Assembly: GCF_028275115.1 (NCBI RefSeq)
Contig: NZ_JAQCNH010000005.1
Coordinates: forward strand, 1-64,000
DNA: 64,000 nucleotides
Reading direction: 5' to 3'
Origin: Halorientalis sp.
GTDB lineage: Archaea > Halobacteriota > Halobacteria > Halobacteriales > Haloarculaceae
Position numbers and translations under genes: made by a program. Under the pieces are notes generated by a model. The model was not told the DNA's origin, ran no database searches, and worked only from the letters and a program-made list of their open reading frames with translations. Positions 1-64,000 of the stretch are shown here, piece by piece (within the stretch, counting starts at the first letter, position 1; the number at the start of each line of letters is the position of its first letter).

Positions 1-1
1 G

Positions 2-265
2 GTCAATGCCACCCTACTCGAGGACAGTTCGGTCCACGTCTCGATGACGATTCCGTCACTCATCCTCGCGACCTACGGGGGCGGGACGGGCCTGCCGACC
101 CAGAACGAGGCCCTGGCGATACTGGACTGTGACGGCGCGGGCAACGTCAGCAAGTTCGCCGAGATCGCCGCCGGCGTCGTCCTCGCGGGGGAACTGTCGC
201 TCGCCTCGGCGATCTCGGCCCCGGACTGGGTGACCAGCCACGAGGAACTCGGCCGCAACCGATAG
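2..265 (+). CDS. hmgA: 3-hydroxy-3-methylglutaryl-CoA reductase, C-terminal fragment
   Basis: This is the 3' end of a gene cut by the window edge, open from base 2. HMG-CoA reductase makes mevalonate from HMG-CoA with NADPH, the committed step towards archaeal isoprenoid lipids. The visible 87 residues carry the class I C-terminal signature: a TIPS strand, then ATYGGGTGLPTQ, an AGxVLAGELSLASAI helix and a final SHEELGR tail. The cofactor and catalytic Glu/Lys/Asp regions lie upstream of the window. The Met at base 44 is internal and not a start. Identification is firm; the full length is unknown. Confidence 0.93.
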   Translation, partial: VNATLLEDSSVHVSMTIPSLILATYGGGTGLPTQNEALAILDCDGAGNVSKFAEIAAGVVLAGELSLASAISAPDWVTSHEELGRNR

Positions 266-339
266 GCGGGACCGGCCGGGACCCGACCTGCCGACACGAC
301 CCGAGAGGTTATTCCGGTCGTGGACGGCAGATTAGCGTA

Positions 340-990
340 ATGCGACGTTCACGGCGCGGCGTCCTCCGGACCGGCGCGTTGGCCCTGGCCGCAGGACTCG
401 CAGGTTGCAGCGCACGCGACGACGGGACGAGCGGGGCGACCACGACCGACGGGACCACGGCCGCCGGCGCCGCGGACACTCCCGCGACGCCGTCTCTGGA
501 GGGGTGTGTCGTGACGGCGAGCGCCGGGGCCGCCGAACCGGTCCCGACGGCTGCGGACGGGTCGGCCGACGCGGAGACGACCCTCTCGGTGCGCTGGAAC
601 GCCCGCACGCAGTCCTCGCTGTCGCAGCGGGACTCCGACTTCACCTCGTACACGCCAACCCGCGGCAACGTCTACATCGTCTTTCGGCTGGAACTGACGC
701 CGGCCGTCGACCGCGCGGTCAGGGTCGCTCCGTTCGGGCTGTTCGGACTGCGGGCGCGCCTCCGCGATGCGACGTGGTTTCAGGAGCCGCCACTCCAAAC
801 CCTGGACGCGGTCTTCGATACCGGGTTCACCCTCTCGCCGGGGGAGACGCGGTCGGGCGTCCTCAGTTTCGAGGTCCCCCGTGAACTCGACGCGGCGACG
901 CTGGTCCGGTACAGCGATGCGGACGAACGCCCCGACAGCGCGTTCGAGACGTCCTGCGACCGGGCGTTGGACGTCGGCGTCGGTCTCTAG
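340..990 (+). CDS. Putative Tat-exported lipoprotein, haloarchaeal hypothetical
   Basis: This 216-residue protein begins with a twin-arginine signal (SRRGVLR, residues 4-10), a hydrophobic stretch and a lipobox LAGC with Cys23. It should therefore be exported folded and lipid-anchored on the outer face of the membrane. A Thr/Ala/Gly/Asp-rich linker (about 24-60) follows, typical of haloarchaeal surface lipoproteins. The remaining domain (about 65-216) has beta-rich character and no motif I recognise. A short AT-rich patch precedes the ATG closely, suggesting a leaderless mRNA. Its end overlaps the convergent SDR gene by 4 bp. Function unknown. Confidence 0.8.
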   Translation: MRRSRRGVLRTGALALAAGLAGCSARDDGTSGATTTDGTTAAGAADTPATPSLEGCVVTASAGAAEPVPTAADGSADAETTLSVRWNARTQSSLSQRDSDFTSYTPTRGNVYIVFRLELTPAVDRAVRVAPFGLFGLRARLRDATWFQEPPLQTLDAVFDTGFTLSPGETRSGVLSFEVPRELDAATLVRYSDADERPDSAFETSCDRALDVGVGL

Positions 991-1685
991 AACTCTTCGA
1001 CGTGGGGGCGCAGGTCCAGTTCCAGCGTCCACGCCGACTCGTCCTGTTCGACCAGGTGCCAGTAGCTGTCGGCGATGGCGTCGGGATCGAGGTATTCCTC
1101 GTCGTTCTCGACCTCGCCGTCGGGCGGTCGAACCACGCCGTCGAGGACGACGTGGGCGACGTGGACCCCTTTGGGACCGAGTTCTCTGGCCATAGATTCG
1201 GCCAGCCCCCGGTTCGCGAACTTCGCGGCGGAGAACCCGACCGCGCCCTCCCGGCCGCGGACCGAGGTGGTCGCACCGGTGAAGATGACGGTCCCGCCAC
1301 CGCTGTCTCGCATGTCCGCGACCGCCTCCTGCGAGCAGCGAAGGGCGGCTTTCGGTCCAACCGCGAGCGCGCGGTCGAACGAGGCGGGCGAGATGTCGGT
1401 GAGTCCGTCCCAGGACGCGGCGCTGGCGTGGTTGACGAGGACGTCGACGGGACCGAACGCGTCGCGAACGGTCTCAAATCCGGCGGCGACCTCGTCCGGT
1501 TCCGCGAGGTCGGTCGGGACCGCCAGGCCCGCGCCGGCGGTTTCGTCCAGTTCGGCGGCGAGGTCGTCGAGATAGGAGGCCGAGCGGGCGAACAGGCCGA
1601 CGCGGCAGCCCTCGGCAGCGAACCGCCGGGCGATGGACGCTCCGAGACCGGGACCGACGCCAGCGACGACAGCAGTACGTGACAT
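987..1685 (-). CDS. SDR-family oxidoreductase with Phe in place of catalytic Tyr
   Basis: This 232-residue Rossmann protein belongs to the short-chain dehydrogenase/reductase superfamily. The nucleotide-binding glycine motif GVGPGLGA (residues 8-15) and a VNHASA strand (normally NNAG) are present. The active-site region reads FSAAKFA where YxxxK is expected, so the catalytic Tyr is Phe while the Lys is kept; the codon is TTC. A Thr/Ser-rich TGATTS stands where the catalytic Ser normally sits. Some SDR subfamilies naturally lack the Tyr, so this could be a binding or regulatory protein or use other chemistry. Substrate unknown. It ends convergently with the upstream lipoprotein gene. Confidence 0.85.
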   Translation of the reverse strand: MSRTAVVAGVGPGLGASIARRFAAEGCRVGLFARSASYLDDLAAELDETAGAGLAVPTDLAEPDEVAAGFETVRDAFGPVDVLVNHASAASWDGLTDISPASFDRALAVGPKAALRCSQEAVADMRDSGGGTVIFTGATTSVRGREGAVGFSAAKFANRGLAESMARELGPKGVHVAHVVLDGVVRPPDGEVENDEEYLDPDAIADSYWHLVEQDESAWTLELDLRPHVEEF

Positions 1686-1928
1686 ACCGTGAGGGCACGG
1701 CTAAGAGTAATAAAAGCCTGTGTCGGGGGTGCCACTCCACCGCCGCACTCGTCGGTAAACCGCCGCGCGCGACGACCGGTGGCCGCGAGCGGAGGTAACG
1801 TATCGGCAATCCGTTCCGGTAGCGTCCGGAATGACCGTTCGCAGCGGTGTCCGAGGGGCTCAGTGGTATGAGAGAGTGTTACAGGCACCACCCAAAGTTA
1901 AGACAACACCCACCTATGCACCTGATGT

Positions 1929-2087
1929 ATGCCGGAATGTCAGAACTGCGGCGCTTTTGTCACTGCCGCGTATGCACGTGTTTTTACACCGAACGGCATC
2001 CAAGCACCTCGGGTCTGCCCACAGTGTGAGGACAAGATTCGCGACGGCGCTGACGTCCGGAAAGCGCGGTCGACGCGGCGCGGATAA
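1929..2087 (+). CDS. Small CxxC zinc-finger protein (haloarchaeal DUF7563-like)
   Basis: This 52-residue protein starts MPECQNCGAFVT and has a second knuckle VCPQCEDK, giving two CxxC pairs (C4/C7 and C30/C33) that probably bind one zinc. The middle, YARVFTPNG, and the Arg-rich tail match a small protein family common in haloarchaea (DUF7563 from memory). A paralogue lies at 5589-5738. It lies between the SDR and the convergent phosphohexomutase. Such microproteins are often regulators or adaptors, but no role can be assigned here. The frame is supported by family likeness rather than length. Confidence 0.82.
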   Translation: MPECQNCGAFVTAAYARVFTPNGIQAPRVCPQCEDKIRDGADVRKARSTRRG

Positions 2088-2127
2088 CCACCCCCGGCGG
2101 GACGTCCCCGCCGTCCGGAACCACCTT

Positions 2128-3435
2128 TCACCCTCTCGCGGCCTCCAACAGGTCACGAGCCTCGGCGACGATTGTCTCGGCCCGGCCGGCCTCGCGGGCC
2201 TCGGCGGTGAGCCGTACCAGCGGCTGGGTCCCGCTGGCCCGCAGGAGGAACCAGCCGTCGCCCAGGTCGACACGCACTCCGTCGAGCGTCTCGGCTGCCT
2301 CGTACCGGTCAGCGACGAGGTCGTGGACGCGACCCATGATAGCGGTTTTGTCCGTGACTTCGACGCTGTCGCGCTGAATCGGGTAGGTGTCGACCGCGGC
2401 CGCTCGCTCGGCCAGCGAGCGCTCGGCGGCGAGTTCGACCAGCCGGCAGGCCGCCAGTGGCCCGTCGGGACAGAGCGTCGCCTCGGGCCAGATCCACGCC
2501 CCACTCGGTTCGCCGCCAAAGGCCACGCCGTCCTCGGCGGCCCGCGCTGCCACGTACACGTCCCCGACTCGTGTCCGCTCGACGGTCACGTCGGCCTCGG
2601 CGAGGTGGTCGGCGACCGCCAGGCTCGTGTCGACTGGTGCGGCGACACGCTGGCCCGGTTCGGCAGCCGCTCGGGCGAAGAGCGCGAGCGTCACGTCGCC
2701 GGAGAGGTAGGTGCCGTCGCCGGCGACGGCGCGCATCCGGTCTGCGTCCCCGTCGTGTGCGATTCCAAGGTCGGCGTCGGATTCGGCTACGAGCGTCGCC
2801 AGCGACGCGCAGTTCTCGGCGGTCGGCTCACTCGGTCGTCCCGGGAACGTGCCGTCGGGCTGGGCGTTCAGCGTCTCCACTGCACAGCCCAGTTTCTGGA
2901 GGGCGTCGACGGTAACGCCGCCCGCGCCGTTGCCGACGTCGACTATCACCGACGGCGGGTCATCGACGTCGACGGCCTCGACCAGCGCCTGAACGTGGCG
3001 CTCGCGGGCGGCTGCGTCGCGGCGGTCCCCGAGCCCGTCCCAGGCCTGCAGGTCGGCGGCGTCCTCGCGGACACGCCGGCTGATTGTCTCGCGGCGGTCG
3101 GCGTCGAAGGCCTGGCCGCTGGCCTGCCAGAGTTTGATCCCGTTGTCCGTCGGCGGGTTGTGTGAGGCGGTGATGGAGACGCCGGCGTCGGCGTCGTCCC
3201 ACGCCACGGTCCGGGCGACGGTCGGAGTCGCCGCAAGCCCAAGGTCCAGGACGTCGGTTCCAGACTCGCACAGTCCAGCCGTCAGGGCGTCCGTGAGCAG
3301 TTCGCCGCTCTCGCGGGGGTCCCGGCCGACGACGACCCGATCCGTCTCGACGCCGAGCGCGCGCCCGACCGAGAGCGCCAGGTCCGCAGTCACGGTCTGG
3401 CCCACAGGTCCCCTGATACCACTGGTTCCGAACAT
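2128..3435 (-). CDS. glmM: Phosphoglucosamine mutase / phosphohexomutase
   Basis: This 435-residue member of the alpha-D-phosphohexomutase family starts directly with the GTSGIRG signature. The phosphoserine loop is TASHNPP (about residues 88-94), the metal-binding loop DGDADRM, a GEPSG substrate loop follows, and RASGTQP is the C-terminal phosphate loop. All four functional loops are intact. The length fits archaeal GlmM-type enzymes, which interconvert glucosamine-6-P and glucosamine-1-P or related hexose phosphates for UDP-sugar synthesis. A second family member is at 6219-7592. A TATA-like gatacttttc stretch lies upstream on this strand. Exact substrate is inferred. Confidence 0.92.
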   Translation of the reverse strand: MFGTSGIRGPVGQTVTADLALSVGRALGVETDRVVVGRDPRESGELLTDALTAGLCESGTDVLDLGLAATPTVARTVAWDDADAGVSITASHNPPTDNGIKLWQASGQAFDADRRETISRRVREDAADLQAWDGLGDRRDAAARERHVQALVEAVDVDDPPSVIVDVGNGAGGVTVDALQKLGCAVETLNAQPDGTFPGRPSEPTAENCASLATLVAESDADLGIAHDGDADRMRAVAGDGTYLSGDVTLALFARAAAEPGQRVAAPVDTSLAVADHLAEADVTVERTRVGDVYVAARAAEDGVAFGGEPSGAWIWPEATLCPDGPLAACRLVELAAERSLAERAAAVDTYPIQRDSVEVTDKTAIMGRVHDLVADRYEAAETLDGVRVDLGDGWFLLRASGTQPLVRLTAEAREAGRAETIVAEARDLLEAARG

Positions 3436-3527
3436 ACTCGGGGCGACGTGTCTCGCCCGGAAAAGTATCCACCCCTCTGGCTGGGCGAATCCGCGGCTTT
3501 TTGTCCGCGGATGTGGTTCTCTCGGGC

Positions 3528-4208
3528 ATGAAACGCGGCGGGAATAACGCGCAGAAGCGACGCGCCGGCGAGGCCGCCGCCGACGCCGTCGCGGACGGAC
3601 AGGTGGTGGGACTGGGCACCGGCAGTACCGCGGCCCACGCTATCAGAGCGCTGGGGCGAGCGGTCGACGCTGGCCGCGACGTCGAAGGCATCCCGACCTC
3701 CTACCAGTCGCGGGAACTCGCCCGGAAGGTGGGGTTGCCGACGACGACGCTCGAGGAGGCGTCGCCGGATCTGGCTATCGATGGGGCCGACCAAGTGGTC
3801 GGCAGCGATCTAATAAAAGGCGGCGGGGCGGCCCACGCCCGCGAGAAACTCGTCGATGCCGCCGCCGACCGCCTGCTGGTCGTCGCCGATGAGACCAAAC
3901 TCGCCGAAGCGCTGTCGGTCCCGGTTCCCGTGGAAGTCCTCCCCGACGCCCGTGAACCGGTCGCCGACGGCGTCCGTGAACGTGGCGGCGAACCCACTCT
4001 GCGGGCGGCCGAACGGAAGGACGGACCGGTCGTCACGGACAACGGAAACCTCGTGCTGGACTGCGAGTTCGGGGAGATCGACGACCCCGCCGGCCTGGCG
4101 GCCGACATCTCGGCACTGCCGGGCGTTCTCGAACACGGTCTGTTCGTCGATATGGCCGACGCCATCTACGTCGGGACCGACGAGGGCGCGACGGTCCGAG
4201 AGTCGTAA
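3528..4208 (+). CDS. rpiA: Ribose-5-phosphate isomerase A
   Basis: This enzyme converts ribose-5-P and ribulose-5-P. The 226 residues contain GLGTGSTA (phosphate loop), the IDGADQV motif with catalytic Asp region, the KGGGAAHAREK loop with the general-base Glu and conserved Lys, and LVVADETKLA. I chose the ATG at 3528 because homologues begin MKxxGxNAxKRxAG; an upstream in-frame ATG at 3501 adds nine residues without family support. It is divergent from the phosphohexomutase, and the shared spacer holds a GC-rich inverted CCGCGG pair. Confident call. Confidence 0.95.
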   Translation: MKRGGNNAQKRRAGEAAADAVADGQVVGLGTGSTAAHAIRALGRAVDAGRDVEGIPTSYQSRELARKVGLPTTTLEEASPDLAIDGADQVVGSDLIKGGGAAHAREKLVDAAADRLLVVADETKLAEALSVPVPVEVLPDAREPVADGVRERGGEPTLRAAERKDGPVVTDNGNLVLDCEFGEIDDPAGLAADISALPGVLEHGLFVDMADAIYVGTDEGATVRES

Positions 4209-4258
4209 CCGATGCCCGCGACTGGCGGCCGTGGTACCCGAAAAAAAGAGTCCCCAGC

Positions 4259-4426
4259 CTACAGGTCGCGCGGCTGGACGGTCTTACGGTCGTTTTCCTC
4301 TGCGCGACGCGCAGCGTCCTCGAGCAGTTCGTCGACTTCGTCGTCGAGTGCGTCGTAGAAGTCAGATGCGACGTTCATGTCATTGAGCGCTTCCTTCACG
4401 GCGGCTTTGACGATCAGGTCTGCCAT
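4259..4426 (-). CDS. DUF1931 histone-fold protein
   Basis: This 55-residue protein, MADLIVKAAVKEAL onward, is rich in acidic helices and ends KTVQPRDL, the typical C-terminus of the archaeal DUF1931 histone-fold family. It is too short for a full histone pair, so it probably dimerises. DNA binding is plausible but the surface is acidic, as for halophilic proteins. I chose the ATG at 4426 rather than 4465: the family starts at MADL, and a TATA box sits 25-32 bp upstream, giving a leaderless transcript. Confidence 0.88.
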   Translation of the reverse strand: MADLIVKAAVKEALNDMNVASDFYDALDDEVDELLEDAARRAEENDRKTVQPRDL

Positions 4427-4450
4427 ACAAGCGGTTTTTCCGGAGGGTGA

Positions 4451-4458
4451 TTTAAATA
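4451..4458 (-). promoter_or_regulatory. TATA box of the DUF1931 gene
   Basis: TTTAAATA (read on either strand) is centred about 29 bp before the ATG at 4426. This is the usual spacing for a leaderless haloarchaeal mRNA and it supports the short start. Confidence 0.65.
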
Positions 4459-4708
4459 CTTTCACGTTTGTGCAGTTTCTCGCCGGTACTCACGGGGGTC
4501 TGAGCCGATTTCGCGGCTCCCACTGTTACCTGCATTCGCCGATATTCACCCGATCTCTCGTGTTGCCCCCGCTAGAACCGGTGAGCTGGTCGTGTACACC
4601 CGTTAGCCGGTCGCTCGCGCGCGCTTTGGTCTAAAAGAATATATATCACGTATCCACCATTCGTGGCCGAGTCGATGGGTACGAGTGGGTCGGGCGCGGA
4701 GGAGACGT

Positions 4709-5470
4709 ATGCGCGAGTTGCTCGAAGCGGTCGCAGCGGGCGAGGTGAGTCCCGCCGAGGCACAGGCGGAGCTTGCGGGGTATGCTACCGGCGAGGCGGG
4801 TCGGTTCGACGCCGCACGGGAGGCGCGGGCGGGCGTTCCAGAGGCGATTCTGGCCGACGGGAAAACGACAGCCGAGGTTGCCGACCTGGCGGCCACGTCC
4901 GTTGGGACGACCGGGCGAGCGATCGTGACGCGACTCGACGCCGACGCACTCCCGGCGGTTCGTGAGCGACTGGCGGAGTACGACGTCGAGGACAGGTACC
5001 ACGAGCGCGCCCGGGTACTGATAGCCCACACCGACAGGTTTGAGCGGCCGGAACTGGAGGCGACCGTCGGCGTCGTTACTGCCGGGACATCCGACGCCGA
5101 ACCCGCCGGCGAGGCGGCGGTCCTCGCCCGAGAGATGGGTGCACAGGTCGAGCGCGTCGACGACGTGGGCGTGGCTAGTATCGTCCGTCTGCTCGATCAG
5201 TTGCCCGGACTCCGCGAACTCGACGTACTGATCGTCGCCGCCGGCCGCGAAGGCGCGCTTCCGACCGTCGTCGCCGGACTCGTCGACACGCCGGTCGTCG
5301 GCCTCCCGGTGTCGACAGGTTACGGCCACGCCGGGGACGGTGAGGCCGCGCTCGACGGCATGCTCCAGTCCTGCACCGCCCTGACCGCCGTCAACGTCGA
5401 CGCGGGTTTCACCGCTGGCGCACAGGCCGCGCTGATCGCCCGTACCGTCGACGCCGCCCGTTCGGAGTGA
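4709..5470 (+). CDS. larB: LarB, nickel-pincer cofactor biosynthesis carboxylase/hydrolase
   Basis: LarB carboxylates and hydrolyses nicotinic acid adenine dinucleotide, the first step to the nickel-pincer nucleotide of lactate racemase-type enzymes. This 253-residue protein has an N-terminal helical region and a C-terminal PurE-like domain with VVTAGTSDAEPAGEAA and GLPVSTGYGHAGDGEAAL, both hallmarks of LarB. The ATG at 4709 is chosen because GGAGGAG lies just upstream; a TATA-like atatatat element lies near 4640. No larC or larE is in the window, so partners must be elsewhere or absent. Confidence 0.9.
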   Translation: MRELLEAVAAGEVSPAEAQAELAGYATGEAGRFDAAREARAGVPEAILADGKTTAEVADLAATSVGTTGRAIVTRLDADALPAVRERLAEYDVEDRYHERARVLIAHTDRFERPELEATVGVVTAGTSDAEPAGEAAVLAREMGAQVERVDDVGVASIVRLLDQLPGLRELDVLIVAAGREGALPTVVAGLVDTPVVGLPVSTGYGHAGDGEAALDGMLQSCTALTAVNVDAGFTAGAQAALIARTVDAARSE

Positions 5471-5588
5471 GCACGAAACCGCCCGACAGCGCGGCCCTGT
5501 CTGGATACCTTACTGGTCCGGTATAGAGCATATTTACGTCCGGCCCGTATATATGCTGTCGGCAGATGGTTGTTGCCGGCAGTGACGA

Positions 5589-5738
5589 ATGCCAGACTGT
5601 AATCATTGCGGCGCGCACGTGTCGGATCAGTTTGCTCGGGTGTTTGCGGACGAGTACGGCGAGGTACACGCCTGTCCGAGTTGCTCGGCGAACGCTGGCA
5701 TCGCCGAAGTGGCACGCGAGCGCGCCCACAAAGCGTGA
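5589..5738 (+). CDS. Small CxxC zinc-finger protein, paralogue of 1929-2087
   Basis: This 49-residue protein starts MPDCNHCGAHVS and has a second pair ACPSCSAN, so zinc ligands are C4/C7 and C29/C32. It shares the FARVFA core and basic tail with the protein at 1929-2087. It lies alone between larB and a GIY-YIG gene. An AT-rich stretch with gtatatatgc around 5550 could be its promoter. Function unknown; the frame is supported by the paralogue. Confidence 0.8.
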   Translation: MPDCNHCGAHVSDQFARVFADEYGEVHACPSCSANAGIAEVARERAHKA

Positions 5739-5896
5739 CGGCCACTGTGGCCACCCGAATCGTGGTCTAGACACCACGCGAAGCCCATTTCCGCGGCACT
5801 ACTCCGGCATCGGGCCGGACGACACTGCCCTTTCACTGTTTCCAGATAGCGACGCCGAGCGCAACGCTCACTGTCACCGCGTGTAGAAACAGTGCC

Positions 5897-6142
5897 GTGT
5901 CCGACCACTACGTCTACGTGTTGCGCTGTGCCGACAACACCCTCTATACGGGTTATACGACCGACGTAGAGCGCCGGGTCGCTGAACACGACGCGGGCGA
6001 GGGCGCCAAGTACACCCGTGGCCGCACTCCGGTCGAACTCGTCCACGTCGAGTCCTTCGGGTCGAAGTCGGCCGCCATGTCTCGCGAGTACGAAATCAAG
6101 CAGTGGTCCCGGACCGAAAAGAGACGACTGATCGAGGAGTGA
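5897..6142 (+). CDS. GIY-YIG domain protein (UPF0213/YhbQ type)
   Basis: This 81-residue single-domain protein has the GIY-YIG fold: [18 protein letters not shown] gives the two strands (Y-V-Y and Y-T-G), followed by [10 protein letters not shown] with the conserved Arg, and a Glu in SREYEIKQW. It starts with GTG. UPF0213 proteins act on or bind nucleic acid in repair-like settings, but the precise substrate is not settled. It stands alone upstream of the phosphohexomutase. Confidence 0.9.
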
Positions 6143-6218
6143 GGGCCTGCAGGCGCGGGAACCCCGACAGGATTGTCAGAGACCGTGACTTTTTGCTGTG
6201 GCGCGAGCGAGAGTGCGT

Positions 6219-7592
6219 ATGGACGAGATTTCGTTCGGAACCGACGGGTGGCGGGCCACCCTGGAGACGTTCACCGACCGACGTGTCCGGATGGTGGGCC
6301 AGGGCGTCGCCTCGGTACTGCGGGAGGACGACGCGGCTCAGACCGTCGCAGTCGGCTACGACGCTCGGGAACACTCGCGGGGCTTCGCGGAGGAACTCGC
6401 GTGCGTGCTCTGTGCCAACGGGTTCGACGTACTGCTGCCCGAGCGGGACTGCCCCACCCCGGTCGTCGCATGGACCGTCCGGGACCGGGACCTCGCCGGA
6501 GCGCTGATGGTAACTGCCTCACACAACCCGCCCGAGTACAACGGTGTGAAGTTCATCCCCGAGGACGGCTCGCCGGCCCCTGCGGGCGTGACCGACCGGA
6601 TCGAGGGCAACCTGGCCAACCCCGACCCGCTCCCCGAAAGCGACCACGGCACCGTCGAGGAGTCCGACCTCGTCGGGCCGTACGTCGAACACGCGCAGTC
6701 GTTCGTGGACGCCGAACTCGACGGGCTCGCGGTCGCTTACGACGCGATGCACGGCAGCGGCCGCGACGTGACCGACCGCCTGCTGGCGGCGGCCGGTGCG
6801 GAGGTGACCCGACTGCGCTGTGAGACCGACCCCGAGTTCGGCGGCGAGTCGCCAGAGCCGAGTGCCGAGAACCTCGGCGACCTGACCGAGCGCGTCGAGG
6901 CGGGTGCGGCCGACCTGGGAATCGCTAACGACGGCGACGCAGACCGAATCGGCGTCGTCACGCCCGATCGGGGCTTTCTCGACCCCTCGCTCTTTTTCGC
7001 CGCGGTGTACGACCACCTGCTCGAGTCCGAGTCGGGACCGGCCGTCCGAACGGTCTCGACCAGCGCAATCGTCGACCGCGTCGCCGAGGCACGCGGCGAG
7101 CGGGTCGCCGAGACGCCGGTTGGATTCAAACATGTCGCCGAAGCGATGGAGGAGACCGACGCCCTGATGGGTGGCGAGGAGAGCGGCGGGTTCGGCGTTC
7201 GCGGGCACCTCCGGAACAAGGACGGCGTCACGCTCGCGTTGCTGACTGCCGCCGCAGCCGTCGAGCAACCGCTCGACGAGCGCGTGTCGGCGCTGGAGGA
7301 CGAACACAGCGAGGTTCACCAGGACCGCGTCAGCGTCGACTGCCCGGACGGTCGGAAGGCTGCGGTCGTTTCGGGTCTGGACGGGGCACTGCCGGACGAG
7401 ATTGCCGGCGCTGCCGTCGAGCGCGTCAACGACGTGGACGGGTTCAAAATCTTCCTCGCGGACGGCGCCTGGCTGCTGGTCAGGCCGAGCGGCACCGAGC
7501 CCAAACTTCGAGTGTACGCCGAAGCGACCAGCGACGAGCGGGTCACCGAGCTCCTGTCCGCCGGTCGCGGTCTCGTCGAGCCACTTGTTTAG
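6219..7592 (+). CDS. Phosphohexomutase (phosphoglucomutase/phosphomannomutase family)
   Basis: This 457-residue enzyme begins MDEISFGTDGWRA, the usual first strand of the family. Active phosphoserine lies in TASHNPP, metal loop in NDGDADRIG, substrate loop in GGEESGGFG, and phosphate loop in RPSGTEPKLRVY. The start at 6219 is preferred to 6198 because homologues begin at this Met. It likely interconverts hexose-6-P and hexose-1-P for nucleotide-sugar or glycogen-type pathways. It differs from the GlmM-like enzyme at 2128-3435, so the two probably divide substrates. Confidence 0.92.
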   Translation: MDEISFGTDGWRATLETFTDRRVRMVGQGVASVLREDDAAQTVAVGYDAREHSRGFAEELACVLCANGFDVLLPERDCPTPVVAWTVRDRDLAGALMVTASHNPPEYNGVKFIPEDGSPAPAGVTDRIEGNLANPDPLPESDHGTVEESDLVGPYVEHAQSFVDAELDGLAVAYDAMHGSGRDVTDRLLAAAGAEVTRLRCETDPEFGGESPEPSAENLGDLTERVEAGAADLGIANDGDADRIGVVTPDRGFLDPSLFFAAVYDHLLESESGPAVRTVSTSAIVDRVAEARGERVAETPVGFKHVAEAMEETDALMGGEESGGFGVRGHLRNKDGVTLALLTAAAAVEQPLDERVSALEDEHSEVHQDRVSVDCPDGRKAAVVSGLDGALPDEIAGAAVERVNDVDGFKIFLADGAWLLVRPSGTEPKLRVYAEATSDERVTELLSAGRGLVEPLV

Positions 7593-7723
7593 ATTCGGCA
7601 CCGTGCGCGGAACGTCGGGCCGTAGGGGTATTCTTTCGTCGGCAGAGACGCTGACGGGGTGGCTCTGTGCGAGGACCCACGATGACGGGCGGCCCGGTTA
7701 CCGTCGTCTGCTGGAGGGATAGC

Positions 7724-8083
7724 TCACTCGCGGACACCCCGGTAGCGCTCCGATTCGGCTACGGCCTCGATGTCGAACCCCAGCGACGCCCAGAACGGTC
7801 GCACTCGTGGGTCGAACGTAGCGACGAGGCACGCTCGGCGGTCGGCGGCGGCCTCGACCAGCGCCGTGCCGATGCCCTGCCCTCGGCGCGCGCGCCGAAC
7901 CGCGACGGCGTCGATTTCGTCGCCGTCCAACAGGCAGGCCCCGAGGACGCGCTCGTCGGCCACGAGGAGGTCGCCGCGGTCGACGGCCCGCCGGACGGCC
8001 GCCACGTCTGTCGCCAGTAGCGCCCCGTCGAAGACGGTCATCACGGCTGGCAGGTCTTCGACCGTCGCCTCACGGATTTCCAT
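7724..8083 (-). CDS. GNAT-family N-acetyltransferase
   Basis: This 119-residue protein starts MEIREATVEDLPAV, a typical GNAT first strand-helix. The acetyl-CoA pyrophosphate loop RRARRGQGIGTALV matches the R/Q-x-x-G-x-G/A signature, and a FWASLGF motif lies near the C-terminus. The Met at 8083 is chosen over the longer frame because the family begins here. Substrate unknown. A TnpB-tail remnant lies immediately upstream of its start. Confidence 0.85.
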   Translation of the reverse strand: MEIREATVEDLPAVMTVFDGALLATDVAAVRRAVDRGDLLVADERVLGACLLDGDEIDAVAVRRARRGQGIGTALVEAAADRRACLVATFDPRVRPFWASLGFDIEAVAESERYRGVRE

Positions 8084-8127
8084 CGAGCCGAACGAGGCGC
8101 TCGCGACTGAAGAGGGCTGGTGACTTC

Positions 8128-8219
8128 CCCCCACCCTACTCGCTCACCGCTGACGCGGTTCGCTTCTTGAGGGTGGGGCGTCCCGCTTCCACGACGCGCT
8201 TTGTAAACCGGGCACACGT
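8128..8219 (-). mobile_element. 3' tail of a decayed IS1341-type (IS200/IS605) TnpB element
   Basis: On the minus strand the frame from 8219 to the TAG at 8136-8138 reads ...KRVVEAGRPTLKKRTASAVSE, the C-terminal tail typical of haloarchaeal TnpB proteins. It is followed by a G-rich run. A perfect 9-bp inverted repeat, CCCCACCCT at 8129-8137 and AGGGTGGGG at 8170-8178, forms the hairpin expected at the element's right end and 3' part of its omegaRNA. No transposase body is present. It directly follows the broken SAMP2-like gene. A related tail is at 19974-20025. Confidence 0.7.
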
Positions 8220-8453
8220 CGCCGGCGCTGCCCACCCTTGGTCAGTCGCAGAAAGCGAACGCGTTCGGCGTCAACGACGCGGTCCTCGGGCACCGGCCGG
8301 TCGTCGACCAGCACCGACACCTCGCGGGGGCTGTAGTCGACGGCACGCACCAGGTCCGCGTAGGTCGGGTCGGCGCCGAGCGTCTCAGGGTCGACCTCGT
8401 GGGTATCCTCGCCGACGACTTCGACCGTGACCGTATCCGACGGTTCGGGGCAT
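8144..8453 (-). pseudogene. SAMP2-like ubiquitin-fold modifier, frameshifted and run through its stop
   Basis: The frame reads TVTVEVVGEDTHEVDPE, then YADLVRAVDYSPREVSVLV and ends RFLRLTKGG, matching haloarchaeal SAMP2, whose C-terminal Gly-Gly is conjugated to proteins and used for tRNA thiolation. Two defects are visible. No start codon precedes the fold in this frame: an ATG at 8453 is out of frame by one base, beside a CCCC run where CCC would restore MPEPSDTVTVEVV. The Gly-Gly codons (8231-8236) are followed by CAG instead of a stop, so the frame runs 28 residues into the TnpB tail. It could be a true pseudogene, or a sequencing error plus a processed extension. Confidence 0.72.
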
Positions 8454-8550
8454 CGGATTTGAGCGTGTCGCTTACCGTCGGGTCCGGCGGTGGCGGGCCG
8501 GTCGTGACGGTCCCGGTCAGTTTATGCCGTGGCCAGTCCTTCGTCAGAAC

Positions 8551-10476
8551 ATGAGCGAGGCCGACACCGAGTCGCGGGCCGGGCGGGACGAGATCTGGAT
8601 CGAGAAGTACCGTCCGCAGACACTCGACGAGATCGTCGGACAGGAGACCATCGTCGAACGCCTCCGGAGCTACGTCAGCAGGGACGACCTTCCCCATCTC
8701 ATGTTCTCGGGGGAGGCCGGGATCGGAAAGAGTACTGCGGCACTCGCCATCGCCCGGGACCTGTACGGCGAGGACTGGGAAGAACACTTCCTCGAACTCA
8801 ACGCCTCTGACCAGCGCGGGATCGACGTGGTCCGGGAACGGATCAAGAGCTTCGCACGGTCCTCCTTCGGCGGCGCGAACTACCGAATTATATTCCTCGA
8901 CGAGGCGGACTCGTTGTGCGTGCCACCGGGGACCGAGGTCGTCACCGGGTATCCCTCGTCGCCGGAAATAAAGCCGATCGAAGAGGTTGACGAGAGCGGT
9001 GAGCCGATCCCGTCCGTCGACTTCGAGACGAACGAGATACAGTCCGACGCGGGCAAACTCGTAGACTCCGGGGTTGCGGACTTCTTCGAGGTCGAGTTGG
9101 AAGACGGACGGACGATTCTCGCGAGCCTCTCGCATCCGTTTTTCGTCGTCGGTGAGGACGGAACACTCGTCGAGAAGGAACTCCAGGAACTGTCGCCGGG
9201 TGACGAGATCGCCGATTTCAGAGACGACGTCGGCGTGTCCCGATGTGAGATCTGTGGCGACTGGACTGCAGGCCGGTTCTGTTCCCTGAATTGTAAGGAC
9301 GAGGGGCACAGCCGCGAGATACAGGGAGACGGGAACCCGATGTGGGACCCCGAAGTCGCAGAGAAGGTTTCGGAAGCGCTGAGAGGTCACGAACCAACGG
9401 TGGGAGGGAACGTTCGGCACAGTGACGAACTCGGTCACGTCGTTCGATCAGATCGGGAGTACGAGGTCGGAACGGCGTTACAGGATGCCGGAGTCAGCTA
9501 CGAATACGAGCCGAAGTTCGAGCTGTCCGATTCGGCGTATTATCCCGACTTCCAGATCGACGATACGATACTCGAACTGAAAGAACTCGTCGAACTTCGG
9601 GGCGGGGCCGAGAAAGTCGAGGAGTTCCTGGAACTGTACGGTGACGAATACACCGTCGTGGTTGTCGGAGACGAAGAACTTCCTCATCACGAACAGTATC
9701 AAACGGACGAGTTCGAGCCTGCAGTCCTCTCCGACGGCGGAGTGAAGACGGTAGAAACGGCCGAGGTACGCAGCGTCGAATACAGCCACCGTGGCAGGGC
9801 CTACAACATCAGTATGGAGGGAACGCCAAACTTCATGCTTGCCAACGGAGTCTTGACCCACAACACCTCCGACGCCCAGTCAGCACTCCGTCGCACCATG
9901 GAGGAGTTCTCGAACAACGTCCGCTTCATCCTCTCGTGTAACTACTCCAGTCAGATCATCGACCCGATCCAGTCCCGCTGTGCGGTCTTCCGGTTCAATT
10001 CCCTCTCGGACGAGGCCGTCGAGGAGCAGGTCCGGATCATCGCCGAGGAGGAGGATATCGAGGTGACCGACGACGGTGTGGACGCGCTGGTCTACGCCGC
10101 CGGCGGGGACATGCGCCGGGCCATCAACGGCCTCCAGGCCGCCGCGGTCACCGGCGACGTGGTCGACGAGGAAGGGGTCTACGCCATCACGTCCACGGCC
10201 CGCCCGGAGGAGATCCGGGAGATGGTAACGCAGGCCCTGGACGGCGACTTCCTCGCCGCCCGGTCGACGCTCGACGACCTGCTCACGACCGAGGGGATGG
10301 CCGGCGGCGACGTAATCGACCAGCTTCATCGCTCGGTCTGGGAGTTCGACCTGGACGACGAGGCCGCCGTCCAGTTGCTCGACCGCATCGGCGAGGCCGA
10401 CTACCGGATCACCGAGGGGGCCAACGAGCGCATCCAGCTCGAAGCGCTGCTGGCCTCGCTGGCACTGGACGAGTGA
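8551..10476 (+). CDS. rfcS: Replication factor C small subunit, intein-containing precursor
   Basis: RfcS is the AAA+ ATPase of the clamp loader that places PCNA on primed DNA. The 641-residue precursor contains a 316-residue intein (residues 123-438) and a 325-residue host, the normal size. Host motifs: EKYRPQTLDEIVGQ, Walker A GEAGIGKS, Walker B FLDEAD directly before the intein, then TSDAQSALRRTME, sensor SCNYSSQI and the SRC motif with the arginine finger. Host activity needs splicing. The ATG at 8551 gives the family start, and a tttatg box about 28 bp upstream suggests a leaderless mRNA. Confidence 0.95.
   Translation: MSEADTESRAGRDEIWIEKYRPQTLDEIVGQETIVERLRSYVSRDDLPHLMFSGEAGIGKSTAALAIARDLYGEDWEEHFLELNASDQRGIDVVRERIKSFARSSFGGANYRIIFLDEADSLCVPPGTEVVTGYPSSPEIKPIEEVDESGEPIPSVDFETNEIQSDAGKLVDSGVADFFEVELEDGRTILASLSHPFFVVGEDGTLVEKELQELSPGDEIADFRDDVGVSRCEICGDWTAGRFCSLNCKDEGHSREIQGDGNPMWDPEVAEKVSEALRGHEPTVGGNVRHSDELGHVVRSDREYEVGTALQDAGVSYEYEPKFELSDSAYYPDFQIDDTILELKELVELRGGAEKVEEFLELYGDEYTVVVVGDEELPHHEQYQTDEFEPAVLSDGGVKTVETAEVRSVEYSHRGRAYNISMEGTPNFMLANGVLTHNTSDAQSALRRTMEEFSNNVRFILSCNYSSQIIDPIQSRCAVFRFNSLSDEAVEEQVRIIAEEEDIEVTDDGVDALVYAAGGDMRRAINGLQAAAVTGDVVDEEGVYAITSTARPEEIREMVTQALDGDFLAARSTLDDLLTTEGMAGGDVIDQLHRSVWEFDLDDEAAVQLLDRIGEADYRITEGANERIQLEALLASLALDE
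8917..9864 (+). mobile_element. RfcS intein with zinc-finger/NUMOD3-like module and PD-(D/E)XK nuclease
   Basis: The 316-residue intein is inserted after DEADSL of RfcS. It starts with Cys1, has block B SxxH (S70, H73) and ends LTHN before the host Thr, so splicing residues are intact. There is no LAGLIDADG motif. Instead the middle holds a four-Cys zinc site (C110, C113, C122, C126), a NUMOD3-like GDGNPMW (137-143), and YYPDFQI with D211 followed by E220-x-K222, the PD-(D/E)XK nuclease signature. The DNA is visibly less GC-rich than the host exons, as expected for a horizontally moving insert. Confidence 0.88.
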
Positions 10477-10564
10477 GAGTCGAGCGGTCGCGGGCGGTCC
10501 CACCGGCCCGACCGTCGTCCGTTCGCTGTCGGCGGGCGGACGGGCCGTCGCAACTCTCGCCCCC

Positions 10565-11215
10565 TCAGTCGGTCCGCCGGGGGGTCCGGGCCAGCACGAA
10601 CAACGGCACGCCAATTTTCAGTGCCGCGTCTATGGCGACCCGGGCCGGCAACAACGGCAGGTCCGGCGCGAGCGCGAAGCCCGGTGCTCCGAGTATCCAG
10701 ACCACCGGATAGAGCAGGAATAGAGCGACGACGGCGTTCCGGGCACGGTCAAAAGCAGGCGCGGCATCGGCGCTGTCCCGGGCCGCTCGCGAGAGTGGCC
10801 CGAACAGGACCCAGAGGAGCGCACAAAAAGCGCCCACGGCGACGCCGAGCCACGCGAGTTTCGCCGCCCCCGTGGTCAGTGTCGCGACCAGCGTTACGGC
10901 CATGCTGTACCCGCCGATCGCCATTCCGGTCGCGGTCGTCTCGCGGTCGGCGTCGGCGAGCACTGAGAGGACGAACACGAGCAGCGGGATGGCGAGGATG
11001 CCGTCGGCGAAGCGGCCCCAGTGGACCACGCGGTCACCGGCGCGGACGGCCCACCCCGTCGCCATAGCGAGGTACCAGGTGCCGATTGAAACCGGGAGGA
11101 ACGGGAGGACGGCGGCGAGCGTTCTTGCTCGGCCCGCGCGGCCACGTCCGAGCCAGCCGACCAGTGCCGCCCCAGCGCCGAAACCTGCGGCGACCGCCAC
11201 GAGCGTGGGGTCCAT
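10565..11215 (-). CDS. Divergent microbial rhodopsin-like seven-helix protein
   Basis: This 216-residue protein has seven predicted transmembrane helices. Helix G reads AIDAALKIG, keeping the retinal-binding Lys (K200) and the Asp one turn before (D196). Helix C reads RFADGILAIPLL, keeping Arg68 and the counter-ion Asp71 but replacing bacteriorhodopsin Trp86 by Gly, Thr89 by Ala and the donor Asp96 by Val. Helix F has YPVVW but Phe for Trp182. It should bind retinal but is unlikely to be an efficient proton pump; a sensory or unknown role is possible. The ATG overlaps the stop of the upstream frame (TGATG). Confidence 0.78.
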   Translation of the reverse strand: MDPTLVAVAAGFGAGAALVGWLGRGRAGRARTLAAVLPFLPVSIGTWYLAMATGWAVRAGDRVVHWGRFADGILAIPLLVFVLSVLADADRETTATGMAIGGYSMAVTLVATLTTGAAKLAWLGVAVGAFCALLWVLFGPLSRAARDSADAAPAFDRARNAVVALFLLYPVVWILGAPGFALAPDLPLLPARVAIDAALKIGVPLFVLARTPRRTD

Positions 11216-11586
11216 CAGTTCGAATGCCAGAGCCGGTAGTTCAAGAAGACGGCGAAGGTGACCCGCGCGGAGGGCGGGGCCAGCAGGACAACAGCCCGTC
11301 GGTCCACCCTGTCGGAAGCCCGGGCAGTCGCGACGGCGGCGAGCCACGGGATGGCGACAACGGCGAGCCCGGCCTGCCGGACCGGCCACGTTGCCTCACC
11401 CAGCAGCGCGAACGGCGCGGCCTAGTCCAGCCCGAACACCTGGCCGGGCGAGGTGAGCGCCGGGTTCACAAGCGTCGGCTACCCCCTCGTGACGCCGTCG
11501 AGCGACACGAGGGGCCCGAGGCCGCCGAGCAGTTCGCTGGCGTCCGCTGTGCGGGCGGGGGAGGCGACGGGCCGCCAAGCGAGCAC
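11215..11586 (-). pseudogene. Unidentified membrane protein frame with two in-frame TAG codons, coupled to the rhodopsin
   Basis: One frame runs from a GTG at 11586 to a TGA at 11215-11217 and is broken by TAG at 11479-11481 and 11422-11424. The flanking residues look protein-like: DGVTRG(stop)PTLVNPALTSPG, VFGLD(stop)AAPFALLGEATW, then two hydrophobic segments and an NYRLWHSN end. Both TAGs could be TGG (Trp) changed by one transition. The TGA overlaps the rhodopsin ATG, as in a coupled operon. I do not recognise the family. It is most likely a recent pseudogene. Confidence 0.6.
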
Positions 11587-11609
11587 CGCGTTATACTCGA
11601 CTGGCTCGG

Positions 11610-11617
11610 TTATATTA
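11610..11617 (-). promoter_or_regulatory. TATA-like box upstream of the two-TAG frame and rhodopsin
   Basis: The AT-only run TTATATTA on the plus strand is centred about 27 bp before the GTG at 11586. This fits a leaderless start there and suggests that the locus still has a promoter. Confidence 0.5.
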
Positions 11618-11759
11618 CCGGTCACGTCGGGGCGGATAAAGAGAACCCAAAGGCTCCCAGCGACGCGTGCGTGATATCCGCGAAACAACCGGACCGCGGC
11701 GAATCTCGCCGGCTGTTCGGAACTGTTTTACCGTCCGGTTGACCACAGTATGGCAACGA

Positions 11760-14531
11760 ATGAGCGAGCTCGAAGAGGAGTACGAACTCCAGTACTTCGA
11801 AGACGAGGGGTTTCATCGGCTGGAGTGTTCGGCCTGTGGGGACCACTTCTGGACCCTGGACGCGAGTCGGGAGACCTGCGGCGAGCCCCCATGTGCGGAG
11901 TACAGCTTCATCGACGAACCGGGGTTCGACGAGGCGCTGTCGCTGTCGGAGATGCGCGAGACGTTTCTCTCCTTTTTCGAGGACCACGGTCACGGGCGGG
12001 TCGACCCGTACCCCGTCGCCGCGAACCGCTGGCGTGACGACGTGTTGCTGACGCAGGCGTCCATCTACGATTTTCAACCGCACGTCACCTCGGGACAGTC
12101 GCCGCCGCCGGCGAACCCACTGGTGGTGTCACAGCCCTGTATCCGGATGCAGGACATCGACAACGTGGGCAAGACCGGCCGTCACACCATGGCCTTCGAG
12201 ATGGGGGGCCATCACGCCTTCAACGCCGCCGAGGACGCCGACTACGCCTACTCCGGGGAGGTCTACTGGAAAGAGGAGTGCGTGCAGTACTGCGTGGAGT
12301 TTTTCGAGTCACTCGGCGCGGACATGGGCGAGTTGACCTTCATCGAGGACCCGTGGGTCGGCGGGGGCAACGCCGGCCCGGCGTTCGAGGTTATCTACCG
12401 GGGGCTGGAACTCGCCACCCTCGTGTTCATGTGTTTCGAGCAGGACCCCGACGGGGACTACGTGCTCAAGGACGGCAACAGCTACTCCCGGATGGACCGC
12501 CGGGTCATCGACACGGGCTACGGCATCGAGCGCTGGACGTGGATGAGCCAGGGCACGCCGACCGTTTACGAGGCGATCTATCCCGACATGATCGCCTTCC
12601 TGAAGAACAACGCCGGGGTCACCCACACCGACGAGGAGGCGGCCATCGTCCACGACGCCGCGCGGCTCTCCGGGAGTCTGGACATCGACGACGTCGACGA
12701 CGTGGAGGCCGCCCGTGCGGACATCGCGGCCGAACTCGGGGTCGACGTCGGCCGCCTGCGCGACCTCGTGGAGCCTCTGGAGGATATCTACGCCATCTCC
12801 GATCACGCACGGACCCTGGCGTACATGCTCGGAGATGGCATCGTTCCCTCGAACGTCGGAACGGGCTATCTCGCGCGGATGGTGCTCCGGCGGACCAAGC
12901 GGCTCTGTGACAACGTCGGCGTGGACGCCCCGCTGGACGAACTCGTCGACATGCAGGCCGAGCGGCTGGGCTACCGCAACCGCGACACGATCCGGGACAT
13001 CGTCCGCACCGAGGTCGAGAAGTACCGCGAGACGCTCGACCGGGGCGGCCGGAAGGTCCGCCAGCTGGCCGCCGACTACGCCGCCTCGGGCGACCCCATC
13101 CCGACCGAGGAGCTGATCGAGTTGTACGACAGCCACGGCATCCAGCCCGACATGGTCGAGGAGATCGCCGCCGAGCGGAAGGTTGCCGTGGACGTGCCCG
13201 ACGACTTCTACGCGCTGGTCGCTGACCGTCACGACGCCGAGGACGCCGCGGCCGAGGCCGAGGGGTCGAGTCATGGCGAGCGCCAGGCGGACCTGCCAGA
13301 GACCGACCGGCTCTACTACGAGGACCAAGAGCGCATGGAGTTCGAGGCGATGGTGCTGGACGTGTTCGAGCGCGAGGACGGTGATTACGACGTGGTCCTC
13401 GATCAAACGATGTTCTACCCGGAAGGTGGGGGTCAGCCGGCGGACTACGGGACGCTCACGACCGACGACGTGACCACCGAGGTGACCGACGTCCAGATTG
13501 TCGACGGAGTGGTCCTCCACCGGGCCGACGAGGACCCGGGCAAAGGTGAGTTCGTCCGCGGTCAGATCGACGCCGACCGCCGACGACGGCTCATGCGCCA
13601 CCACACCGCTACTCACGTCGTCGGCCACGCGGCTCGCACAGTGCTAGGGGACCACATCCGGCAGGCCGGCGCGCAGAAACACACCGACAGCGCCCGGCTG
13701 GACGTGCGCCACTACGAGCCGATCACCCGCGAGCAGGTCAAGGAGATCGAACGCCTCGCCAACGAGGTCGTGATGGACAACACGACGGTCAGTCAGGAGT
13801 GGCCTGACCGCCACGAGGCGGAGGCCGAGCACGGCTTCGACCTCTATCAGGGCGGGATTCCGGCCGGCGAGCAGATCCGGCTGATCCACGTCGACGAGGA
13901 CGTGCAGGCCTGCGGTGGGACACACGTCGCCCGCACCGGCGACGTGGGCGCGATCAAGCTCCTCGGCACGGAACGCATCCAGGACGGCGTGGAGCGGCTC
14001 ACGTTCGCCGCCGGCGACGCCGCCGTCGGCGCGACACAGGAGACCGAAGACGCCCTCTACGCGGCCGCCGACACCCTCGACGTGAGTCCCCAGGACGTGC
14101 CCGAGACCGCCGAGCGCTTCTTCGAGGAGTGGAAGGCCCGGGGCAAAACCATCGAACAACTCAAAGAAGAGCTCGCGGAAGTCCGGGCGGCCGGCGACGA
14201 CGGCGAGGAAGTCGATGTGGGCGGGACACCCGCGGTGGTCCAGCGGCTGGACGCCGACATGGACGAACTCCGGGCGACCGCGAACGCCCTCGTCGAGGAG
14301 GGCAAGATCGCCGTCATCGGGAGCGGGCGGGAGGGCGCGCAGTTCGTCGTCGCCGTCCCCGACGACGCCGGAATCGACGCCGGCGAGGTCGTCGGCGAAC
14401 TCGCGGCCAGGGTCGGCGGTGGCGGCGGCGGCCCGCCGGACTTCGCACAGGGCGGCGGCCCCGATGGCGAAGCCATCGACGACGCGCTGGCGGACGCACC
14501 CGACGTGCTCAGACAGGTCCTGAACGCCTGA
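11760..14531 (+). CDS. alaS: Alanyl-tRNA synthetase
   Basis: AlaRS charges tRNA-Ala with alanine and edits misacylated Ser/Gly. The 923-residue protein is of the archaeal type: N-terminal extension with [10 protein letters not shown] and ETCGEPPC cysteines, class II catalytic core with the [13 protein letters not shown] and [11 protein letters not shown] motifs, editing domain with [11 protein letters not shown] and CGGTH zinc-site motifs, and a C-terminal DHHA1 domain with [15 protein letters not shown]. The ATG at 11760 begins [13 protein letters not shown] as expected. A ttttac box lies about 35 bp upstream. Confidence 0.97.
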
Positions 14532-14543
14532 CCAGGGGCCGGG

Positions 14544-15050
14544 TCAGCCGGTCTCGCAGTCGCCGTCGGTGTCGACGGTACTGGCCTCGTCGGTAGCGGT
14601 TCCACCGGCGTCGCGTGCCGGCGGTGTGACTCGCTCGAACCGCTCGGGGTCGAGGGCGAGCAGGTCGGTCGCATCCAGTGCGACGCCGGCCCAGGCGCGG
14701 ACGGCGGCGAGGACGAGCGCGAGCGAGACCGGCCAGACGGTGACGTGCGCTTCGTTGACCAGCAGCGTCCCGAGTCCGAGGAGGGCGGCGAGGACGGCCG
14801 CGAGGCGCGGATAGCGGCCCCACCGCCACAGGAGGAGTACGGGCAGTGTGGCCAGTCCCGAGAGGGTGGCGACCGCGAGAAGGACGGCCGCGACGAGCGT
14901 CCCGATCCGGTCGCCACCGGCGTATCCCTCCACGAACAGCCCGACAGCGAGCGACACCTGGAGCAGAATCCCGCCGACTGCGAGGGCCGACGCGGACGGG
15001 AGCCTGTCGAGCAGGGCACCCAGCCGGCGGAGCGGTGTCGTCGGTGTCAT
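14544..15050 (-). CDS. Hypothetical membrane protein
   Basis: This 168-residue protein begins MTPTTPLRRLGALLDRL. It contains four or five hydrophobic segments (for example ALAVGGILLQVSLAVGLFV and LVAAVLLAVATLSGL) and an acidic soluble tail that ends in DTDGDCETG. The start at 15050 overlaps the stop of the preceding gene (15047) by 4 bp, so the two are co-translated. I recognise no family. It ends close to the convergent end of alaS. Confidence 0.72.
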   Translation of the reverse strand: MTPTTPLRRLGALLDRLPSASALAVGGILLQVSLAVGLFVEGYAGGDRIGTLVAAVLLAVATLSGLATLPVLLLWRWGRYPRLAAVLAALLGLGTLLVNEAHVTVWPVSLALVLAAVRAWAGVALDATDLLALDPERFERVTPPARDAGGTATDEASTVDTDGDCETG

Positions 15051-15991
15051 ACTGGTCGAGTGAGCAAATCGACGAACAGTCGGGCAGCGTCGAGCGCGAG
15101 ACTGGCGACGGTCCACTTGAGCGACGCGAGCGGTCCGACGCCACGAATCGTGATCTCGCCGGACGTGAACGCACGTCTGAGCGTCGCGTCGGGCTGTTCG
15201 GCCGTCAGAACGCCTCTGGCCGTCTGTTCGTCGACCGTCAGCACCAGCGTGGCGTCGGGGTGGGACCCGGCCCGCAGGTCCCGGACCCGGCCGTCTTCGC
15301 TCGTCCGGAACGAGACCACGCCGGTTCCCCCGTCGGTCCGGTCAATACGGAGAGTGACGCGTTCGCCGTTGATATGTGCGCCGAGCACGCCGAGGTCGTA
15401 GCTGCCGGCGCTGGCGTTGTAGGTCGCGACCGTGGTCGCGAGACGGCGATAGAAGCCCGTCCCGAGGCCGTCGGTTCCGCGGGGGTCGGCCGCGACCACG
15501 TCTCCAGCCCGGGACTGCAACGCGTCGATCCGGTCGCTGGAGACGCCCGTGTTACGGCGGTAGCTGGCGTTCAGTTCCGCGACTGCGGTCCGGACCTGCT
15601 GGAGGCGCGTGTCTACTCCACGGGCGCGCGTCGCCACCGCCGAGATACGGTCGGCGTACACCTCGGCACCGAGTGTGCCTCGCTCGCGGGCGGCACGCAG
15701 GGCAGCCGTGCGGGCTTCGAGGCGACGAAGGCGCGTCTCCGTGTCGTCGAGCGCGGCGGCCACGACTCGCGCTCTCGCCGCCGGCGTCTCGGCAGCGGCC
15801 AGTCGGTCCCGGAGATCGGCGGCCGCGAGCGAGCCGTCGAGTGTGGCTCGCTGTGTGTCGATGGCCCCGGAGACGGCCGTACCCGGGCCGGTCGCGTTAC
15901 GTTCCTGTGGCGGCGCCGCCACCGCGCTCCCGACTGTCACAAGCACCGCGACGACCAGCACGACCGCGACAGTACGACGGACTCGTATCAT
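15047..15991 (-). CDS. Secreted coiled-coil protein, haloarchaeal hypothetical
   Basis: This 314-residue protein has an N-terminal signal peptide (MIRVRRTVAVVLVVAVLV, then SAVAAPP). A helical region rich in Ala/Arg/Asp (about 50-170) looks like a coiled coil, followed by a beta-rich domain and a hydrophobic C-terminal helix (LASLKWTVASLALDAARLFV). It would be exported and possibly membrane-attached. It is co-translated with the membrane protein downstream through an ATGA overlap, suggesting that they work together at the membrane. The start at 15991 is set by the signal peptide. Confidence 0.75.
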   Translation of the reverse strand: MIRVRRTVAVVLVVAVLVTVGSAVAAPPQERNATGPGTAVSGAIDTQRATLDGSLAAADLRDRLAAAETPAARARVVAAALDDTETRLRRLEARTAALRAARERGTLGAEVYADRISAVATRARGVDTRLQQVRTAVAELNASYRRNTGVSSDRIDALQSRAGDVVAADPRGTDGLGTGFYRRLATTVATYNASAGSYDLGVLGAHINGERVTLRIDRTDGGTGVVSFRTSEDGRVRDLRAGSHPDATLVLTVDEQTARGVLTAEQPDATLRRAFTSGEITIRGVGPLASLKWTVASLALDAARLFVDLLTRPV

Positions 15992-16124
15992 TCGTCGCTC
16001 TACAACTCCGGTAGGCACCCCGGAGAGTTGAAGTACACAGACGTTCCGGCCCAATCAGCGCCGCTTTGGAACCGTTCAATGGCTGGACGGGAGCGGAACA
16101 GAGCGGAGCGTGGAGCGGGCGCGG

Positions 16125-17204
16125 TCATACTTCGATCTCCCCAGGGAGCGCGAGGACGTTCTCGCGGCCGAGTCGGTAGACCTCGATGCGCTCGGCCTCG
16201 TGCATCTCGTTGACCACGTCGCTGGCCTTGGTCCGTGACCACTCGACGGCCGCGATGAGGTCCTGTTGTTTCATGCGACCCCCCTCGGCCTCCAGCAGTC
16301 GCAGGACCCGTTCCTCGTCGGTGAGCAGTTCCTCCGGCAGGTCGTCGGAGCCGTCCTCGACGGTTCCGGGCCCGCCCTCCCCCGTCTCGTCTCCGCCGGC
16401 GTCGGCAGGGGCCGCCATCGTCCGGTCGCTCGCCGTGCCGCCCCACCACCGTCCGTAGCCGTACCAGCCGACGGCGAGGCCGAGCATCAGGACCGCACCG
16501 CCGAGAGCCGGCAGTACTGGGTCGATACCGCCGACGCCGGTCGCGTCCAGCGCGATCGTCGGGTCTTCGGTCCGGAACCGCACGGGGCCCGTCCAGCGGA
16601 CGGCGTGGGCCTGACTGGCGTCGGGGTCGGGCGTGACCGACGCTCGCTCGAAGGCGTCGGGCCACTCCATCCAGAGCGACTCGTTCGCACCGAGTCGGAG
16701 GCCGCCGATGGCGTCGCCGAGGACGTACCGATCCGGCGTGGGCGTCGCGGCGAAGTTCGTCCAGGTGAAGCGGTAGGTCACAACGCCGAACCGGCCGGAC
16801 GGCACCGACCGGTGGGCCCGGACCGATCCGTTCTGGACCGCCATCGACCGCCCCGTCTCCCGCTGGGCCCGGTCGACGGCGCGTCGCATCCGTCCCACGA
16901 AGGCACCCGGCGGGTTCGAGACGTTCGCTCGCGCCCGCGCGAAGGCGCGACGCGCGACTCGGTCGGTGAGTTCGTAGCGGAATTCCACCGTCCAGTGGGC
17001 GTCCCCGTCCCGGTCGATGTCGACTCGGGTCACAACCGTGTCGTAGCCCGACACCGGTGCGCTGGCGCCGACGAAAGACGGACTCGACCCCGCGTCCCCG
17101 GTCGCGCCCGCCGAAGCACCGAGCGCGACCGCGATTAGAACCGTGACAGCCGCTCCAAGCGTGACCGGACGAACGACTCGATCCCCGATGGCGCTGTCTG
17201 ACAT
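16125..17204 (-). CDS. Membrane-anchored winged-helix regulator (DUF7345/DUF7343-like)
   Basis: This 359-residue protein has a signal-anchor (about 13-33), an extracellular beta domain (about 45-230), one transmembrane helix (VLPALGGAVLMLGLAVGW), and a cytoplasmic C-terminal winged helix starting LLTDEERVLRLLEAEGGRMKQ and ending NVLALPGEIEV. This layout of external sensor plus internal DNA-binding domain is common in haloarchaea (family names from memory). It would pass a surface signal to transcription without a kinase. It is divergent from the DUF7331/protease pair; the 288-bp spacer holds an AT-rich tatttaaaac element near 17332-17341. Confidence 0.82.
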   Translation of the reverse strand: MSDSAIGDRVVRPVTLGAAVTVLIAVALGASAGATGDAGSSPSFVGASAPVSGYDTVVTRVDIDRDGDAHWTVEFRYELTDRVARRAFARARANVSNPPGAFVGRMRRAVDRAQRETGRSMAVQNGSVRAHRSVPSGRFGVVTYRFTWTNFAATPTPDRYVLGDAIGGLRLGANESLWMEWPDAFERASVTPDPDASQAHAVRWTGPVRFRTEDPTIALDATGVGGIDPVLPALGGAVLMLGLAVGWYGYGRWWGGTASDRTMAAPADAGGDETGEGGPGTVEDGSDDLPEELLTDEERVLRLLEAEGGRMKQQDLIAAVEWSRTKASDVVNEMHEAERIEVYRLGRENVLALPGEIEV

Positions 17205-17492
17205 TCCTCACCCCACACGACGCATGTTCGGTTCGGTCGTGTTCGTGAACCGACTTGATAGTGGGGGATTGTTCGAAGCGACGCCACGGACCACCGGGAC
17301 GGTCGACGGGAAATCGCCGGTGAAATTTGTACTATTTAAAACTTACTACCGTTTACGTCTTCGCATCGAGGTCAGAATACTGAACCGCAGTACAACAGTG
17401 GTGCTGATTGACGCGGAGTGTGGTTGAGAGTCGCTGATTGGCGCTGAGGCTAAGGGGTTTATACGGACATTCCGGCCCGAGAAGGGAGTGTG

Positions 17493-17660
17493 ATGGCTCG
17501 AAACCACATCACGGACGGTTCGCATCGAGCGACGACCGGCCCGTCGGTCGAGACGGTCGAACTCGCGACGGGTGGCGCGGTCGTCTACGACCGAGAGAAC
17601 AAGGACGCCTGGATACGGGCCGGGGCCGGGGCTACGACCGACCGCACGGAGGTGCGGTGA
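17493..17660 (+). CDS. Small conserved haloarchaeal protein (DUF7331-like)
   Basis: This 55-residue protein has the core GGAVVYDRENKDAWIRA, which matches a small haloarchaeal family (DUF7331, from memory). A gtttatacgg box lies about 30 bp upstream of the ATG. Its final codons contain the GGAGGTG that serves as the ribosome-binding site of the protease gene starting 2 bp after its stop, so the two form an operon. Function unknown. Confidence 0.72.
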   Translation: MARNHITDGSHRATTGPSVETVELATGGAVVYDRENKDAWIRAGAGATTDRTEVR

Positions 17661-17661
17661 G

Positions 17662-19923
17662 ATGCACGTCCACAGTCGACTCCAACTGGGACTCGTCGTC
17701 GTGGGCGCAGTGTTGCTCATCGTGAGTCTCGTGCCGACGGCCGCCGCCGGCGGTGCGGGCGGTTCCGGAAGTGGCGCACACGCATCGGCCACCGCGGATG
17801 CCGGCGAGTCGGCGTCGGTGACGGTCACGAAGTCGACGTCGGCGGCCAACGGGAAGACGACCCTCTCCGGGACAGTGCAGTATCACGACACGGACGGCAA
17901 TCCACAGCCGGCCCGGCAGGTCGGGATCAAGATTCGACACGACGTCGTCGGTCCGGTCAATCCGGTGATCGCGAGGACGACCACCGACGATCAGGGGCGA
18001 TACTCGGTGCAGATCGACGTGTCGAAGTACGAGGCCGACGTTGATTTCGACGAGAAACTTCACCTGCACGTGCAGGCGGTCGCGAAGAACCCCGCGGTGA
18101 ACGTCGTCAACTTCGGGCAGAACCTCGACACCGCGAACGGCAACACCTGGACGCTCAACGAGGAGGCGACCCTCGAGCGTGGACAGGCGTCGGCGTCGGT
18201 CGATCTGACGGCCACGAACCAGAAGCCCCGCCGGGCCTTCCAGGTCGCCAACTGGACGCTGGAGGGGTACCGGTTCACTCGACAGGAGGCCGGTTGGACG
18301 CGCAACCGCGTGAAAGTGCTGTATCCGGCACCCAATCCCGACACCAACCAGTTCCAGTCGCCCTTCGAGAAGTTCGTCATCGGGAACAACGACTGGGACG
18401 CGAGCAAGCGCAACACGGTCCACCACGAGTACGGGCACGCGGTGATGAGCGGTCTGTTCGGGTACACGGGCTGGCAGATTCCCAAGCCTGCTAACTGGGG
18501 TTCACACTGCGTCTGGAGCGACACCGGGCGCATTACCGCCTGGTACGAGGGCTTTGCCGAGTTCTTCGAGGCCGCGGTCAACGACAGCCCCCAGACGGAC
18601 GGGATGTGGCTCGAACAGCATCACTACTACAACGAGACCAACGAGCACGGTCCGCAGTGTCCCGACTCGAACGCCAACGACGGCTACGACGGGGCGAAGG
18701 TCGAGGGCGCGGTCGCGAACATCCTCTGGGACGCCTACGACCCGGCGGACGAACCCCACGACGAGATCGACGGCGACCTCGGGACGATCTTCGACGCCGT
18801 CAACGAGACGGACAATCAAAAGCGAGTGGCGCGACCGTTCAACAGCGACCGCACGACGGACATCCACGACTTCTTCATCCAGTACGTGGACAACACCGGT
18901 CGCCACGAGGAGCTGCGGAAGAGCTACTTCGAGTACGGCATCGTCAAGCCCGACCGCTTCGACTCCGCGACGTCCGCGTCGGGACCGCTCACCGACTGCT
19001 CGATCCACTACTACCCCTGCTCGAAGCAACCGAAACACGACTGGACGACGCTCGACCCGGACGCGAGCGTCGACGTGATGCTCCACGGGAGTGACATCGA
19101 CAAGTACGTCCTCCAGCTGTCGAAGGGGGACACAATCAACGTGACCACGACGGCTCGCGGCGGTGGGACCACCGCGGCGTTCGAGGTCTTCGCGGGCGAA
19201 CCACCGTGGGGCAGCGGACAGCCGTCACCTGCGGTCGCCTCGTCGATCAAGAGCGGGAACGTCCACTCCGCCACGTTCACGGCCGACCGGAGCGGAAAGT
19301 ACACCGTGATCGTCCAACCGCCGGACGGCAGTTTCGAGCGGGTCACCAGCTACACCCTCTCCGTGACCAACGCATCCGACTCGACGGACAGCGGGGAAAC
19401 GGGTGACGACGGTCCGGTCCTGGGTCCGGGCGGCAACCTGACCACCGAGCCCTGTCCCACGAAGCCGAACGGCTGTGACTTCGACATCAACGTCTCCGAG
19501 TTCGGCGACGACGGCAGCGAGTCCGGGGACGACGCCGACGGGACGGCTGGAACCGATACCGCGAGCGGCTCCGGGTCCGGCAACACCGGGACCGGTGACT
19601 CCGAATCGGGCGACAGCGCCACGGCGGACACTGCTTCCGGCAGCCAGTCGGACGCGGCGTCGAGTCGGGCGACCCGAAGCGACTCGAGCGACGGGACGAC
19701 GACCGACGACGCGGCGGCCGCCCCGGCGACCGAGGGCGGCGCTGACGGCTCCAGCACCGTCGCGGACACGGCTCGGTCGGCTGGTGACGGCAGCGCTGCC
19801 GACGATCCCGAGGCGGCCGACTCTGACGGCGCGGACGACGGAATCACGGGCAGTACTCTCGGCGTCGTGCTCGCCCTGCTCCTGGCGTTGCTCGCGGTGC
19901 TGATCGCGGTCCTGCGGCGCTGA
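17662..19923 (+). CDS. Secreted, membrane-anchored gluzincin-like metalloprotease
   Basis: This 753-residue protein has a signal peptide (MHVHSRLQLGLVVVGAV), then a transthyretin-like beta domain (about 45-150). The protease domain has HEYGH (H255, E256, H259) and YEGFAEFFE with E296 as likely third zinc ligand. A PPC-like beta domain follows (about 470-575), then a long Ser/Thr/Asp/Gly-rich stalk and a C-terminal transmembrane helix with an Arg-Arg end. It probably digests proteins outside the cell while tethered to the surface. It shares an operon with the small gene at 17493. Peptidase family unknown; it could be inactive. Confidence 0.85.
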   Translation: MHVHSRLQLGLVVVGAVLLIVSLVPTAAAGGAGGSGSGAHASATADAGESASVTVTKSTSAANGKTTLSGTVQYHDTDGNPQPARQVGIKIRHDVVGPVNPVIARTTTDDQGRYSVQIDVSKYEADVDFDEKLHLHVQAVAKNPAVNVVNFGQNLDTANGNTWTLNEEATLERGQASASVDLTATNQKPRRAFQVANWTLEGYRFTRQEAGWTRNRVKVLYPAPNPDTNQFQSPFEKFVIGNNDWDASKRNTVHHEYGHAVMSGLFGYTGWQIPKPANWGSHCVWSDTGRITAWYEGFAEFFEAAVNDSPQTDGMWLEQHHYYNETNEHGPQCPDSNANDGYDGAKVEGAVANILWDAYDPADEPHDEIDGDLGTIFDAVNETDNQKRVARPFNSDRTTDIHDFFIQYVDNTGRHEELRKSYFEYGIVKPDRFDSATSASGPLTDCSIHYYPCSKQPKHDWTTLDPDASVDVMLHGSDIDKYVLQLSKGDTINVTTTARGGGTTAAFEVFAGEPPWGSGQPSPAVASSIKSGNVHSATFTADRSGKYTVIVQPPDGSFERVTSYTLSVTNASDSTDSGETGDDGPVLGPGGNLTTEPCPTKPNGCDFDINVSEFGDDGSESGDDADGTAGTDTASGSGSGNTGTGDSESGDSATADTASGSQSDAASSRATRSDSSDGTTTDDAAAAPATEGGADGSSTVADTARSAGDGSAADDPEAADSDGADDGITGSTLGVVLALLLALLAVLIAVLRR

Positions 19924-19973
19924 TTGCCGCCGGACCCGCCACCCGAGGACGTTTTTAGCGTGCGGACAGAGAA

Positions 19974-20025
19974 GTCCCCATCATCAAGAAGCGAACCGAA
20001 GGTGAGCGAGTAGGGTGGGGGTAAG
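19974..20025 (+). mobile_element. Second TnpB/IS1341 3' tail remnant
   Basis: The stretch shares tcaagaagcgaacc and ggtgagcgagtagggtgggg with the tail at 8128-8219, now on the plus strand. The internal segment is shorter, and the 5' arm of the hairpin is degraded (CCCCATCA instead of CCCCACCCT). Only the right-end/omegaRNA-like part remains, in the 216-bp spacer between the protease and the alpha/beta hydrolase. The spacer has nothing else I can identify. Confidence 0.6.
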
Positions 20026-20139
20026 CTGACGCTGTGGCGGTCCGGGGAACAGGTCGGGAGCGAACGCGGTGGCCGGGCGCGGCTGAGAGCCCGACCCGCA
20101 TCGGGAGGGTTCAAACCAGTGGCCGCGCAACAACCAGGT

Positions 20140-20928
20140 ATGCCGACCGCGACCAACGGCGACGTGGACCTGTACTACGAGACCGCCGGCGCGGGCCCGA
20201 CGGTCGCGTTCGTCGAGTCGGCCGGCTACGGCGCATGGTGCTGGTCGTGGCTCGTCGACGCACTCGCCGGCCCCGTCGAGACGCTCGTCTGGGATCTCCG
20301 GGGGACCGGCCGTTCGGACGCCCCGTCGGGCCCTTACGACGTGGCGACGCTGGCCGCCGACCTAGAGGCCGTGCTCGCAGACCACGGGGCTCGAACTGTG
20401 CACCTCGTCGGTGCGGGGCTGGGGGGGATGGTCGCGCTCCAGCACGCCCGCGACCACGGACGGGCGGCCACGGTGGCCCTGCTTGGGACGACCGCCGACG
20501 GGAGTCGCGTCGACACAGCGGCCCTGAGAGGGTTACAGGCCCCGCGGGACGACCTCGACGCACTCCGGGATTCGCTTCGCAGTGCGTTTTCGCCCGGCGT
20601 CGTCGAGGGTCACCCCGACGCAGTCGACCGGATCGTGGGCTGGCGGGCCGAGGACGACGCCGACTCCACGGGTTGGGCGGCACAGAGAGGGGCGATGACC
20701 GGCTTCGGGATGCCGGACTGCTACGAGGTGACGACGCCGGCACTCGTCGTTCACGGCCGCGACGACGCCGTGGTCCCGGTCGGGGCGGGGCGGGACCTCG
20801 CCGACGGTCTCCCGCGCGGGACCTTCGAAGGGGTCGACGCCGGCCACCTCGTGGCCGTCGAGGAACCGACGGTCGTAACGGACGCGCTGGCGGGTCATCT
20901 GGACGAGGCCGGCGCTCTGGACCGTTGA
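20140..20928 (+). CDS. Alpha/beta-hydrolase-fold protein lacking the nucleophile Ser
   Basis: This 262-residue protein has the fold's oxyanion region, WDLRGTGRSDAP, the nucleophile-elbow region VGAGLGGM, the acid strand VVHGRDDAVVP and the terminal His in DAGHLVAVEEP. The elbow reads G-A-G-L-G where GxSxG is expected, so the nucleophile Ser is Gly (codon GGG). It may therefore be a non-hydrolytic member or use a different residue. The start at 20140 gives MPTATNGDVDLYYE; an upstream GTG at 20119 is possible. Substrate unknown. Confidence 0.85.
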   Translation: MPTATNGDVDLYYETAGAGPTVAFVESAGYGAWCWSWLVDALAGPVETLVWDLRGTGRSDAPSGPYDVATLAADLEAVLADHGARTVHLVGAGLGGMVALQHARDHGRAATVALLGTTADGSRVDTAALRGLQAPRDDLDALRDSLRSAFSPGVVEGHPDAVDRIVGWRAEDDADSTGWAAQRGAMTGFGMPDCYEVTTPALVVHGRDDAVVPVGAGRDLADGLPRGTFEGVDAGHLVAVEEPTVVTDALAGHLDEAGALDR

Positions 20929-20994
20929 ACGCGGGGACGGCAAGACGTGTCGGGACGGACGGACATTTGAGTCTGGAGTGTATATTATATAACA

Positions 20995-21723
20995 ATGACG
21001 CGGCCACGCATCGCTCTGTTGAACGCGGCCCACGAAGCCGCGGACACCCGGCGAAACTTCCGGCGCGAACTCGACGCGGATCTGGTCGAATTTCACTGCC
21101 CGTCTGGCGAGGTGCCAGAGGGCCTCCGCTACGACGGGTTCGTCGTGACGGGGTCGCGGGCTTCCGTCTACTGGGAGCGGGAGTGGATCGGCCGGTTGAA
21201 AACCTGGGTTGGCGACGCCATCGGGGCTGGTCTCCCCGCGCTGGGCGTGTGTTACGGCCACCAGTTGCTCGCGGACGTGATGGGCGGACGCGTCGAGGCC
21301 ATGGACGAGTACGAGATCGGCTACCGCACCGTCGAGCAGGACGGCCGCAACCGACTCCTCGACGGCGTTGACGACGACTTCACCGTCTTCACCACTCACT
21401 CCGACCGCGTGGTCGAAGCCCCGCCCGGCGCGACCGTCTTCGCCAGAAACGACTACGGTATCCACGGCTTCCGGAAGGATCGCGTGTTCACCGTCCAGTT
21501 CCACCCCGAGTACGACATGGAGACGGCGACATCGGTCACCGAAGGGAAAGACGACCAGTTGAGTCAGGAACGCATCGAGCAGGTACTCGCCGGCATTCAC
21601 CCCGACAACTACGACGCCGCCTGCGAGGTAAAACGCCTGTTCGACAACTTCACCGCCTTCGTCCGCGAGGTCCAGGCCGACCGCACCGACGGCGACGCTG
21701 CGACCGGCGCGGCAGACGACTAG
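20995..21723 (+). CDS. Class I glutamine amidotransferase-like protein
   Basis: This 242-residue protein carries the GATase1 triad: Cys in LGVCYGHQLLA, His and Glu in VQFHPEYD. VVTGSRASVYW forms the oxyanion strand and a THSDRV loop is present. It resembles stand-alone GMP-synthase-type amidotransferase domains, but without a synthetase partner in the window its target is unknown; gamma-glutamyl hydrolysis of other compounds is also possible. A tatattatataac sequence about 20-30 bp upstream gives a clear leaderless promoter. Confidence 0.88.
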   Translation: MTRPRIALLNAAHEAADTRRNFRRELDADLVEFHCPSGEVPEGLRYDGFVVTGSRASVYWEREWIGRLKTWVGDAIGAGLPALGVCYGHQLLADVMGGRVEAMDEYEIGYRTVEQDGRNRLLDGVDDDFTVFTTHSDRVVEAPPGATVFARNDYGIHGFRKDRVFTVQFHPEYDMETATSVTEGKDDQLSQERIEQVLAGIHPDNYDAACEVKRLFDNFTAFVREVQADRTDGDAATGAADD

Positions 21724-21876
21724 CTCGTTCGACCGGCGTGTCACGACGCCGAACAATTCGGCCACGGGAATCCCCGTCGGGGTCTCTCCCACCGAGAGAC
21801 GGGCCGGCGAGTCCGGCGGTTAACAACGTCGACTCTGTTGAGTAGTGTTTTTACCACTGGAAACCTAAGCAACTGT

Positions 21877-23040
21877 ATGCTCGACTACTACGGCGTGGAA
21901 GCGGACCTCTCGGAGGAGGAGCGGATGATCCAGGAGTCGGCCCGCGAGTTCGTCGACGAGAAAGTGCGGCCGGACATCGGCGAACACTGGATTGAGGGTA
22001 CGTTCCCGAAAAAATTGATCCCGAAGATGGGGGAGATGGGGTTTTACGCGCCCAACCTGGAGGGCTACGACTCGCCCAACGTCAGCGAGAAGGCGTACGG
22101 TCTGCTGATGCAGGAACTGGAGGCGTGTGACTCGGGCCTGCGCTCGATGGCCTCCGTGCAGGGCGCGCTCGTCATGTACCCCATCCACGCCTACGGCAGC
22201 GAGGAGCAGAAGGACCACTGGCTGCCCAAACTCGGCTCCGGCGACGCCGTCGGCTGTTTCGGCCTCACCGAACCGGAACACGGCTCGAACCCCACCGCAA
22301 TGGAGACCCGCGCCGAGGATGCCGACGAGGGATATATCCTCAACGGCTCGAAGACCTGGATCACGAACTCACCCATCGCGGACGTGGCCGTCGTCTGGGC
22401 CCGAGACAAGACGGACCCGGATACGCCCGTTCGCGGCTTCCTCGTCGAGACGGACCGGGACGGCGTCAGCACAAACAAGATCGACGAGAAGCTCTCTCTG
22501 CGGGCCTCGATCACCGGCCAGATCGGCCTCAACGACGTGTACGTCCCCGAGGAGAACCTCCTACCCGGCGTCGAGGGCATGGGCGGTCCGCTGGGCTGTC
22601 TCACGCAGGCCCGCTACGGCATCGCGTGGGGCGCAGTCGGTGCAGCCCGAGATAGCTTCGAGACCGCCCGCCAGTACGCCACCGACCGTGAGCAGTTCGG
22701 CGGCCCTATTGCTCGGTTCCAGCTCCAGCAGGACAAGTTCGCAGAGATGGCCACCCAGATTACGCTCGCGCAACTGCTCGCCCACAGACTCGCAGACCTC
22801 AAGGAACGCGGCGACATGCGCCCACAGCACGTCTCGATGGCCAAGCGCAACAACGTCCGGATGGCCCGGAACCAGTCCCGGATCGCCCGCGAGATTCTCG
22901 GTGGCAACGGCATCACGGCGGACTACTCGCCGATGCGCCACATGGCGAACCTCGAGACCGTCTACACCTACGAGGGGACCCACGACATCCACACCCTGAT
23001 TCTGGGAGAGGACCTGACCGGGATTTCCGCGTACGAGTGA
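21877..23040 (+). CDS. Acyl-CoA dehydrogenase, glutaryl-CoA dehydrogenase-like
   Basis: This 387-residue FAD enzyme has GCFGLTEPEHGSNP and SKTWITNSPIADV in the FAD and substrate regions and YEGTHDIH near the C-terminus, where the catalytic Glu of glutaryl-CoA dehydrogenase lies. The RSMASVQ, SLRASITGQI and RYGIAWGA stretches also follow that subfamily, so oxidation and decarboxylation of glutaryl-CoA is plausible, though a general short-chain acyl-CoA role cannot be excluded. The ATG at 21877 is preferred to a TTG at 21838. A gtttttacc box sits about 30 bp before it. Confidence 0.92.
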   Translation: MLDYYGVEADLSEEERMIQESAREFVDEKVRPDIGEHWIEGTFPKKLIPKMGEMGFYAPNLEGYDSPNVSEKAYGLLMQELEACDSGLRSMASVQGALVMYPIHAYGSEEQKDHWLPKLGSGDAVGCFGLTEPEHGSNPTAMETRAEDADEGYILNGSKTWITNSPIADVAVVWARDKTDPDTPVRGFLVETDRDGVSTNKIDEKLSLRASITGQIGLNDVYVPEENLLPGVEGMGGPLGCLTQARYGIAWGAVGAARDSFETARQYATDREQFGGPIARFQLQQDKFAEMATQITLAQLLAHRLADLKERGDMRPQHVSMAKRNNVRMARNQSRIAREILGGNGITADYSPMRHMANLETVYTYEGTHDIHTLILGEDLTGISAYE

Positions 23041-23274
23041 CGCTGTAACCGCGACGTGTTCGCTGCGAGCGCGGGCAGCGCTCCCGGTTGTTTATTCGAC
23101 GAGCCAGCCCCAGTTACCGGGTCGGCGTCGGGGCGGCAGTCGCCGTCCTCACACTGGAACCGCCGGGGTTCGTCCGAAGGGCGACTGCGATCGGCGGTCG
23201 GGTCGGTTTCGAGGGGGTCAAAAACGTAATACCGGCGGACGCCGGCACCGGAATCAAGACTGACAGTACTGTAG

Positions 23275-23742
23275 TCAGTCGAACCGGCCCGTCTCCGCTC
23301 CGCACTCGACACAGACGGTCAGGATGGCGTCGCGGTCGTCGGTTAGTTCCAGGTCCTGTTCGGTCTGCCCCACGCAATCGTCACAGTGGCGAAGCATCTC
23401 GGTTTCGCCCATCTCCTGCGGTGCGCCCATGGCGAGCGCGACGACCCGGTCTGTCCCCTCGTTGGTGCCCAGTTGCCACTCACCGGGGGCAAAACGGACA
23501 CACTCTCCCGCGGTCACCGTGGTTTCGCCGTCCTCGGTGTCGAATGTCACTGTCCCGGATTCGATGTAGAACACTTCCTCCTGGTCACTGTGTCGGTGAT
23601 AACCGAACCCGAAGCTGTCGCCCGGTTCGAGCTCGTAGTAGTTCAGCGTCATATCGGTCGCACCGAGGGCGTCCCCGAGTTTGCGTTTGGTGTCGGCCGG
23701 ACTCATCCGGTTGTCAGCGTCGTCGACGGTAATTCGCTTCAT
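23275..23742 (-). CDS. Cupin-domain protein with C-terminal zinc ribbon
   Basis: This 155-residue protein has a cupin beta-barrel (about 28-105) with YHRHSDQEEVFYIESGTV and PGEWQLGTN metal-site motifs. An unusual C-terminal extension follows, with HCDDC and VCVEC, a four-Cys zinc ribbon. The combination suggests a metal-dependent sensor or small-molecule binding protein rather than a plain enzyme. It is monocistronic. The 234-bp spacer before it shows nothing else. Confidence 0.83.
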   Translation of the reverse strand: MKRITVDDADNRMSPADTKRKLGDALGATDMTLNYYELEPGDSFGFGYHRHSDQEEVFYIESGTVTFDTEDGETTVTAGECVRFAPGEWQLGTNEGTDRVVALAMGAPQEMGETEMLRHCDDCVGQTEQDLELTDDRDAILTVCVECGAETGRFD

Positions 23743-23888
23743 AGCCGGTCTTCTCGAGCGAGGAACAAAAGTCTACGGCGAACGTGTGACGCGGTCAAAG
23801 CGAGCGCCGCCGAACGGGCAGACTGCGCTAGAATGGTCTCAGCGTCGTTAACTCGGGATACGGCGAGCGAAAAAATACCGACGAACGC

Positions 23889-24053
23889 TCACTCGTGGCC
23901 GTCGATGTCGAGTTCCTCTTCGAGGTTGGCGAGGGCGTCGCTGTCGGCGAGGGACTCCATCTGTTCGCGGAAATGCGTCTCACACACGCCCACCTTGACG
24001 CCGTCTTTTTCGACCGCGATCTCCGCGTCGCGGTCGCAGTAGTGACACCGCAT
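23889..24053 (-). CDS. Small zinc-finger protein (DUF6757-like)
   Basis: This 54-residue protein reads MRCHYCDRDAEIAVEKDG and then VCETHFREQ: a CxxC plus CxxH zinc site (C3, C6, C24, H27), followed by an acidic helix. It matches a small family widespread in haloarchaea (DUF6757 from memory). It lies just downstream of the PHP gene on the same strand (spacing 43 bp), so co-transcription is likely. Function unknown. Confidence 0.8.
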   Translation of the reverse strand: MRCHYCDRDAEIAVEKDGVKVGVCETHFREQMESLADSDALANLEEELDIDGHE

Positions 24054-24096
24054 ATAGAGCAGTACGACGCCCGCGGTTTTGAACCCTGCGAACTCG

Positions 24097-24888
24097 TCAG
24101 CCGGCCGTCTGACGGTCGAGTGTGGCGAGCAGTCGCTCGGTCGCCGCCGAATCCAGCCCGGCTCGACTCAGTTGTCGGTCGTGGGCGTCACTCCCCCCGG
24201 TCACGAGCAGGTTGTGGGCTTCGACGGCCCGGTCGACGGGCGTCGGGTCGGTGTCGTGCGCGTAGGGGTAGTATCGCTCGACGGCGTCGAGGTCGGCCGT
24301 CAAATCGAGGGCGGCTGCGTGGTCACGGTACCGGAGCGGGTGTGCCAGGCCGACCACTCCGCAGGCCTCAGCCAGGACCTCGCGCCCCCGCTCGAAGGTT
24401 GGAATGTCGCGGGCGATATAACAGGGACAGTCGCTGCCGATGAGATGCTCGAACGCGTCCTGATACTCTTCGTCGGCAGAGCTCTCGTCGATAGCCTGTG
24501 CGATGTGCGGCCGGCCGATCCCAGGCCGTGGCTCGATATCGAGGGTGACGCCGAGACGGTCCTCGACACACTCGACGATGGCGCGGCCACGCTGTTCACG
24601 GTCGCGTTGGATTTCGTCGACCAAGGCCGTGAGCGCGGGCGTCGGCTCGACGCCGTACCCCAGCAGGTCGACCCGCAGGGCGCCAGCGTCGACCCGGAGT
24701 TCGACCCCGTGGACGAGCGTGACGCCATCGCGTTCGGTGACGGGCGCGTCGAGTGCGGGCTGCATCCGGTCGTGGTCGGTCAGTGCCACGACCTCGACGC
24801 CGGCGCTGTGGGCCGCCTCGGGCACTGCGTCGAGCGTCAGCGTCCCGTCCGAGCGCGTCGTATGGACGTGTAAGTCCGCGACGGTCAT
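24097..24888 (-). CDS. PHP-domain phosphoesterase
   Basis: This 263-residue metal-dependent phosphoesterase starts MTVADLHVHTTRSDGTL. Other motifs are ALTDHDRM, HGVELRV, a LAHPLRY histidine and a C-terminal GGSDAHD. These are the metal ligands of the PHP family (trpH/YciV type), which hydrolyse small phosphate esters or short nucleic acid ends. The start could also be GTG at 24906 or ATG at 24957; 24888 is chosen because the first metal motif normally lies near the N-terminus. Confidence 0.88.
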   Translation of the reverse strand: MTVADLHVHTTRSDGTLTLDAVPEAAHSAGVEVVALTDHDRMQPALDAPVTERDGVTLVHGVELRVDAGALRVDLLGYGVEPTPALTALVDEIQRDREQRGRAIVECVEDRLGVTLDIEPRPGIGRPHIAQAIDESSADEEYQDAFEHLIGSDCPCYIARDIPTFERGREVLAEACGVVGLAHPLRYRDHAAALDLTADLDAVERYYPYAHDTDPTPVDRAVEAHNLLVTGGSDAHDRQLSRAGLDSAATERLLATLDRQTAG

Positions 24889-24995
24889 GCCATCGTTGAG
24901 TTCCACGCACTCATCCCCCTTGCGGTCGTGGTCCTTAATTGCAATAGAAGACTGCATAGGGAACGTTTATCAACGACTATGAACGATTGAGTAGT

Positions 24996-25283
24996 ATGCG
25001 TTTACTCAGTGGGCTGGACGACCGAATCGGTGCGCACACCTACCCGGCGACGACCGAGGAGGTCATCGAGGAGTACGGAGACATCGAACTCGAACTGCCC
25101 AACGGTGACGAGCGGTTGGGGGACGTGCTGGGACGGCTCGGAACTGAGACGTTCGAGACGGCGGAAGACGTGCGTGTGGCGGCGCTCTCGGCTGTCAGCA
25201 GCAACGCCATCGGTCGGGAAGGGTACAGCGACCGCGACCCGTCCTGCATCGGCGAGGACGGACACGATCAGGTCTCGTTCTGA
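24996..25283 (+). CDS. Haloarchaeal conserved protein (DUF5789-like)
   Basis: This 95-residue acidic protein begins MRLLSGLDDRIGAHTYPATTE and has an ELELPNGDERLGDVLGRL core, matching the haloarchaeal DUF5789 family (from memory). A gtttatc TATA-like box lies about 28 bp before the ATG, so the mRNA is leaderless. It is divergent from the PHP gene. No function is known. Confidence 0.78.
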   Translation: MRLLSGLDDRIGAHTYPATTEEVIEEYGDIELELPNGDERLGDVLGRLGTETFETAEDVRVAALSAVSSNAIGREGYSDRDPSCIGEDGHDQVSF

Positions 25284-25412
25284 CTCGTCGGGCACCGTCG
25301 GCAACCGGTCTCCGACGACCCGAGAATCTCTGGCCCACCGGTCGGCCCGGAGAGTCAAATAGCCTTTTTACTCAACGATACGACCTTTGTTGAGGCTAGA
25401 AAAGTCGTCGGT

Positions 25413-27404
25413 ATGCACCGGACCCGGCTCGTCGAGGCAGGTTTCGCGGTGGTCGTTCTCGGTGCCGTCGTAGTGGTCGGCGCGATGGCACTGGGCGGCG
25501 ACACTACGCGTCCGCCGACCGACGTGACGACTCACAGCGATGGCAACGCGAGCGACGACGCGGCAGTGGTGCAGTTCGAGAGTGAGGCGGCAGTCACGGC
25601 GTACGTCCAGCGAGGCCAGCGGCTCGCGGCAGTCGACGCGCCGTTTCAGGTGCAGCGGTTCCGGACGACTGCACAGCCGACCGTCGGCCGCACGGAACCC
25701 GGGGCCGTGATGAACGCGGCCGACGGCGGCGGCGAGTCGAGTTTGGTCGACGACGGAAGCGTTCCCGACCGCGTTTCCAGCACGAACGTTCAGGTAGCCG
25801 GTCTCCAGGAGCCGGATATCCTGAAGGCCGACGGGCAGCACGTCTACTATGCACCACAGCACCAGCGGGTCGAGCCATGGAGCGGGCGAGTGCGACCGGA
25901 CCGTGGCGAGAGCGAGACGCACGTTCTCTCTGCGACCCCACCAGAGACCCCCGCAGAGGTCGGGTCGATCGACGCCAGCGGTCGTCTCGTCCGGGTCGAC
26001 GACACGCTCGTGATTGTCGAGAACGACGAGTTGCGGGGGTACGACGTGAGTGAACCCGCCGCACCCGCACAGACCTGGACCTATCCCCTCAAAGACGAGG
26101 TCGTCGCCGTGCGCGAACGCGGCGGGCGACTCTACCTGGTCACGCGGTCGTCGGTGTCGGTCGACGACCCCTGTCCGGTGGAACCGCTGGGCGGCGAGGC
26201 AGCTATCGCCTGTGGCGACGTCTATCGCCCGACGCGGCAGGTACCGGTCGACGCCACATACTCGGCGCTCGCGCTCGACGCCGAGAGCGGCACGGTCGGT
26301 GACGCGATCGGTTTCGTCGGCACACAGGACGACACGGTCGTCTACATGTCTAACCGGTCGCTGTACGTGACCTACACCGAGCGCAGCGAGCGCGGGGCGC
26401 TCCGCGTGGACTTCCTGCTGGAACGGCAGCGTGACCGGCTCCCGGCGTGGGCACTCGACCGACTCGAGGAGATCCGGAGCTACAACATCTCCGCGACCTC
26501 GAGAGAGCGGGAGGCCGATCGAGTCCTCCGCGAGTGGCTCGCCACGCTCGACCGGTCCAGACGCGACCGCGTGTCGAGCGAGATTCGCAACGACTACCGC
26601 TCGTATCTCGAGGACCACCAGCGCGACCTGCTCACGACGGGCATCGTCAAGGTCGGCGTCGACGACACGGACCTCACCGTCGAGACTGTGGGGACGGTTC
26701 CGGGCCGGCCGCTGAACCAGTTCTCCCTCTCGGAACATGAGGGGACGCTCCGAGTGACGGCGACGATTCCGGCCGCGGGCGGCGCGCAGTCGGCCAACGA
26801 CCTGTACGCCCTGGACGCCGAGAGCCTAGATCGACTCGGTGCTGCGACGGGTATGGGCGTGAACGAGGAGGTGTTCGCCGTCCGTTATATCGGTGACACG
26901 GCGTACGCCGTCACGTTCCGGCGGATCGACCCCTTCCATGTCGTGGACGTCTCGGACCCGCGAGACCCCGAGGAAGTCGGCCAACTCGAGCTCCCGGGCT
27001 TTTCCTCGTACCTCCACCCCGTCGACGAGGACCACATCCTCGGAATCGGCGAGGAAGACGGCCAGGTCAAGGCCGTGCTGTTCGACGTCTCCGACCCATC
27101 GGATCCGACCATCGACGACGACTTCCTGTTCGGCGCGGGCCGGTCTGCCGTCTCGGAGAGCCACCACGCATTCTTGCTCGACCGGCGCCACGAGGTCTTC
27201 TTCCTCCCGACCGGCCAGGGTGGCAGAGTCGTCGACTACAGCGACGGGGAACTCTCGCTCGAGACGACCGTCGAAACCGACGGCACGACCCTGCGCGCGA
27301 TGTACGTCGACGACTACATGTACGTGTTCGGCCGCGAAGAACTGGCCGTAATCGACGAGCGCACCTGGAACCGGACCCGGACCGTCGACCTCGACGGGAC
27401 GTAG
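25413..27404 (+). CDS. Secreted beta-propeller-domain protein
   Basis: This 663-residue protein has an N-terminal signal anchor (GFAVVVLGAVVVVGAMAL) and then several beta-propeller-type repeats. These include SSTNVQVAGLQEPDILKADG, the typical opening of the C-terminal beta-propeller family PF09826, and FHVVDVSDPRDPEEVGQLELP and VLFDVSDPSDPTI, which look like consecutive blades. A helical insertion rich in Arg/Asp (about 340-400) interrupts the propeller. It should be displayed on the cell surface; ligand or partner unknown. It appears monocistronic. Confidence 0.88.
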   Translation: MHRTRLVEAGFAVVVLGAVVVVGAMALGGDTTRPPTDVTTHSDGNASDDAAVVQFESEAAVTAYVQRGQRLAAVDAPFQVQRFRTTAQPTVGRTEPGAVMNAADGGGESSLVDDGSVPDRVSSTNVQVAGLQEPDILKADGQHVYYAPQHQRVEPWSGRVRPDRGESETHVLSATPPETPAEVGSIDASGRLVRVDDTLVIVENDELRGYDVSEPAAPAQTWTYPLKDEVVAVRERGGRLYLVTRSSVSVDDPCPVEPLGGEAAIACGDVYRPTRQVPVDATYSALALDAESGTVGDAIGFVGTQDDTVVYMSNRSLYVTYTERSERGALRVDFLLERQRDRLPAWALDRLEEIRSYNISATSREREADRVLREWLATLDRSRRDRVSSEIRNDYRSYLEDHQRDLLTTGIVKVGVDDTDLTVETVGTVPGRPLNQFSLSEHEGTLRVTATIPAAGGAQSANDLYALDAESLDRLGAATGMGVNEEVFAVRYIGDTAYAVTFRRIDPFHVVDVSDPRDPEEVGQLELPGFSSYLHPVDEDHILGIGEEDGQVKAVLFDVSDPSDPTIDDDFLFGAGRSAVSESHHAFLLDRRHEVFFLPTGQGGRVVDYSDGELSLETTVETDGTTLRAMYVDDYMYVFGREELAVIDERTWNRTRTVDLDGT

Positions 27405-27507
27405 CTCGTCCAGCAAGCACCATCTCGGCGAAGTCGCAGTAGTATGGTTATTTATCGTTACATTCATAGGCGACTACCGTCTACCGTGAGCGTGAGTAAG
27501 AGTAACA

Positions 27508-27681
27508 ATGTCAATGGGTGCCTACGACGAGGAAGAACACGAGCGCCGTGAGCGGAAAAACAGCGAGGTAGACACTGACTTCGACGACGAGCGGACGAAC
27601 TACAACGGAGAGGTCGACTACGACAGCGGCGAGTCCGCGGAGGACTTACTCGACCAGTTCAGGATGATGAACTCGGAGTAG
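27508..27681 (+). CDS. Small acidic haloarchaeal protein (DUF5786-like)
   Basis: This 57-residue protein, MSMGAYDEEEHERRERK onward with a VDYDSGESAEDLLDQF tail, fits the haloarchaeal DUF5786 family (from memory). It has about one third acidic residues and no hydrophobic core segment, so it may be partly unfolded or bind a partner. A ggttatttatcg box lies about 60 bp upstream. Its end overlaps the convergent membrane gene by 23 bp. Confidence 0.8.
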   Translation: MSMGAYDEEEHERRERKNSEVDTDFDDERTNYNGEVDYDSGESAEDLLDQFRMMNSE

Positions 27682-28378
27682 TTGTTTCTGTCCGGACCCG
27701 CAACAGGCACACCGACGCGCCAGTGACGACAGTGACGGCGACGACGTGGCCGATGACGGCTGTCCGGAGGACCGGCGCCGAGGCGAGGAACGGAACCAGT
27801 GCAACTTGGAGGACGCCAAAGCCCATCGTCTCCAAGTCCGCTCGCTGGAGCGCACGGGCCGTCGACGGGTCGAACTGGTAGCGGGCCGACCGCCACAGCG
27901 CTACGACGCTGGCCCACCAGCCGGTTCCGATACGGTAACATACGTCCCACAGCACTAGCAGGACGAGATAGACCACGAGTATCGGTGGCTCCGGGCCGAA
28001 CAACGTGGTCAGAATCGGTGTCCCCGACTGGGGTCCGAACACGAACAGGTGCGTAATCAACGCCACGTACGCCAGCACCGAGAGGACCACCTCGACGCTG
28101 GACCCGAAGAGGAGGCGCCGGTAGCTCTCGGGGACGGCTTCGCCGCGGACCAGTTGGCTAATCCGGAGCATCTCGACACTTCCGACAGTCGCGACGCCGA
28201 CTGCGACGGTGCCCACGGCGGCCGCCATCCAGAGGTCGTAGACCGCCGCCAACACTACCACCGCGGTCTCGAAGATGAGAAACTGCATGATGACCGCCGC
28301 ACGCGTCGAGATATCGATGCCCGGCAGCGCCCCGACGATACTCTCGTACGTCCAGGTCTCTCCGTATTCGGGTTCCAT
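27659..28378 (-). CDS. Polytopic membrane protein, haloarchaeal hypothetical
   Basis: This 239-residue protein has about six predicted transmembrane helices, for example AAVIMQFLIFETAVVVLAAVY, VVLSVLAYVALITHLFVF and PPILVVYLVLLVLWDVCY. A charged loop (RSARYQFDPSTARALQRADL) lies between helices 4 and 5. No family is recognised. The start is adjacent to the epimerase-like gene upstream, which ends in the same bases (28378), so the two are probably co-transcribed. Confidence 0.78.
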   Translation of the reverse strand: MEPEYGETWTYESIVGALPGIDISTRAAVIMQFLIFETAVVVLAAVYDLWMAAAVGTVAVGVATVGSVEMLRISQLVRGEAVPESYRRLLFGSSVEVVLSVLAYVALITHLFVFGPQSGTPILTTLFGPEPPILVVYLVLLVLWDVCYRIGTGWWASVVALWRSARYQFDPSTARALQRADLETMGFGVLQVALVPFLASAPVLRTAVIGHVVAVTVVTGASVCLLRVRTETTTPSSSS

Positions 28379-29307
28379 CAGCGCTCCCCCGCGGCGGCCG
28401 GTTTCGGCCTGCAGGTGACGGTGGTACCATCGACCGCCCGCCGGACCGCGGTCTCGAACGGCGTCAGTTCGATGGGCAGGAACTCACGGACGCTGTCGTC
28501 TCGCACCACGACCGCGTTTTTGACGCCCAGAAGCAACGGATGCGCGACCGACCGGGGAACGTCGGTCACCAGGGTCACCAAGCGAGACGAGAGCTTCGGC
28601 GTCAGTGCCGGTACCGGGACGATCACCGGTCGCCAGCCGGTGACGATTTCGGCCGTCCGGGCCATCACCTGCTTGTAGCTCATGACCTCCGGCCCACCGA
28701 TATCGACCGTCCGACCGGCGAGTTCGGGCACGTCGAGGACGCCGACCAGATACGTCACCGCGTCGTCGATAGCGATGGGTTGACATGGTGTATCGACCCA
28801 CTGCGGGGTGACCATCACCGGGAGACGAACCGCTAGCTGGCGGACCAACTCGAAGCCGGCACTGCCGTCGCCGACGATCATCGCCGCCCGTAGACTCGTC
28901 AGCGCGAACTCCGCATCGGCGAGAATCCGTTCGACCTCGCGCCGCGATTCGAGATGCGCAGAGAGTCGGTCACAGTCCTCGCCCAGTCCACCCAGATAGA
29001 GCACTCGCTCGACACCGGCGTCCTCGGCCGCGGCGGCGAAGTTCGTCGCCGCCCGCCGGTCCCGCTCCACGTAGTCCGGCCCCGCACGCATCGAATGGAC
29101 CAGGTAGTACGCCGCCTCGACGTCGTCCAGCGCCGCGTCGAAGCTTCCGGGCCTCAGCAGGTCACCCTCGAAAATCGTCACCGCGTCGGGGCCATCGTAT
29201 CCGCCGCGGTCCCGGACGAGTACGGACACGTCGTGGCCGGCGGACAGAAGCGCCGGCACGAGGTGGCCGCCGACGAATCCGGTCGCACCGGTCACCAGCA
29301 CGCGCAT
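28378..29307 (-). CDS. NAD(P)-binding atypical SDR
   Basis: This 309-residue protein has the extended-SDR glycine motif TGATGFVGGHL (residues 6-16) and no clear YxxxK, as in atypical SDR subgroups (SDR_a5-like). Residues AYYLVHSM and LRAAMIVGDGSAG follow the pattern of quinone-oxidoreductase/epimerase-like proteins. The C-terminus (about 200-309) is substrate-specific and not assignable. It heads a two-gene unit with the membrane protein at 27659, hinting at action on a membrane component. A 60-bp duplication lies just upstream of its start. Confidence 0.85.
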   Translation of the reverse strand: MRVLVTGATGFVGGHLVPALLSAGHDVSVLVRDRGGYDGPDAVTIFEGDLLRPGSFDAALDDVEAAYYLVHSMRAGPDYVERDRRAATNFAAAAEDAGVERVLYLGGLGEDCDRLSAHLESRREVERILADAEFALTSLRAAMIVGDGSAGFELVRQLAVRLPVMVTPQWVDTPCQPIAIDDAVTYLVGVLDVPELAGRTVDIGGPEVMSYKQVMARTAEIVTGWRPVIVPVPALTPKLSSRLVTLVTDVPRSVAHPLLLGVKNAVVVRDDSVREFLPIELTPFETAVRRAVDGTTVTCRPKPAAAGER

Positions 29308-29349
29308 ATCCCATGGATGGCCCCGTGTGTCTTAATTGGTCCCCAGTTC

Positions 29350-29447
29350 TCTCGGCTACGACTCGCGCAGGTCGCTGACACTGCTCACTCGCAGTCTCCG
29401 CGACGACCGTCTCGGCTACGACTCGCGCAGGTCGCTGACACTGCTCA
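29350..29447. repeat. Direct duplication (period 60 bp) of a gene 3' end
   Basis: Two copies of a 38-bp sequence lie at 29350-29387 and 29410-29447, exactly 60 bp apart. The similarity continues imperfectly past each copy (tctccgc). The copy at 29410 contains the last codons of the gene ending at 29416; the copy at 29350 is its extra downstream duplicate and fills most of the spacer to the SDR start at 29307. It looks like a local tandem duplication. Confidence 0.85.
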
Positions 29448-29946
29448 TCGTCTCCGCCAACGGTTCCCCACCGCCTAACCCCGTCGAGAGCGTCGCAGCG
29501 ACGGCTTCCCGCGCCCCTGGAATCGGCTCGTGTGTCTCGACGTACGCCGCCAGCGCGAACGCGCGTTCGCTGACCCCACTCAGTTCCATCGCTTCAGTCC
29601 GCGAGAGCGTCGCGTCCAGCCAGTCCCGGACGATTTCACGACCCGGCGGACCGACCGGCGAAACCTGCTCACCGAGCAGGTGCAGTGTCTTCGCGGCCGT
29701 CGTCGGCGCCACTTCGGCCACGCTAGCTGCCGTCTCGATGGAGCGACCACCAGCGTACACCTCGACGACGGTCGCCGCTACCGCCGGTTCGCAGGGGAGT
29801 GCATCGGCGTGCTCGGCCAGTCGCGCGGCAAGGTCCGCGTCGGTCTCGTCGACAGTCGCCACACCCCGGTCCTGCTGTTTCTTGGTCACTTCCACCCCTG
29901 CGGCGATATCCGACAACCCCATACGCGAGCGTTCTGCCATCATCAT
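29416..29946 (-). CDS. Haloarchaeal conserved protein (DUF7858-like)
   Basis: This 176-residue acidic, helical protein begins MMMAERSRMGLSDIAAGVEVT. The LAARLAEHADALPCEP region and the GGRSIETAASVAEVAPTTAAKTL repeats suggest helix-turn-helix-like bundles. The family name is from memory. It is divergent from TFB; the spacer carries a perfect 23-bp palindrome. Its end lies inside one copy of the 60-bp duplication. It may begin at the second or third Met. Function unknown. Confidence 0.75.
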   Translation of the reverse strand: MMMAERSRMGLSDIAAGVEVTKKQQDRGVATVDETDADLAARLAEHADALPCEPAVAATVVEVYAGGRSIETAASVAEVAPTTAAKTLHLLGEQVSPVGPPGREIVRDWLDATLSRTEAMELSGVSERAFALAAYVETHEPIPGAREAVAATLSTGLGGGEPLAETMSSVSDLRES

Positions 29947-30016
29947 AATAAATGTTCGTGACGCTGAACAAGCGACCGTCCGGGACGACGACGGCCCGAG
30001 CCGGACAGTCGACTGG

Positions 30017-30039
30017 AACGTACCGGTTACCGGTACGTT
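30017..30039. promoter_or_regulatory. Perfect 23-bp palindrome, candidate operator between two divergent genes
   Basis: The arms AACGTACCGGT and ACCGGTACGTT (11 bp each) flank a single central T, giving a perfect inverted repeat. It lies about 70 bp before the ATG at 29946 of the minus-strand gene, about 45 bp upstream of the TATA box of TFB, and well outside any coding region. The shape fits a dimeric DNA-binding regulator. Confidence 0.75.
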
Positions 30040-30080
30040 GTTTCGGCCGCAACCCGTCGTCTCCGGGCGGTCCGAGCGTT

Positions 30081-30090
30081 CTTTAAATAG
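30081..30090 (+). promoter_or_regulatory. TATA box of the TFB gene
   Basis: The sequence ctttaaatag lies about 30 bp before the ATG at 30119, matching the canonical spacing for a leaderless haloarchaeal transcript. The preceding gcgtt could be part of the BRE. Confidence 0.7.
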
Positions 30091-30118
30091 TGATTCCGGG
30101 CCAACCTTCGACTGTAAG

Positions 30119-30982
30119 ATGGCTACGTCAACACAGTGCTGTCCGGAGTGTCAGGGTAGACTCCGCAAGAGCGAGAGCGAAACGGTGTGTGGGGAGTGCG
30201 GGCTCGTTGTCGCGGAAGACAACATCGACCGGGGTCCCGAGTGGCGCAGTTTCGCCGACGACGAGGCGAACAGGGAACGGACCGGCGCACCGCTGACTCG
30301 GTCGCGTCACGACCGGGGTCTCACCACCGAGATCGGGCGGTCGACCCGCCTCAAAGGTCGCAAACGGCGCCGGTTCGCCCGGATGCGTCGGCAGCACAAC
30401 CGCGCTCGAATCAGGTCCAAAGCCGAGCGCAACAGAGTGTACGCGTTCGGCGAGATTCGCCGGCTCGTCAGCACACTCGATCTGACCGACCACGTTCGCG
30501 ATCAGGCCTGTGTCCTCTTCGAGTCCGCTCAAAAAGAGGACCTCCTCCGGGGTCGCTCCATCGAGGGGTTCACCGCCGCCGTCGTCTACGCGACCTGCCG
30601 GACTTCCGCCGTCTCGCGGACACTCGACGAGGTGGTCGGCGCCGCCCGCGCTTCCAAGAGCGAACTCACGGCCGCATACGACGCGCTGAACCGGGACCTC
30701 GGCCTCCCGACCGGCCCCATCGACCCTGCGGAGTACCTGCCCCGCTTCGCCAGCCGACTCGACCTTCCGCAGGCAGTCGAGCGCCGGGCTGACGCGCTCG
30801 TCGGCACCGCTCGAGAGCGCGGGCTGGTGTCGGGTCGGGACCCATCTGGCGTCGCCGCCGGCTGTCTCTACCTCGCCGCACGGGAACTGGAACGTGATCT
30901 CACGCAGGCCGAAGTAGCCGAAACCGCGGGTGTGACGCCGGTGACGCTCCGGGCGACCTATCAGGCACTCAGCGAGGACTGA
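30119..30982 (+). CDS. tfb: Transcription initiation factor IIB (TFB)
   Basis: TFB recruits RNA polymerase to TBP-bound promoters. The 287-residue protein has the N-terminal zinc ribbon (CPECQ...VCGECGLVV), the B-linker EWRSFADDE, and two cyclin repeats (about 105-190 and 200-287), the first containing RSIEGFTAAVVYATCR and the second containing SGVAAGCLYLAARE with the typical C-terminal recognition helix. Haloarchaea have several TFBs, so this may act on a subset of promoters. The frame is open far upstream but homologues begin at this Met. Its end overlaps the convergent ATPase by 22 bp. Confidence 0.95.
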   Translation: MATSTQCCPECQGRLRKSESETVCGECGLVVAEDNIDRGPEWRSFADDEANRERTGAPLTRSRHDRGLTTEIGRSTRLKGRKRRRFARMRRQHNRARIRSKAERNRVYAFGEIRRLVSTLDLTDHVRDQACVLFESAQKEDLLRGRSIEGFTAAVVYATCRTSAVSRTLDEVVGAARASKSELTAAYDALNRDLGLPTGPIDPAEYLPRFASRLDLPQAVERRADALVGTARERGLVSGRDPSGVAAGCLYLAARELERDLTQAEVAETAGVTPVTLRATYQALSED

Positions 30983-31626
30983 ACCGCCGCGGCCAGCCGT
31001 TCGACCTGGCCGGCCACCTCGCTGTCCGGAGCCGCCTGCGTCACGGGCTGGCCACGGGCCTGTGCGTCAGCCAGTGTCGCCGATTCCGGGAGTGCCGTGA
31101 CCGGCGCGCCGAGTTCGCGGGCCAGCGCGTCCACTGTCCCGTCGTCCGTCGCCCGGTTCAGCACGATCCGGACCAGCCCAGCGTCCAGTTCTCGCGCCAG
31201 CGCCCGGGCGCGGACCGCGTTAGCGACCGCCGGTTCGGCCGGCGTCGTCACCAACACGCACGCATCCGCAACGCACAGCCCGAGGCCCACGTCTCCGCCC
31301 AGCCCGGCCGGACAGTCGACGACTACCCGGCCGTACTCGGCGGCGACCGACTCGACCGCTGCCACCAGCCGCGTCGGCTCGACCGCTCGCGCTCCCGCCA
31401 GCGACCGGCCGCACGGGAGGATAGCGACCGGCGTGTCTTCCCGGACCGCCTCGACCGGTGCCGCACGTCCGGCGAGCACGTCGTGGAGGTCCGGGCCGCG
31501 AGCAGCTGGGAGGTCCGCCATCCCCAAGTCCGCGTCGACGACCACCGCGTCCAGCGCGGCCGCCAGATTGTACGCCACCGTCGACTTTCCGACGCCACCT
31601 TTCCCGCCGGTGACCGCCAGGATCAT
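30961..31626 (-). CDS. MinD/ParA-like ATPase
   Basis: This 221-residue ATPase starts with the deviant Walker A GGKGGVGKST (residues 7-16). Other motifs are DADLGMADL, and VVVDCPAGLGG for Walker B. It lacks an obvious C-terminal amphipathic membrane-targeting helix, so it may position a protein complex rather than the division septum. It starts 4 bp before the end of the preceding DUF gene (31623), which places it in one operon with the genes up to 33587 and possibly to MCM. Confidence 0.9.
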   Translation of the reverse strand: MILAVTGGKGGVGKSTVAYNLAAALDAVVVDADLGMADLPAARGPDLHDVLAGRAAPVEAVREDTPVAILPCGRSLAGARAVEPTRLVAAVESVAAEYGRVVVDCPAGLGGDVGLGLCVADACVLVTTPAEPAVANAVRARALARELDAGLVRIVLNRATDDGTVDALARELGAPVTALPESATLADAQARGQPVTQAAPDSEVAGQVERLAAAVQSSLSA

Positions 31627-32405
31627 GCTACCCGGTCCAGTCGCTCGACCGGCACTGTCGCCGTCTCGGCGCGGTCGACCAGTTCCGACGCTCGTGCCGC
31701 CAGCCGTGACAGTCGGTCGACATCCCGGGAGAGTTGTGCATTTAGGTCACGAGCGCCGGCGATGCCTCCGAGCTCTCGGAGCGCCTCGGTTGCGTCCGGC
31801 ACCCGCGTCGTCGCCGAGAGTCGGTCAGCGGTCTCGACCCGACCCGCGACGGCGTCGAGCGTCGCCGTGACGGGACCACCGCCGGGGTTCGGGCCGGCAC
31901 TGTCACCGCCGGCGTCCGCGACGGCCGCTGTCGGCTCTGTGTCGCCAGGCGCCGCCGTGTTTTCCCGACCGGTCCGGAGCGTGGACGGCCGCGCTCCACT
32001 ATCGGTATCGGGCGTCGGCACGGCGTCCCGTGGCGGACGAGGTGCACCGAGCGTCCGGACGACGCCGTCGGGTGTCGTCTCGACTGCCGGGACGGCGACC
32101 CGCGGCGCCACGCCGTCGGCGTCGTCGGTCTCGACGGGTTCGGTCTCCTCGACGACCAGCGGGGGGTCGACTGGCGGTGCCGGACTCGCGACACCGAGCG
32201 GTCGGACGTCGTCGGCTCCCAGAACGCACGCGAAGCCCTCGTCGTCCCACCCCTCGGCGGGCACGCCCTGTCGGCGCGGCGGCCAGAGCGGCCCGTCGAG
32301 TCGGCTGGTCAGCCGAACGCGGCGAGTGTCGCCCGAGTTCTCGACGCGACCAGTCACGAGCGTCACACCGTCTGCACGCGATGCGGTGCAGGAGAGCGTC
32401 ACCAT
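31623..32405 (-). CDS. Haloarchaeal conserved protein (DUF7857-like)
   Basis: This 260-residue acidic protein has an N-terminal beta domain (about 1-75: TLSCTASRADG, LTSRLDGPLWPPRRQG). A long low-complexity Pro/Asp/Thr-rich linker (about 80-190) and a C-terminal helical domain with SRDVDRLSRLAARASEL follow. The stop overlaps the ATPase start by 4 bp, so translation is probably coupled. Family name is from memory, function unknown; likely a partner of the ATPase. Confidence 0.72.
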   Translation of the reverse strand: MVTLSCTASRADGVTLVTGRVENSGDTRRVRLTSRLDGPLWPPRRQGVPAEGWDDEGFACVLGADDVRPLGVASPAPPVDPPLVVEETEPVETDDADGVAPRVAVPAVETTPDGVVRTLGAPRPPRDAVPTPDTDSGARPSTLRTGRENTAAPGDTEPTAAVADAGGDSAGPNPGGGPVTATLDAVAGRVETADRLSATTRVPDATEALRELGGIAGARDLNAQLSRDVDRLSRLAARASELVDRAETATVPVERLDRVA

Positions 32406-32436
32406 GGGACGGGCTGGCCTCGGCCTGGGATATAAA

Positions 32437-33252
32437 CTACAGGCGAAACACCTCCGCGTCTATCCAGTCGGCCGCAGTCGTGGGGTCTGCGAAGCGGTCG
32501 ACCGAAAGCACCACTGGCGCCTGCAGGTCGGCGACCCGCGCCGCGGCCAGTGCCACCGTCACGGCCCCGGCCTCGAACGGGTCGGTCGGCGTCGGCCACG
32601 GTGCGGCCTCGACGGCGTCCCGATACTCGTCGGCGGTCTCGTCCGTGAGGTCGTCACGGGCTGCCCGCCGGAGATTCGCCAGTCTGTCTTCCAGCTCCAT
32701 CCGGCGCTCGCGGGCGTCCCGTGCCGCCCTGGCAGCCTCGGTCGCGGCGTCGTGGCGCTCGCGAGCGGCGATCAACTCCGTCTCCGCCTCGGTGAGGTCC
32801 CGCATCGCCGCCGCCAGTTCGGCCTCCGCCTCGTCGGTCTCGACGTTCCGCGCCCGGAGCGCCCGGACCCGCCCACGCAGTTCCGCCACGCGCTCGTCGA
32901 GGTGGTCGACCTCGTTCGTCCGCTCGGCCACGTCGACTCGGGCCGTCCGCGTCGATACCTCCGGCACCGTCAGCTCGGCCAGCGCCGACTCGGTCTCGGC
33001 GATCCGGTCGTCCTGAGTCGCCGTTCGGCCACGAGAGCGCGCCGCCGCGGTGAGTCCCTGCCGGACCGAGACACACATCTCCGGGTGGATGTCGCCGAGC
33101 CACTCGTGAGCAGGCCCCGGATCGGGGGCCTCGACGGCGATGGCGGTGGGCTCGCCTCGGATCGCCCCGACGGCGTCTGCCCGTGACAGCCCCGACTCAC
33201 GCGCGTCGACGACGCGCCCCTCACGAACCGTGCCCGCGTAGGCGACTCTCAT
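32437..33252 (-). CDS. Coiled-coil protein (DUF7856-like)
   Basis: This 271-residue protein begins MRVAYAGTVREGRVV and contains a long predicted coiled coil (about 95-195, ELRGRVRALRARN and AARAARDARERRMELEDRL) rich in Arg, Ala and Glu. Flanking small beta regions may bind partners. It sits between two other cluster genes with a 4-bp overlap downstream of the gene at 33249. No enzyme motif seen. A structural or scaffold role with the MinD-like ATPase is inferred. Confidence 0.74.
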   Translation of the reverse strand: MRVAYAGTVREGRVVDARESGLSRADAVGAIRGEPTAIAVEAPDPGPAHEWLGDIHPEMCVSVRQGLTAAARSRGRTATQDDRIAETESALAELTVPEVSTRTARVDVAERTNEVDHLDERVAELRGRVRALRARNVETDEAEAELAAAMRDLTEAETELIAARERHDAATEAARAARDARERRMELEDRLANLRRAARDDLTDETADEYRDAVEAAPWPTPTDPFEAGAVTVALAAARVADLQAPVVLSVDRFADPTTAADWIDAEVFRL

Positions 33253-33587
33253 AGCTCGCGGTCTTTCATCACCGCCGGATCGGGGTGGTCGTCGCCACTC
33301 GCGAACTTCGCATACGGCGTACTGGCGTGCTCCCGGTCGGCGTATGACTGTGCGGCCGCCCGGACGCCGTCGGGAACTGCCTCGAACTCGTTGAGCGGCG
33401 CCGTCCGCTCGACCTGCACGTCGACACCGTACTCCGCTCGGAGCCGCAGAGCCAGAAAGGCCCCGAACTCCGTCTCCTCGAACAGTGCCGCGCGGCCGAA
33501 CCGACGAACCACCGTCTCTTGATGCGCCTCACAGGCGTTCCGGAGCGTCTGCCGGGCGGCGCGGGAGTATGTAACCACCAGCAACAC
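33249..33587 (-). CDS. Small haloarchaeal protein (DUF7855-like)
   Basis: The GTG at 33587 gives a 112-residue protein, VLLVVTYSRAARQTLRNACEAHQET, with acidic and basic helices. The ATG 24 bp upstream would add hydrophobic residues MCWAGSSS without family support. An atactttttt element lies 25-35 bp before the GTG, which agrees with leaderless initiation there. Its end overlaps the coiled-coil gene. Family name from memory, function unknown. Confidence 0.68.
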   Translation of the reverse strand: MLLVVTYSRAARQTLRNACEAHQETVVRRFGRAALFEETEFGAFLALRLRAEYGVDVQVERTAPLNEFEAVPDGVRAAAQSYADREHASTPYAKFASGDDHPDPAVMKDREL

Positions 33588-33641
33588 AGACGAACTGCCA
33601 GCCCAACACATCAAAAAAGTATCCACATCGGTCCGGGTTCG

Positions 33642-34250
33642 CTACCCGACGAGGTTGCGGGTACGCACGTCGGCAGTCCCGTCTTCACGGAGTCGCACCT
33701 CCGCGTCGAACAACGACAACAGCGTGTCGATGGTCCGCTGTTCGTGGGCGTTCGGGTCGATGTGGAAGTGAGACACTGCACCGACCGAGTGCAGTTGACC
33801 GGTCAGCGCGTGGAGGAACTCGTACGCGGTTTCCAGATCCACGTACTGCAACAGGGCTGTCAGCGAGTCGAAACAGACCGCGATTCGCTCGTCCCGGCCC
33901 GAAATGAACTCTCCGACTTTGATTCCGATGCCGGTGAGGTCACTGGCGTTCGAGATGGTCTGTACGGCCTGGGAGTCGATGTCGGCGTTTCCACCACCGC
34001 CGACGGTCTCGCCAACGATGATAACGCCGAAGTCCCTGGGGTCAGTGCCGTGAACTGACCGCCACCGGTCGAGACAGGCGCCGGCCGGCGTGGTGAACGA
34101 GACCCACAGCACGCTCGCGTCACCGGGCGCGGCCTGTGTGAGCATGTCGACGCAGGCCTCGTCGGTTCCGCTCGTCATCGACGGCGCACCGAGCATGACT
34201 GTCGTCGCGTTCCCAATTCGTTCGTTAATGTCGGACTTCTCGGCTGTCAC
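33642..34250 (-). CDS. RecA-like DUF7504 protein
   Basis: This 202-residue protein has a KaiC/RecA-like fold pattern without a proper Walker A: TTVMLGAPSMTSGTDEACVDML stands where GxxGxGKT is expected. Strands VLWVSFTTP and RIAVCFDSLTALLQYVD correspond to the Walker B region of RecA-like ATPases. Such degenerate ATPase folds are common in haloarchaea (DUF7504, from memory) and may bind rather than hydrolyse nucleotides. It belongs to the cluster upstream of MCM. Confidence 0.72.
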   Translation of the reverse strand: MTAEKSDINERIGNATTVMLGAPSMTSGTDEACVDMLTQAAPGDASVLWVSFTTPAGACLDRWRSVHGTDPRDFGVIIVGETVGGGGNADIDSQAVQTISNASDLTGIGIKVGEFISGRDERIAVCFDSLTALLQYVDLETAYEFLHALTGQLHSVGAVSHFHIDPNAHEQRTIDTLLSLFDAEVRLREDGTADVRTRNLVG

Positions 34251-34303
34251 CGGCGTTCTGTCTTTTTATTTGGGAGAGTCCAATTAAAAACCTCGGGTGT
34301 TGT

Positions 34304-34609
34304 TTAGTCGCGTGACTGGTCGGGTTCCACGTCGGCAACACGCTCGACACCGAACGCCTCATGCGAAACGTCGTCGAACAGCGAACGAACGCGCTCGCTG
34401 GCTTCTCGTTCGCCGGTCGCCATCACGACCGTCCCCGACACCCGGTCGAGACCGGTGACCCGATATGCCGACAGTTCGCCCTCGAACTCCGTTGCATACG
34501 TTCGCAGGATACCGCGGACGTCCCGCTCCAGTCCGTCAAGATCCGTCTCGCCGTCCTCGAACGCTTCGAGGGCGGCTTCGAGGTTCCGTAGCGCAGAGAT
34601 CCGGTCCAT
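34304..34609 (-). CDS. Small haloarchaeal protein (DUF7854-like)
   Basis: This 101-residue protein, MDRISALRNLEAALEAFEDGETDL, begins with an amphipathic helix and has a beta-rich C-terminal half with VSGTVVMATGEREASERVRSLF. It starts immediately next to the stop of MCM (34609/34610) on the same strand and is very probably translated from the mcm transcript. Family name from memory, function unknown. Confidence 0.72.
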   Translation of the reverse strand: MDRISALRNLEAALEAFEDGETDLDGLERDVRGILRTYATEFEGELSAYRVTGLDRVSGTVVMATGEREASERVRSLFDDVSHEAFGVERVADVEPDQSRD

Positions 34610-37600
34610 CTAGGTCGTTCTGAGGTGGTCGTTGCGGGGCTCGTACACCTCGCCTTTTTGTTTGAGCTTCTCGATTTCGTGTTCGGCCTTCGAGCGTTCC
34701 ATCCCGGCTTCCTCGGCGCGTTCGAGGACGCGCTCGACCGGCGCGCCCTCGTCGTACTCGTCCTCGATGTCGGCGATCAGCGTTTTCAGGTTCTTGATCC
34801 GGTCGCGCTGACTCTTGGACGTCCCCGTCTCGATCACGTCCGCGTCGAGTTCGCCCGTCTCCGGGTCCATCCCGATATCCTCCAGCGTTCGCTGGACGAT
34901 CTCGATCACGCGCTGTGCGTCGTCGACCTCAACGGTGTCTGACAGCCGAATACGGGCGCTGGCCTCCGCCAACCGTACCAGCGCCTCTAGCTTCCGGGCC
35001 GTCACCGGCACCGGTGCGTCCTCGTCTGTTCCCTGTGAGCGCAGGTCGACGTAAAACTCGCGAATCTCCGCTTTGGCCTCCTCGGTCATCGTCGGGAACA
35101 CGTTCCGCTTGGCGTACGCCACGTACTTCCGGAGCAGTTCCGCGTCGATTTCCGGCGACACCTCGTCCGTGACGCGGGCGACCTCCTCCTCGGTATAGTC
35201 GGATGCCTGCGTCTCCGCACGATGGGTGTTCAACTCCCCCGCGTAGTTGGTCGTCAGGATGTGTTTCGCGAGGTTCCGGTCTGCCTCCTCGTCGGGTTTG
35301 TCCGTCACGGTGAAGATCAGGTCGAATCGGGAGACGAGAGCGGGTTCGAGGTCGATCTGCTCGGCGATTGGCTCGTACTGGTCGAAGCGACCGTACTTCG
35401 GGTTGGCTGCACCGAGGAGTGAGCAGCGCGATTTGAGTGTCGCGTTGATACCGGCCTTCGAGACGCTGATGGAATTGTGGAGGACGACACCTTCACTGAC
35501 GAAGGTGTTCGTCGGTTCGACGGTCACGTCGTACACCCAGTCACAGGCGTACTCGCCCTCGTTGGGGACGGTCTCGACATCGGTCACGCGGTAGTATCGG
35601 AGGTCACATCGCTGTTCGAGGGCGTCCGATCGTCGCTCGAACTCGGCGAGTGCGTCTTCGACGGCGTCGCGTGCTTCGGCGGCGAGAGAGACACGTCGTT
35701 TCTCGTCGTATCCGCCGTTCTCGGCATCGGTTATCACGTTCGCCGTCTCGTCGATTCGCTCGCCGAGTTCGCGACAGGACCAGCCCACTGTTTCCCGAAC
35801 GGCGGCCAGTGTCTCGGCGTCGGACAGCTCTCTCCGGAGGGCCGCTGCCCGCTCCCGGAGCGCAGCGAGTTCGCTCGTAACCGTCTCGATCTGCACACCC
35901 GAGTCCTGGTCGAGATTGGCCCGAAACCTGCCGGTCAGCCGAAGTCCAAGCAGTGAGCGTAGCTCACGGATCTCCCGGGCCGCGCTGGTTGGGAGGACAT
36001 CGCGGTGGCGTGGCGTCTCCTCGCTTCGGTTGGCGAGCGCCCGCGCGTCGTCGTAGCGGTCGTCCGTCGACTCGACGACCCGGTCCACAAACTTCTCGAT
36101 CGAGTCGTCCATCACGTAGACCGTCCACGGGTCCTCGACCGAATCGTGGTGGACGCGCGAGGCAACGCCGATCTTCGAGAGTGCGTCGGCATAATCCCTC
36201 GCCAGCCCCTCCGAAGCCGTCGAGAACGACAGTGACTCTCTCTCGGCTCCACCGTCCCCGGCGAACGCACCGACGAGGAACCGCCGAATCTCTTCCTCGG
36301 AGGCTCCGAGGACCGCCGCCGGAATCCGTCTGTCCCGCGCGGTGTGCATCACCGCTGGGAAGTTCTCTTCGAACCAGCGGATGAGTTTCGTTGAGCCCCA
36401 CCGTTCCGTGGCAGTACCCACAGCGTTCGTGGTGTCCGTACACTCCATCCCGAACACGTCGCACATCAGGTCAGCCGCTCGGACGGGCAGGCGTTCGTCC
36501 GAGTTGGAGAAGCCGATCTCGTGTGCGGACCCGGCATCAGAGTGTCCCTCGGCAGCTAGTAGGCCCAAGAGCTCCGCCAGATCCGGCGACAGTTCGTCGG
36601 GAAGGTCGACATCTTTCTGTTCGCCCTGCTGGAGTTCGGAGTCGAGTTCGACGGGGTCCGCCGAGTTTGGAAGCTTCCGAGGCGCAGGAACGAACGCGCC
36701 TTCCTCGATACTGCCGGCTTCGACGGTTCCGACTTCGCCGCCGTCGTCGACGAACATCGGGTGTTCCGGCGTTACCAGCACGTTCCGGCCGTTCGAGAAC
36801 GTCACCCGAACGAACTCGTCGGGGGCTTCGTGCCTACTCACCCGGTCGACCGTCGTCTTCTCGACCCCGTTCGTGTCGAGATCGACCGAGTGAACACCGA
36901 CTCCCACTACTGGGAGGAGCTCACAGTCTACACCGTCGACGACATCGTCTGAGCGGGCAGCCATCTTTCCATCGACGAACTCGCCGATCTCGACCCGGCG
37001 GCCGTCCGCGAGCAGAATATCCGATTTCGGATGGTAGGACTGCTGTTCGAGCGCTTCGTGCATAGCACTCCGGTCGTCGGCGGCCATCTTGTCGAGTTCG
37101 TCGACTGCCGCGATGCCTTGGTCGGCCAGTACGAGCGCTCCTGCTTCCAGTGTCCACTGCTGGCCGTCGCCGAAGTCGTCGCGGACAGCCGCCGCGGTCA
37201 GTCCTGCTGAGGACGAACCTTTCCCAGACGTATAAACCGAACGTGGTGCGATCTCTCGGACGTACTGTAGTAGCTGGGAGTTGTGGGAAACGACGTTGTT
37301 CGAGATGTAGCTGTGCGTCCCCTCGATTTCCAGGTCGTAGACCCAGTCGTACTCGGGTTCGGTCTCCTCTATCGACTCGATTTTGTCCCACAGAACGTCG
37401 CCCGTTGCGAGTGATCGAAGCGCGGACACGTCTCCCTCTATGCCAGTGCCGCCACCGTCTGCGATAAAATGAGACTGTCCCACACTGTCAGCCAGTCGCG
37501 CCTCGAACGCATCGACGACGGTCTGAAGACTCGCCCGACTCGGATTTCGGTCCCCACGCTCGTAGCGTTGATAGGTAGAGCGTGGCAGACCACAGTCGGC

Positions 37601-39688
37601 CTGCGTCAGGTCGAGCGCTTCACGAACGCGCGCGAGATCGTCCCCGATCTCCGGGACGATATCACGGTCCGTGTTCTCGATTGTTCCGTTGGACGAACCG
37701 GTCGCCGAGGACGTCCGCTCAGTTACGAACCCGATCCGCTGGACGTATCGCTCGAACTGTGTACCACTAATTCGTAGCCGATAGCGATCATTGTGGCGCT
37801 CGGTCAGTTGCGACGTGATTCCGAGTGTCAGTAGGAGACTTCTGATATGCTCCAACCGGTCGCGACTCATCGATGCGACCGTGATCTCTCGCTGGGTCGC
37901 CGACACGTGACCTTCGCCTTCGATGAAGGCACGCAGGAAGGCGGATTTCGTTCGGCGGCTCGCGCCCATTATTTCGGCAGGAACGCATTCCTCTGCAGAC
38001 GCTCCGAGGATGTTTGCATCTAACCGTTGCAGGAAGCGAACGAACTCGCTGGAGAAACACGCGATCTCGCGTGCCGATTTCCCGTCGTGAGCGCCACGCT
38101 CAGTGTAGTTCAGACCGAGTCGCTCCAGTGTGTCAGCGACATCGTCGAGTACCTCGTGGTCGTCGTCTGTAATCGAAACGAGTCCGGTATCGTCCTCGCG
38201 TTGTTCGACGTACCCCTCGGCGACGATGTACCCGAGTAGCCGCGCCAACCACGGCGTCCACGTTTCGGGAAGGTCGAGACGAACGGTACTGTTCGGTCGG
38301 GAGCGGCGATAATCGGCTCCGAGGGCGTCGTCGCCCTCCGTAGGAAGTTCTCGTGGCGTCGCGACGAACTGACCCTCAGTCAGGGAGTCGGCTCTCCTCG
38401 CGTCGAGCCCCCCTCCAGACTGGACGAACAACGGATGGGACGGTGTCACTTCGAGTTCGTACCCACTGGCTGTCCGCACTCGGTACATTCGGTCCGGGGC
38501 TTCGCGTTTCCAGACCCTCGTCGCGCACCCGAGTCCGATTTTGCCGTCGTCTCGAAGCGATGGGACCTCGATGTCGACCTCGTCGTAAACACCGTCGTCG
38601 ACGGGCACCGGGTCGTCCAACTTCTCCTCGACAAGGTCGCGAATCGGTCGTTCGCTTCCGTCAGCCAGCGTAATTTTTGTGTCTCCGCGGACGCATTTGC
38701 CCGTACCCGGATCGCCGATGAGCAGCATATGCAGGTCGCCGCGGATGCGGGACTCGTCGGGCAGGTGTTTCGTGACCCCGGAGAACAACTGGAGGATAAT
38801 CGCCAACTTGGCCTGACGATAGCCGTAGATAGAGGGGGCAATAGAGTCGACCATCGTCTCGTAAATTCCCGCCTCTTCGGAGAGTGAGACGATTTCCTTT
38901 TTATCCTCGTCGGTGATGTCCATATCCTCGAACTGTTCGTCCTCGATGGTGACCGCAGAGCCGTCCATGTACACGTCGAACATGGGCGATTTCTCCTGTT
39001 GGCCCCCCTGCTGGTCGAGGTTGAGTTCGCCGCTGACCCGGACGTGGTCGCCGGCGGTCACCCGTCCCGTGATGTCGTCCTCGATGTTCACGTCGATGCT
39101 CTGGGGTGTCTCACCGCCCCGGAGCCCCTCGGGACTCTCCTGGATGCGGAGTTTCTGAGCGTCGACGAACTCCGATTGGTCGTAGTTGATTCGGAACGGG
39201 CCCTGGCGTTCACACCCCTGGCACTCGTGGGGCTCCTGGAAATCGCCGGCTGTCTGTGGGATGCGGGTCAGAGTCCCACAGCGCTGACACTCGAAGGCAG
39301 CCGTCGTCACTTTGGGGCGAACGTCAGTTGCTTTCCGGACGATGCCCGTGACGGCGATGAGCTTTCCGCGGTGGTCGGCGCGGATATCGCGAATCCCCGT
39401 CGTTTTTGGGAGGTTCTGGACGCGGACGTGAGCCTGCCCGAGCTTCACGTCCACGGGGAGGTCGTAGAGCCGCAGGGCCTCCTCGGCGTAGTCCTGGAAC
39501 TGGCCCGGGTGGTTACGGTAGTCGTCGGCCAGGTCCGGATCGAACCGATAGAGGTCCTGCCAGTCGACGTAGAGAGACTTCTGTTCGTTGGGGTACTTCT
39601 GGGCGAGTTCACCGATCTCGTTCCGGTAGTAGTTGCGGTAGAACTCCTCGAAGAGATCGATGACTTCGGTGTCCTCCGCGCGCGCCAT
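34610..39688 (-). CDS. mcm: MCM replicative DNA helicase precursor with two inteins
   Basis: MCM is the hexameric ring helicase that unwinds DNA at the fork. The 1692-residue precursor holds two inteins (472 and 522 residues) in a normal 698-residue host. Host motifs are the zinc site CQRCGTL...HECQGC (about 134-159), Walker A GDPGTGKS cut by intein 1, Walker B ALVLADQGIAAVDELDKM, the EALEQQ^SISV helix-2 region cut by intein 2, arginine finger SRFDLIF, and a C-terminal winged helix. Both insertions sit in the most conserved AAA+ motifs. An active helicase requires both splicing events. Start ATG at 39686-39688. Confidence 0.96.
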   Translation of the reverse strand: MARAEDTEVIDLFEEFYRNYYRNEIGELAQKYPNEQKSLYVDWQDLYRFDPDLADDYRNHPGQFQDYAEEALRLYDLPVDVKLGQAHVRVQNLPKTTGIRDIRADHRGKLIAVTGIVRKATDVRPKVTTAAFECQRCGTLTRIPQTAGDFQEPHECQGCERQGPFRINYDQSEFVDAQKLRIQESPEGLRGGETPQSIDVNIEDDITGRVTAGDHVRVSGELNLDQQGGQQEKSPMFDVYMDGSAVTIEDEQFEDMDITDEDKKEIVSLSEEAGIYETMVDSIAPSIYGYRQAKLAIILQLFSGVTKHLPDESRIRGDLHMLLIGDPGTGKCVRGDTKITLADGSERPIRDLVEEKLDDPVPVDDGVYDEVDIEVPSLRDDGKIGLGCATRVWKREAPDRMYRVRTASGYELEVTPSHPLFVQSGGGLDARRADSLTEGQFVATPRELPTEGDDALGADYRRSRPNSTVRLDLPETWTPWLARLLGYIVAEGYVEQREDDTGLVSITDDDHEVLDDVADTLERLGLNYTERGAHDGKSAREIACFSSEFVRFLQRLDANILGASAEECVPAEIMGASRRTKSAFLRAFIEGEGHVSATQREITVASMSRDRLEHIRSLLLTLGITSQLTERHNDRYRLRISGTQFERYVQRIGFVTERTSSATGSSNGTIENTDRDIVPEIGDDLARVREALDLTQADCGLPRSTYQRYERGDRNPSRASLQTVVDAFEARLADSVGQSHFIADGGGTGIEGDVSALRSLATGDVLWDKIESIEETEPEYDWVYDLEIEGTHSYISNNVVSHNSQLLQYVREIAPRSVYTSGKGSSSAGLTAAAVRDDFGDGQQWTLEAGALVLADQGIAAVDELDKMAADDRSAMHEALEQQSYHPKSDILLADGRRVEIGEFVDGKMAARSDDVVDGVDCELLPVVGVGVHSVDLDTNGVEKTTVDRVSRHEAPDEFVRVTFSNGRNVLVTPEHPMFVDDGGEVGTVEAGSIEEGAFVPAPRKLPNSADPVELDSELQQGEQKDVDLPDELSPDLAELLGLLAAEGHSDAGSAHEIGFSNSDERLPVRAADLMCDVFGMECTDTTNAVGTATERWGSTKLIRWFEENFPAVMHTARDRRIPAAVLGASEEEIRRFLVGAFAGDGGAERESLSFSTASEGLARDYADALSKIGVASRVHHDSVEDPWTVYVMDDSIEKFVDRVVESTDDRYDDARALANRSEETPRHRDVLPTSAAREIRELRSLLGLRLTGRFRANLDQDSGVQIETVTSELAALRERAAALRRELSDAETLAAVRETVGWSCRELGERIDETANVITDAENGGYDEKRRVSLAAEARDAVEDALAEFERRSDALEQRCDLRYYRVTDVETVPNEGEYACDWVYDVTVEPTNTFVSEGVVLHNSISVSKAGINATLKSRCSLLGAANPKYGRFDQYEPIAEQIDLEPALVSRFDLIFTVTDKPDEEADRNLAKHILTTNYAGELNTHRAETQASDYTEEEVARVTDEVSPEIDAELLRKYVAYAKRNVFPTMTEEAKAEIREFYVDLRSQGTDEDAPVPVTARKLEALVRLAEASARIRLSDTVEVDDAQRVIEIVQRTLEDIGMDPETGELDADVIETGTSKSQRDRIKNLKTLIADIEDEYDEGAPVERVLERAEEAGMERSKAEHEIEKLKQKGEVYEPRNDHLRTT
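35474..37039 (-). mobile_element. MCM intein 2, LAGLIDADG endonuclease with HTH-like insert
   Basis: The 522-residue intein starts with Ser1 after EALEQQ and ends VVLHN before Ser. Its splicing blocks include ADGRRVEIGEF and TPEHPMFVDDGG (block B). Endonuclease blocks are LLGLLAAEG and LVGAFAGDG, keeping acids at the catalytic position. An additional HTH-like helical stretch (RETVGWSCRELGERID) precedes the C-terminal part, as in intein 1. The intein uses Ser rather than Cys at position 1, unlike intein 1. Confidence 0.9.
37280..38695 (-). mobile_element. MCM intein 1, LAGLIDADG endonuclease with HTH insert
   Basis: The 472-residue intein is inserted in Walker A between GDPGTGK and Ser. It has Cys1, an HPLF block B and ends VVSHN. 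The two endonuclease blocks are LLGYIVAEG and LRAFIEGEG, both with an acidic residue at the catalytic position, so a homing endonuclease may be active. Between the endonuclease and the C-terminal splicing part lies an XRE-like helix-turn-helix (LTQADCGLPRSTYQRYERGDR), probably for extra DNA contact. Its DNA is less GC-rich than the host exons. Confidence 0.9.
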
Positions 39689-39847
39689 CTGTCGTCACAT
39701 GGTTGTGCCCACTCGCCTAAGAAGGTTCGCAACGCGGGGTGAAACTGAACGCTGTCCGGTGTTGCTACGTCGCCGGCGACCCACAGGTCAGACGACGAAT
39801 CGGTCGGATAGATAGAGTTAATACGTCAAACATACATCATCGAACTG

Positions 39848-40981
39848 ATGCGCCGCCGCACCCTCCTCGCGACCGTCGGTGCCGGACTCGCTACCGGTTG
39901 CTCGGAGTCGATTCCTCTGCTCGACCCCGACGACACCCCGTCCGAAACCGACAACACGCCTCCCGGTCCCGGCACGCCGCCCGAGTCGCCTCCGACGGAG
40001 ACAGTGGAACCGACCGCGACGGATGTGGAACCTACCGAGGAACCGACCGGGACCGAGACGCCAAACCAGGCCGAGCGCCGCGGTGCCGAGGTCATCGGGA
40101 ACGCCCGCGACCGCCTCGGCGACGCCTACGACGCGTACGTCGGTTTCGCCGACGATAGTGGGGGCCGAGGCGAGGACGGGACTGCCACCCTGCTCGATGT
40201 GACTGTCGCGACCGACGTGACCTTCTCGCGCGTGACCGGTCCTGTCAGCGAGGCCAGACGGACGCTCGAGGAACTCCCGCGTCGGGCCAGCGGCGAACAG
40301 TACGAGGCGTCGCGGCGGCTTCGAGGCGTCACGACCGTTCTCGATCAGGGAATCCGGTTTCAGGACGATATCCGGAGTGCGCACGAGGAGTTCGAGTTCG
40401 TTCTCGGCCGGATCTACGCCGACAACACCGGCACGGTGCCCAACGCCCTCGGCAGAATGCGCACCGCCCGGTCGGCTGCCGCCGAACACCTCGACGCCAT
40501 CGAGAGCGAGAGCGCAGTCGAGGACGCCGACGCGTTCGACCAGTTCGATACCTCGACCTACGAGGCGAAAGTCGACCAGTTCCGGCGGGCCGTCTCGGCC
40601 TTCGAGGCACTCCCCGACGCGCTCGCTGGCGTCAAGCGTGGTCTCGACGGGTTCAGGGGTGCTGCCCGGTCTTACCGGAGCGAACAGTACCTCTCGGCGG
40701 AACGGGAATTCGAGACAGTCGGCGACGAACTACGCGTTGCCAGCGACGCGCTGGCGGACGTCCAGGCGCCCGGTCCCATGACCGACGCCGTCTCGGATCT
40801 GGCCGGCGTCACCGACGCACTCGCGTTGGCCGCCGTCGACTTCGAGACTGCCGCCGACACGGGGTCACGGGGCGAACGCAATGCACGTGAGACCGCTCTC
40901 GCCGACGCGAAAGCGCACCTGCGCGAGTCGGACGTCGCCGTCGAGCGCCTCGACGTCGTCCAGCGCCTCCTCCGGGAGTAG
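39848..40981 (+). CDS. Putative Tat lipoprotein, haloarchaeal hypothetical
   Basis: This 377-residue protein has RRRTLL and a lipobox with Cys18 (LATGC), so it is likely a Tat-exported lipoprotein. A Pro/Thr/Glu-rich linker (about 28-75) precedes a long helical domain of Asp/Arg/Ala-rich segments (about 80-377) that looks like repeated coiled helices. It is divergent from MCM. Similar surface proteins exist in haloarchaea with unknown role. Confidence 0.75.
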   Translation: MRRRTLLATVGAGLATGCSESIPLLDPDDTPSETDNTPPGPGTPPESPPTETVEPTATDVEPTEEPTGTETPNQAERRGAEVIGNARDRLGDAYDAYVGFADDSGGRGEDGTATLLDVTVATDVTFSRVTGPVSEARRTLEELPRRASGEQYEASRRLRGVTTVLDQGIRFQDDIRSAHEEFEFVLGRIYADNTGTVPNALGRMRTARSAAAEHLDAIESESAVEDADAFDQFDTSTYEAKVDQFRRAVSAFEALPDALAGVKRGLDGFRGAARSYRSEQYLSAEREFETVGDELRVASDALADVQAPGPMTDAVSDLAGVTDALALAAVDFETAADTGSRGERNARETALADAKAHLRESDVAVERLDVVQRLLRE

Positions 40982-41165
40982 TCAGGCCGTCTCGACGAAC
41001 CTCTCGGCTTTTCATGCGACCGGTTCGGCGTCCTCGAACACCACCATCAGCGGCACACGCTGCACCTGGAACCGGTCGATGGGTGGCGGGTCGTCCCGTG
41101 GGTCTTCGTGGCGTTGAACTAATCGACGGGGGATTCGAGCCGTGAGGACCGCGTGAAACACCGGT

Positions 41166-41771
41166 CTACTCGACCATCCACGAGATTATCGCGCCCTGCT
41201 TGTGGATCGTATGCTGGAGTCCCGTGAAGTGCGCTATCTCACACACGGTCGCCTCCACGTCGTACCAGTAGGCGATGTCTTTGGCTATCTTGTCCGCTAT
41301 GTCCTCGGCGGTGTACCGACTCGGGAGTGCCTCTACGGTCTCTGGGTCACTATCTGCCCGTTTGTAGAACAGCCCCAGTAGACCCGCTCGGTCTCCGATG
41401 TCCGACTCTGCGAGGCTCTGTGCATCAGTCAACAACGTGTTCCGGTGGAACGGGCTGAAGACGTGTTTGAACATATCCGGCTCGGGGTCGCCGTTCGCTC
41501 GCCAGTACCGGATTAATTTGGCTTCAACGGGTGTCCCGTCGGGTAACTTCAGGTCACACCGTTCAGAACTCTCGGGGTAGGACACCTCCCGGTCTACCCC
41601 CTCGTATCGACTATCTTGATCGCGGAGGTCCCGGAGAATGAGTTCGATCTGCCGTTCTTCGTTTTCCGACCCGATTCCGTTCCCATACTGGCCGGTAGTC
41701 CGACTATCAACGTCGGGGACTACCTCCGCCATATCGGTAGTTAGTTCTCCAAGTGACGACGACTCGCCCAT
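41166..41771 (-). CDS. PD-(D/E)XK nuclease-like protein, unknown role
   Basis: This 201-residue protein has CDLKLPDGTPVEAKLIRYW in the middle, an Asp followed by Glu-x-Lys that fits the PD-(D/E)XK nuclease core, preceded by a basic/acidic helix (ERQIELILRDLRDQ). No methyltransferase or toxin partner is adjacent. It lies beside a frameshifted GIY-YIG-like gene and a tRNA-Pro and its base composition looks less GC-rich than the neighbourhood, suggesting an imported orphan. Function unknown. Confidence 0.55.
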   Translation of the reverse strand: MGESSSLGELTTDMAEVVPDVDSRTTGQYGNGIGSENEERQIELILRDLRDQDSRYEGVDREVSYPESSERCDLKLPDGTPVEAKLIRYWRANGDPEPDMFKHVFSPFHRNTLLTDAQSLAESDIGDRAGLLGLFYKRADSDPETVEALPSRYTAEDIADKIAKDIAYWYDVEATVCEIAHFTGLQHTIHKQGAIISWMVE

Positions 41772-41904
41772 ACAGTTCGTTGCGTCACCGTTGAGTAAAG
41801 CCCGGCGGCAGGAGTAGACCTCTGTACCTCGGGAGAGGTCATCATACGGCTACTGGCGTCCAGTATCCCGGAGAGTCTTATTTTACCGGGACGAACGGTC
41901 GGTG

Positions 41905-42614
41905 ATGGCACGGGAGAACGACCTCAACCGTCTATATGACCTCCTGACTGAACTCGAAGACCGTGTCGACGGGAAACAACGGCTCGGTGACTGTACCGGA
42001 TATATGGACTGGCCCGAGCGTGGCGTCTATTTCGTCTTCTCACACGACGAGCGAAGAGATAGAGATAACAACACCGTCTAACACGGATCGGCACACACGC
42101 CGTCTCCACCGGCTCAGGAACGTCGCTATGGAACAGACTCCGGACTCACCGAGGAGCGAACAGCGGGACGTATGGAGGCGGCGGCAACCACCGAGGTTCG
42201 GTTTTTTGGAAGCGCGTCGGGGAGTCGCTTCTCGAACGCCACGACCTCCACGACGAGTATCCTCACTGGGGAGAAGGGTCGAGTGCCGACCGCGACCGAC
42301 GACTCTCCGAGCACGACCATGAACAACGAGTAAGTGACTATATCCGGGACCTCCCGTTTCTGTGGATCGACGTGGACGACGAACCCGGCCCGGATAGCGA
42401 CCGAGCGTACATCGAACGGAACGCTCTCGCTCTCGTCAGCAACTTCCAGAGGGAGTCGCTCGACTCCCGACACGACGGCTGGTTAGGTAGACACAGTCCG
42501 AGAAAGGAGATACGAGATTCCGGGCTGTGGAATATCAACCACGTCGAGGAAACATACGACCCCGCGTTTCTCGATAGAGTCGCTGAAGCCGTCGAGGATA
42601 CGACGCCTGTGTAG
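41905..42614 (+). pseudogene. GIY-YIG-like haloarchaeal gene broken by a frameshift
   Basis: The first frame gives MARENDLNRLYDLLTELEDR and PERGVYFVFSHDERRDRDNN before a TAA at 42079-42081. The same family then continues in another frame as TRIGTHAVSTGSGTSLWNRL, HRGSVFWKRVGE, and finally the segment 42372-42614 with DPAFLDRVAEAV. These pieces match one haloarchaeal protein family (GVYF ... TRIG resemble a GIY-YIG core), so a small insertion/deletion near 42070 broke the gene. A TATA-like cttattttacc lies 20-30 bp before the ATG. Confidence 0.75.
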
Positions 42615-42860
42615 CCGCTATCTCTTACGACGTTTTCGGACCTGATATAGCAGTAACTACCTCGGTTTGTCGGTTCAAGTTGGGGATCGCGTCCCGAGAA
42701 GGCGACTTCAAACGACTACACAGGCGCTTGTCTCTCGTGAAGCCCACTACGGCGGAGGGGTGCGACCGTACCGTGGTTGGAATCTACGGTCGAGAACACA
42801 CGACACGATATAGAAAGGACGCACCGCTATCGTGCGAATCTTGACCAATCAAGAAGGAAG

Positions 42861-42933
42861 TGGGACCGCCCGGATTTGAACCGGGGTCACGGGCACCCAA
42901 GGCCCGAAGTATACCAGGCTAACCCACGGTCCC
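42861..42933 (-). tRNA. tRNA-Pro (anticodon UGG)
   Basis: Read on the minus strand the 73-nt gene folds into a cloverleaf: acceptor GGGACCG/CGGTCCC, anticodon stem CGGGC/GCCCG with loop CTTGGGT (anticodon TGG), and a T-loop GTTCAAATC. The discriminator is A and the 3' CCA is not encoded. Confidence 0.95.
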
Positions 42934-43021
42934 GTAAGTAAAAATCCTGCCCGGTCAAAAGTAAGCGTTTCGTTGCGAGAGTGGCCTGAACGTTGTTATT
43001 ATCGAACACGTATCGGTAGGT

Positions 43022-43426
43022 ATGAACACCGAGGACAGAGCGTCGCTGGTGGACTACGACACGGAGGCGGCGCTGGAGGCAGCGACCGACCGGGCAGGGG
43101 AGTCGTTGCTCGTCTGTGCGGAGTACACGCCCGAGGATTTCCGGGTAGTGTATCTCTCGGATCGACTCCAGGCCGAGTACGGCGGACTCGAGGAGGTCGT
43201 GGAGGCGGGCGAACTGTTTCACAAATACGGTCAGCTGGATTTCGTGGCCGAGGATCAGTTCGCGGAGTTCTACCCGACACTGTCGGAGACGCAGGCGTTC
43301 GTCACGTACACGGACTACGCCATCATCGGGCGAGTCGTGGGAGAGACTGAGGGATTCTATTTTTCGGTCGAGGGCGGGACGCGGGTCACACCGCTGGTGG
43401 ACGCGGTGACCGAACTCCTCCGCTAA
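43022..43426 (+). CDS. Haloarchaeal conserved hypothetical protein
   Basis: This 134-residue acidic alpha/beta protein begins MNTEDRASLVDYDTEAALEAA. It has a repeated beta-strand pattern (LLVCAEYTPEDFRVVYLS, AFVTYTDYAIIGRVVGE) but no catalytic motif I know. The upstream gttattatcgaac box about 25 bp before the ATG suggests leaderless initiation. It lies alone between tRNA-Pro and the acidic repeat protein. Function unknown. Confidence 0.75.
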   Translation: MNTEDRASLVDYDTEAALEAATDRAGESLLVCAEYTPEDFRVVYLSDRLQAEYGGLEEVVEAGELFHKYGQLDFVAEDQFAEFYPTLSETQAFVTYTDYAIIGRVVGETEGFYFSVEGGTRVTPLVDAVTELLR

Positions 43427-43539
43427 GCGCCGAGCCAGTGGGCGACACCGAGGGCAGTGGCAGTGGCCACGGCGACGGTGCGGTGGAGAGGTGTGCCGAC
43501 GCAGGTACAACGAGTAAAAGGGGGGCCTAGCCCGGCCGC

Positions 43540-45633
43540 TCACGCACTCAGTCGGTCGCGGATAGCCGCGTATGTCGCGGCAAACGAGTCGTCGTCACGG
43601 ACGCAGCCAACTGCGACCCCGATCGGGTCTAACCGTGCGACGCCGTTCGCGCCTTCGACGACGAACTGCAGTCCGTCGTCTGTCCGTTCCCACTCGCCGC
43701 CGGCGGTCCCCTCGATCACCAGCGCGAAGTAGCCGCCGACCTCGGTCACGCGGTCGAGCTGGAACTGCGAGTCCGGATCGTCGAGTTCGAAGTCCCCGAA
43801 CGTCGCCGGGTCGTACTCCTCGGTGACGAGTCGGTCGAGTCGCGAGAGGGAGTCCGGCGAGAAATCCAGGTCGTATCCCGGGTAGGTCGCAGCGAACGCC
43901 TCGGCGTTGTCGTGGAGATCGTCCGGCGTCGGGAGCGTCGGCCCCGACTCGGCCGGTCCGCTGTCACTGATTTCCGCGGCGAGCGCCTCCCGTTTGGCGG
44001 CCTCGTCGTTTAGCTCCGGTTCGTTGGCTCTCCGGTTGGTCGTCCCGGTTTCGGAGTCGCCGTCACCGGCGTCTGCGTCGCGTCCGGGCGATTGTGCCTT
44101 CGTCGTCGCTGCAGTGTCGATTTCGGCGCCAGATTCGGTCGGCGTCGTCGCAGGCGTCGCGTCGTCGTCCCGGTCGGCGCGGTCGACCAGCCCTGCCGCG
44201 ACCGTTTCCTCGATCGCGGTTTCGAGAGGGGACTTTCCTTCCGGATCGACGGTCGGCCCGGTATCGGTGTCACCGCCGGCGTCGGTGTCGGCAGGCCTCC
44301 CGGACTCGGCTTTTGGTCTTTCGCGGGAATCGGCTCTCGGAGACGGGTCCGACTCGGCAGTCGTGTCGTCCTCGGCACCGTCGGTGGTGTCGGTCGTCTC
44401 GTCGGTCGGCGGTGATGTCGCGTCGTCGTCCGCCCCGTCGACGACCGACGCGGCCAGCGGGTCTGTGTCGTCGGTCGGCTCCGTACTCGTCTCGGCGGTT
44501 CCGGTCACCGTGCCGCGGCTCGTCGGCCGGGTTCCGGTTTCGGCGTCTGCCGCCGGCTCCGCGGTGCTCGGGTCGTCGGTGGACTCGGTGTCGGCACCGG
44601 AGTCGACGGAATCGGTGGCGGTGTCGGGTTTCACTGCGGTCAGGTCCTCGTCTTCCCGGTTCGTGGCGGCTGGCGTTCCGGTGGCTGGCGTCACGCCTGC
44701 GGTCGTCGCCACCGCGGGGACTTCGAGGTTCGCGCGGTCGGTGATGTCGTTGAACCGTGTGGCGAACACCGACGGTCCGGACAGCGAGTTCGCAGCGACT
44801 GAAAAGACCGGGACGGGAACTGGCGGCGCGTCGGTGGCGCCGTCGACGGCAACGGCGATGTCGTCGTCCCGACGGGTCCACTTGGCGTCGAGGCTCCGGA
44901 CCAGGACCTCGCCGTAGTAGCTGCCGAGTTGTTTGACCAGTTCCGTGTACATTCCGGAGTCCATGTCCGACCCGCCGAGTTCGGTGTCGCGGAAGCGGTC
45001 CTCGTCCCACTCGTCGTCGGCGAGTTCGTCCAGGCGGGCGAGCGAGCGGGGCGAGAAGTTCAGGTCGTAGCCGTTCCAGAAGTCGGCCAGTTCCTCGGCG
45101 CGGGCCGCCATATCGCTCGTGTCCACGGGGGCCGGTCCGCTGTCGCTGGGGTCGTCATCGTCCGCTGTGAACCGGTCGGCGACTTCGCCGAAGACCGGTT
45201 CCTCTGCGAAGGAGTGGCCGGCAATCTCGAACACGTCGACGGTCGCGGGGTCGCCCTCGTACTCCAGCGAGACGGCCCACCGCTCGTCACCCTCTACCCA
45301 CTCGCCGTCGCGCTGGCGAGCGAGCACCTCGCCGAGGTAGCTGCCGGCCTGTATGGTGTAGCGAGTGTGCAGGTTGGCGACAGCATCGTCACCCTCGTTG
45401 TGCATCACGTCGAGTTTCGCACCCTGTTTGTCGGCGAAGTCGTCGAGTCTGGAGAGCGAGTCAAGCGAGTAGTCCAGTTCGTGTGCGTCCCAATCGGCGA
45501 CGGCGTCGGCGGCTTTGTTCCGGAACGTCGTCGGCGTGGGGTCCCGGCGCCCGGGCACGGCCGCGTCGGTGTCGTCGTCCGTCGGTTCGTCGTCCCCCGA
45601 GACGAGCCCACGGACCGAGTCGAAAAGCCCCAT
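43540..45633 (-). CDS. Acidic three-repeat protein with long disordered linker
   Basis: This 697-residue protein contains the same about 95-residue domain three times: near residues 40-160 (DYSLDSLSRLDDF), 180-300 (DLNFSPRSLARLDELAD), and 590-697 (DLDFSPDSLSRLDRL). Each ends with a beta region around GxYxGEVL / GGYFALVI and a hydrophobic strand. Repeats 2 and 3 are separated by a Thr/Asp/Pro-rich linker of about 250 residues (residues 330-580). No signal peptide or enzyme motif is seen; it could be a scaffold or binding protein. Family unknown. Confidence 0.8.
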   Translation of the reverse strand: MGLFDSVRGLVSGDDEPTDDDTDAAVPGRRDPTPTTFRNKAADAVADWDAHELDYSLDSLSRLDDFADKQGAKLDVMHNEGDDAVANLHTRYTIQAGSYLGEVLARQRDGEWVEGDERWAVSLEYEGDPATVDVFEIAGHSFAEEPVFGEVADRFTADDDDPSDSGPAPVDTSDMAARAEELADFWNGYDLNFSPRSLARLDELADDEWDEDRFRDTELGGSDMDSGMYTELVKQLGSYYGEVLVRSLDAKWTRRDDDIAVAVDGATDAPPVPVPVFSVAANSLSGPSVFATRFNDITDRANLEVPAVATTAGVTPATGTPAATNREDEDLTAVKPDTATDSVDSGADTESTDDPSTAEPAADAETGTRPTSRGTVTGTAETSTEPTDDTDPLAASVVDGADDDATSPPTDETTDTTDGAEDDTTAESDPSPRADSRERPKAESGRPADTDAGGDTDTGPTVDPEGKSPLETAIEETVAAGLVDRADRDDDATPATTPTESGAEIDTAATTKAQSPGRDADAGDGDSETGTTNRRANEPELNDEAAKREALAAEISDSGPAESGPTLPTPDDLHDNAEAFAATYPGYDLDFSPDSLSRLDRLVTEEYDPATFGDFELDDPDSQFQLDRVTEVGGYFALVIEGTAGGEWERTDDGLQFVVEGANGVARLDPIGVAVGCVRDDDSFAATYAAIRDRLSA

Positions 45634-45698
45634 ACTGCGGTGTGCGGTCGCGGCGTGAATATGTGTTACGGGCGTCGAACAGGTCCGCCGGCGGACGG

Positions 45699-47741
45699 CT
45701 ATCGGTCTTCGTCGCGCAACTCCAGGTCCGCGACGATTTCGGCCGGGTCTCTCCCCTTCCGGACCCCGTTGAGCATCAGGAAGGCCTGGTCGGGCGCGAG
45801 GAAGTGCCGGGTCACCGCCCGTCCCAGCGGCGTCGGGTCCAGACCGTCGATGAACTCGTATTCGAGCAGTTTCCCGAGGGCGTGTTTGGTCGGCACCTCC
45901 CCCACCATCCGGTCGTTGAGCCGCTTGGCTCGCTTCCCGGCGACGGTGACGTTCGCCAGCGTCTCTTCGACGGCCGCCGCCTCGTCGTAGCGGGTGACGA
46001 CGGCCTCCATCTCACCTTTCAGCAGCGTGAACGCCACCTCGTCCTCCGTCATCTCCATGCTGTTGTGATAGACGCCGTCGGGTTCGACCAGCATGTACAC
46101 CGTCCCCTCGTCGTGGTAGTCCGGCCGGCCGGCCCGGCCGAGCATCTGCTCGAACTCCTGGACGGTGAGCCACTCGATTCCCATCGCCAGCGAGTCGAAG
46201 ATCACCTGTGAGGCCGGAAAGTCCACCCCCGCTGCCAGCGCCGCCGTCGTCACGACCGCCGCCAGGTCCTGGTCGGCGAACTGTCCTTCGACCGCCTTGC
46301 GGCGCTTGTAGTCCAGCCCCGCGTGGTACGGCGCGGAGTCGTACTGCAGTTTGCGGGAGATCTCGTGACACCGCCGTCGGGAGTTGGTGAAGACGATCGT
46401 CTGCCCGCGATACCCCTTCGAGGACTCCTGGTCGAACGCCCGCTTGACCAGTTTGTCCTCCACGTCGAGCTTCTCGCGCCCGTCCGCGAAGGTCAGGTGG
46501 CGCTCGATGGGGACCGGTCGCTCCTCAAACTCGATCAGTTGGGCGCGGAGCCGCTCGGCCAACTGCCCTGGGTTCCCGACCGTCGCCGAGAGGTAGATGT
46601 ACTGGGTGTCGGCGCGGCTCTGATGGGTTTCAGTGTAGTGTTTGAGCCGCGAAATCAGCCCGTCGAGGCGGTGGCCCCGTTCCTCCTCGCCGAGGGTATG
46701 TACCTCGTCGATGACGACGGTACCGATGTCGCCGAGGTCCTTCCCGGTCCGGAGCGCGTGGTCGATTCCCTCGTACGTGCCGACGATGATGTCGGCGTCC
46801 GGCGAGAAGCGGTTGCCGTCGTCGTTGATGCGGCTGGCGCCGACGCGGATCGTCACGTCCGCGATGTCGCCGTACCGCTCCTGGAAGGACTCGTGTTTCT
46901 GGTTGGCCAGCGCCACCAGCGGTACGAGAAACAACATCTTGCCGCTGCCGTTGAGGACACGATTCAGGCCGGCCATCTCGCCAATCAGGGTTTTGCCGGT
47001 TGCGGTGGCGCTCACCACGAGCTGGTCGCGTCCGTTCAGTGCGTCGTTCTCGACGGCGAGGCTCTGAACGGGGAGCAGTTCCTCGAACCGACCCTCGAGT
47101 TTCGATTGGATGCCCGGGTGCAGCGACAGCGAGTCGACCGGAACGGGCTCTACGTCGTCGAGCGTCGCGCTAATCTCGTCGAACTTGGTCAGGTCGGGGT
47201 CGAGTCGTCCCTCCAGCAGATTGGTGATGCGGCCGAGGTCCTGCACGTCGAGCAGGAGTTCTTCGAGGCGCCCACGGGCGCTCGCACTCATCGAGCCCTG
47301 CATCGTCACCTGCCGGTCGAGTTCCGCTTTGGCACAGTCCGGACAGATGAACTCGTCGTCGGTCTCGATGGCCGTTTCACTCGTGATGGGGGAGTAACGG
47401 CCGTCGCGGGCACAGAGCCGACAGGTTCGGACGACCTTCGCGTCCAGTTGATAGCCGTCGAGCATCGCTAGGAGGCGTTGCCGGCCGGCATGAGAGGTCT
47501 GCTGTGAGATGCGGATGCGAGAGGCACGTCGAGCGATGTCGACGAACTCGTCGGGACTGCGCGGTTCTTCACTGGTTCCCTCTTTGATCCGGAACCGACC
47601 CGGGCGCGGACCGGCGTCGGTCTCTTTGAGTTCGAGGATAGCCTGGAACAGTCGCTTGCCGTCCCGTTCGACGACCGCCCGGTAGTCGTCGCCGTCCTCG
47701 TGGAGGAACAGCGTATCGACCTGCGCGACCTGCCGTGACAC
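45699..47741 (-). CDS. Superfamily 2 DEAD/DEAH-box helicase
   Basis: This helicase of 680 residues unwinds nucleic acid using ATP. A zinc site (CRLC ... CPDC, about residues 105-140) precedes the helicase core: Walker A SATATGKT, DEVH box VIDEVHTL, LSATVGN, and motif VI QMLGRAGRP. A C-terminal accessory domain follows. It resembles Ski2-like helicases but is haloarchaeal in type. The GTG at 47741 is chosen because a TATA-like caaatatt lies about 27 bp before it; upstream ATGs add an unsupported basic tail. Confidence 0.9.
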   Translation of the reverse strand: MSRQVAQVDTLFLHEDGDDYRAVVERDGKRLFQAILELKETDAGPRPGRFRIKEGTSEEPRSPDEFVDIARRASRIRISQQTSHAGRQRLLAMLDGYQLDAKVVRTCRLCARDGRYSPITSETAIETDDEFICPDCAKAELDRQVTMQGSMSASARGRLEELLLDVQDLGRITNLLEGRLDPDLTKFDEISATLDDVEPVPVDSLSLHPGIQSKLEGRFEELLPVQSLAVENDALNGRDQLVVSATATGKTLIGEMAGLNRVLNGSGKMLFLVPLVALANQKHESFQERYGDIADVTIRVGASRINDDGNRFSPDADIIVGTYEGIDHALRTGKDLGDIGTVVIDEVHTLGEEERGHRLDGLISRLKHYTETHQSRADTQYIYLSATVGNPGQLAERLRAQLIEFEERPVPIERHLTFADGREKLDVEDKLVKRAFDQESSKGYRGQTIVFTNSRRRCHEISRKLQYDSAPYHAGLDYKRRKAVEGQFADQDLAAVVTTAALAAGVDFPASQVIFDSLAMGIEWLTVQEFEQMLGRAGRPDYHDEGTVYMLVEPDGVYHNSMEMTEDEVAFTLLKGEMEAVVTRYDEAAAVEETLANVTVAGKRAKRLNDRMVGEVPTKHALGKLLEYEFIDGLDPTPLGRAVTRHFLAPDQAFLMLNGVRKGRDPAEIVADLELRDEDR

Positions 47742-47987
47742 GTCTCCGTGTAGACGGTGCGAATATTTGAGTCCACCCGTTCGACGGCGATAGCACGATA
47801 TGACTCCACATACCAGTGTCGAACGTGCCATCACAGCGGACGACCGACGTGGCGAAAGCGGGACCTGCTGACGCCCTCGTCACAACGTGGCGCACACGCT
47901 GTCGGGCTATTCGGTACCCTCGACGCGGCCCTCGGTTTCGCGCGGGCCGCGCTGTTTCTCGGACCCAGCCCGGGCCCCCTCGACTGG

Positions 47988-48362
47988 TCACTCCACCAGT
48001 TCGATCTCGTCGTCGCCGTTGGGCACCGCACAGACGAACGCACCCGTCTCGTCGCCGTCGTTGTGATACCAGTGGACGGCACCGGCGGGGATGAACAGCG
48101 AGTCGCCAGCGGTGACGGTGTATTCTTCCTCCTCGATGCCCACCGTATACTCCCCCTGCAGGACGTACTGTTCGTGTTCGACCTCGTTCGTGTGTTCCGG
48201 TATTTCGCCGCCGGGCGCGATGGTGAACCGGCGGATGGCGAAGGTCGGTGCGCCGTCGCTCGCGTCGATCAGGACGCCTTTCTCGACGCCCTCGGCCGCG
48301 TCGACGGTTTCGTAGTCGGCCTCGTCGGCCGAGCGAATCACGGCGTCATCGCTGTCGTGCAT
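47988..48362 (-). CDS. Small cupin-domain protein
   Basis: This 124-residue protein is a single cupin barrel with metal-site motifs PEHTNEVEHEQYVLQGE and PAGAVHWYHN. It begins MHDSDDAVIRSADEAD; the longer frame upstream is not supported. It is in the spacer-flanked position between the helicase and the hydrolase-like gene, possibly alone. Ligand or metal-dependent sugar isomerase activity is possible but not shown. Confidence 0.82.
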   Translation of the reverse strand: MHDSDDAVIRSADEADYETVDAAEGVEKGVLIDASDGAPTFAIRRFTIAPGGEIPEHTNEVEHEQYVLQGEYTVGIEEEEYTVTAGDSLFIPAGAVHWYHNDGDETGAFVCAVPNGDDEIELVE

Positions 48363-48411
48363 GGTCGGCGGTACGGCCGCGACTCTGAAATCGCCACTGG
48401 TGCCGGCGTCC

Positions 48412-48969
48412 TCACTCCACGATGGGGGCGAAGTACTTCGGGAGCCGTTTGCGCAGGGCGGCGTAGACGCCGGCACCGGCGACGAGCGAGAGCGTCAGCC
48501 AGCGGATCGGCCCGACGAAGACGAAGACAACCGGGAGCGCGAACGCGGCGGTGACGAGGAAGTCACGCGGCGCGCCGTCGTAGGGCACGACGTACCGTGC
48601 GCGGAGCCACCGGCCGGTGGCGTGACAGTAGACGGCGTTCGGGTTCGTCCGCTCCCAAGGACGCAGTTCCTCCCCGGCACCGAGCGCGTCGCTCGCGGAG
48701 TGGACTGCCGCCGCGAGAAATCCGACGGCGGCCGCGACCGAGAGCGGCGTCGGTGCGGCCAGCGCGACGCCCGCGGCGAGGGCCGCTGGAAGAAACAGCA
48801 GTGCGGGCGCGTGGAGTGTTCGGCGGTGCTGTCCGACGAACAGGTCCACGTCGGGCGCGGCACCGCCGACCGCGCCACCGACCGCGGCGGCGGTCCCCAG
48901 CGACGGCTCGACGGTCGCGACGGCGGCTCCGAGCGCGAGTCCGACCGTGACGTGGGTTGGTGCCATCAT
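48412..48969 (-). CDS. YdjM-like membrane metal-dependent hydrolase
   Basis: This 185-residue membrane protein begins MMAPTHVTVGLALGAAVATV. It has the metal-binding signature APDVDLFVGQHRRTLHAP (Asp and His cluster) and HSASDAL, typical of the YdjM/LexA-regulated membrane-bound family (PF04307) that resembles phospholipase C-type hydrolases. Four transmembrane segments are seen. It is the last gene of the minus-strand block before the CDP-alcohol transferase and may process a membrane lipid. Confidence 0.82.
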   Translation of the reverse strand: MMAPTHVTVGLALGAAVATVEPSLGTAAAVGGAVGGAAPDVDLFVGQHRRTLHAPALLFLPAALAAGVALAAPTPLSVAAAVGFLAAAVHSASDALGAGEELRPWERTNPNAVYCHATGRWLRARYVVPYDGAPRDFLVTAAFALPVVFVFVGPIRWLTLSLVAGAGVYAALRKRLPKYFAPIVE

Positions 48970-49008
48970 CTCTGTGCGGTTCGGGCTGGGGTTGGAGCGG
49001 CACGGGTA

Positions 49009-49773
49009 TCACTGTTCTGTCGGTCGCGGCAGGTAGCCGGTCATAAGCAGGTAGTCCCGCGCAAAAAGCGCCAACGACGGGACCAGCAGGACGGCTGCCG
49101 GGGCCGCGAGCGGCCCGCTCGGCACAACCGGGACCAGCGCGACGGTGACGAACACCATGTGGACACCCGACAGTTGCCGGCGACGGTCGCTCGGCGGCAG
49201 TTCGTGGACGGGTCGGTCGCGACAGCGCTGGAGTCCGCGCCCGGCCTTGAACAGATACCGGGCCGCCGACAGCGACAGGTACCAGATCGGGAGCTGTCCC
49301 CAGACGACGGCGACGACCGGCGCGACCAGGAAGCCGACCGTGTCGAACGCCATGTCGAGCCGTTCGCCGAGACGTGTTCCCCCGCCCGTTCGGCGGGCAA
49401 TCCGGCCGTCGAACCAGTCGAGGGCGACGCCAGTCCCGTAACAGAGTCCGGGGAGCCAGGCGACCACTGTCGTCGGCGGGAGGACGACGAACCCGGCAAC
49501 GGCGGCGTAGAGCCACCCCCGGACCAACGTCACGGCGTCGGCGACCCGCATCGCCGCCCCTGCGGTCGGGAGCAGATTGCGGCGCGAGTGGTAGAACCAG
49601 GCCTCGAAGCCGACGATCGGACCGGCGACGAGCGCCCAGGCGATTGCCGACCCGAAGTCGACGAGCCGTTCGAGGACGGCCGCACCGGCGGCCATCATCA
49701 AGACGCTCCCCCCGCCCAGGAACAGCCATCGCCTGTGTCGCCGGCCAAAGCGCGCGCGCTCGGTCCCGCTCAT
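49009..49773 (-). CDS. CDP-alcohol phosphatidyltransferase
   Basis: This enzyme transfers a phospho-alcohol from a CDP-donor, making a phospholipid or phosphoglycan precursor. The 254 residues hold the family signature DWFDGRIARRTGGGTRLGER with the following DMAFD: D-x2-DG-x2-AR ... G-x3-D-x3-D. Several transmembrane helices surround it. The start (49773) overlaps the end of the Gfo/Idh-AKR fusion by 4 bp, so these two genes are coupled. Alcohol acceptor unknown. Confidence 0.9.
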   Translation of the reverse strand: MSGTERARFGRRHRRWLFLGGGSVLMMAAGAAVLERLVDFGSAIAWALVAGPIVGFEAWFYHSRRNLLPTAGAAMRVADAVTLVRGWLYAAVAGFVVLPPTTVVAWLPGLCYGTGVALDWFDGRIARRTGGGTRLGERLDMAFDTVGFLVAPVVAVVWGQLPIWYLSLSAARYLFKAGRGLQRCRDRPVHELPPSDRRRQLSGVHMVFVTVALVPVVPSGPLAAPAAVLLVPSLALFARDYLLMTGYLPRPTEQ

Positions 49774-51749
49774 CGCTCGAACTCCGGGTCTTCGAGGGTA
49801 GCGATGCGGTCGCGCGCCGCCGCGTCGAGTCGGTCACCGGCCGCCGCCAGGTTCGCGACGACGTGGGTCTCGTCGTTGCTCGACGGAATCGGCACCACTC
49901 CCTCGGTTGCGTTCCAGGTGAGGACGACCTCGGCCGGCGAGCGTCCCCGTTCGGCCGCGATTTCTTCGAGGACCGGTTCATCGAGTAGTCCGGGGGCCGA
50001 GAGCGGGGAGTGGGCGATCACGCGGATGCCTCGCTCGTGGCAGAACTCGACCAGTTCCGTGCGCGGCCGGTACGGGTGGCGCTCCACCTGCACGACCGCC
50101 GGTTGCACCGACCCCGCCGACAGCACCGTCTCGACCTGCTCGCGGGTAACGTTACAGAGGCCGAGCGTCCGCGCCCACCCCCGCTCGTGTATCGTCTCCA
50201 GATTGGCCCACGACTCGGCGAGCGATCGGTCGACGGTCTCGATCTCGCCCGTCTCGTCCTCCGGGAAGGCGACCGCTTCCTGCTCGGCGACCGGTCGCTC
50301 CGCGAGCCGCTCCAGCGGTCCCTGGTACGCCCACGAGTCGGGCCAGTGCAGGGCGTAGCAGTCGAACGCCTCGATGCCGAGTTCGGCACGACTCCCGGCA
50401 CACGCCTCGGCGACGTGGCCGTGGTTCGTGTTCCAGACTTTCCCGAACAAAAAGAGCGCGTCCCGGTCCGGCGTCCCGGGGGCTGCGAGCAGGTCGCCGA
50501 TGCGGTGTTCGTTGCCGTACAGTTCCGCGGTGTCCAGCAGGCGGTAGCCGGCGTCGAGCGCCGTCGCGATGGCGTCGACTCGGTCGACGTACTCGTCGCC
50601 GCCGCGGTAGCGTGAACAACCGAACCCGATCGGCGGGAGCCGAAGCGAGCCGGTGGACGAGTCCGCAGCCGTCCCGGAGGCGTTCTGTCGCGGCCGGACG
50701 ACCGGTCGCGCAGGCCGGGCTGGCGTCACGTCCGAATCGGCGACTGAGGCGGACCCCTCGTCGGCGGCCGCTCGCTCGATGGCTCCACAGATCGCGACGA
50801 CGTGCGCGCCGCGGCGGGCGGTGTCGCAGGGCCGTCGCCCGTCGGCCACCGCGGCCGCGAGTCGCTCGACGCCGTCGAGATAGGTCCCGGCACGGGTCGG
50901 CTGTTGCGGTGGCAGAGGGGTGTACTCGCGGCCCTGGCGGCCGAAAAAGACGGCATCAACGTCGGCGTCGAGTGCGCCGGCGTCCCGGAGCCGCAGGGAG
51001 CCGTCGTCGCCGTGGAGTTCGACGCCGTAGAACTCCCGGCTCCGGTGGGGCGCGTAGAAGCTCGCGGTCAGGCGGACGACCGGGCCGGACGCGAACTCAA
51101 GCGTCGCCTCGACGTGTGTCGGTGCGTCGGGGGTCGCTGACTCGCGGGCCGGCCACACGTCCAGCGCGTCGGCGGCCCGGACCCGCTCGACGGGGCCGAA
51201 CAGTGCGACGAGGACGGTGAGCGGGTAGACCGACCCGTCGTACAGCGGCCCGACCGAGAGGAATCCGGCGGGGCTGTCGTGCCACTCCGTGACCCGGCCA
51301 ACGTGGGCGTATGCGTAGCCCAGGCCGACCCGGCCGAGTCGGCCGTCGGCGACGGCACGGCCGGCGAGTCGCTGTGCCGGACACCGGGGTGCGACCGGCG
51401 CACAACCCAGCGCGCGGTCGCGCTCGGCGGCCATCTCCAGCAGGTCGCGAGCAGTCTCGGCGTCGAGTGCGAGGGGTTTCTCACTGTAGACGTGGCGGTC
51501 GGCGGCGAGCGAGCGCCGCGTCACGGTGGCGTGGGCGCTGTGGCTCGTGAGGTTCACCACGACTGGGGCGTCGACGGCGGCGAGTGCGTCGTCGAGGGCG
51601 GTGAACGCGGCCGCGTCGTGGCTAGCAGCCAGTTGCTCGGCGCGACCGGCATTCGTGTCACAGACCCCTGCGAGTGAGAGCGGGCTATCGGCGAGCTCGG
51701 CCGCGTACTGCTCGGCGACGGCTCCCGCGCCCACGAACAGGCAGTTCAC
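49770..51749 (-). CDS. Gfo/Idh/MocA oxidoreductase fused to an aldo/keto reductase
   Basis: This 659-residue protein joins two NAD(P)-dependent oxidoreductases. Residues about 1-340 are Gfo/Idh/MocA-like: GAGAVAEQYA glycine loop and YSEKPLALD. Residues about 380-659 form an aldo/keto reductase with the full tetrad: Asp and Tyr in LLDTAELYGNE, Lys in FGKVWN, and His in ALHWPDS. A linker of about 40 residues joins them. It probably works on a sugar or polyol in two steps. The GTG at 51749 is chosen because a tttatac box lies close upstream and it gives the first glycine-loop strand. Confidence 0.88.
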   Translation of the reverse strand: MNCLFVGAGAVAEQYAAELADSPLSLAGVCDTNAGRAEQLAASHDAAAFTALDDALAAVDAPVVVNLTSHSAHATVTRRSLAADRHVYSEKPLALDAETARDLLEMAAERDRALGCAPVAPRCPAQRLAGRAVADGRLGRVGLGYAYAHVGRVTEWHDSPAGFLSVGPLYDGSVYPLTVLVALFGPVERVRAADALDVWPARESATPDAPTHVEATLEFASGPVVRLTASFYAPHRSREFYGVELHGDDGSLRLRDAGALDADVDAVFFGRQGREYTPLPPQQPTRAGTYLDGVERLAAAVADGRRPCDTARRGAHVVAICGAIERAAADEGSASVADSDVTPARPARPVVRPRQNASGTAADSSTGSLRLPPIGFGCSRYRGGDEYVDRVDAIATALDAGYRLLDTAELYGNEHRIGDLLAAPGTPDRDALFLFGKVWNTNHGHVAEACAGSRAELGIEAFDCYALHWPDSWAYQGPLERLAERPVAEQEAVAFPEDETGEIETVDRSLAESWANLETIHERGWARTLGLCNVTREQVETVLSAGSVQPAVVQVERHPYRPRTELVEFCHERGIRVIAHSPLSAPGLLDEPVLEEIAAERGRSPAEVVLTWNATEGVVPIPSSNDETHVVANLAAAGDRLDAAARDRIATLEDPEFER

Positions 51750-51831
51750 ATGTATAAACAGTGATTGAACATAATAAACCCGTCCCCGGGTCGCAGCCAA
51801 GGTTGAAGCCGCTCGGGACTACAGTATAGAT

Positions 51832-52200
51832 ATGGGAGAAACGGCCACAGGTGGACGTACAATCGACACGGCATCGCTGTCGCCGCTGCACTGGGCGGCG
51901 TTCGGTCTCGCGGCGGTCACTGGTGTCCTCCACATCTGGCTCGGGGTGCAGTTCATCTCGTCGTCGTTAGGCATCAGCTTCCTACTGGCCGGCGTGGGAT
52001 TCCTCGGAGGCACGGCACTGGTGGCGATTGACTACCGTCGACGCTTCGTCTACGCCGTTGGCGTCCCCTTCACCGCCGTCCAGATCGTCGCCTGGTACCT
52101 GGTGAACGCGCCCGACTTCTCACCTGTCGGCTATCTCGACAAAGCCGTGCAGACCGCCTTCATCGTCGTGTTATTCGTGCTGTACCGGCGGGAGGGGTAG
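51832..52200 (+). CDS. Small membrane protein, haloarchaeal hypothetical (DUF7475-like)
   Basis: This 122-residue protein has four predicted transmembrane segments (WAAFGLAAVTGVLHIWLG, ISFLLAGVGFLGGTALVAI, YAVGVPFTAVQIVAWYLV, TAFIVVLFVLY). The gene begins ATGGGAGAAACGG after a tatagat-like AT stretch. It is followed after 7 bp by the phosphatase-superfamily gene and probably forms an operon with it. Role unknown; family name from memory. Confidence 0.75.
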   Translation: MGETATGGRTIDTASLSPLHWAAFGLAAVTGVLHIWLGVQFISSSLGISFLLAGVGFLGGTALVAIDYRRRFVYAVGVPFTAVQIVAWYLVNAPDFSPVGYLDKAVQTAFIVVLFVLYRREG

Positions 52201-52207
52201 ACAGCCG

Positions 52208-53107
52208 ATGCTCGCCGACGACGCGGGTCGCGGACCGCTCCGGCGGTCGGTCCTCCGGGCCGTTCAGGCGGTCGGTCGCCGGGTCGACTACGGCACGTCG
52301 GTCTACGAACGCGAGTGGGACCTGCTGATCGTCCTCGACGGGTGTCGGCCCGACGCGTTGTCCGCCGTCGGTTCGGCGTTCGAGTTCGTCGACGCTGTCG
52401 ACCGGCTCCGGTCGGTCGGGAGCTGTTCCTCGGAGTGGCTGACCCGAACGTTCGGCCCGGAGCGCGCCGAGGCGGTCGCCGAGACGGTCATGGTGACGGG
52501 CAACACCTGGACCGATCGGTACCTCGACGCCGACGCCTTCGCCGTGCTCGACGAAGTCTGGAAGTACGCCTGGGACGACCAGCTCGGGACGGTCCCGGCG
52601 CAGGCGATCACCGACCGCGCCGTGGCGCTGGCCCGAGACAGAGACCCCGAACGCCTCGTCGTCCACTACATGCAGCCCCACCACCCGTTCGTCCCCGACC
52701 CGCTGGCGGAGGACGACGGGATGGCCCGGAGCGGGGCGCGGAGCAGCAACGCGAACCCGTGGGTGGCGCTTCGGCGCGGCGACGTGTCGGTCGAACGTGT
52801 CCGGGCAGCGTACGAGGCGAACCTCCGGTACGCCCTCGAGTCGGTCTCTGTCGTCCTCGACAACGTCGCGGCCGACCGCGTGGCCATCACCGCCGACCAC
52901 GCCAACCTCTTCGGGGAGTGGGGGCTGTACGGCCACCCCATGCACACGCCGGTACCGGCGCTGCTGGCCGTCCCGTGGGTCGAGACCGAGGGACGGGACC
53001 ACGGGACGCACGACCCAGCGTGCACCCCGCCTGAGCCGTTACCGGTGGGTCGGGTCTACGGGGACGGCGACGAGACCGACCGGCTCGACGCGTTAGGATA
53101 TCGCTGA
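52208..53107 (+). CDS. Alkaline-phosphatase/sulfatase superfamily protein
   Basis: This 299-residue protein has LIVLDGCRPDAL, the metal-binding Asp-Gly-Cys strand typical of the superfamily, and ITADHANLFGEWGLYGHP with the conserved Asp-His pair and a later His. This is like haloarchaeal sulfatase-like proteins that act on phosphate or sulfate esters of glycans. No signal peptide or transmembrane anchor is visible. It sits in the PTPS/MDR biosynthetic locus, after a small membrane protein. Substrate unknown. Confidence 0.82.
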   Translation: MLADDAGRGPLRRSVLRAVQAVGRRVDYGTSVYEREWDLLIVLDGCRPDALSAVGSAFEFVDAVDRLRSVGSCSSEWLTRTFGPERAEAVAETVMVTGNTWTDRYLDADAFAVLDEVWKYAWDDQLGTVPAQAITDRAVALARDRDPERLVVHYMQPHHPFVPDPLAEDDGMARSGARSSNANPWVALRRGDVSVERVRAAYEANLRYALESVSVVLDNVAADRVAITADHANLFGEWGLYGHPMHTPVPALLAVPWVETEGRDHGTHDPACTPPEPLPVGRVYGDGDETDRLDALGYR

Positions 53108-53127
53108 TATCGCGTGCGCGCGGCTCA

Positions 53128-53165
53128 GCGTCGTCCTGGATTTCCGGCGTCGTCCTGGATTTCCG
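53128..53165. repeat. Exact tandem 19-bp duplication in the MDR-gene leader
   Basis: The 19-bp unit GCGTCGTCCTGGATTTCCG occurs twice without spacer (53128-53146 and 53147-53165). It lies just before a TATA-like tttttatc at 53176, so the duplication may alter promoter upstream sequence. Only two copies are seen. Confidence 0.85.
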
Positions 53166-53205
53166 GCACACACAGTTTTTATCTGCTACAGTACTTGGAC
53201 ATGGC

Positions 53206-53286
53206 ATGGCGATCCAGGCTGCGTCGACGTTGCAGACCGAGTTTGCGAATCGGATCAACGACCGTCGCTGCCGAGTCCGAGCGTGA
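53206..53286 (+). CDS. Possible short leader ORF before the MDR gene
   Basis: ATG at 53206 opens a 26-residue frame MAIQAASTLQTEF...RVRA ending TGA at 53284-53286, 6 bp before the GTG of the MDR gene. A second ATG at 53201 starts an overlapping frame. A tttttatc element near 53176 places the likely mRNA start near 53201, so a leaderless short ORF is plausible. It could regulate or couple translation of the MDR gene. Evidence is only positional. Confidence 0.35.
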   Translation: MAIQAASTLQTEFANRINDRRCRVRA

Positions 53287-53292
53287 TTGACT

Positions 53293-54297
53293 GTGGATAC
53301 ACGCTCGCTGTACTTCACTGGACCACGTGAGGTGACGGTTCGCGAACGCCCGGTCCCGGACCCCGGGCCCGAGCAGGTCCGGGTCAAGACCGAACGCTCG
53401 GCTATCAGCCCCGGAACGGAGCTGTTGCTCTACCGGGACGAAGTCCCGGCCGACATCGACATCGACGAGACCATCGACGCACTCGACGGGACGCTCTCGT
53501 ACCCGCTGCAGTACGGCTACGCGGCCGTCGGCCGCGTAAGCGAGACCGGCACCAGCGTTGACGACGACTGGGAGGGCCGACGCGTGTTCGCGTTTCACCC
53601 CCACGAGAGTCACTTCCTCGCGTCGCCGTCGGAACTGATTCCGATCGACCAGCCCGCCAAGCGGGCGACACTGCTCGCCAACGCCGAGGCCGCGGTCAAC
53701 TTCGTGATGGACGGCCGCCCGCGGGTCGGTGACCGGGTCGTCGTGTTCGGGCAGGGGGTCGTCGGCCTGCTGACGACCGCCATCCTCGCGGAGTTCCCAC
53801 TCGGCGAACTGGTGGCTGTCGACCCGTACGAACGACGGCGAGAGGTGTCGAAGCAACTCGGTGCGGACGCTGCCGTGCCCGACGCCGCGGCGCTCGAGTC
53901 GGCAGTGGCGACGGAGTACGTCGACGGTGCGGACGTGACCTTCGAGGTGTCGGGCAACCCGGACGCGCTCGACGACGCCATCGACGCGACGGGCTACGCC
54001 GGGCAGGTAATCGTCGGCTCGTGGTACGGCAACAAGCCGGCGACCCTCCACCTCGGCGGAGAGTTCCATCGTAGTCACGTCCGGGTCCGGAGCAGCCAGG
54101 TCAGCCGTATCGACCCGGATCACACCGGTCGCTGGGACAAAGAGCGGCGGCTCTCGCTTGTCCGTGACCTGCTAGCCGACGTCGACGTGTCGGCGCTGGT
54201 CAGCCACGAGTTCCCGGTCGAGCGGGCCAACGACGCCTACGAACTGCTCGACAACGCACCCGAACAGACGCTGGGTGTCGTGTTGACCTACGAGTGA
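53293..54297 (+). CDS. MDR-family dehydrogenase (zinc-alcohol-dehydrogenase-like)
   Basis: This 334-residue protein has the medium-chain dehydrogenase/reductase layout: N-terminal beta domain with RPVPDPGPEQVRVK and ISPGTELLLYRDE, the core GYAAVGRV, and a Rossmann domain with VVVFGQGVVGLLT and LVAVDPYERRRE. The usual catalytic-zinc Cys-x-His pair is not visible, so catalysis may not use zinc. It resembles the BchC/haloarchaeal oxidoreductase subgroup. It begins the transcriptional block ending with the methyltransferase. Substrate unknown; an oxidation of an alcohol in the same pathway is inferred. Start GTG 53293 or TTG 53287. Confidence 0.85.
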   Translation: MDTRSLYFTGPREVTVRERPVPDPGPEQVRVKTERSAISPGTELLLYRDEVPADIDIDETIDALDGTLSYPLQYGYAAVGRVSETGTSVDDDWEGRRVFAFHPHESHFLASPSELIPIDQPAKRATLLANAEAAVNFVMDGRPRVGDRVVVFGQGVVGLLTTAILAEFPLGELVAVDPYERRREVSKQLGADAAVPDAAALESAVATEYVDGADVTFEVSGNPDALDDAIDATGYAGQVIVGSWYGNKPATLHLGGEFHRSHVRVRSSQVSRIDPDHTGRWDKERRLSLVRDLLADVDVSALVSHEFPVERANDAYELLDNAPEQTLGVVLTYE

Positions 54298-54442
54298 CGG
54301 GAGATGTACGCAGCCCCGAACGGGCGAACAAGGAGCACCGGCGACTCGCGAACCGCCGGACGGGCGAACGCTCCGGGGCACGACTCCGGTGTCCCCGCGC
54401 CGGTAGCGGGAGACTTAGGTGGCGACAGTTCGTGGTACCGGT

Positions 54443-54835
54443 ATGTACACAGTCACGGTGCTGGAATCGTTCGTCGCACAGCACTTTCTCACTGTACCGA
54501 ACCCAGGCCCAGAGGGGGAACCACACACTCACCACTACGAGGTCGAACTCACGTTCAGGGGGCCGGAGCTAAACGAGTTCGACTACCTCGTCGACATCGA
54601 CGACGTGGAGGCGGCGATGGACCGACTCCACAGTCGCTACGCCGACACGATGCTCAACGACCTGCCGGAGTTCGAGGACCACAACCCGAGCGTCGAGCGG
54701 TTCGCAGAGGTGGTCTGGGAGCGTGTCACGGACGAGGTAACGGACGAGACGGTCACAGAACTGGCGGTGACCATCTGGGAAGACGAGCAGGCCCACGCGG
54801 CGTACGAGGCGTCGGTCCCATGCGCGTCGGCCTAA
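54443..54835 (+). CDS. 6-pyruvoyl-tetrahydropterin-synthase-fold protein lacking the catalytic Cys
   Basis: This 130-residue PTPS/QueD-fold protein has zinc His residues (H14 in VAQHFL; H28 and H30 in PHTHHYEV). A LNDLPEFEDHNPSVERFA helix carries the NPSxE motif, and VTIWEDEQ carries the conserved C-terminal Glu. The Cys that normally lies just before the second His pair (as in QueD) is absent. It is therefore unlikely to make queuosine or biopterin precursors as usual, and may act on another substrate. The end overlaps the GT start by 16 bp. Confidence 0.83.
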   Translation: MYTVTVLESFVAQHFLTVPNPGPEGEPHTHHYEVELTFRGPELNEFDYLVDIDDVEAAMDRLHSRYADTMLNDLPEFEDHNPSVERFAEVVWERVTDEVTDETVTELAVTIWEDEQAHAAYEASVPCASA

Positions 54836-55890
54836 CTCTGTACGGGAGCCTCGATGGACAGTCGGGCGGGTTCCGGTACGACCGGCGGCTCGTCGAAGGT
54901 CTCCGGGATGCCGGCGACACCGTCGACGTGATCGAACTCCCGCGACGGAAGTACGCGCGCGGCCTGCTCGACAATCTCTCGCCGTCGCTGCAGGACCGTC
55001 TCGCCGTCGACGTGGACGTGATGCTACAGGACGAACTCGCCCACCCGTCGCTCGTTCGGGCGAACCGGGACCTGCCGTACCCGGTCGTCAGCGTCGTCCA
55101 CCACCTGCGGGCCAGCGAAGAGCGCCACCTCGCCGGTCTGTACCGCGCCGTCGAGCGTCGCTACCTCGGCGGCGTCGACGCCGCCGTCTGCAACAGCACC
55201 GCGACCCAGGCGTCCGTGACCGCGACCGGTGGCCCGCCATCGGCCCGGACGGTCGTCGCTCCGCCTGCCGGCGACCGATTCGACCCCGATATCGACGCCG
55301 AGACGATCGCATCGCGGGCTCGCGACGGCCCGCTCAGGATTGCCTTCGTGGGAAACATCGAGCCACGGAAGGGTCTGGACACGCTGGTCGACGGGCTGGC
55401 AGCGGTAGACGAGTCCTGGGAGTTGACAGTGGTCGGGCGGGCAGAGAATCCCTCCTACGTCCGGACCGTCGAGAACCGAATCGCTAGCAGCGGAGCGGGC
55501 AACCGCATCGACCTGCGCGGGCGACTCGCCGACGACGACCTCGCGGCCGTCCTCCGTGACAGTCACGTTCTGGCGATTCCCGCCCGCCACGAAGGGTTCG
55601 GTATCGCCTATCTGGAGGGGATGAGCTTCGGCCTGCCGGCGGTCGCGTCGGCCGCGGGCGGGGCGGTGGACTTGGTGACGCCAGGCGAGACGGGGGCGCT
55701 GGTCGAGCCCGACGACCCGGCTGCCGTGACACGAGCCCTCGGCGCGCTCGCCCGGGACCGCGACCGGCTGGCGCGGATGGGACAGGCGGCGCGTGAGCGA
55801 TACGACTCCCATCCCGATTGGCCCGAGACCACCGCGCGAGTCCGGGCGTTTCTGGCGAACGTGGCCGGCGACGGGGGGGCCGTCGGATGA
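54820..55890 (+). CDS. GT4-family glycosyltransferase
   Basis: This 356-residue GT-B-fold protein has a C-terminal donor-binding domain with FVGNIEPRKGLDTLVDGL, LRGRLADDDLAAVL, and the acidic motif ARHEGFGIAYLEGMSFGLPAVAS typical of GT4 (E-x7-E). The N-terminal domain starts MRVGLTLYGSLDGQSGGFRY. It overlaps the PTPS-like gene by 16 bp and the methyltransferase by 4 bp, strongly implying a joint pathway. Sugar and acceptor are unknown. Confidence 0.92.
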   Translation: MRVGLTLYGSLDGQSGGFRYDRRLVEGLRDAGDTVDVIELPRRKYARGLLDNLSPSLQDRLAVDVDVMLQDELAHPSLVRANRDLPYPVVSVVHHLRASEERHLAGLYRAVERRYLGGVDAAVCNSTATQASVTATGGPPSARTVVAPPAGDRFDPDIDAETIASRARDGPLRIAFVGNIEPRKGLDTLVDGLAAVDESWELTVVGRAENPSYVRTVENRIASSGAGNRIDLRGRLADDDLAAVLRDSHVLAIPARHEGFGIAYLEGMSFGLPAVASAAGGAVDLVTPGETGALVEPDDPAAVTRALGALARDRDRLARMGQAARERYDSHPDWPETTARVRAFLANVAGDGGAVG

Positions 55891-56807
55891 CGGCCGACGA
55901 CTTCCAGCGGTACCTCGACGCGAAGCGGTCCGTCGACGACAGGAGTCTGGACCGGCGGCTCTGGCGGCAACTCGGGACGGCGCTCTCGACGGCGGCCGAC
56001 GACGAGGGACCGTTCCGGCTGCTGGAGGTCGGCGCCGGGGTCGGAACGATGGTCGAGCGGGCCGTCGAGTGGGACCTTCTTCCCGAGGGCCAGGACGTGG
56101 TGTACACCGCGGTGGATGTCCAGACCGAAAACACCGACGCGATTCCCGACCGCCTCGCGGACTGGGCCGACGGCCGCTCCGTCGAGACCACGGAACGGGC
56201 CGGTGGGGTCGACCTCGTCTGGCCGGAGCGGACCGTGGCCGTGGAACCCGTGACGACCGACGCGACGGGGTTCGTCGCCGGCACCGACCGGTCCTGGGAC
56301 CTGCTGGTCGGGATGGCCGTCCTCGACGTGATCGGGCTGGACGAACTGCCGACGCTGCTGTCCGGGCTCGCGCCCGGCGGGCACTGGTATTTTCCGATCA
56401 CCTTCGACGGCGGGACGCGGTTCACGCCGGACCACCCGGCCGACGACGCCGTCGAGCGCGAGTACCACGGCCACATGGACACAAAGGAGGGCGGAGACAG
56501 CCGCGCGGGCCAGCACGCACTGGCGCGGCTCCGGGAGACCGACGAGGCGACGGTCTCTGGCGTCGCGGGGTCTGACTGGGTCGTCTACCCGGACGGGAGC
56601 GGATACCCCGGCGACGAGGCGTACTTCCTGCGGTACGTGCTGGGAACCGTCGAGGAGGCGCTCGGCGAGGTAGACAGGGGCGCGGACCTCGACGACGACA
56701 GCCTCGACGACTGGCTTCGGACGCGCCGCGAGCAGGTCGCGTCCGGGGAGCTAGTGTACGTGACGCACCAACTCGACCTGCTCGGGAGGTGGGCGGGCAG
56801 TGGGTGA
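55887..56807 (+). CDS. Class I SAM-dependent methyltransferase-like protein
   Basis: This 306-residue protein has a SAM-binding motif LLEVGAGVGTMVERAV (about residues 42-60) and a motif II-like VVYTAVDVQ strand. The VVYTAVDV and DLLVGMAVLDVIGLDELPTLL stretches fit the Rossmann fold; the lid and substrate residues are not diagnostic. Its start overlaps the GT end by 4 bp (ATGA). A methyl or related group may be added to the glycosyl product. Substrate unknown. Confidence 0.88.
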   Translation: MTADDFQRYLDAKRSVDDRSLDRRLWRQLGTALSTAADDEGPFRLLEVGAGVGTMVERAVEWDLLPEGQDVVYTAVDVQTENTDAIPDRLADWADGRSVETTERAGGVDLVWPERTVAVEPVTTDATGFVAGTDRSWDLLVGMAVLDVIGLDELPTLLSGLAPGGHWYFPITFDGGTRFTPDHPADDAVEREYHGHMDTKEGGDSRAGQHALARLRETDEATVSGVAGSDWVVYPDGSGYPGDEAYFLRYVLGTVEEALGEVDRGADLDDDSLDDWLRTRREQVASGELVYVTHQLDLLGRWAGSG

Positions 56808-56887
56808 CGCGACCGGCGCTCGGAGTTTTCGGCCGTACCAGCCGTCTTCCAAAGAACAATACTGCTCTGTCACGAACAGCATGTGTC

Positions 56888-57676
56888 GTGACAAATACGC
56901 AGGTTACGCTGATCCAGATCGACAACTACGGGCCCTGGACAGTCACGCCGACACCGCGCCGGGAAGTTGATCTTCAAACAATGCAATCGCGGCTGTATGC
57001 CGACGTGTCACAGCTCGTCGGCAATCGTCAGGGATACGCATTCTTCGGCCGGTTCGACAACATGGTCGCCGTGACCAACGGGCTCGGCGTCGAAGACATC
57101 GCACTGGTACAGGAGTCCATCGGCAACCGATATCCGGTCACCGCGAGCGTGAGCGTCGCGGTGGACGCGTCGCCGGTCGCCGCACTCGGCCGTGCCTCGG
57201 ACCGTCTCCAGGAGGCAGGCAGTGCACAGGACGAAACCCGCAGCGAGATACTCCGCGGCGAGACACTGGCCGAGGCCGAGCGCACGCCAGACGACGTGCA
57301 GATCGCCCACTTCGACGTGAACGACGCCACCGGCAAGTACACGGACAAACTCAACGAGTTCGACACGTTCATTCGGATCGAACAGGGGTACGCAGAGTTG
57401 ATGCGGTACATGCGACAGGCACACGAGTCGCTGTCGTTTTTCGTCGGGGGCGACAACGTCATCGCGGTCTGTGCCGACCTCAACGCCGAGGACTATCAAG
57501 ACGCGATCGACCACGTCAACGAGGCCGTCGACGTCGACCTCAAGGTTGGTGTCGGACAATCGGGCGTCGCCCAGGCCGCCGGAATGGCCGCCAAGCACGC
57601 ACTGGAGGAGTGTCGGGAGGAAGAATCACCGGTCGAATTCGCCGAACCGCCGCGGGTGGCTGTCGACGACGATTAA
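56888..57676 (+). CDS. arfA: GTP cyclohydrolase III (ArfA)
   Basis: GTP cyclohydrolase III opens GTP to 2-amino-5-formylamino-6-ribosylaminopyrimidinone phosphate, the first archaeal step to F420 and riboflavin. The 262-residue protein begins VTNTQVTLIQIDNYGPWT, with the family motifs GRFDNMVAVTNG and SFFVGGDNVIAV, the latter with the metal-binding Asp. The GTG at 56888 is chosen since homologues start here. It follows the putative biosynthetic locus after 80 bp; co-regulation is unknown. It ends convergently with the CinA-like gene by 4 bp. Confidence 0.93.
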   Translation: MTNTQVTLIQIDNYGPWTVTPTPRREVDLQTMQSRLYADVSQLVGNRQGYAFFGRFDNMVAVTNGLGVEDIALVQESIGNRYPVTASVSVAVDASPVAALGRASDRLQEAGSAQDETRSEILRGETLAEAERTPDDVQIAHFDVNDATGKYTDKLNEFDTFIRIEQGYAELMRYMRQAHESLSFFVGGDNVIAVCADLNAEDYQDAIDHVNEAVDVDLKVGVGQSGVAQAAGMAAKHALEECREEESPVEFAEPPRVAVDDD

Positions 57677-58404
57677 CCGTCGTCGGCGGGCTCGTCGTTC
57701 GCGTCGACTTCTGCGGCCAGCCACGCCGCCGCGGTGTCTACCTGGTCGGGGTCGTCACCGGTCACCTTGAGCCGGTTGTGTCCCGCGTCCCGGTCGGGGT
57801 AACAGCCGATGGTTACGTCGAACTTCGCGCCCGCGTCGGTCAGCGCGTCCACGAGATTAGCTTCCGGCTTTTCGGTGTAGAGGAACCGCGAGACGGCGTC
57901 GCCCTCGAACTCGTCTTCGACGGTCTCGAACATCGTCTTCATCTCGTCGGGGATACCCGGGAGAACGTACACGTTCTCGACCACACAACCGGGGGCCAGT
58001 CCCGCGCGGTTGAGCAGGGGGCGACTCCCGGCAGGGACCGTCGCCTCGGCCTCTGCGTCGACTTCGAGGTCGGGATACTCGCCGGCGATGGCTTCGAGCG
58101 TCTCCTCGACGTCGGCCAGCGCCAGGTCGTCCACCGCGAGGTCGCGGTCGAAGGCGTCGGCGACAGCCGCCATCGTCACGTCGTCGGGCGTTCCACCGAG
58201 CCCGCCGGTGACGAGGACGGCGTCGTAGGCCTCGTTGTAGGCCCGTACTCGTTCGGCGATCTCCGCACGCTCGTCGGGCACGACCAGCACGCGCCGGACC
58301 GACACTCCTCGCTCGGCGAGCCTGGCGGCCAGCCACGAGGCGTTCGTATTCACCGTGTCCCCCGCGAGCAACTCGTCTCCAACCGTGACCAGTGCGACCT
58401 GCAC
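57673..58404 (-). CDS. CinA N-terminal domain / molybdopterin-binding-like protein
   Basis: This 243-residue protein has VTVGDELLAGDTVNTNASWLA, typical of the CinA/MoCF N-terminal domain (COG1058), and VLVTGGLGGTPDDVTM with the conserved GGxGxTxDD-like loop. Such proteins bind molybdopterin-like compounds or hydrolyse ADP-ribose (CinA), here without the C-terminal deamidase domain. It is monocistronic and ends in a 4-bp overlap with ArfA. Precise role unknown. Confidence 0.88.
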   Translation of the reverse strand: MQVALVTVGDELLAGDTVNTNASWLAARLAERGVSVRRVLVVPDERAEIAERVRAYNEAYDAVLVTGGLGGTPDDVTMAAVADAFDRDLAVDDLALADVEETLEAIAGEYPDLEVDAEAEATVPAGSRPLLNRAGLAPGCVVENVYVLPGIPDEMKTMFETVEDEFEGDAVSRFLYTEKPEANLVDALTDAGAKFDVTIGCYPDRDAGHNRLKVTGDDPDQVDTAAAWLAAEVDANDEPADDG

Positions 58405-58452
58405 GCGTGGGTAGAAGAGCCCAGGCGCAAAAGGGCTGACGGGGACAGCCCG

Positions 58453-58893
58453 CTAAGGCAGAATCTTGCCGATCATCGGGACGAGCCTATCGTTCACCAG
58501 TGACCCCTGTCGTTCGATAGCCGTCGCCGAGAGCGACCCGAACAGCCGGACGGACTGTGTGGCTGCGAACAACGGGAGCGAGGCCAGCGACGCCGCGGGC
58601 ACGTCGTTGCGCGCGTGGCCAAGCGGCTGGTAATGTGGGTTGACACGGTCGAGCGACACCGACCACCGGTCCCGGAACTCCTTGATCTGGAGGTGCTCGC
58701 CTGGGTTGTCCTCGCGGTGGACCCTGATCGCACCGCCGTGGATCGACCACGGGAAGTTCGACGGCCGGAGTTCGACCGACTCGGGCAGGCCCGGTTCGAC
58801 TGTCTTGGAGACGACGACGCGGTTCTCGTGCCCCACCTGTCGTGCACGGGCCAGCGCCTCCGCCCACCCAGTTGCCTCGTAACGTTCCACCAT
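58453..58893 (-). CDS. Haloarchaeal conserved hypothetical protein
   Basis: This 146-residue protein begins MVERYEATGWAEALARARQVG and has mixed alpha/beta segments (RVVVSKTVEPGLPESVELRP, GAIRVHREDNPGEHLQIKEF) with no catalytic motif I recognise. A hydrophobic C-terminus (SLASLPLFAATQSVRLFGSL) might bind a partner or membrane. It lies between the CinA-like gene and a 310-bp spacer. Function unknown. Confidence 0.72.
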   Translation of the reverse strand: MVERYEATGWAEALARARQVGHENRVVVSKTVEPGLPESVELRPSNFPWSIHGGAIRVHREDNPGEHLQIKEFRDRWSVSLDRVNPHYQPLGHARNDVPAASLASLPLFAATQSVRLFGSLSATAIERQGSLVNDRLVPMIGKILP

Positions 58894-59203
58894 GTGAGAG
58901 GCTTGTCACGAGCAAAGTAAAGCGCTCCGACACCGATCCGGACCGGCCCGTCGGCCCGGTCCCCGGATTCACCGGCCTGCCCGGGCCGCCGTCTTTGAGA
59001 CGAACTGAGACACTCGCTGCTCGCTCCACTCTCGGTGCTGTCTGTGGCGGCAATGTGGATTACCGCGACCAGCACCGGACCGCGGAATCGGCGCGGACCG
59101 GCTGCCTGCGGCCGGAGAAGAATATAAATCTTTGGCTGGTATGCCGGCTCAGAAACCCTTCGCGGGGGGACATGTGGGTCGTGTGTGTAGACAGGGACGA
59201 AAC
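58894..59203. other. Intergenic spacer without a recognised gene
   Basis: The 310-bp spacer between the hypothetical gene and the lipoprotein operon holds GC-rich sequence and one AT-rich tataaatc stretch near 59125-59133, about 70-80 bp before the lipoprotein start. That stretch could be the promoter of the LolA-like gene. No ncRNA fold or coding frame with support was found. Confidence 0.55.
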
Positions 59204-59863
59204 ATGGTATCAGTACTGCGGAGCAGAAACCGACGACGCATGTTAGCTGGCGTCGTCGGCCTCGTATTCGTGACGGCTGGCTGTCTCGGGGCGCCCGGGA
59301 CAGAGGTCGACGATGCTGACGCCGTCGCAGAGCAGGTCGAATCGCGATACGAACGTCTTGAGGGATTCCAGGCGACGATGGTCCAGCGGGTCGCGGTCGA
59401 CAACGAGACCGAAACCACGCGAGCGACCGTCGCCTTCGAGAAAGGTGAGTCCCTCCGCGTCGCCTACGAGACCGGGCCGAAGGCCGGCGAGGTCACCGTG
59501 GTCGAGAACCCCTCGGCGAAACTGTTCTCGGGTGAGCGTGCCGACGCCGACGCCGAACCTGCCGCGCTCTACGGCACGGTCGCCGCCGACTTCGTGCGCG
59601 ACAACGACGTCGTCTTCGAGGGCACCGAGCAACTCGACGGCCGCCCAACGGCGGTCTTCTCGGTCACCCCACCGGACGACGCCACCACGACCCGGCCGGA
59701 GCGCCGCATCTGGGTCGATGTGGAACAGGTCGTTCCTCGCCGCATCGAGTCGACGTGGACCGAAGGCGGACAGCAGGTGAACGAGACGATTCGGTTCGAG
59801 AACGTCTCGCTCGGAGTCCCCGCGACCGACACCGTCACGACCACAGGAGGTGCGACGACATGA
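59204..59863 (+). CDS. LolA-like lipoprotein
   Basis: This 219-residue protein starts MVSVLRSRNRRRMLAGVVGLVF and has a lipobox VTAGC, so it should be a lipid-anchored exported protein. The mature part is a half-barrel beta fold resembling LolA (for example QATMVQRVAVDNETE, VVFEGTEQLDGRPTAVFSV), which in other organisms carries lipids. Its TGA overlaps the SppA ATG (ACATGA). It could escort a lipid or signal at the surface. Annotation of LolA likeness is moderate. Confidence 0.8.
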   Translation: MVSVLRSRNRRRMLAGVVGLVFVTAGCLGAPGTEVDDADAVAEQVESRYERLEGFQATMVQRVAVDNETETTRATVAFEKGESLRVAYETGPKAGEVTVVENPSAKLFSGERADADAEPAALYGTVAADFVRDNDVVFEGTEQLDGRPTAVFSVTPPDDATTTRPERRIWVDVEQVVPRRIESTWTEGGQQVNETIRFENVSLGVPATDTVTTTGGATT

Positions 59864-60747
59864 GTCGTAACCCCGGCCTCCTCGACCGGTTCGGCGGTCC
59901 GGTCGTCGTGTTCGGCGTCGTCGGCCTGCTCGTCGGCGCCGCGCTCGTTCCGTACGCTTGGGGCGCATCGACGAGTCCCGACGGCACCGTCGCCGTCGTC
60001 GAGGTGCACGGAACGATCAACAGCGACACCGCCGCGGCGGCGGTGGACGACCTGCGCGAAGCCAGGCAGAACGAATCCATCCAGGCTGTCGTAGTGGACG
60101 TCAACAGCCGCGGCGGCCTAGCGTCGGTCAGCGAACAGCTGTATCTGGCGGTGAAACAGACCAGCGAGCAGATGCCGGTGACGGTCGCCGTCACCGGGTC
60201 GGCGCTCTCGGGCGGGTACTACGCGAGCGCGGCAGCCGACGAGATATACGTCACTCCGGCCAGTACCGTCGGCAGCATCGGTGTCCGCGGAGTCATTCCC
60301 CCTGCAGGCCCGTCGGACAATCAGATCGTGACCGGTCCCGACAAGGTGACGACCGCGACGCAGGCCGAGGCGCGACAGCGCGTCGAGGCACTCCGGCGCG
60401 CCTTCGTCGGGAGCGTCGACGATGAACGCAATCTCAGCATCTCGACGTCGGAGCTATCCTACGCCAAAGTGTACTCCGGCACCGAAGGAATCGAGATCGG
60501 ACTGGCGGACGAAGTCGGTGGCCTCGACGCCGCCGTCAGCGCGGCCGCGACGGAGGCCGGACTCTCGGACTACGAAACCGTCCGGATGGAGTCACCGACG
60601 CCGAGTCCACTGAGTCAGATCGGCTTGAACGCCTCCGGTGACGCAACTATCGACATCGACACCACTCAGTACTTTATGATACACGGCCAGTTGGACGTCT
60701 CCGGCACTGCGGACAGAACCGAGGTGAGAACGAATGGCACTAACTGA
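59860..60747 (+). CDS. SppA-like signal peptide peptidase (S49)
   Basis: This 295-residue protein has an N-terminal transmembrane helix (VVVFGVVGLLVGAALVPYA) and a S49-like serine peptidase domain. VNSRGG stands for the usual NSPGG strand; the nucleophile Ser lies in ALSGGYYAS, followed by STVGSIGV. A Lys for the dyad may be in TGPDKVTT. It is coupled to both neighbours by overlaps (start 59860; end overlaps DUF4350 by 14 bp), with an aggagg-like ribosome site upstream. Likely cleaves membrane-released peptides. Confidence 0.88.
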   Translation: MSRNPGLLDRFGGPVVVFGVVGLLVGAALVPYAWGASTSPDGTVAVVEVHGTINSDTAAAAVDDLREARQNESIQAVVVDVNSRGGLASVSEQLYLAVKQTSEQMPVTVAVTGSALSGGYYASAAADEIYVTPASTVGSIGVRGVIPPAGPSDNQIVTGPDKVTTATQAEARQRVEALRRAFVGSVDDERNLSISTSELSYAKVYSGTEGIEIGLADEVGGLDAAVSAAATEAGLSDYETVRMESPTPSPLSQIGLNASGDATIDIDTTQYFMIHGQLDVSGTADRTEVRTNGTN

Positions 60748-61801
60748 TCTCCTGAAGGGTATCGGCGTGTTCGCGGTCGTCGTCGTGGTCGTCGTGGCCG
60801 CCACGGCCGCTGCCGGCACACTCCTGTCCGGTTCGTCGACCGACGGCAGCGTCGACGGTCCGGCGTACGACGACCAGTTACTTCCGGCGGCTGTCGAAGA
60901 CGGGGGCACCGTCGGCGTACCCGACGGTGACACGACGAAGACCGTCGTCATCGACAAGAGCCACGGTAACGCGCTCGGCGAGAGCGAAATGCAGCCGTTC
61001 GTGGACGCTCTGGTTCGTGACGGCCACGACGTGCAGTTCTACACCGGTGGCTCCGGCAACGGCTTTTCCGCCGGCGTCTCCGGTGGCTCCTCGGGCTTGA
61101 ACGCGACGCTTCGCTCGGCCGACGCCTTCGTCGTCGCTAACCCCGCCAGCAGCTACACGACCGAGGAGATCAACGGGATAGACGCCTTCGCCGAGGGCGG
61201 CGGCCGCGTCCTCCTGCTCGCGGACCCGGTCGACCCGTCGACCGGCGGCCAGTCCATCGGAATCCCCAATCCTCTCGGTACGAACACCGGCAACACCGTC
61301 ACGCCCGGCCAGCCGACCAACCTCGCCGCGAACTTCGGCGTCTCCTTCGGCGCCGGCTACCTGTTCGACATGACGGACAACGCCAACAACTTCCAGCGGG
61401 TCTACGCACAGCCCAGCGGCGGCTCGCTCACCGAGGGCGTCGACCGACTCGTCTTCGAGGACGCGACGCCGCTGGCGACGAGCGCGGCCGGCACACCGGT
61501 CGCCGAGAGCCAGGACGTCATGCTCTCCTCGACCCGCCGCGGTGCTACCTACACGGTGGCCGCCAGGACCGGTAACGTCGTTACCGTCGGCGACACGAAC
61601 TTCCTCGAACCGTCGAGCGCCACCGTCGCCGACAACGAGGCCTTCCTCACCAACCTCGCCGAGTTCCTCGTCAACGGCGACAAGGAACCAGGCGTCCCGG
61701 AGCCCGCGGGTCCGTCGACCGGCGCCGGCTCCGGCGGATTCGGCGGCCCGACTCAGCCCGGCACCCCGCCCGCGATTCCGGGCAACGGGACCAGCCCGTA
61801 G
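60734..61801 (+). CDS. DUF4350-domain membrane protein
   Basis: This 355-residue protein has an N-terminal transmembrane anchor (IGVFAVVVVVVVAATAAAG) and an extracellular domain of the DUF4350 type: VVIDKSHGNALGESEMQPFV, AFVVANPASSYT and GGGRVLLLADP form the central Rossmann-like strands. The end is a Gly/Pro/Thr-rich tail. It is the last gene of the LolA-SppA-DUF4350 operon. DUF4350 proteins may sense or process glycans or peptides, but no ligand is known. Confidence 0.85.
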   Translation: MALTDLLKGIGVFAVVVVVVVAATAAAGTLLSGSSTDGSVDGPAYDDQLLPAAVEDGGTVGVPDGDTTKTVVIDKSHGNALGESEMQPFVDALVRDGHDVQFYTGGSGNGFSAGVSGGSSGLNATLRSADAFVVANPASSYTTEEINGIDAFAEGGGRVLLLADPVDPSTGGQSIGIPNPLGTNTGNTVTPGQPTNLAANFGVSFGAGYLFDMTDNANNFQRVYAQPSGGSLTEGVDRLVFEDATPLATSAAGTPVAESQDVMLSSTRRGATYTVAARTGNVVTVGDTNFLEPSSATVADNEAFLTNLAEFLVNGDKEPGVPEPAGPSTGAGSGGFGGPTQPGTPPAIPGNGTSP

Positions 61802-61810
61802 CCCGACCAG

Positions 61811-62029
61811 TCACTCGCCGGCCGCCGTCTCGACGCGAATCTCGGCTCGGTCGAGCAACGCCTCGCTCAGCCCGCTCTTTCTGTGTTCGACCAACAGATG
61901 ACGATACACCTCGGCTTCCGTCCCCGCCCTGCCGTCACAGACCGGGCACCGGAATCGAAGGTCGCTATCCGCGTCGGTCGCCACCCCGGCATCCGGTTCG
62001 AGCCCTAGATCGAGCAACTGTGTGCTCAT
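61811..62029 (-). CDS. Small C2H2-like zinc-finger protein
   Basis: This 72-residue protein, MSTQLLDLGLEPDAGVAT, has a CPVCDGRAGTEAEVYRHLLVEH knuckle with a C-x2-C ... H-x4-H layout, typical of haloarchaeal C2H2-like zinc fingers. The longer frame up to 62056 is not needed. It is convergent with DUF4350. Such microproteins often regulate transcription, but no target is known. Confidence 0.75.
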   Translation of the reverse strand: MSTQLLDLGLEPDAGVATDADSDLRFRCPVCDGRAGTEAEVYRHLLVEHRKSGLSEALLDRAEIRVETAAGE

Positions 62030-62110
62030 ATGAATCCGGCTACGGAAAGCACGCACAAGGTCGCTTCTAGGAGCCGTCCCCTCCCCTCAGTGAGATATAT
62101 AGCACGAGGG

Positions 62111-63016
62111 TCACTGCACCGTACTCTCGGGCCGCTGTGCCCGCCGACTCCCGCTCTCGACGCGCCCCGCACCCTCCGGGAGGGCCACGTGTGGACCGTA
62201 CTTCGTCCCCGCCGGCACGTACGACAACAACCGCGCCTTCGGCATCACGCCGAAGTCGGCCTTCCGGTGGCAGTCGATACACAGCGACACGACGTTCTCT
62301 TCGTAGTGCGCGTCCGCTTTCGTGAAGCCACGTGCCGCCGCGAACACCCGCACGGGGACGATGTGATGCACGTCCGGGTTCCGCCCGATCTCTTCCTTCG
62401 ACTTTCCGCAGTGTGTGCACTCGTAGCCGTCCCGTTCCAGCGCGAGTTTCCTGATTCGGTTCCAGCCTTTCCCGTAGTTGCCAGTGTCGCCCCCTTCCCA
62501 GTTGGGGTGACCCTCGCCGGTGAACGACTCGGAGAGCCACTCGTACTGGCACTCGTCGCTACAGAACGTGGCCTCGCCGTTGATGTTCCACGGGCGACGC
62601 TCGACCGTCTCGCCACACGTCTCGCAGTCGAGTTCGCGCTTGCCACCGGACCAGCGAGGATTCCGTTCGCCCTCGATATCTCGTTTGTGCCGCCATTGCT
62701 CTGATTCGACACAGTCAGAACAGTACAACCCCTTCTTATCGGATGGATAGTACTCGAATGACCTGCCACAGATCTCGCACGTGGTCTCGGTCATCCCTCC
62801 GTCGTAGTTCGGATTGTTCTCACCTTCGTAGGAAACCGCTTCGTCACGGCAGGTCTCGGAACAGTATCTCCTCTCGTGTTTACAGTGGAACGCCGTTCCA
62901 CACTGGGCACATTCCCGATTCGGCAACTTCTCGTCGTGGGTATGGCTGTGATGGACTGCAAGTCCACGGCGACTGTCGAAACCCTCCCCACACGTCGGAC
63001 ATTCTTCTTCCGGCAT
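62111..63016 (-). CDS. Zinc-finger/NUMOD3-like HNH endonuclease
   Basis: This 301-residue protein begins with a C2H2 finger (C6, C9, H22/H26), then three zinc knuckles each followed by a NUMOD3-like motif: GENNPNYDGG (65-74), GERNPRWSGG (116-125) and GEGHPNWEGG (167-176). A C-terminal HNH domain has H217/H218, N241 and H250 with CxxC pairs. The layout is that of a homing or mobile HNH endonuclease. Its DNA is less GC-rich than neighbours, and it lies beside tRNA-His. The same zinc/NUMOD3 module occurs in the rfcS intein. Confidence 0.88.
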   Translation of the reverse strand: MPEEECPTCGEGFDSRRGLAVHHSHTHDEKLPNRECAQCGTAFHCKHERRYCSETCRDEAVSYEGENNPNYDGGMTETTCEICGRSFEYYPSDKKGLYCSDCVESEQWRHKRDIEGERNPRWSGGKRELDCETCGETVERRPWNINGEATFCSDECQYEWLSESFTGEGHPNWEGGDTGNYGKGWNRIRKLALERDGYECTHCGKSKEEIGRNPDVHHIVPVRVFAAARGFTKADAHYEENVVSLCIDCHRKADFGVMPKARLLSYVPAGTKYGPHVALPEGAGRVESGSRRAQRPESTVQ

Positions 63017-63121
63017 ACTCTGTTCGTTCGCAGTGACAGGATTTCATTCCAAGCCACCCGCGGTGAAAGTGAAAATGGAAAGCCGGGTGCTGACCAGCCA
63101 TTTGTAATGAAAGATAAGTTA

Positions 63122-63194
63122 GGTCCGGGCGTGGGAATCGAACCCACTTCGTATCCGCCACAGGGATACAGGATACCAGTACCCCAGCCCGGAC
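63122..63194 (-). tRNA. tRNA-His (anticodon GUG)
   Basis: Read on the minus strand the gene folds with acceptor GTCCGGG/CCCGGAC, anticodon stem TATCC/GGATA and loop CTGTGGC (anticodon GTG), and a T-arm GGGTTCGATTCCC. The discriminator is C73, as expected for tRNA-His. The base at -1 is T, so G-1 must be added after transcription. Confidence 0.95.
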
Positions 63195-63272
63195 ACGCAC
63201 TCAATGGTAGGCCGCCTGCACCTAAAATACGTTACGACTCCCGGAACGCCCTGCAACGGTGTGACAGGGCAG

Positions 63273-63938
63273 TCACTCCCGGACGAACTGACCGTCCCGG
63301 AGCGTCGGCACGACCGAACTCGTGTCGAACGCACAGAGGTCCTCGACTTCGTTCTCGAAACCCAGGCTCTGGAGCCACTCGGCGGTGCCGCTCTCGCGGA
63401 CCTGGGCGGCGAGGTCGTCGGGCGTGAAGTTCGCCGCCTCGTCGATGTAGTGACGGCGGATCAACTCGACGCCAGCGGAGTCCTCGGGCGTGCGGTCGCC
63501 CTGGCGGCCGGCGGCGACCAGCCAGACGTCACGGTCGCGCTCCCGAAGCTGGTCGGCGACGGCCGCGGCGTTGACCGTACTGCCGACCAGCACGTCGGCG
63601 TCGTCGCCGATTCGGTGGACGGCGCGGGTTCCGTTGGAGGTAAGAATGCCCACCGGGCGGTCGGTGAACTCCTGTGCGGCGATCAGCGAAGGGAGCGGCG
63701 AGCAGTCGAAGCCGTCGACGGGCTGGCCACCCTGCTCGCCGACGAGAACGGCGTCGTCGGTGTCGGTTTTGAACGTCCGGGCGGCGTCGGGGTCGGCGAA
63801 CGGTCGGACGTAGCGGGCACCTTCCTCCAGTAGGCGGACGATACTGGTCGAGGAGATGAGTACGTCGACGACGACGAAGGTCGCGTCGGGCGCGGGCTCG
63901 GGCACGTTTTCGAGGCGGTCGACGGTAGAGACGGACAT
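63273..63938 (-). CDS. comB: 2-phosphosulfolactate phosphatase (ComB-like)
   Basis: ComB removes phosphate from 2-phosphosulfolactate in coenzyme M-type sulfolactate synthesis. The 221-residue protein has ATFVVVDVLISSTSIVRLLE, VLVGEQGGQPVDGFDCSPLP, ILTSNGTRAVH and VWLVAAGRQGD, the conserved ComB strands and Asp residues. Haloarchaea are not methanogens, so the product may serve another sulfonate pathway. It is preceded directly (TAG/ATG adjacent) by the cut gene at the right edge. Confidence 0.9.
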   Translation of the reverse strand: MSVSTVDRLENVPEPAPDATFVVVDVLISSTSIVRLLEEGARYVRPFADPDAARTFKTDTDDAVLVGEQGGQPVDGFDCSPLPSLIAAQEFTDRPVGILTSNGTRAVHRIGDDADVLVGSTVNAAAVADQLRERDRDVWLVAAGRQGDRTPEDSAGVELIRRHYIDEAANFTPDDLAAQVRESGTAEWLQSLGFENEVEDLCAFDTSSVVPTLRDGQFVRE

Positions 63939-64000
63939 CTACAGGGGGCGTTCGCCGTCGATAATCTCGATGGCGTGGTCGGCCATCGTCGGGACACCGT
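63939..64000 (-). CDS. C-terminal fragment of an unidentified protein
   Basis: Only 19 residues remain: ...GVPTMADHAIEIIDGERPL then TAG at 63939-63941, directly before the ATG of comB. The same strand and adjacency suggest one operon. The family cannot be named from this piece. Confidence 0.55.
   Translation of the reverse strand, partial: GVPTMADHAIEIIDGERPL

Follow-up and report, generated by a model that had tools for sequence, protein, structure and literature searches.

The archaeal riboflavin/F420 pathway proceeds through ArfA, ArfB and ArfC; deletion of arfA (HVO_1284) leads to riboflavin auxotrophy, and gaps in haloarchaeal riboflavin synthesis persist (PMC8305020). Pterin glycosides are known from cyanobacteria, Chlorobium and Sulfolobus (PMC3546692, PMC5683033). 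In cyanobacteria and Chlorobium they carry a GTP-derived pterin, and their synthesis begins with GTP cyclohydrolase I (PMC3546692) and employs a dedicated glycosyltransferase (PgtA, BGluT or CtPGT), and a PTPS-type step occurs in biopterin synthesis. The PTPS-type enzymes of COG0720, comprising QueD and PTPS-I, II and III, are T-fold proteins with zinc-binding histidine positions and a pterin-anchor Glu.

Here, we analysed a locus in a 64,000-nucleotide stretch of DNA from Halorientalis sp. (the window), for which a sequence-only reading had listed nine genes between positions 48412 and 56807. All nine were confirmed (Table 1), as were the reported overlaps of starts and stops, which measure 4 nt (49770/49773), 16 nt (54820/54835) and 4 nt (55887/55890). 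The proposed end at 56807 was placed too early, since the next gene on the same strand encodes ArfA.

Table 1. Genes of the locus, with positions in the window.
Feature	Position	Strand	Basis
YdjM-like membrane protein (PF04307)	48412..48969	-	Pfam 30.6 bits, cutoff 29
CDP-alcohol phosphatidyltransferase	49009..49773	-	PF01066
Gfo/Idh/MocA - aldo/keto reductase fusion	49770..51800	-	PF01408, PF22725 and PF00248 on a single frame; exact start uncertain
DUF7475 membrane protein	51832..52200	+	PF24287
Sulfatase/alkaline-phosphatase-superfamily protein	52208..53107	+	PF00884, weak (20.4 bits, below the cutoff of 25)
MDR dehydrogenase, BchC/polyol-dehydrogenase-like	53287..54297	+	PF00107
PTPS-like enzyme (T-fold, COG0720), variant active site	54443..54835	+	PF01242, 93.6 bits
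GT4 glycosyltransferase	54820..55890	+	PF00534
Class I SAM-dependent methyltransferase	55887..56807	+	LExGAGxGT motif and structure model; no Pfam family
ArfA, GTP cyclohydrolase IIa/III	56888..57676	+	NF002587, 404.5 bits, cutoff 306, E 2e-121; GTG start at 56888

Conservation of gene order across haloarchaea had been set beforehand as the test of the locus, and it was strongly borne out in 63 haloarchaeal PTPS loci with full flanks. Within these loci, a GT4 gene was found near PTPS in 92%, MDR and methyltransferase genes each in 90%, and DUF7475 and CDP-alcohol transferase genes each in 70%, followed by the Gfo/Idh-AKR fusion (52%; a family of fusion length occurs in 41 loci), the YdjM-like family or a distantly related membrane family, c10 (37%), and the sulfatase/phosphatase-superfamily protein (32%). 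This conservation of the neighbourhood is far beyond chance, and the outer flanks vary between loci while the module neighbourhood stays. These results support an undescribed biosynthetic locus that combines glycosyl transfer, methylation and phospho-alcohol transfer, as had been proposed from the sequence. We did not find a description of the cluster in the literature searched, and an earlier mention in papers on COG0720 or archaeal riboflavin regulators is possible.

Across the 292 haloarchaeal genomes sampled, the module PTPS gene was present in 172 and missing from 120, while ArfA was nearly universal (286 genomes). We read the locus as an accessory module for biosynthesis that is mobile. 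Its smallest retained version is an MDR-PTPS pair with most other module genes missing (L145), and a Haloferax-type genome carries a compact ArfA-MDR-PTPS-GT4 version. Cupin, helicase and CinA-like neighbours were considered as module members and rejected: they belong to the backbone, as they lie beside ArfA in a congener that lacks the module (L087), and are rare near other module copies (3-6% of the 63 loci). One PTPS-negative genus, represented by ten genomes of a single family, may be Halobacterium.

The PTPS-like protein belongs to the COG0720 superfamily by its PF01242 profile, its three zinc-histidine positions and its pterin-anchor Glu. In an alignment of 52 family sequences, H14, H28 and H30 of the zinc site and E113 at the pterin-anchor position were invariant, and so were E24 at the position of the catalytic Cys and D68 at that of the dyad His. 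Public annotation names the protein 6-carboxytetrahydropterin synthase, which would make it a plain QueD for archaeosine or queuosine with unrelated neighbours. We regard this as highly improbable and exclude QueD as its identity, because the catalytic Cys before HGH and the Asp-His dyad are both replaced. Moreover, the same metagenome-assembled genome (MAG) encodes a separate QueD-like protein that has the CSRPHGH and DH motifs, its gene being followed by a radical-SAM gene, and the absence of the module from 120 genomes likewise speaks against such a role.

We additionally examined the other enzymes of the locus. The best NCBIfam match of the MDR protein was BchC (TIGR01202), below cutoff, and the catalytic zinc ligands of zinc-dependent MDR enzymes (Cys and the GHE motif) were not evident, the alignment consensus reading SPGTE and YGYAAVG at these sites; its reaction may therefore differ from classical alcohol oxidation. 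In the GT4 protein, E258 and E266 of the EX7E motif were invariant among archaeal and bacterial members. The methyltransferase, which gave no Pfam match, is a class I SAM methyltransferase with a conserved LExGAGxGT motif and a confidently predicted AlphaFold model (pLDDT 95). The C-terminal half of the sulfatase-like protein matches choline-sulfatases at the profile level, and its AlphaFold model is poor (pLDDT 62). For the CDP-alcohol transferase, the motif DxxDGxxAR...G...D...D was intact in 25 archaeal and bacterial members, with D119, D122, G123, A126, R127, G136, D140 and D144 invariant, and its profile was nearest to membrane phospholipid enzymes.

ArfA lay within 8 kb of PTPS in 32% of the 63 haloarchaeal loci, and loci without a nearby GTP cyclohydrolase must use the housekeeping copy. 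Locus-borne ArfAs fell into a deep clade (100/100) and a type-A clade (99/92), both separate from housekeeping ArfAs; the window ArfA belonged to the 99/92-supported clade, distinct from the housekeeping ArfAs of its congeners. The ten best matches to the divergent type-C ArfA in the class were all within about 2 kb of PTPS, and for nine of these ten the genome has another ArfA elsewhere. At least two ArfA copies were present in 32 of the 172 PTPS-positive genomes compared to 6 of the 120 PTPS-negative ones. Many genomes therefore carry, at the locus, an ArfA paralogue apart from the housekeeping copy. In the module-less congener, ArfA was still present at the empty site, indicating that it can occur there without the module. 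The presence of ArfA, together with the gaps that remain in the haloarchaeal pathway, could suggest that the genes fill missing steps (a phosphatase or a deaminase) of ordinary riboflavin/F420 synthesis. We consider this improbable given the accessory distribution of the module compared to that of ArfA, the separate housekeeping ArfA in many genomes and the plasmid-borne nature of bacterial copies, and because synthesis of the riboflavin/F420 head group has no role for a GT4, a methyltransferase or a CDP-alcohol transferase.

The conservation sought in haloarchaea extends beyond them, and the locus is not specific to this group: the MDR-PTPS-GT4-MT core (MT, methyltransferase) is also found in Streptomyces, Microbacterium, Rhizobiaceae, Methylosinus and Thiodictyon. 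There, GTP cyclohydrolase II (GCH II) and/or a deaminase-free RibD_C reductase takes the place of ArfA, with one or both carried by eight of nine bacterial MDR-PTPS loci. A fused RibA-RibD_C gene adjoins MDR-PTPS-MT in two MAG loci (L084 and L066). Pfam searches of bacterial RibD proteins identified RibD_C alone in L093, L095 and L105 and GCH II plus RibD_C in L084; none of these four carried the deaminase domain that accompanies the RibD reductase in the riboflavin pathway. A low-GC euryarchaeon carries MT-RibA-MDR-PTPS-GT4 and a creatininase. GTP cyclohydrolase I was not encountered as the first enzyme of the locus, that place being held by ArfA or GCH II, and only L144 had a FolE2 gene nearby. 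We take the scaffold to derive most likely from GTP, because ArfA closes the operon in the window and bacterial GCH II and RibD_C adjoin the same core. This likely origin was overlooked when ArfA, the most informative gene, was left unlisted and the polyol/sugar oxidoreductases were taken to suggest a small molecule or lipid that is glycosylated or phospho-linked.

A related proposal is that of a locus for a cell-envelope phosphoglycolipid or surface glycan, with the fold of the PTPS-like protein recruited to handle a substrate other than a pterin. In its favour, the genes for the GT4, the CDP-alcohol transferase, the sulfatase-like protein and the membrane proteins are conserved as a group, and Rhizobiaceae copies include LPG_synthase_TM and a sulfatase. 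We nevertheless judge this proposal unlikely, as it leaves unexplained why MDR-PTPS has repeatedly, and in two domains, acquired ArfA, GCH II, RibD_C and creatininase as neighbours, and as the minimal version retained is MDR-PTPS rather than GT4-CDP-alcohol transferase.

We therefore favour, as the probable reading, a cross-domain pathway in which GTP is converted via a 2-amino-pyrimidine to a pterin-type core that is then glycosylated, methylated and probably phospho-linked to a lipid. GTP as the starting point is well supported, and we infer the exact chemistry, the lipid linkage and the function. In a first step, which the gene content supports, ArfA, or GCH II in bacteria, would open the imidazole ring of GTP to give a 2-amino-pyrimidine ribonucleotide. 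Deformylation and reduction of the ribosyl to a ribityl chain by the RibD_C reductase would follow, a step that the bacterial genes support, with ArfB and ArfC of the housekeeping pathway probably acting in haloarchaea; with deamination absent, the 2-amino-4-oxo pattern of pterins would be kept. The MDR enzyme may then oxidise a ribityl hydroxyl, at C2' giving an Amadori ketone, and the zinc-site T-fold PTPS-like enzyme may close or remodel the ring to a dihydropterin-like product. Judging by their families, GT4 would add a sugar and the methyltransferase a methyl group, and the Gfo/Idh-AKR protein would shape the sugar or side chain. More tentatively, a (di)ether lipid could be attached to the product by the CDP-alcohol phosphatidyltransferase, and the membrane proteins and the phosphatase-superfamily protein could take part in processing or membrane handling.

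Alternatively, the product could be a soluble, glycosylated and methylated pterin resembling cyanopterin, with the CDP-alcohol transferase forming a phosphodiester to another alcohol. The known pterin glycosides provide a precedent, and we hold this to be a genuine if lesser possibility, given that the transferase profile is nearest to membrane phospholipid enzymes and that the membrane proteins are conserved. More speculative is a lipid-anchored, glycosylated and methylated pterin serving in both domains as a membrane redox or light-absorbing molecule, made by a new pterin route that would bypass GTP cyclohydrolase I: after riboflavin-type ring opening by ArfA or GCH II, RibD_C would carry out the reduction, the MDR enzyme would re-oxidise the ribityl chain and the T-fold enzyme would close the ring. 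Phosphohalopterin is a known Halobacterium compound; as a product of the locus it found no support, the term was not found in the literature searched, and Halobacterium may itself be the PTPS-negative genus noted above.

Over half of the sampled haloarchaeal genomes appear to invest in an undescribed compound, and so do scattered members of the actinobacteria, the proteobacteria and a few further lineages. Dedicated extra copies of a riboflavin-pathway enzyme, together with a PTPS whose active site is altered, point to heterocycle chemistry of a new kind, and the compact Haloferax-type version makes the question directly testable in a tractable genus. In addition, the labels 'QueD' and 'zinc alcohol dehydrogenase' may be mistaken for thousands of annotated genes.

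Finally, we compared the locus with the known systems. The closest solved relative of the PTPS-like protein is Streptomyces coelicolor SCO6650 (PDB 3d7j; profile E 3e-17 compared to 9e-9 for QueD), and this nearest sequence relationship is accompanied by a common MDR-PTPS-GT4-MT order. A Streptomyces fungicidicus homologue, 91.7% identical to SCO6650, resides in a CDPOH-MDR-PTPS-GT4-MT cluster with creatininase and ribA, and SCO6650-like PTPS genes are sometimes solitary (L099, L100). In the bacterial protein, Ala occupies two active-site positions and one of the zinc-histidine positions, whereas haloarchaeal proteins keep all three histidines and have invariant Glu and Asp at the catalytic positions; a chemistry common to both domains is therefore not assured. 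In contrast to QueD and PTPS-I, II and III, with which the T-fold, the zinc-histidine positions and the pterin-anchor Glu are shared, the locus protein has Glu for the catalytic Cys and a variable residue plus Asp for the Asp-His dyad. With the archaeal riboflavin/F420 pathway the locus has ArfA in common, and in bacteria the overlap consists of GCH II, RibD_C and creatininase-type genes, but the locus goes on with genes for an MDR enzyme, a PTPS-like protein, a GT4, a methyltransferase and a CDP-alcohol transferase and has no deaminase domain. Unlike the routes to pterin glycosides, it has ArfA or GCH II, together with an MDR enzyme, a methyltransferase and a CDP-alcohol transferase, the last of which is also encoded in five of the nine bacterial loci.

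The genes named in the sequence-only reading were all confirmed in the window, and the overlapping starts and stops it had described are borne out between the PTPS-like, GT4 and methyltransferase (MT) genes, with the plus-strand genes closely spaced. Its right boundary, at 56807, was drawn too early and leaves out the final gene, encoding the GTP cyclohydrolase ArfA. The source MAG is fragmented, the window being one of its contigs, and is congeneric with Halorientalis, whose PTPS is 87-89% identical to that of the window. Two further module copies in the same MAG (L004 and L005), each on its own short contig, have PTPS proteins that are ~70% identical and probably come from other organisms in the bin, which would then be a mix of several haloarchaea. 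In L005, a photolyase/cryptochrome-like gene adjoins the module ArfA, which may be due to chance.

Conservation of gene order in haloarchaea, which that reading had proposed to check, was found. When every neighbouring reading frame was clustered without bias at 80 loci from named genomes carrying the PTPS family, the most common neighbours were exactly the module genes: MDR (66 loci), GT4 (61), MT (59), CDP-alcohol transferase (CDPOH; 45), DUF7475 (42), Gfo/Idh-AKR (41), the sulfatase/phosphatase-superfamily protein (19) and ArfA (18). Where PTPS is flanked by 7 kb or more on each side (63 loci), GT4 of one or other of two families occurs in 92%, MDR and MT in 90% each, CDPOH and DUF7475 in 70% each, Gfo/Idh-AKR in 52%, a YdjM-like protein in 37%, and the sulfatase/phosphatase-superfamily protein and ArfA in 32% each. 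The module has three arrangements (A to C), and the exchange of one GT4 for another at the same locus argues for selection on function rather than on the gene. Directly behind the GT4 of the Haloferax-type locus (L086) lies a convergent dihydrofolate-reductase-like gene, which was looked for in the other loci and not found there.

PTPS of the module type is present in 172 of the 292 Halobacteria genomes and ArfA in 286, indicating that the module is accessory. G086, a congener that lacks PTPS, was set against the window-type locus of G058 (L088): its CinA, ArfA, cupin and helicase genes are contiguous and the entire module is missing between ArfA and cupin; the module was thus gained or lost as a single block. 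ArfA was not found at E 1e-15 in the near-complete genomes G079, G089, G140, G145 and G269 (genus g6), where riboflavin and F420 synthesis must therefore start otherwise or be absent.

Of the divergent ArfA matches found in the class, the ten best all lie within ~2 kb of a PTPS gene (G275, G097, G227, G198, G236, G253, G069, G273, G050 and G131), and all of these genomes except G050 carry another ArfA. Phylogenetically, the ArfAs of type-C loci form a clade (100/100) outside all housekeeping ArfAs. A second clade (99/92) joins those of type-A loci, from the window, Halorientalis, Haloarcula, Halovenus, Haloglomus and the two further MAG copies; it has only two non-module rows inside and is separate from the housekeeping copies in Halorientalis and Haloarcula-like genomes. 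Two or more ArfA genes were counted in 32/172 genomes with PTPS versus 6/120 without (Fisher P = 4e-4; a hand count uncorrected for relatedness). In Haloferax-type loci (L086), the ArfA present is the sole copy, directly upstream of MDR-PTPS-GT4.

Across 52 aligned PTPS-like sequences, the zinc residues H14, H28 and H30 are invariant, as is E113, at the position of the pterin anchor of PTPS enzymes. The catalytic Cys and His positions are occupied by E24 and D68, likewise invariant, whereas the QueD-like genes in these genomes show CSRPHGH and DH motifs. In bacterial homologues, Ala, Ala and Tyr stand in place of E24, H30 and D68. The PTPS-like protein thus forms a subfamily of its own, with a chemistry to match.

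The PTPS profile scored better against SCO6650 of Streptomyces (3d7j) than against any QueD, and homologous bacterial clusters were found by tblastn of plasmids with the SCO6650 sequence. Nine of 11 annotated bacterial PTPS loci have MDR and MT, eight of these nine with GCH II (ribA) and/or RibD_C. Two SCO6650-like PTPS genes on Streptomyces plasmids (L099, L100) stand alone, with no cluster. Compared with the window proteins, MDR is 31-36% identical, GT4 26-33%, CDPOH 28-40% (aligned parts) and PTPS ~21-26%. In two MAG loci labelled Bacteroidetes (L084 and L066), haloarchaeal-type MDR-PTPS-(GT4)-MT follows a single gene with both GCH II and RibD_C domains (assigned by BLAST in L066), making transfer between halophilic archaea and bacteria likely. 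The order in a low-GC euryarchaeon (L144) is MT-GCH II-MDR-PTPS-GT4, followed by creatininase and FolE2, and other euryarchaeal MAGs (L145, L146) retain MDR-PTPS and little else.

Positions and composition of the module, its arrangements and its relatives
Feature or locus	Positions	Strand	Content
PTPS-like T-fold protein, window	54443-54835	+	
ArfA, window	56888-57676		
Module copy L004	1-9876		
Module copy L005	1-5949		
Photolyase/cryptochrome-like gene, L005	3960-5945	-	
Dihydrofolate-reductase-like gene, L086	9487-10269	-	
Module-free locus of G086, L087	9570-13871		CinA-ArfA-cupin-helicase
Solitary PTPS, L099	8001-8399		
Solitary PTPS, L100	8001-8426		
Arrangement A			Window type; Halorientalis, Haloarcula, Natronomonas, Halorubrum
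Arrangement B			DUF7475-CDPOH-MDR-PTPS-GT4-MT; Natrialbaceae and others
Arrangement C			Gfo/AKR-CDPOH-(ArfA)-MDR-PTPS-MT; different GT4 (c11, Pfam Glycos_transf_1) on opposite strand
Streptomyces fungicidicus			CDPOH, MDR, PTPS, GT4, MT, LPG_TM-like frame, creatininase, ribA
Thiodictyon			MDR, PTPS, GT4, MT, cytochrome b561, RibD_C, CDPOH, sulfatase-like
Methylosinus			MDR, PTPS, GT4, MT, RibD_C
Peteryoungia, Rhizobium SL42			Sulfatase, LPG_TM, CDPOH, ribA, MDR, PTPS, GT4, MT, RibD_C, cytochrome b561
Rhodobacteraceae SC52; Microbacterium			Homologous clusters
Neorhizobium			Homologous cluster, Gfo/Idh gene close by
Palleronia			ribA-MDR-PTPS-MT-RibD_C

The GCH II motif of S. fungicidicus is LRAMALQ, with Met at the Tyr of LKAYNLQ and LKAYDLQ in L084 and L066, the change by which SCO6655 yields formylamino-pyrimidine only, the same product as ArfA. 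The adjoining creatininase-type gene belongs to the family of the ArfB deformylase. If the Tyr-to-Met effect holds here, the first two steps would be identical in Streptomyces and haloarchaea although the enzymes are unrelated. RibD_C in the bacterial loci tested has no deaminase domain, which implies that the 2-amino group is kept and fits a pterin-type product. MDR, the most faithful partner of PTPS, groups with polyol dehydrogenases, threonine dehydrogenases and BchC; if it oxidised the ribityl C2' and the ring then closed on the 5-amino group, the result would be a dihydroneopterin-like compound. GT4 is nearest to MshA, PimB/PimA and sucrose-phosphate-type enzymes and CDPOH to choline and phosphatidyl-transferases; the product may plausibly be linked to lipid.

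A published discussion of ArfA's assignment to riboflavin synthesis and of the gaps in the haloarchaeal pathway (PMC8305020) does not mention the module cluster. The clustering may have been partly noticed earlier, in older work on COG0720 or SCO6650/SCO6655. The closest chemical precedent is provided by the pterin glycosides of cyanobacteria, Chlorobium and Sulfolobus (PMC3546692, PMC5683033, PMC13259868).
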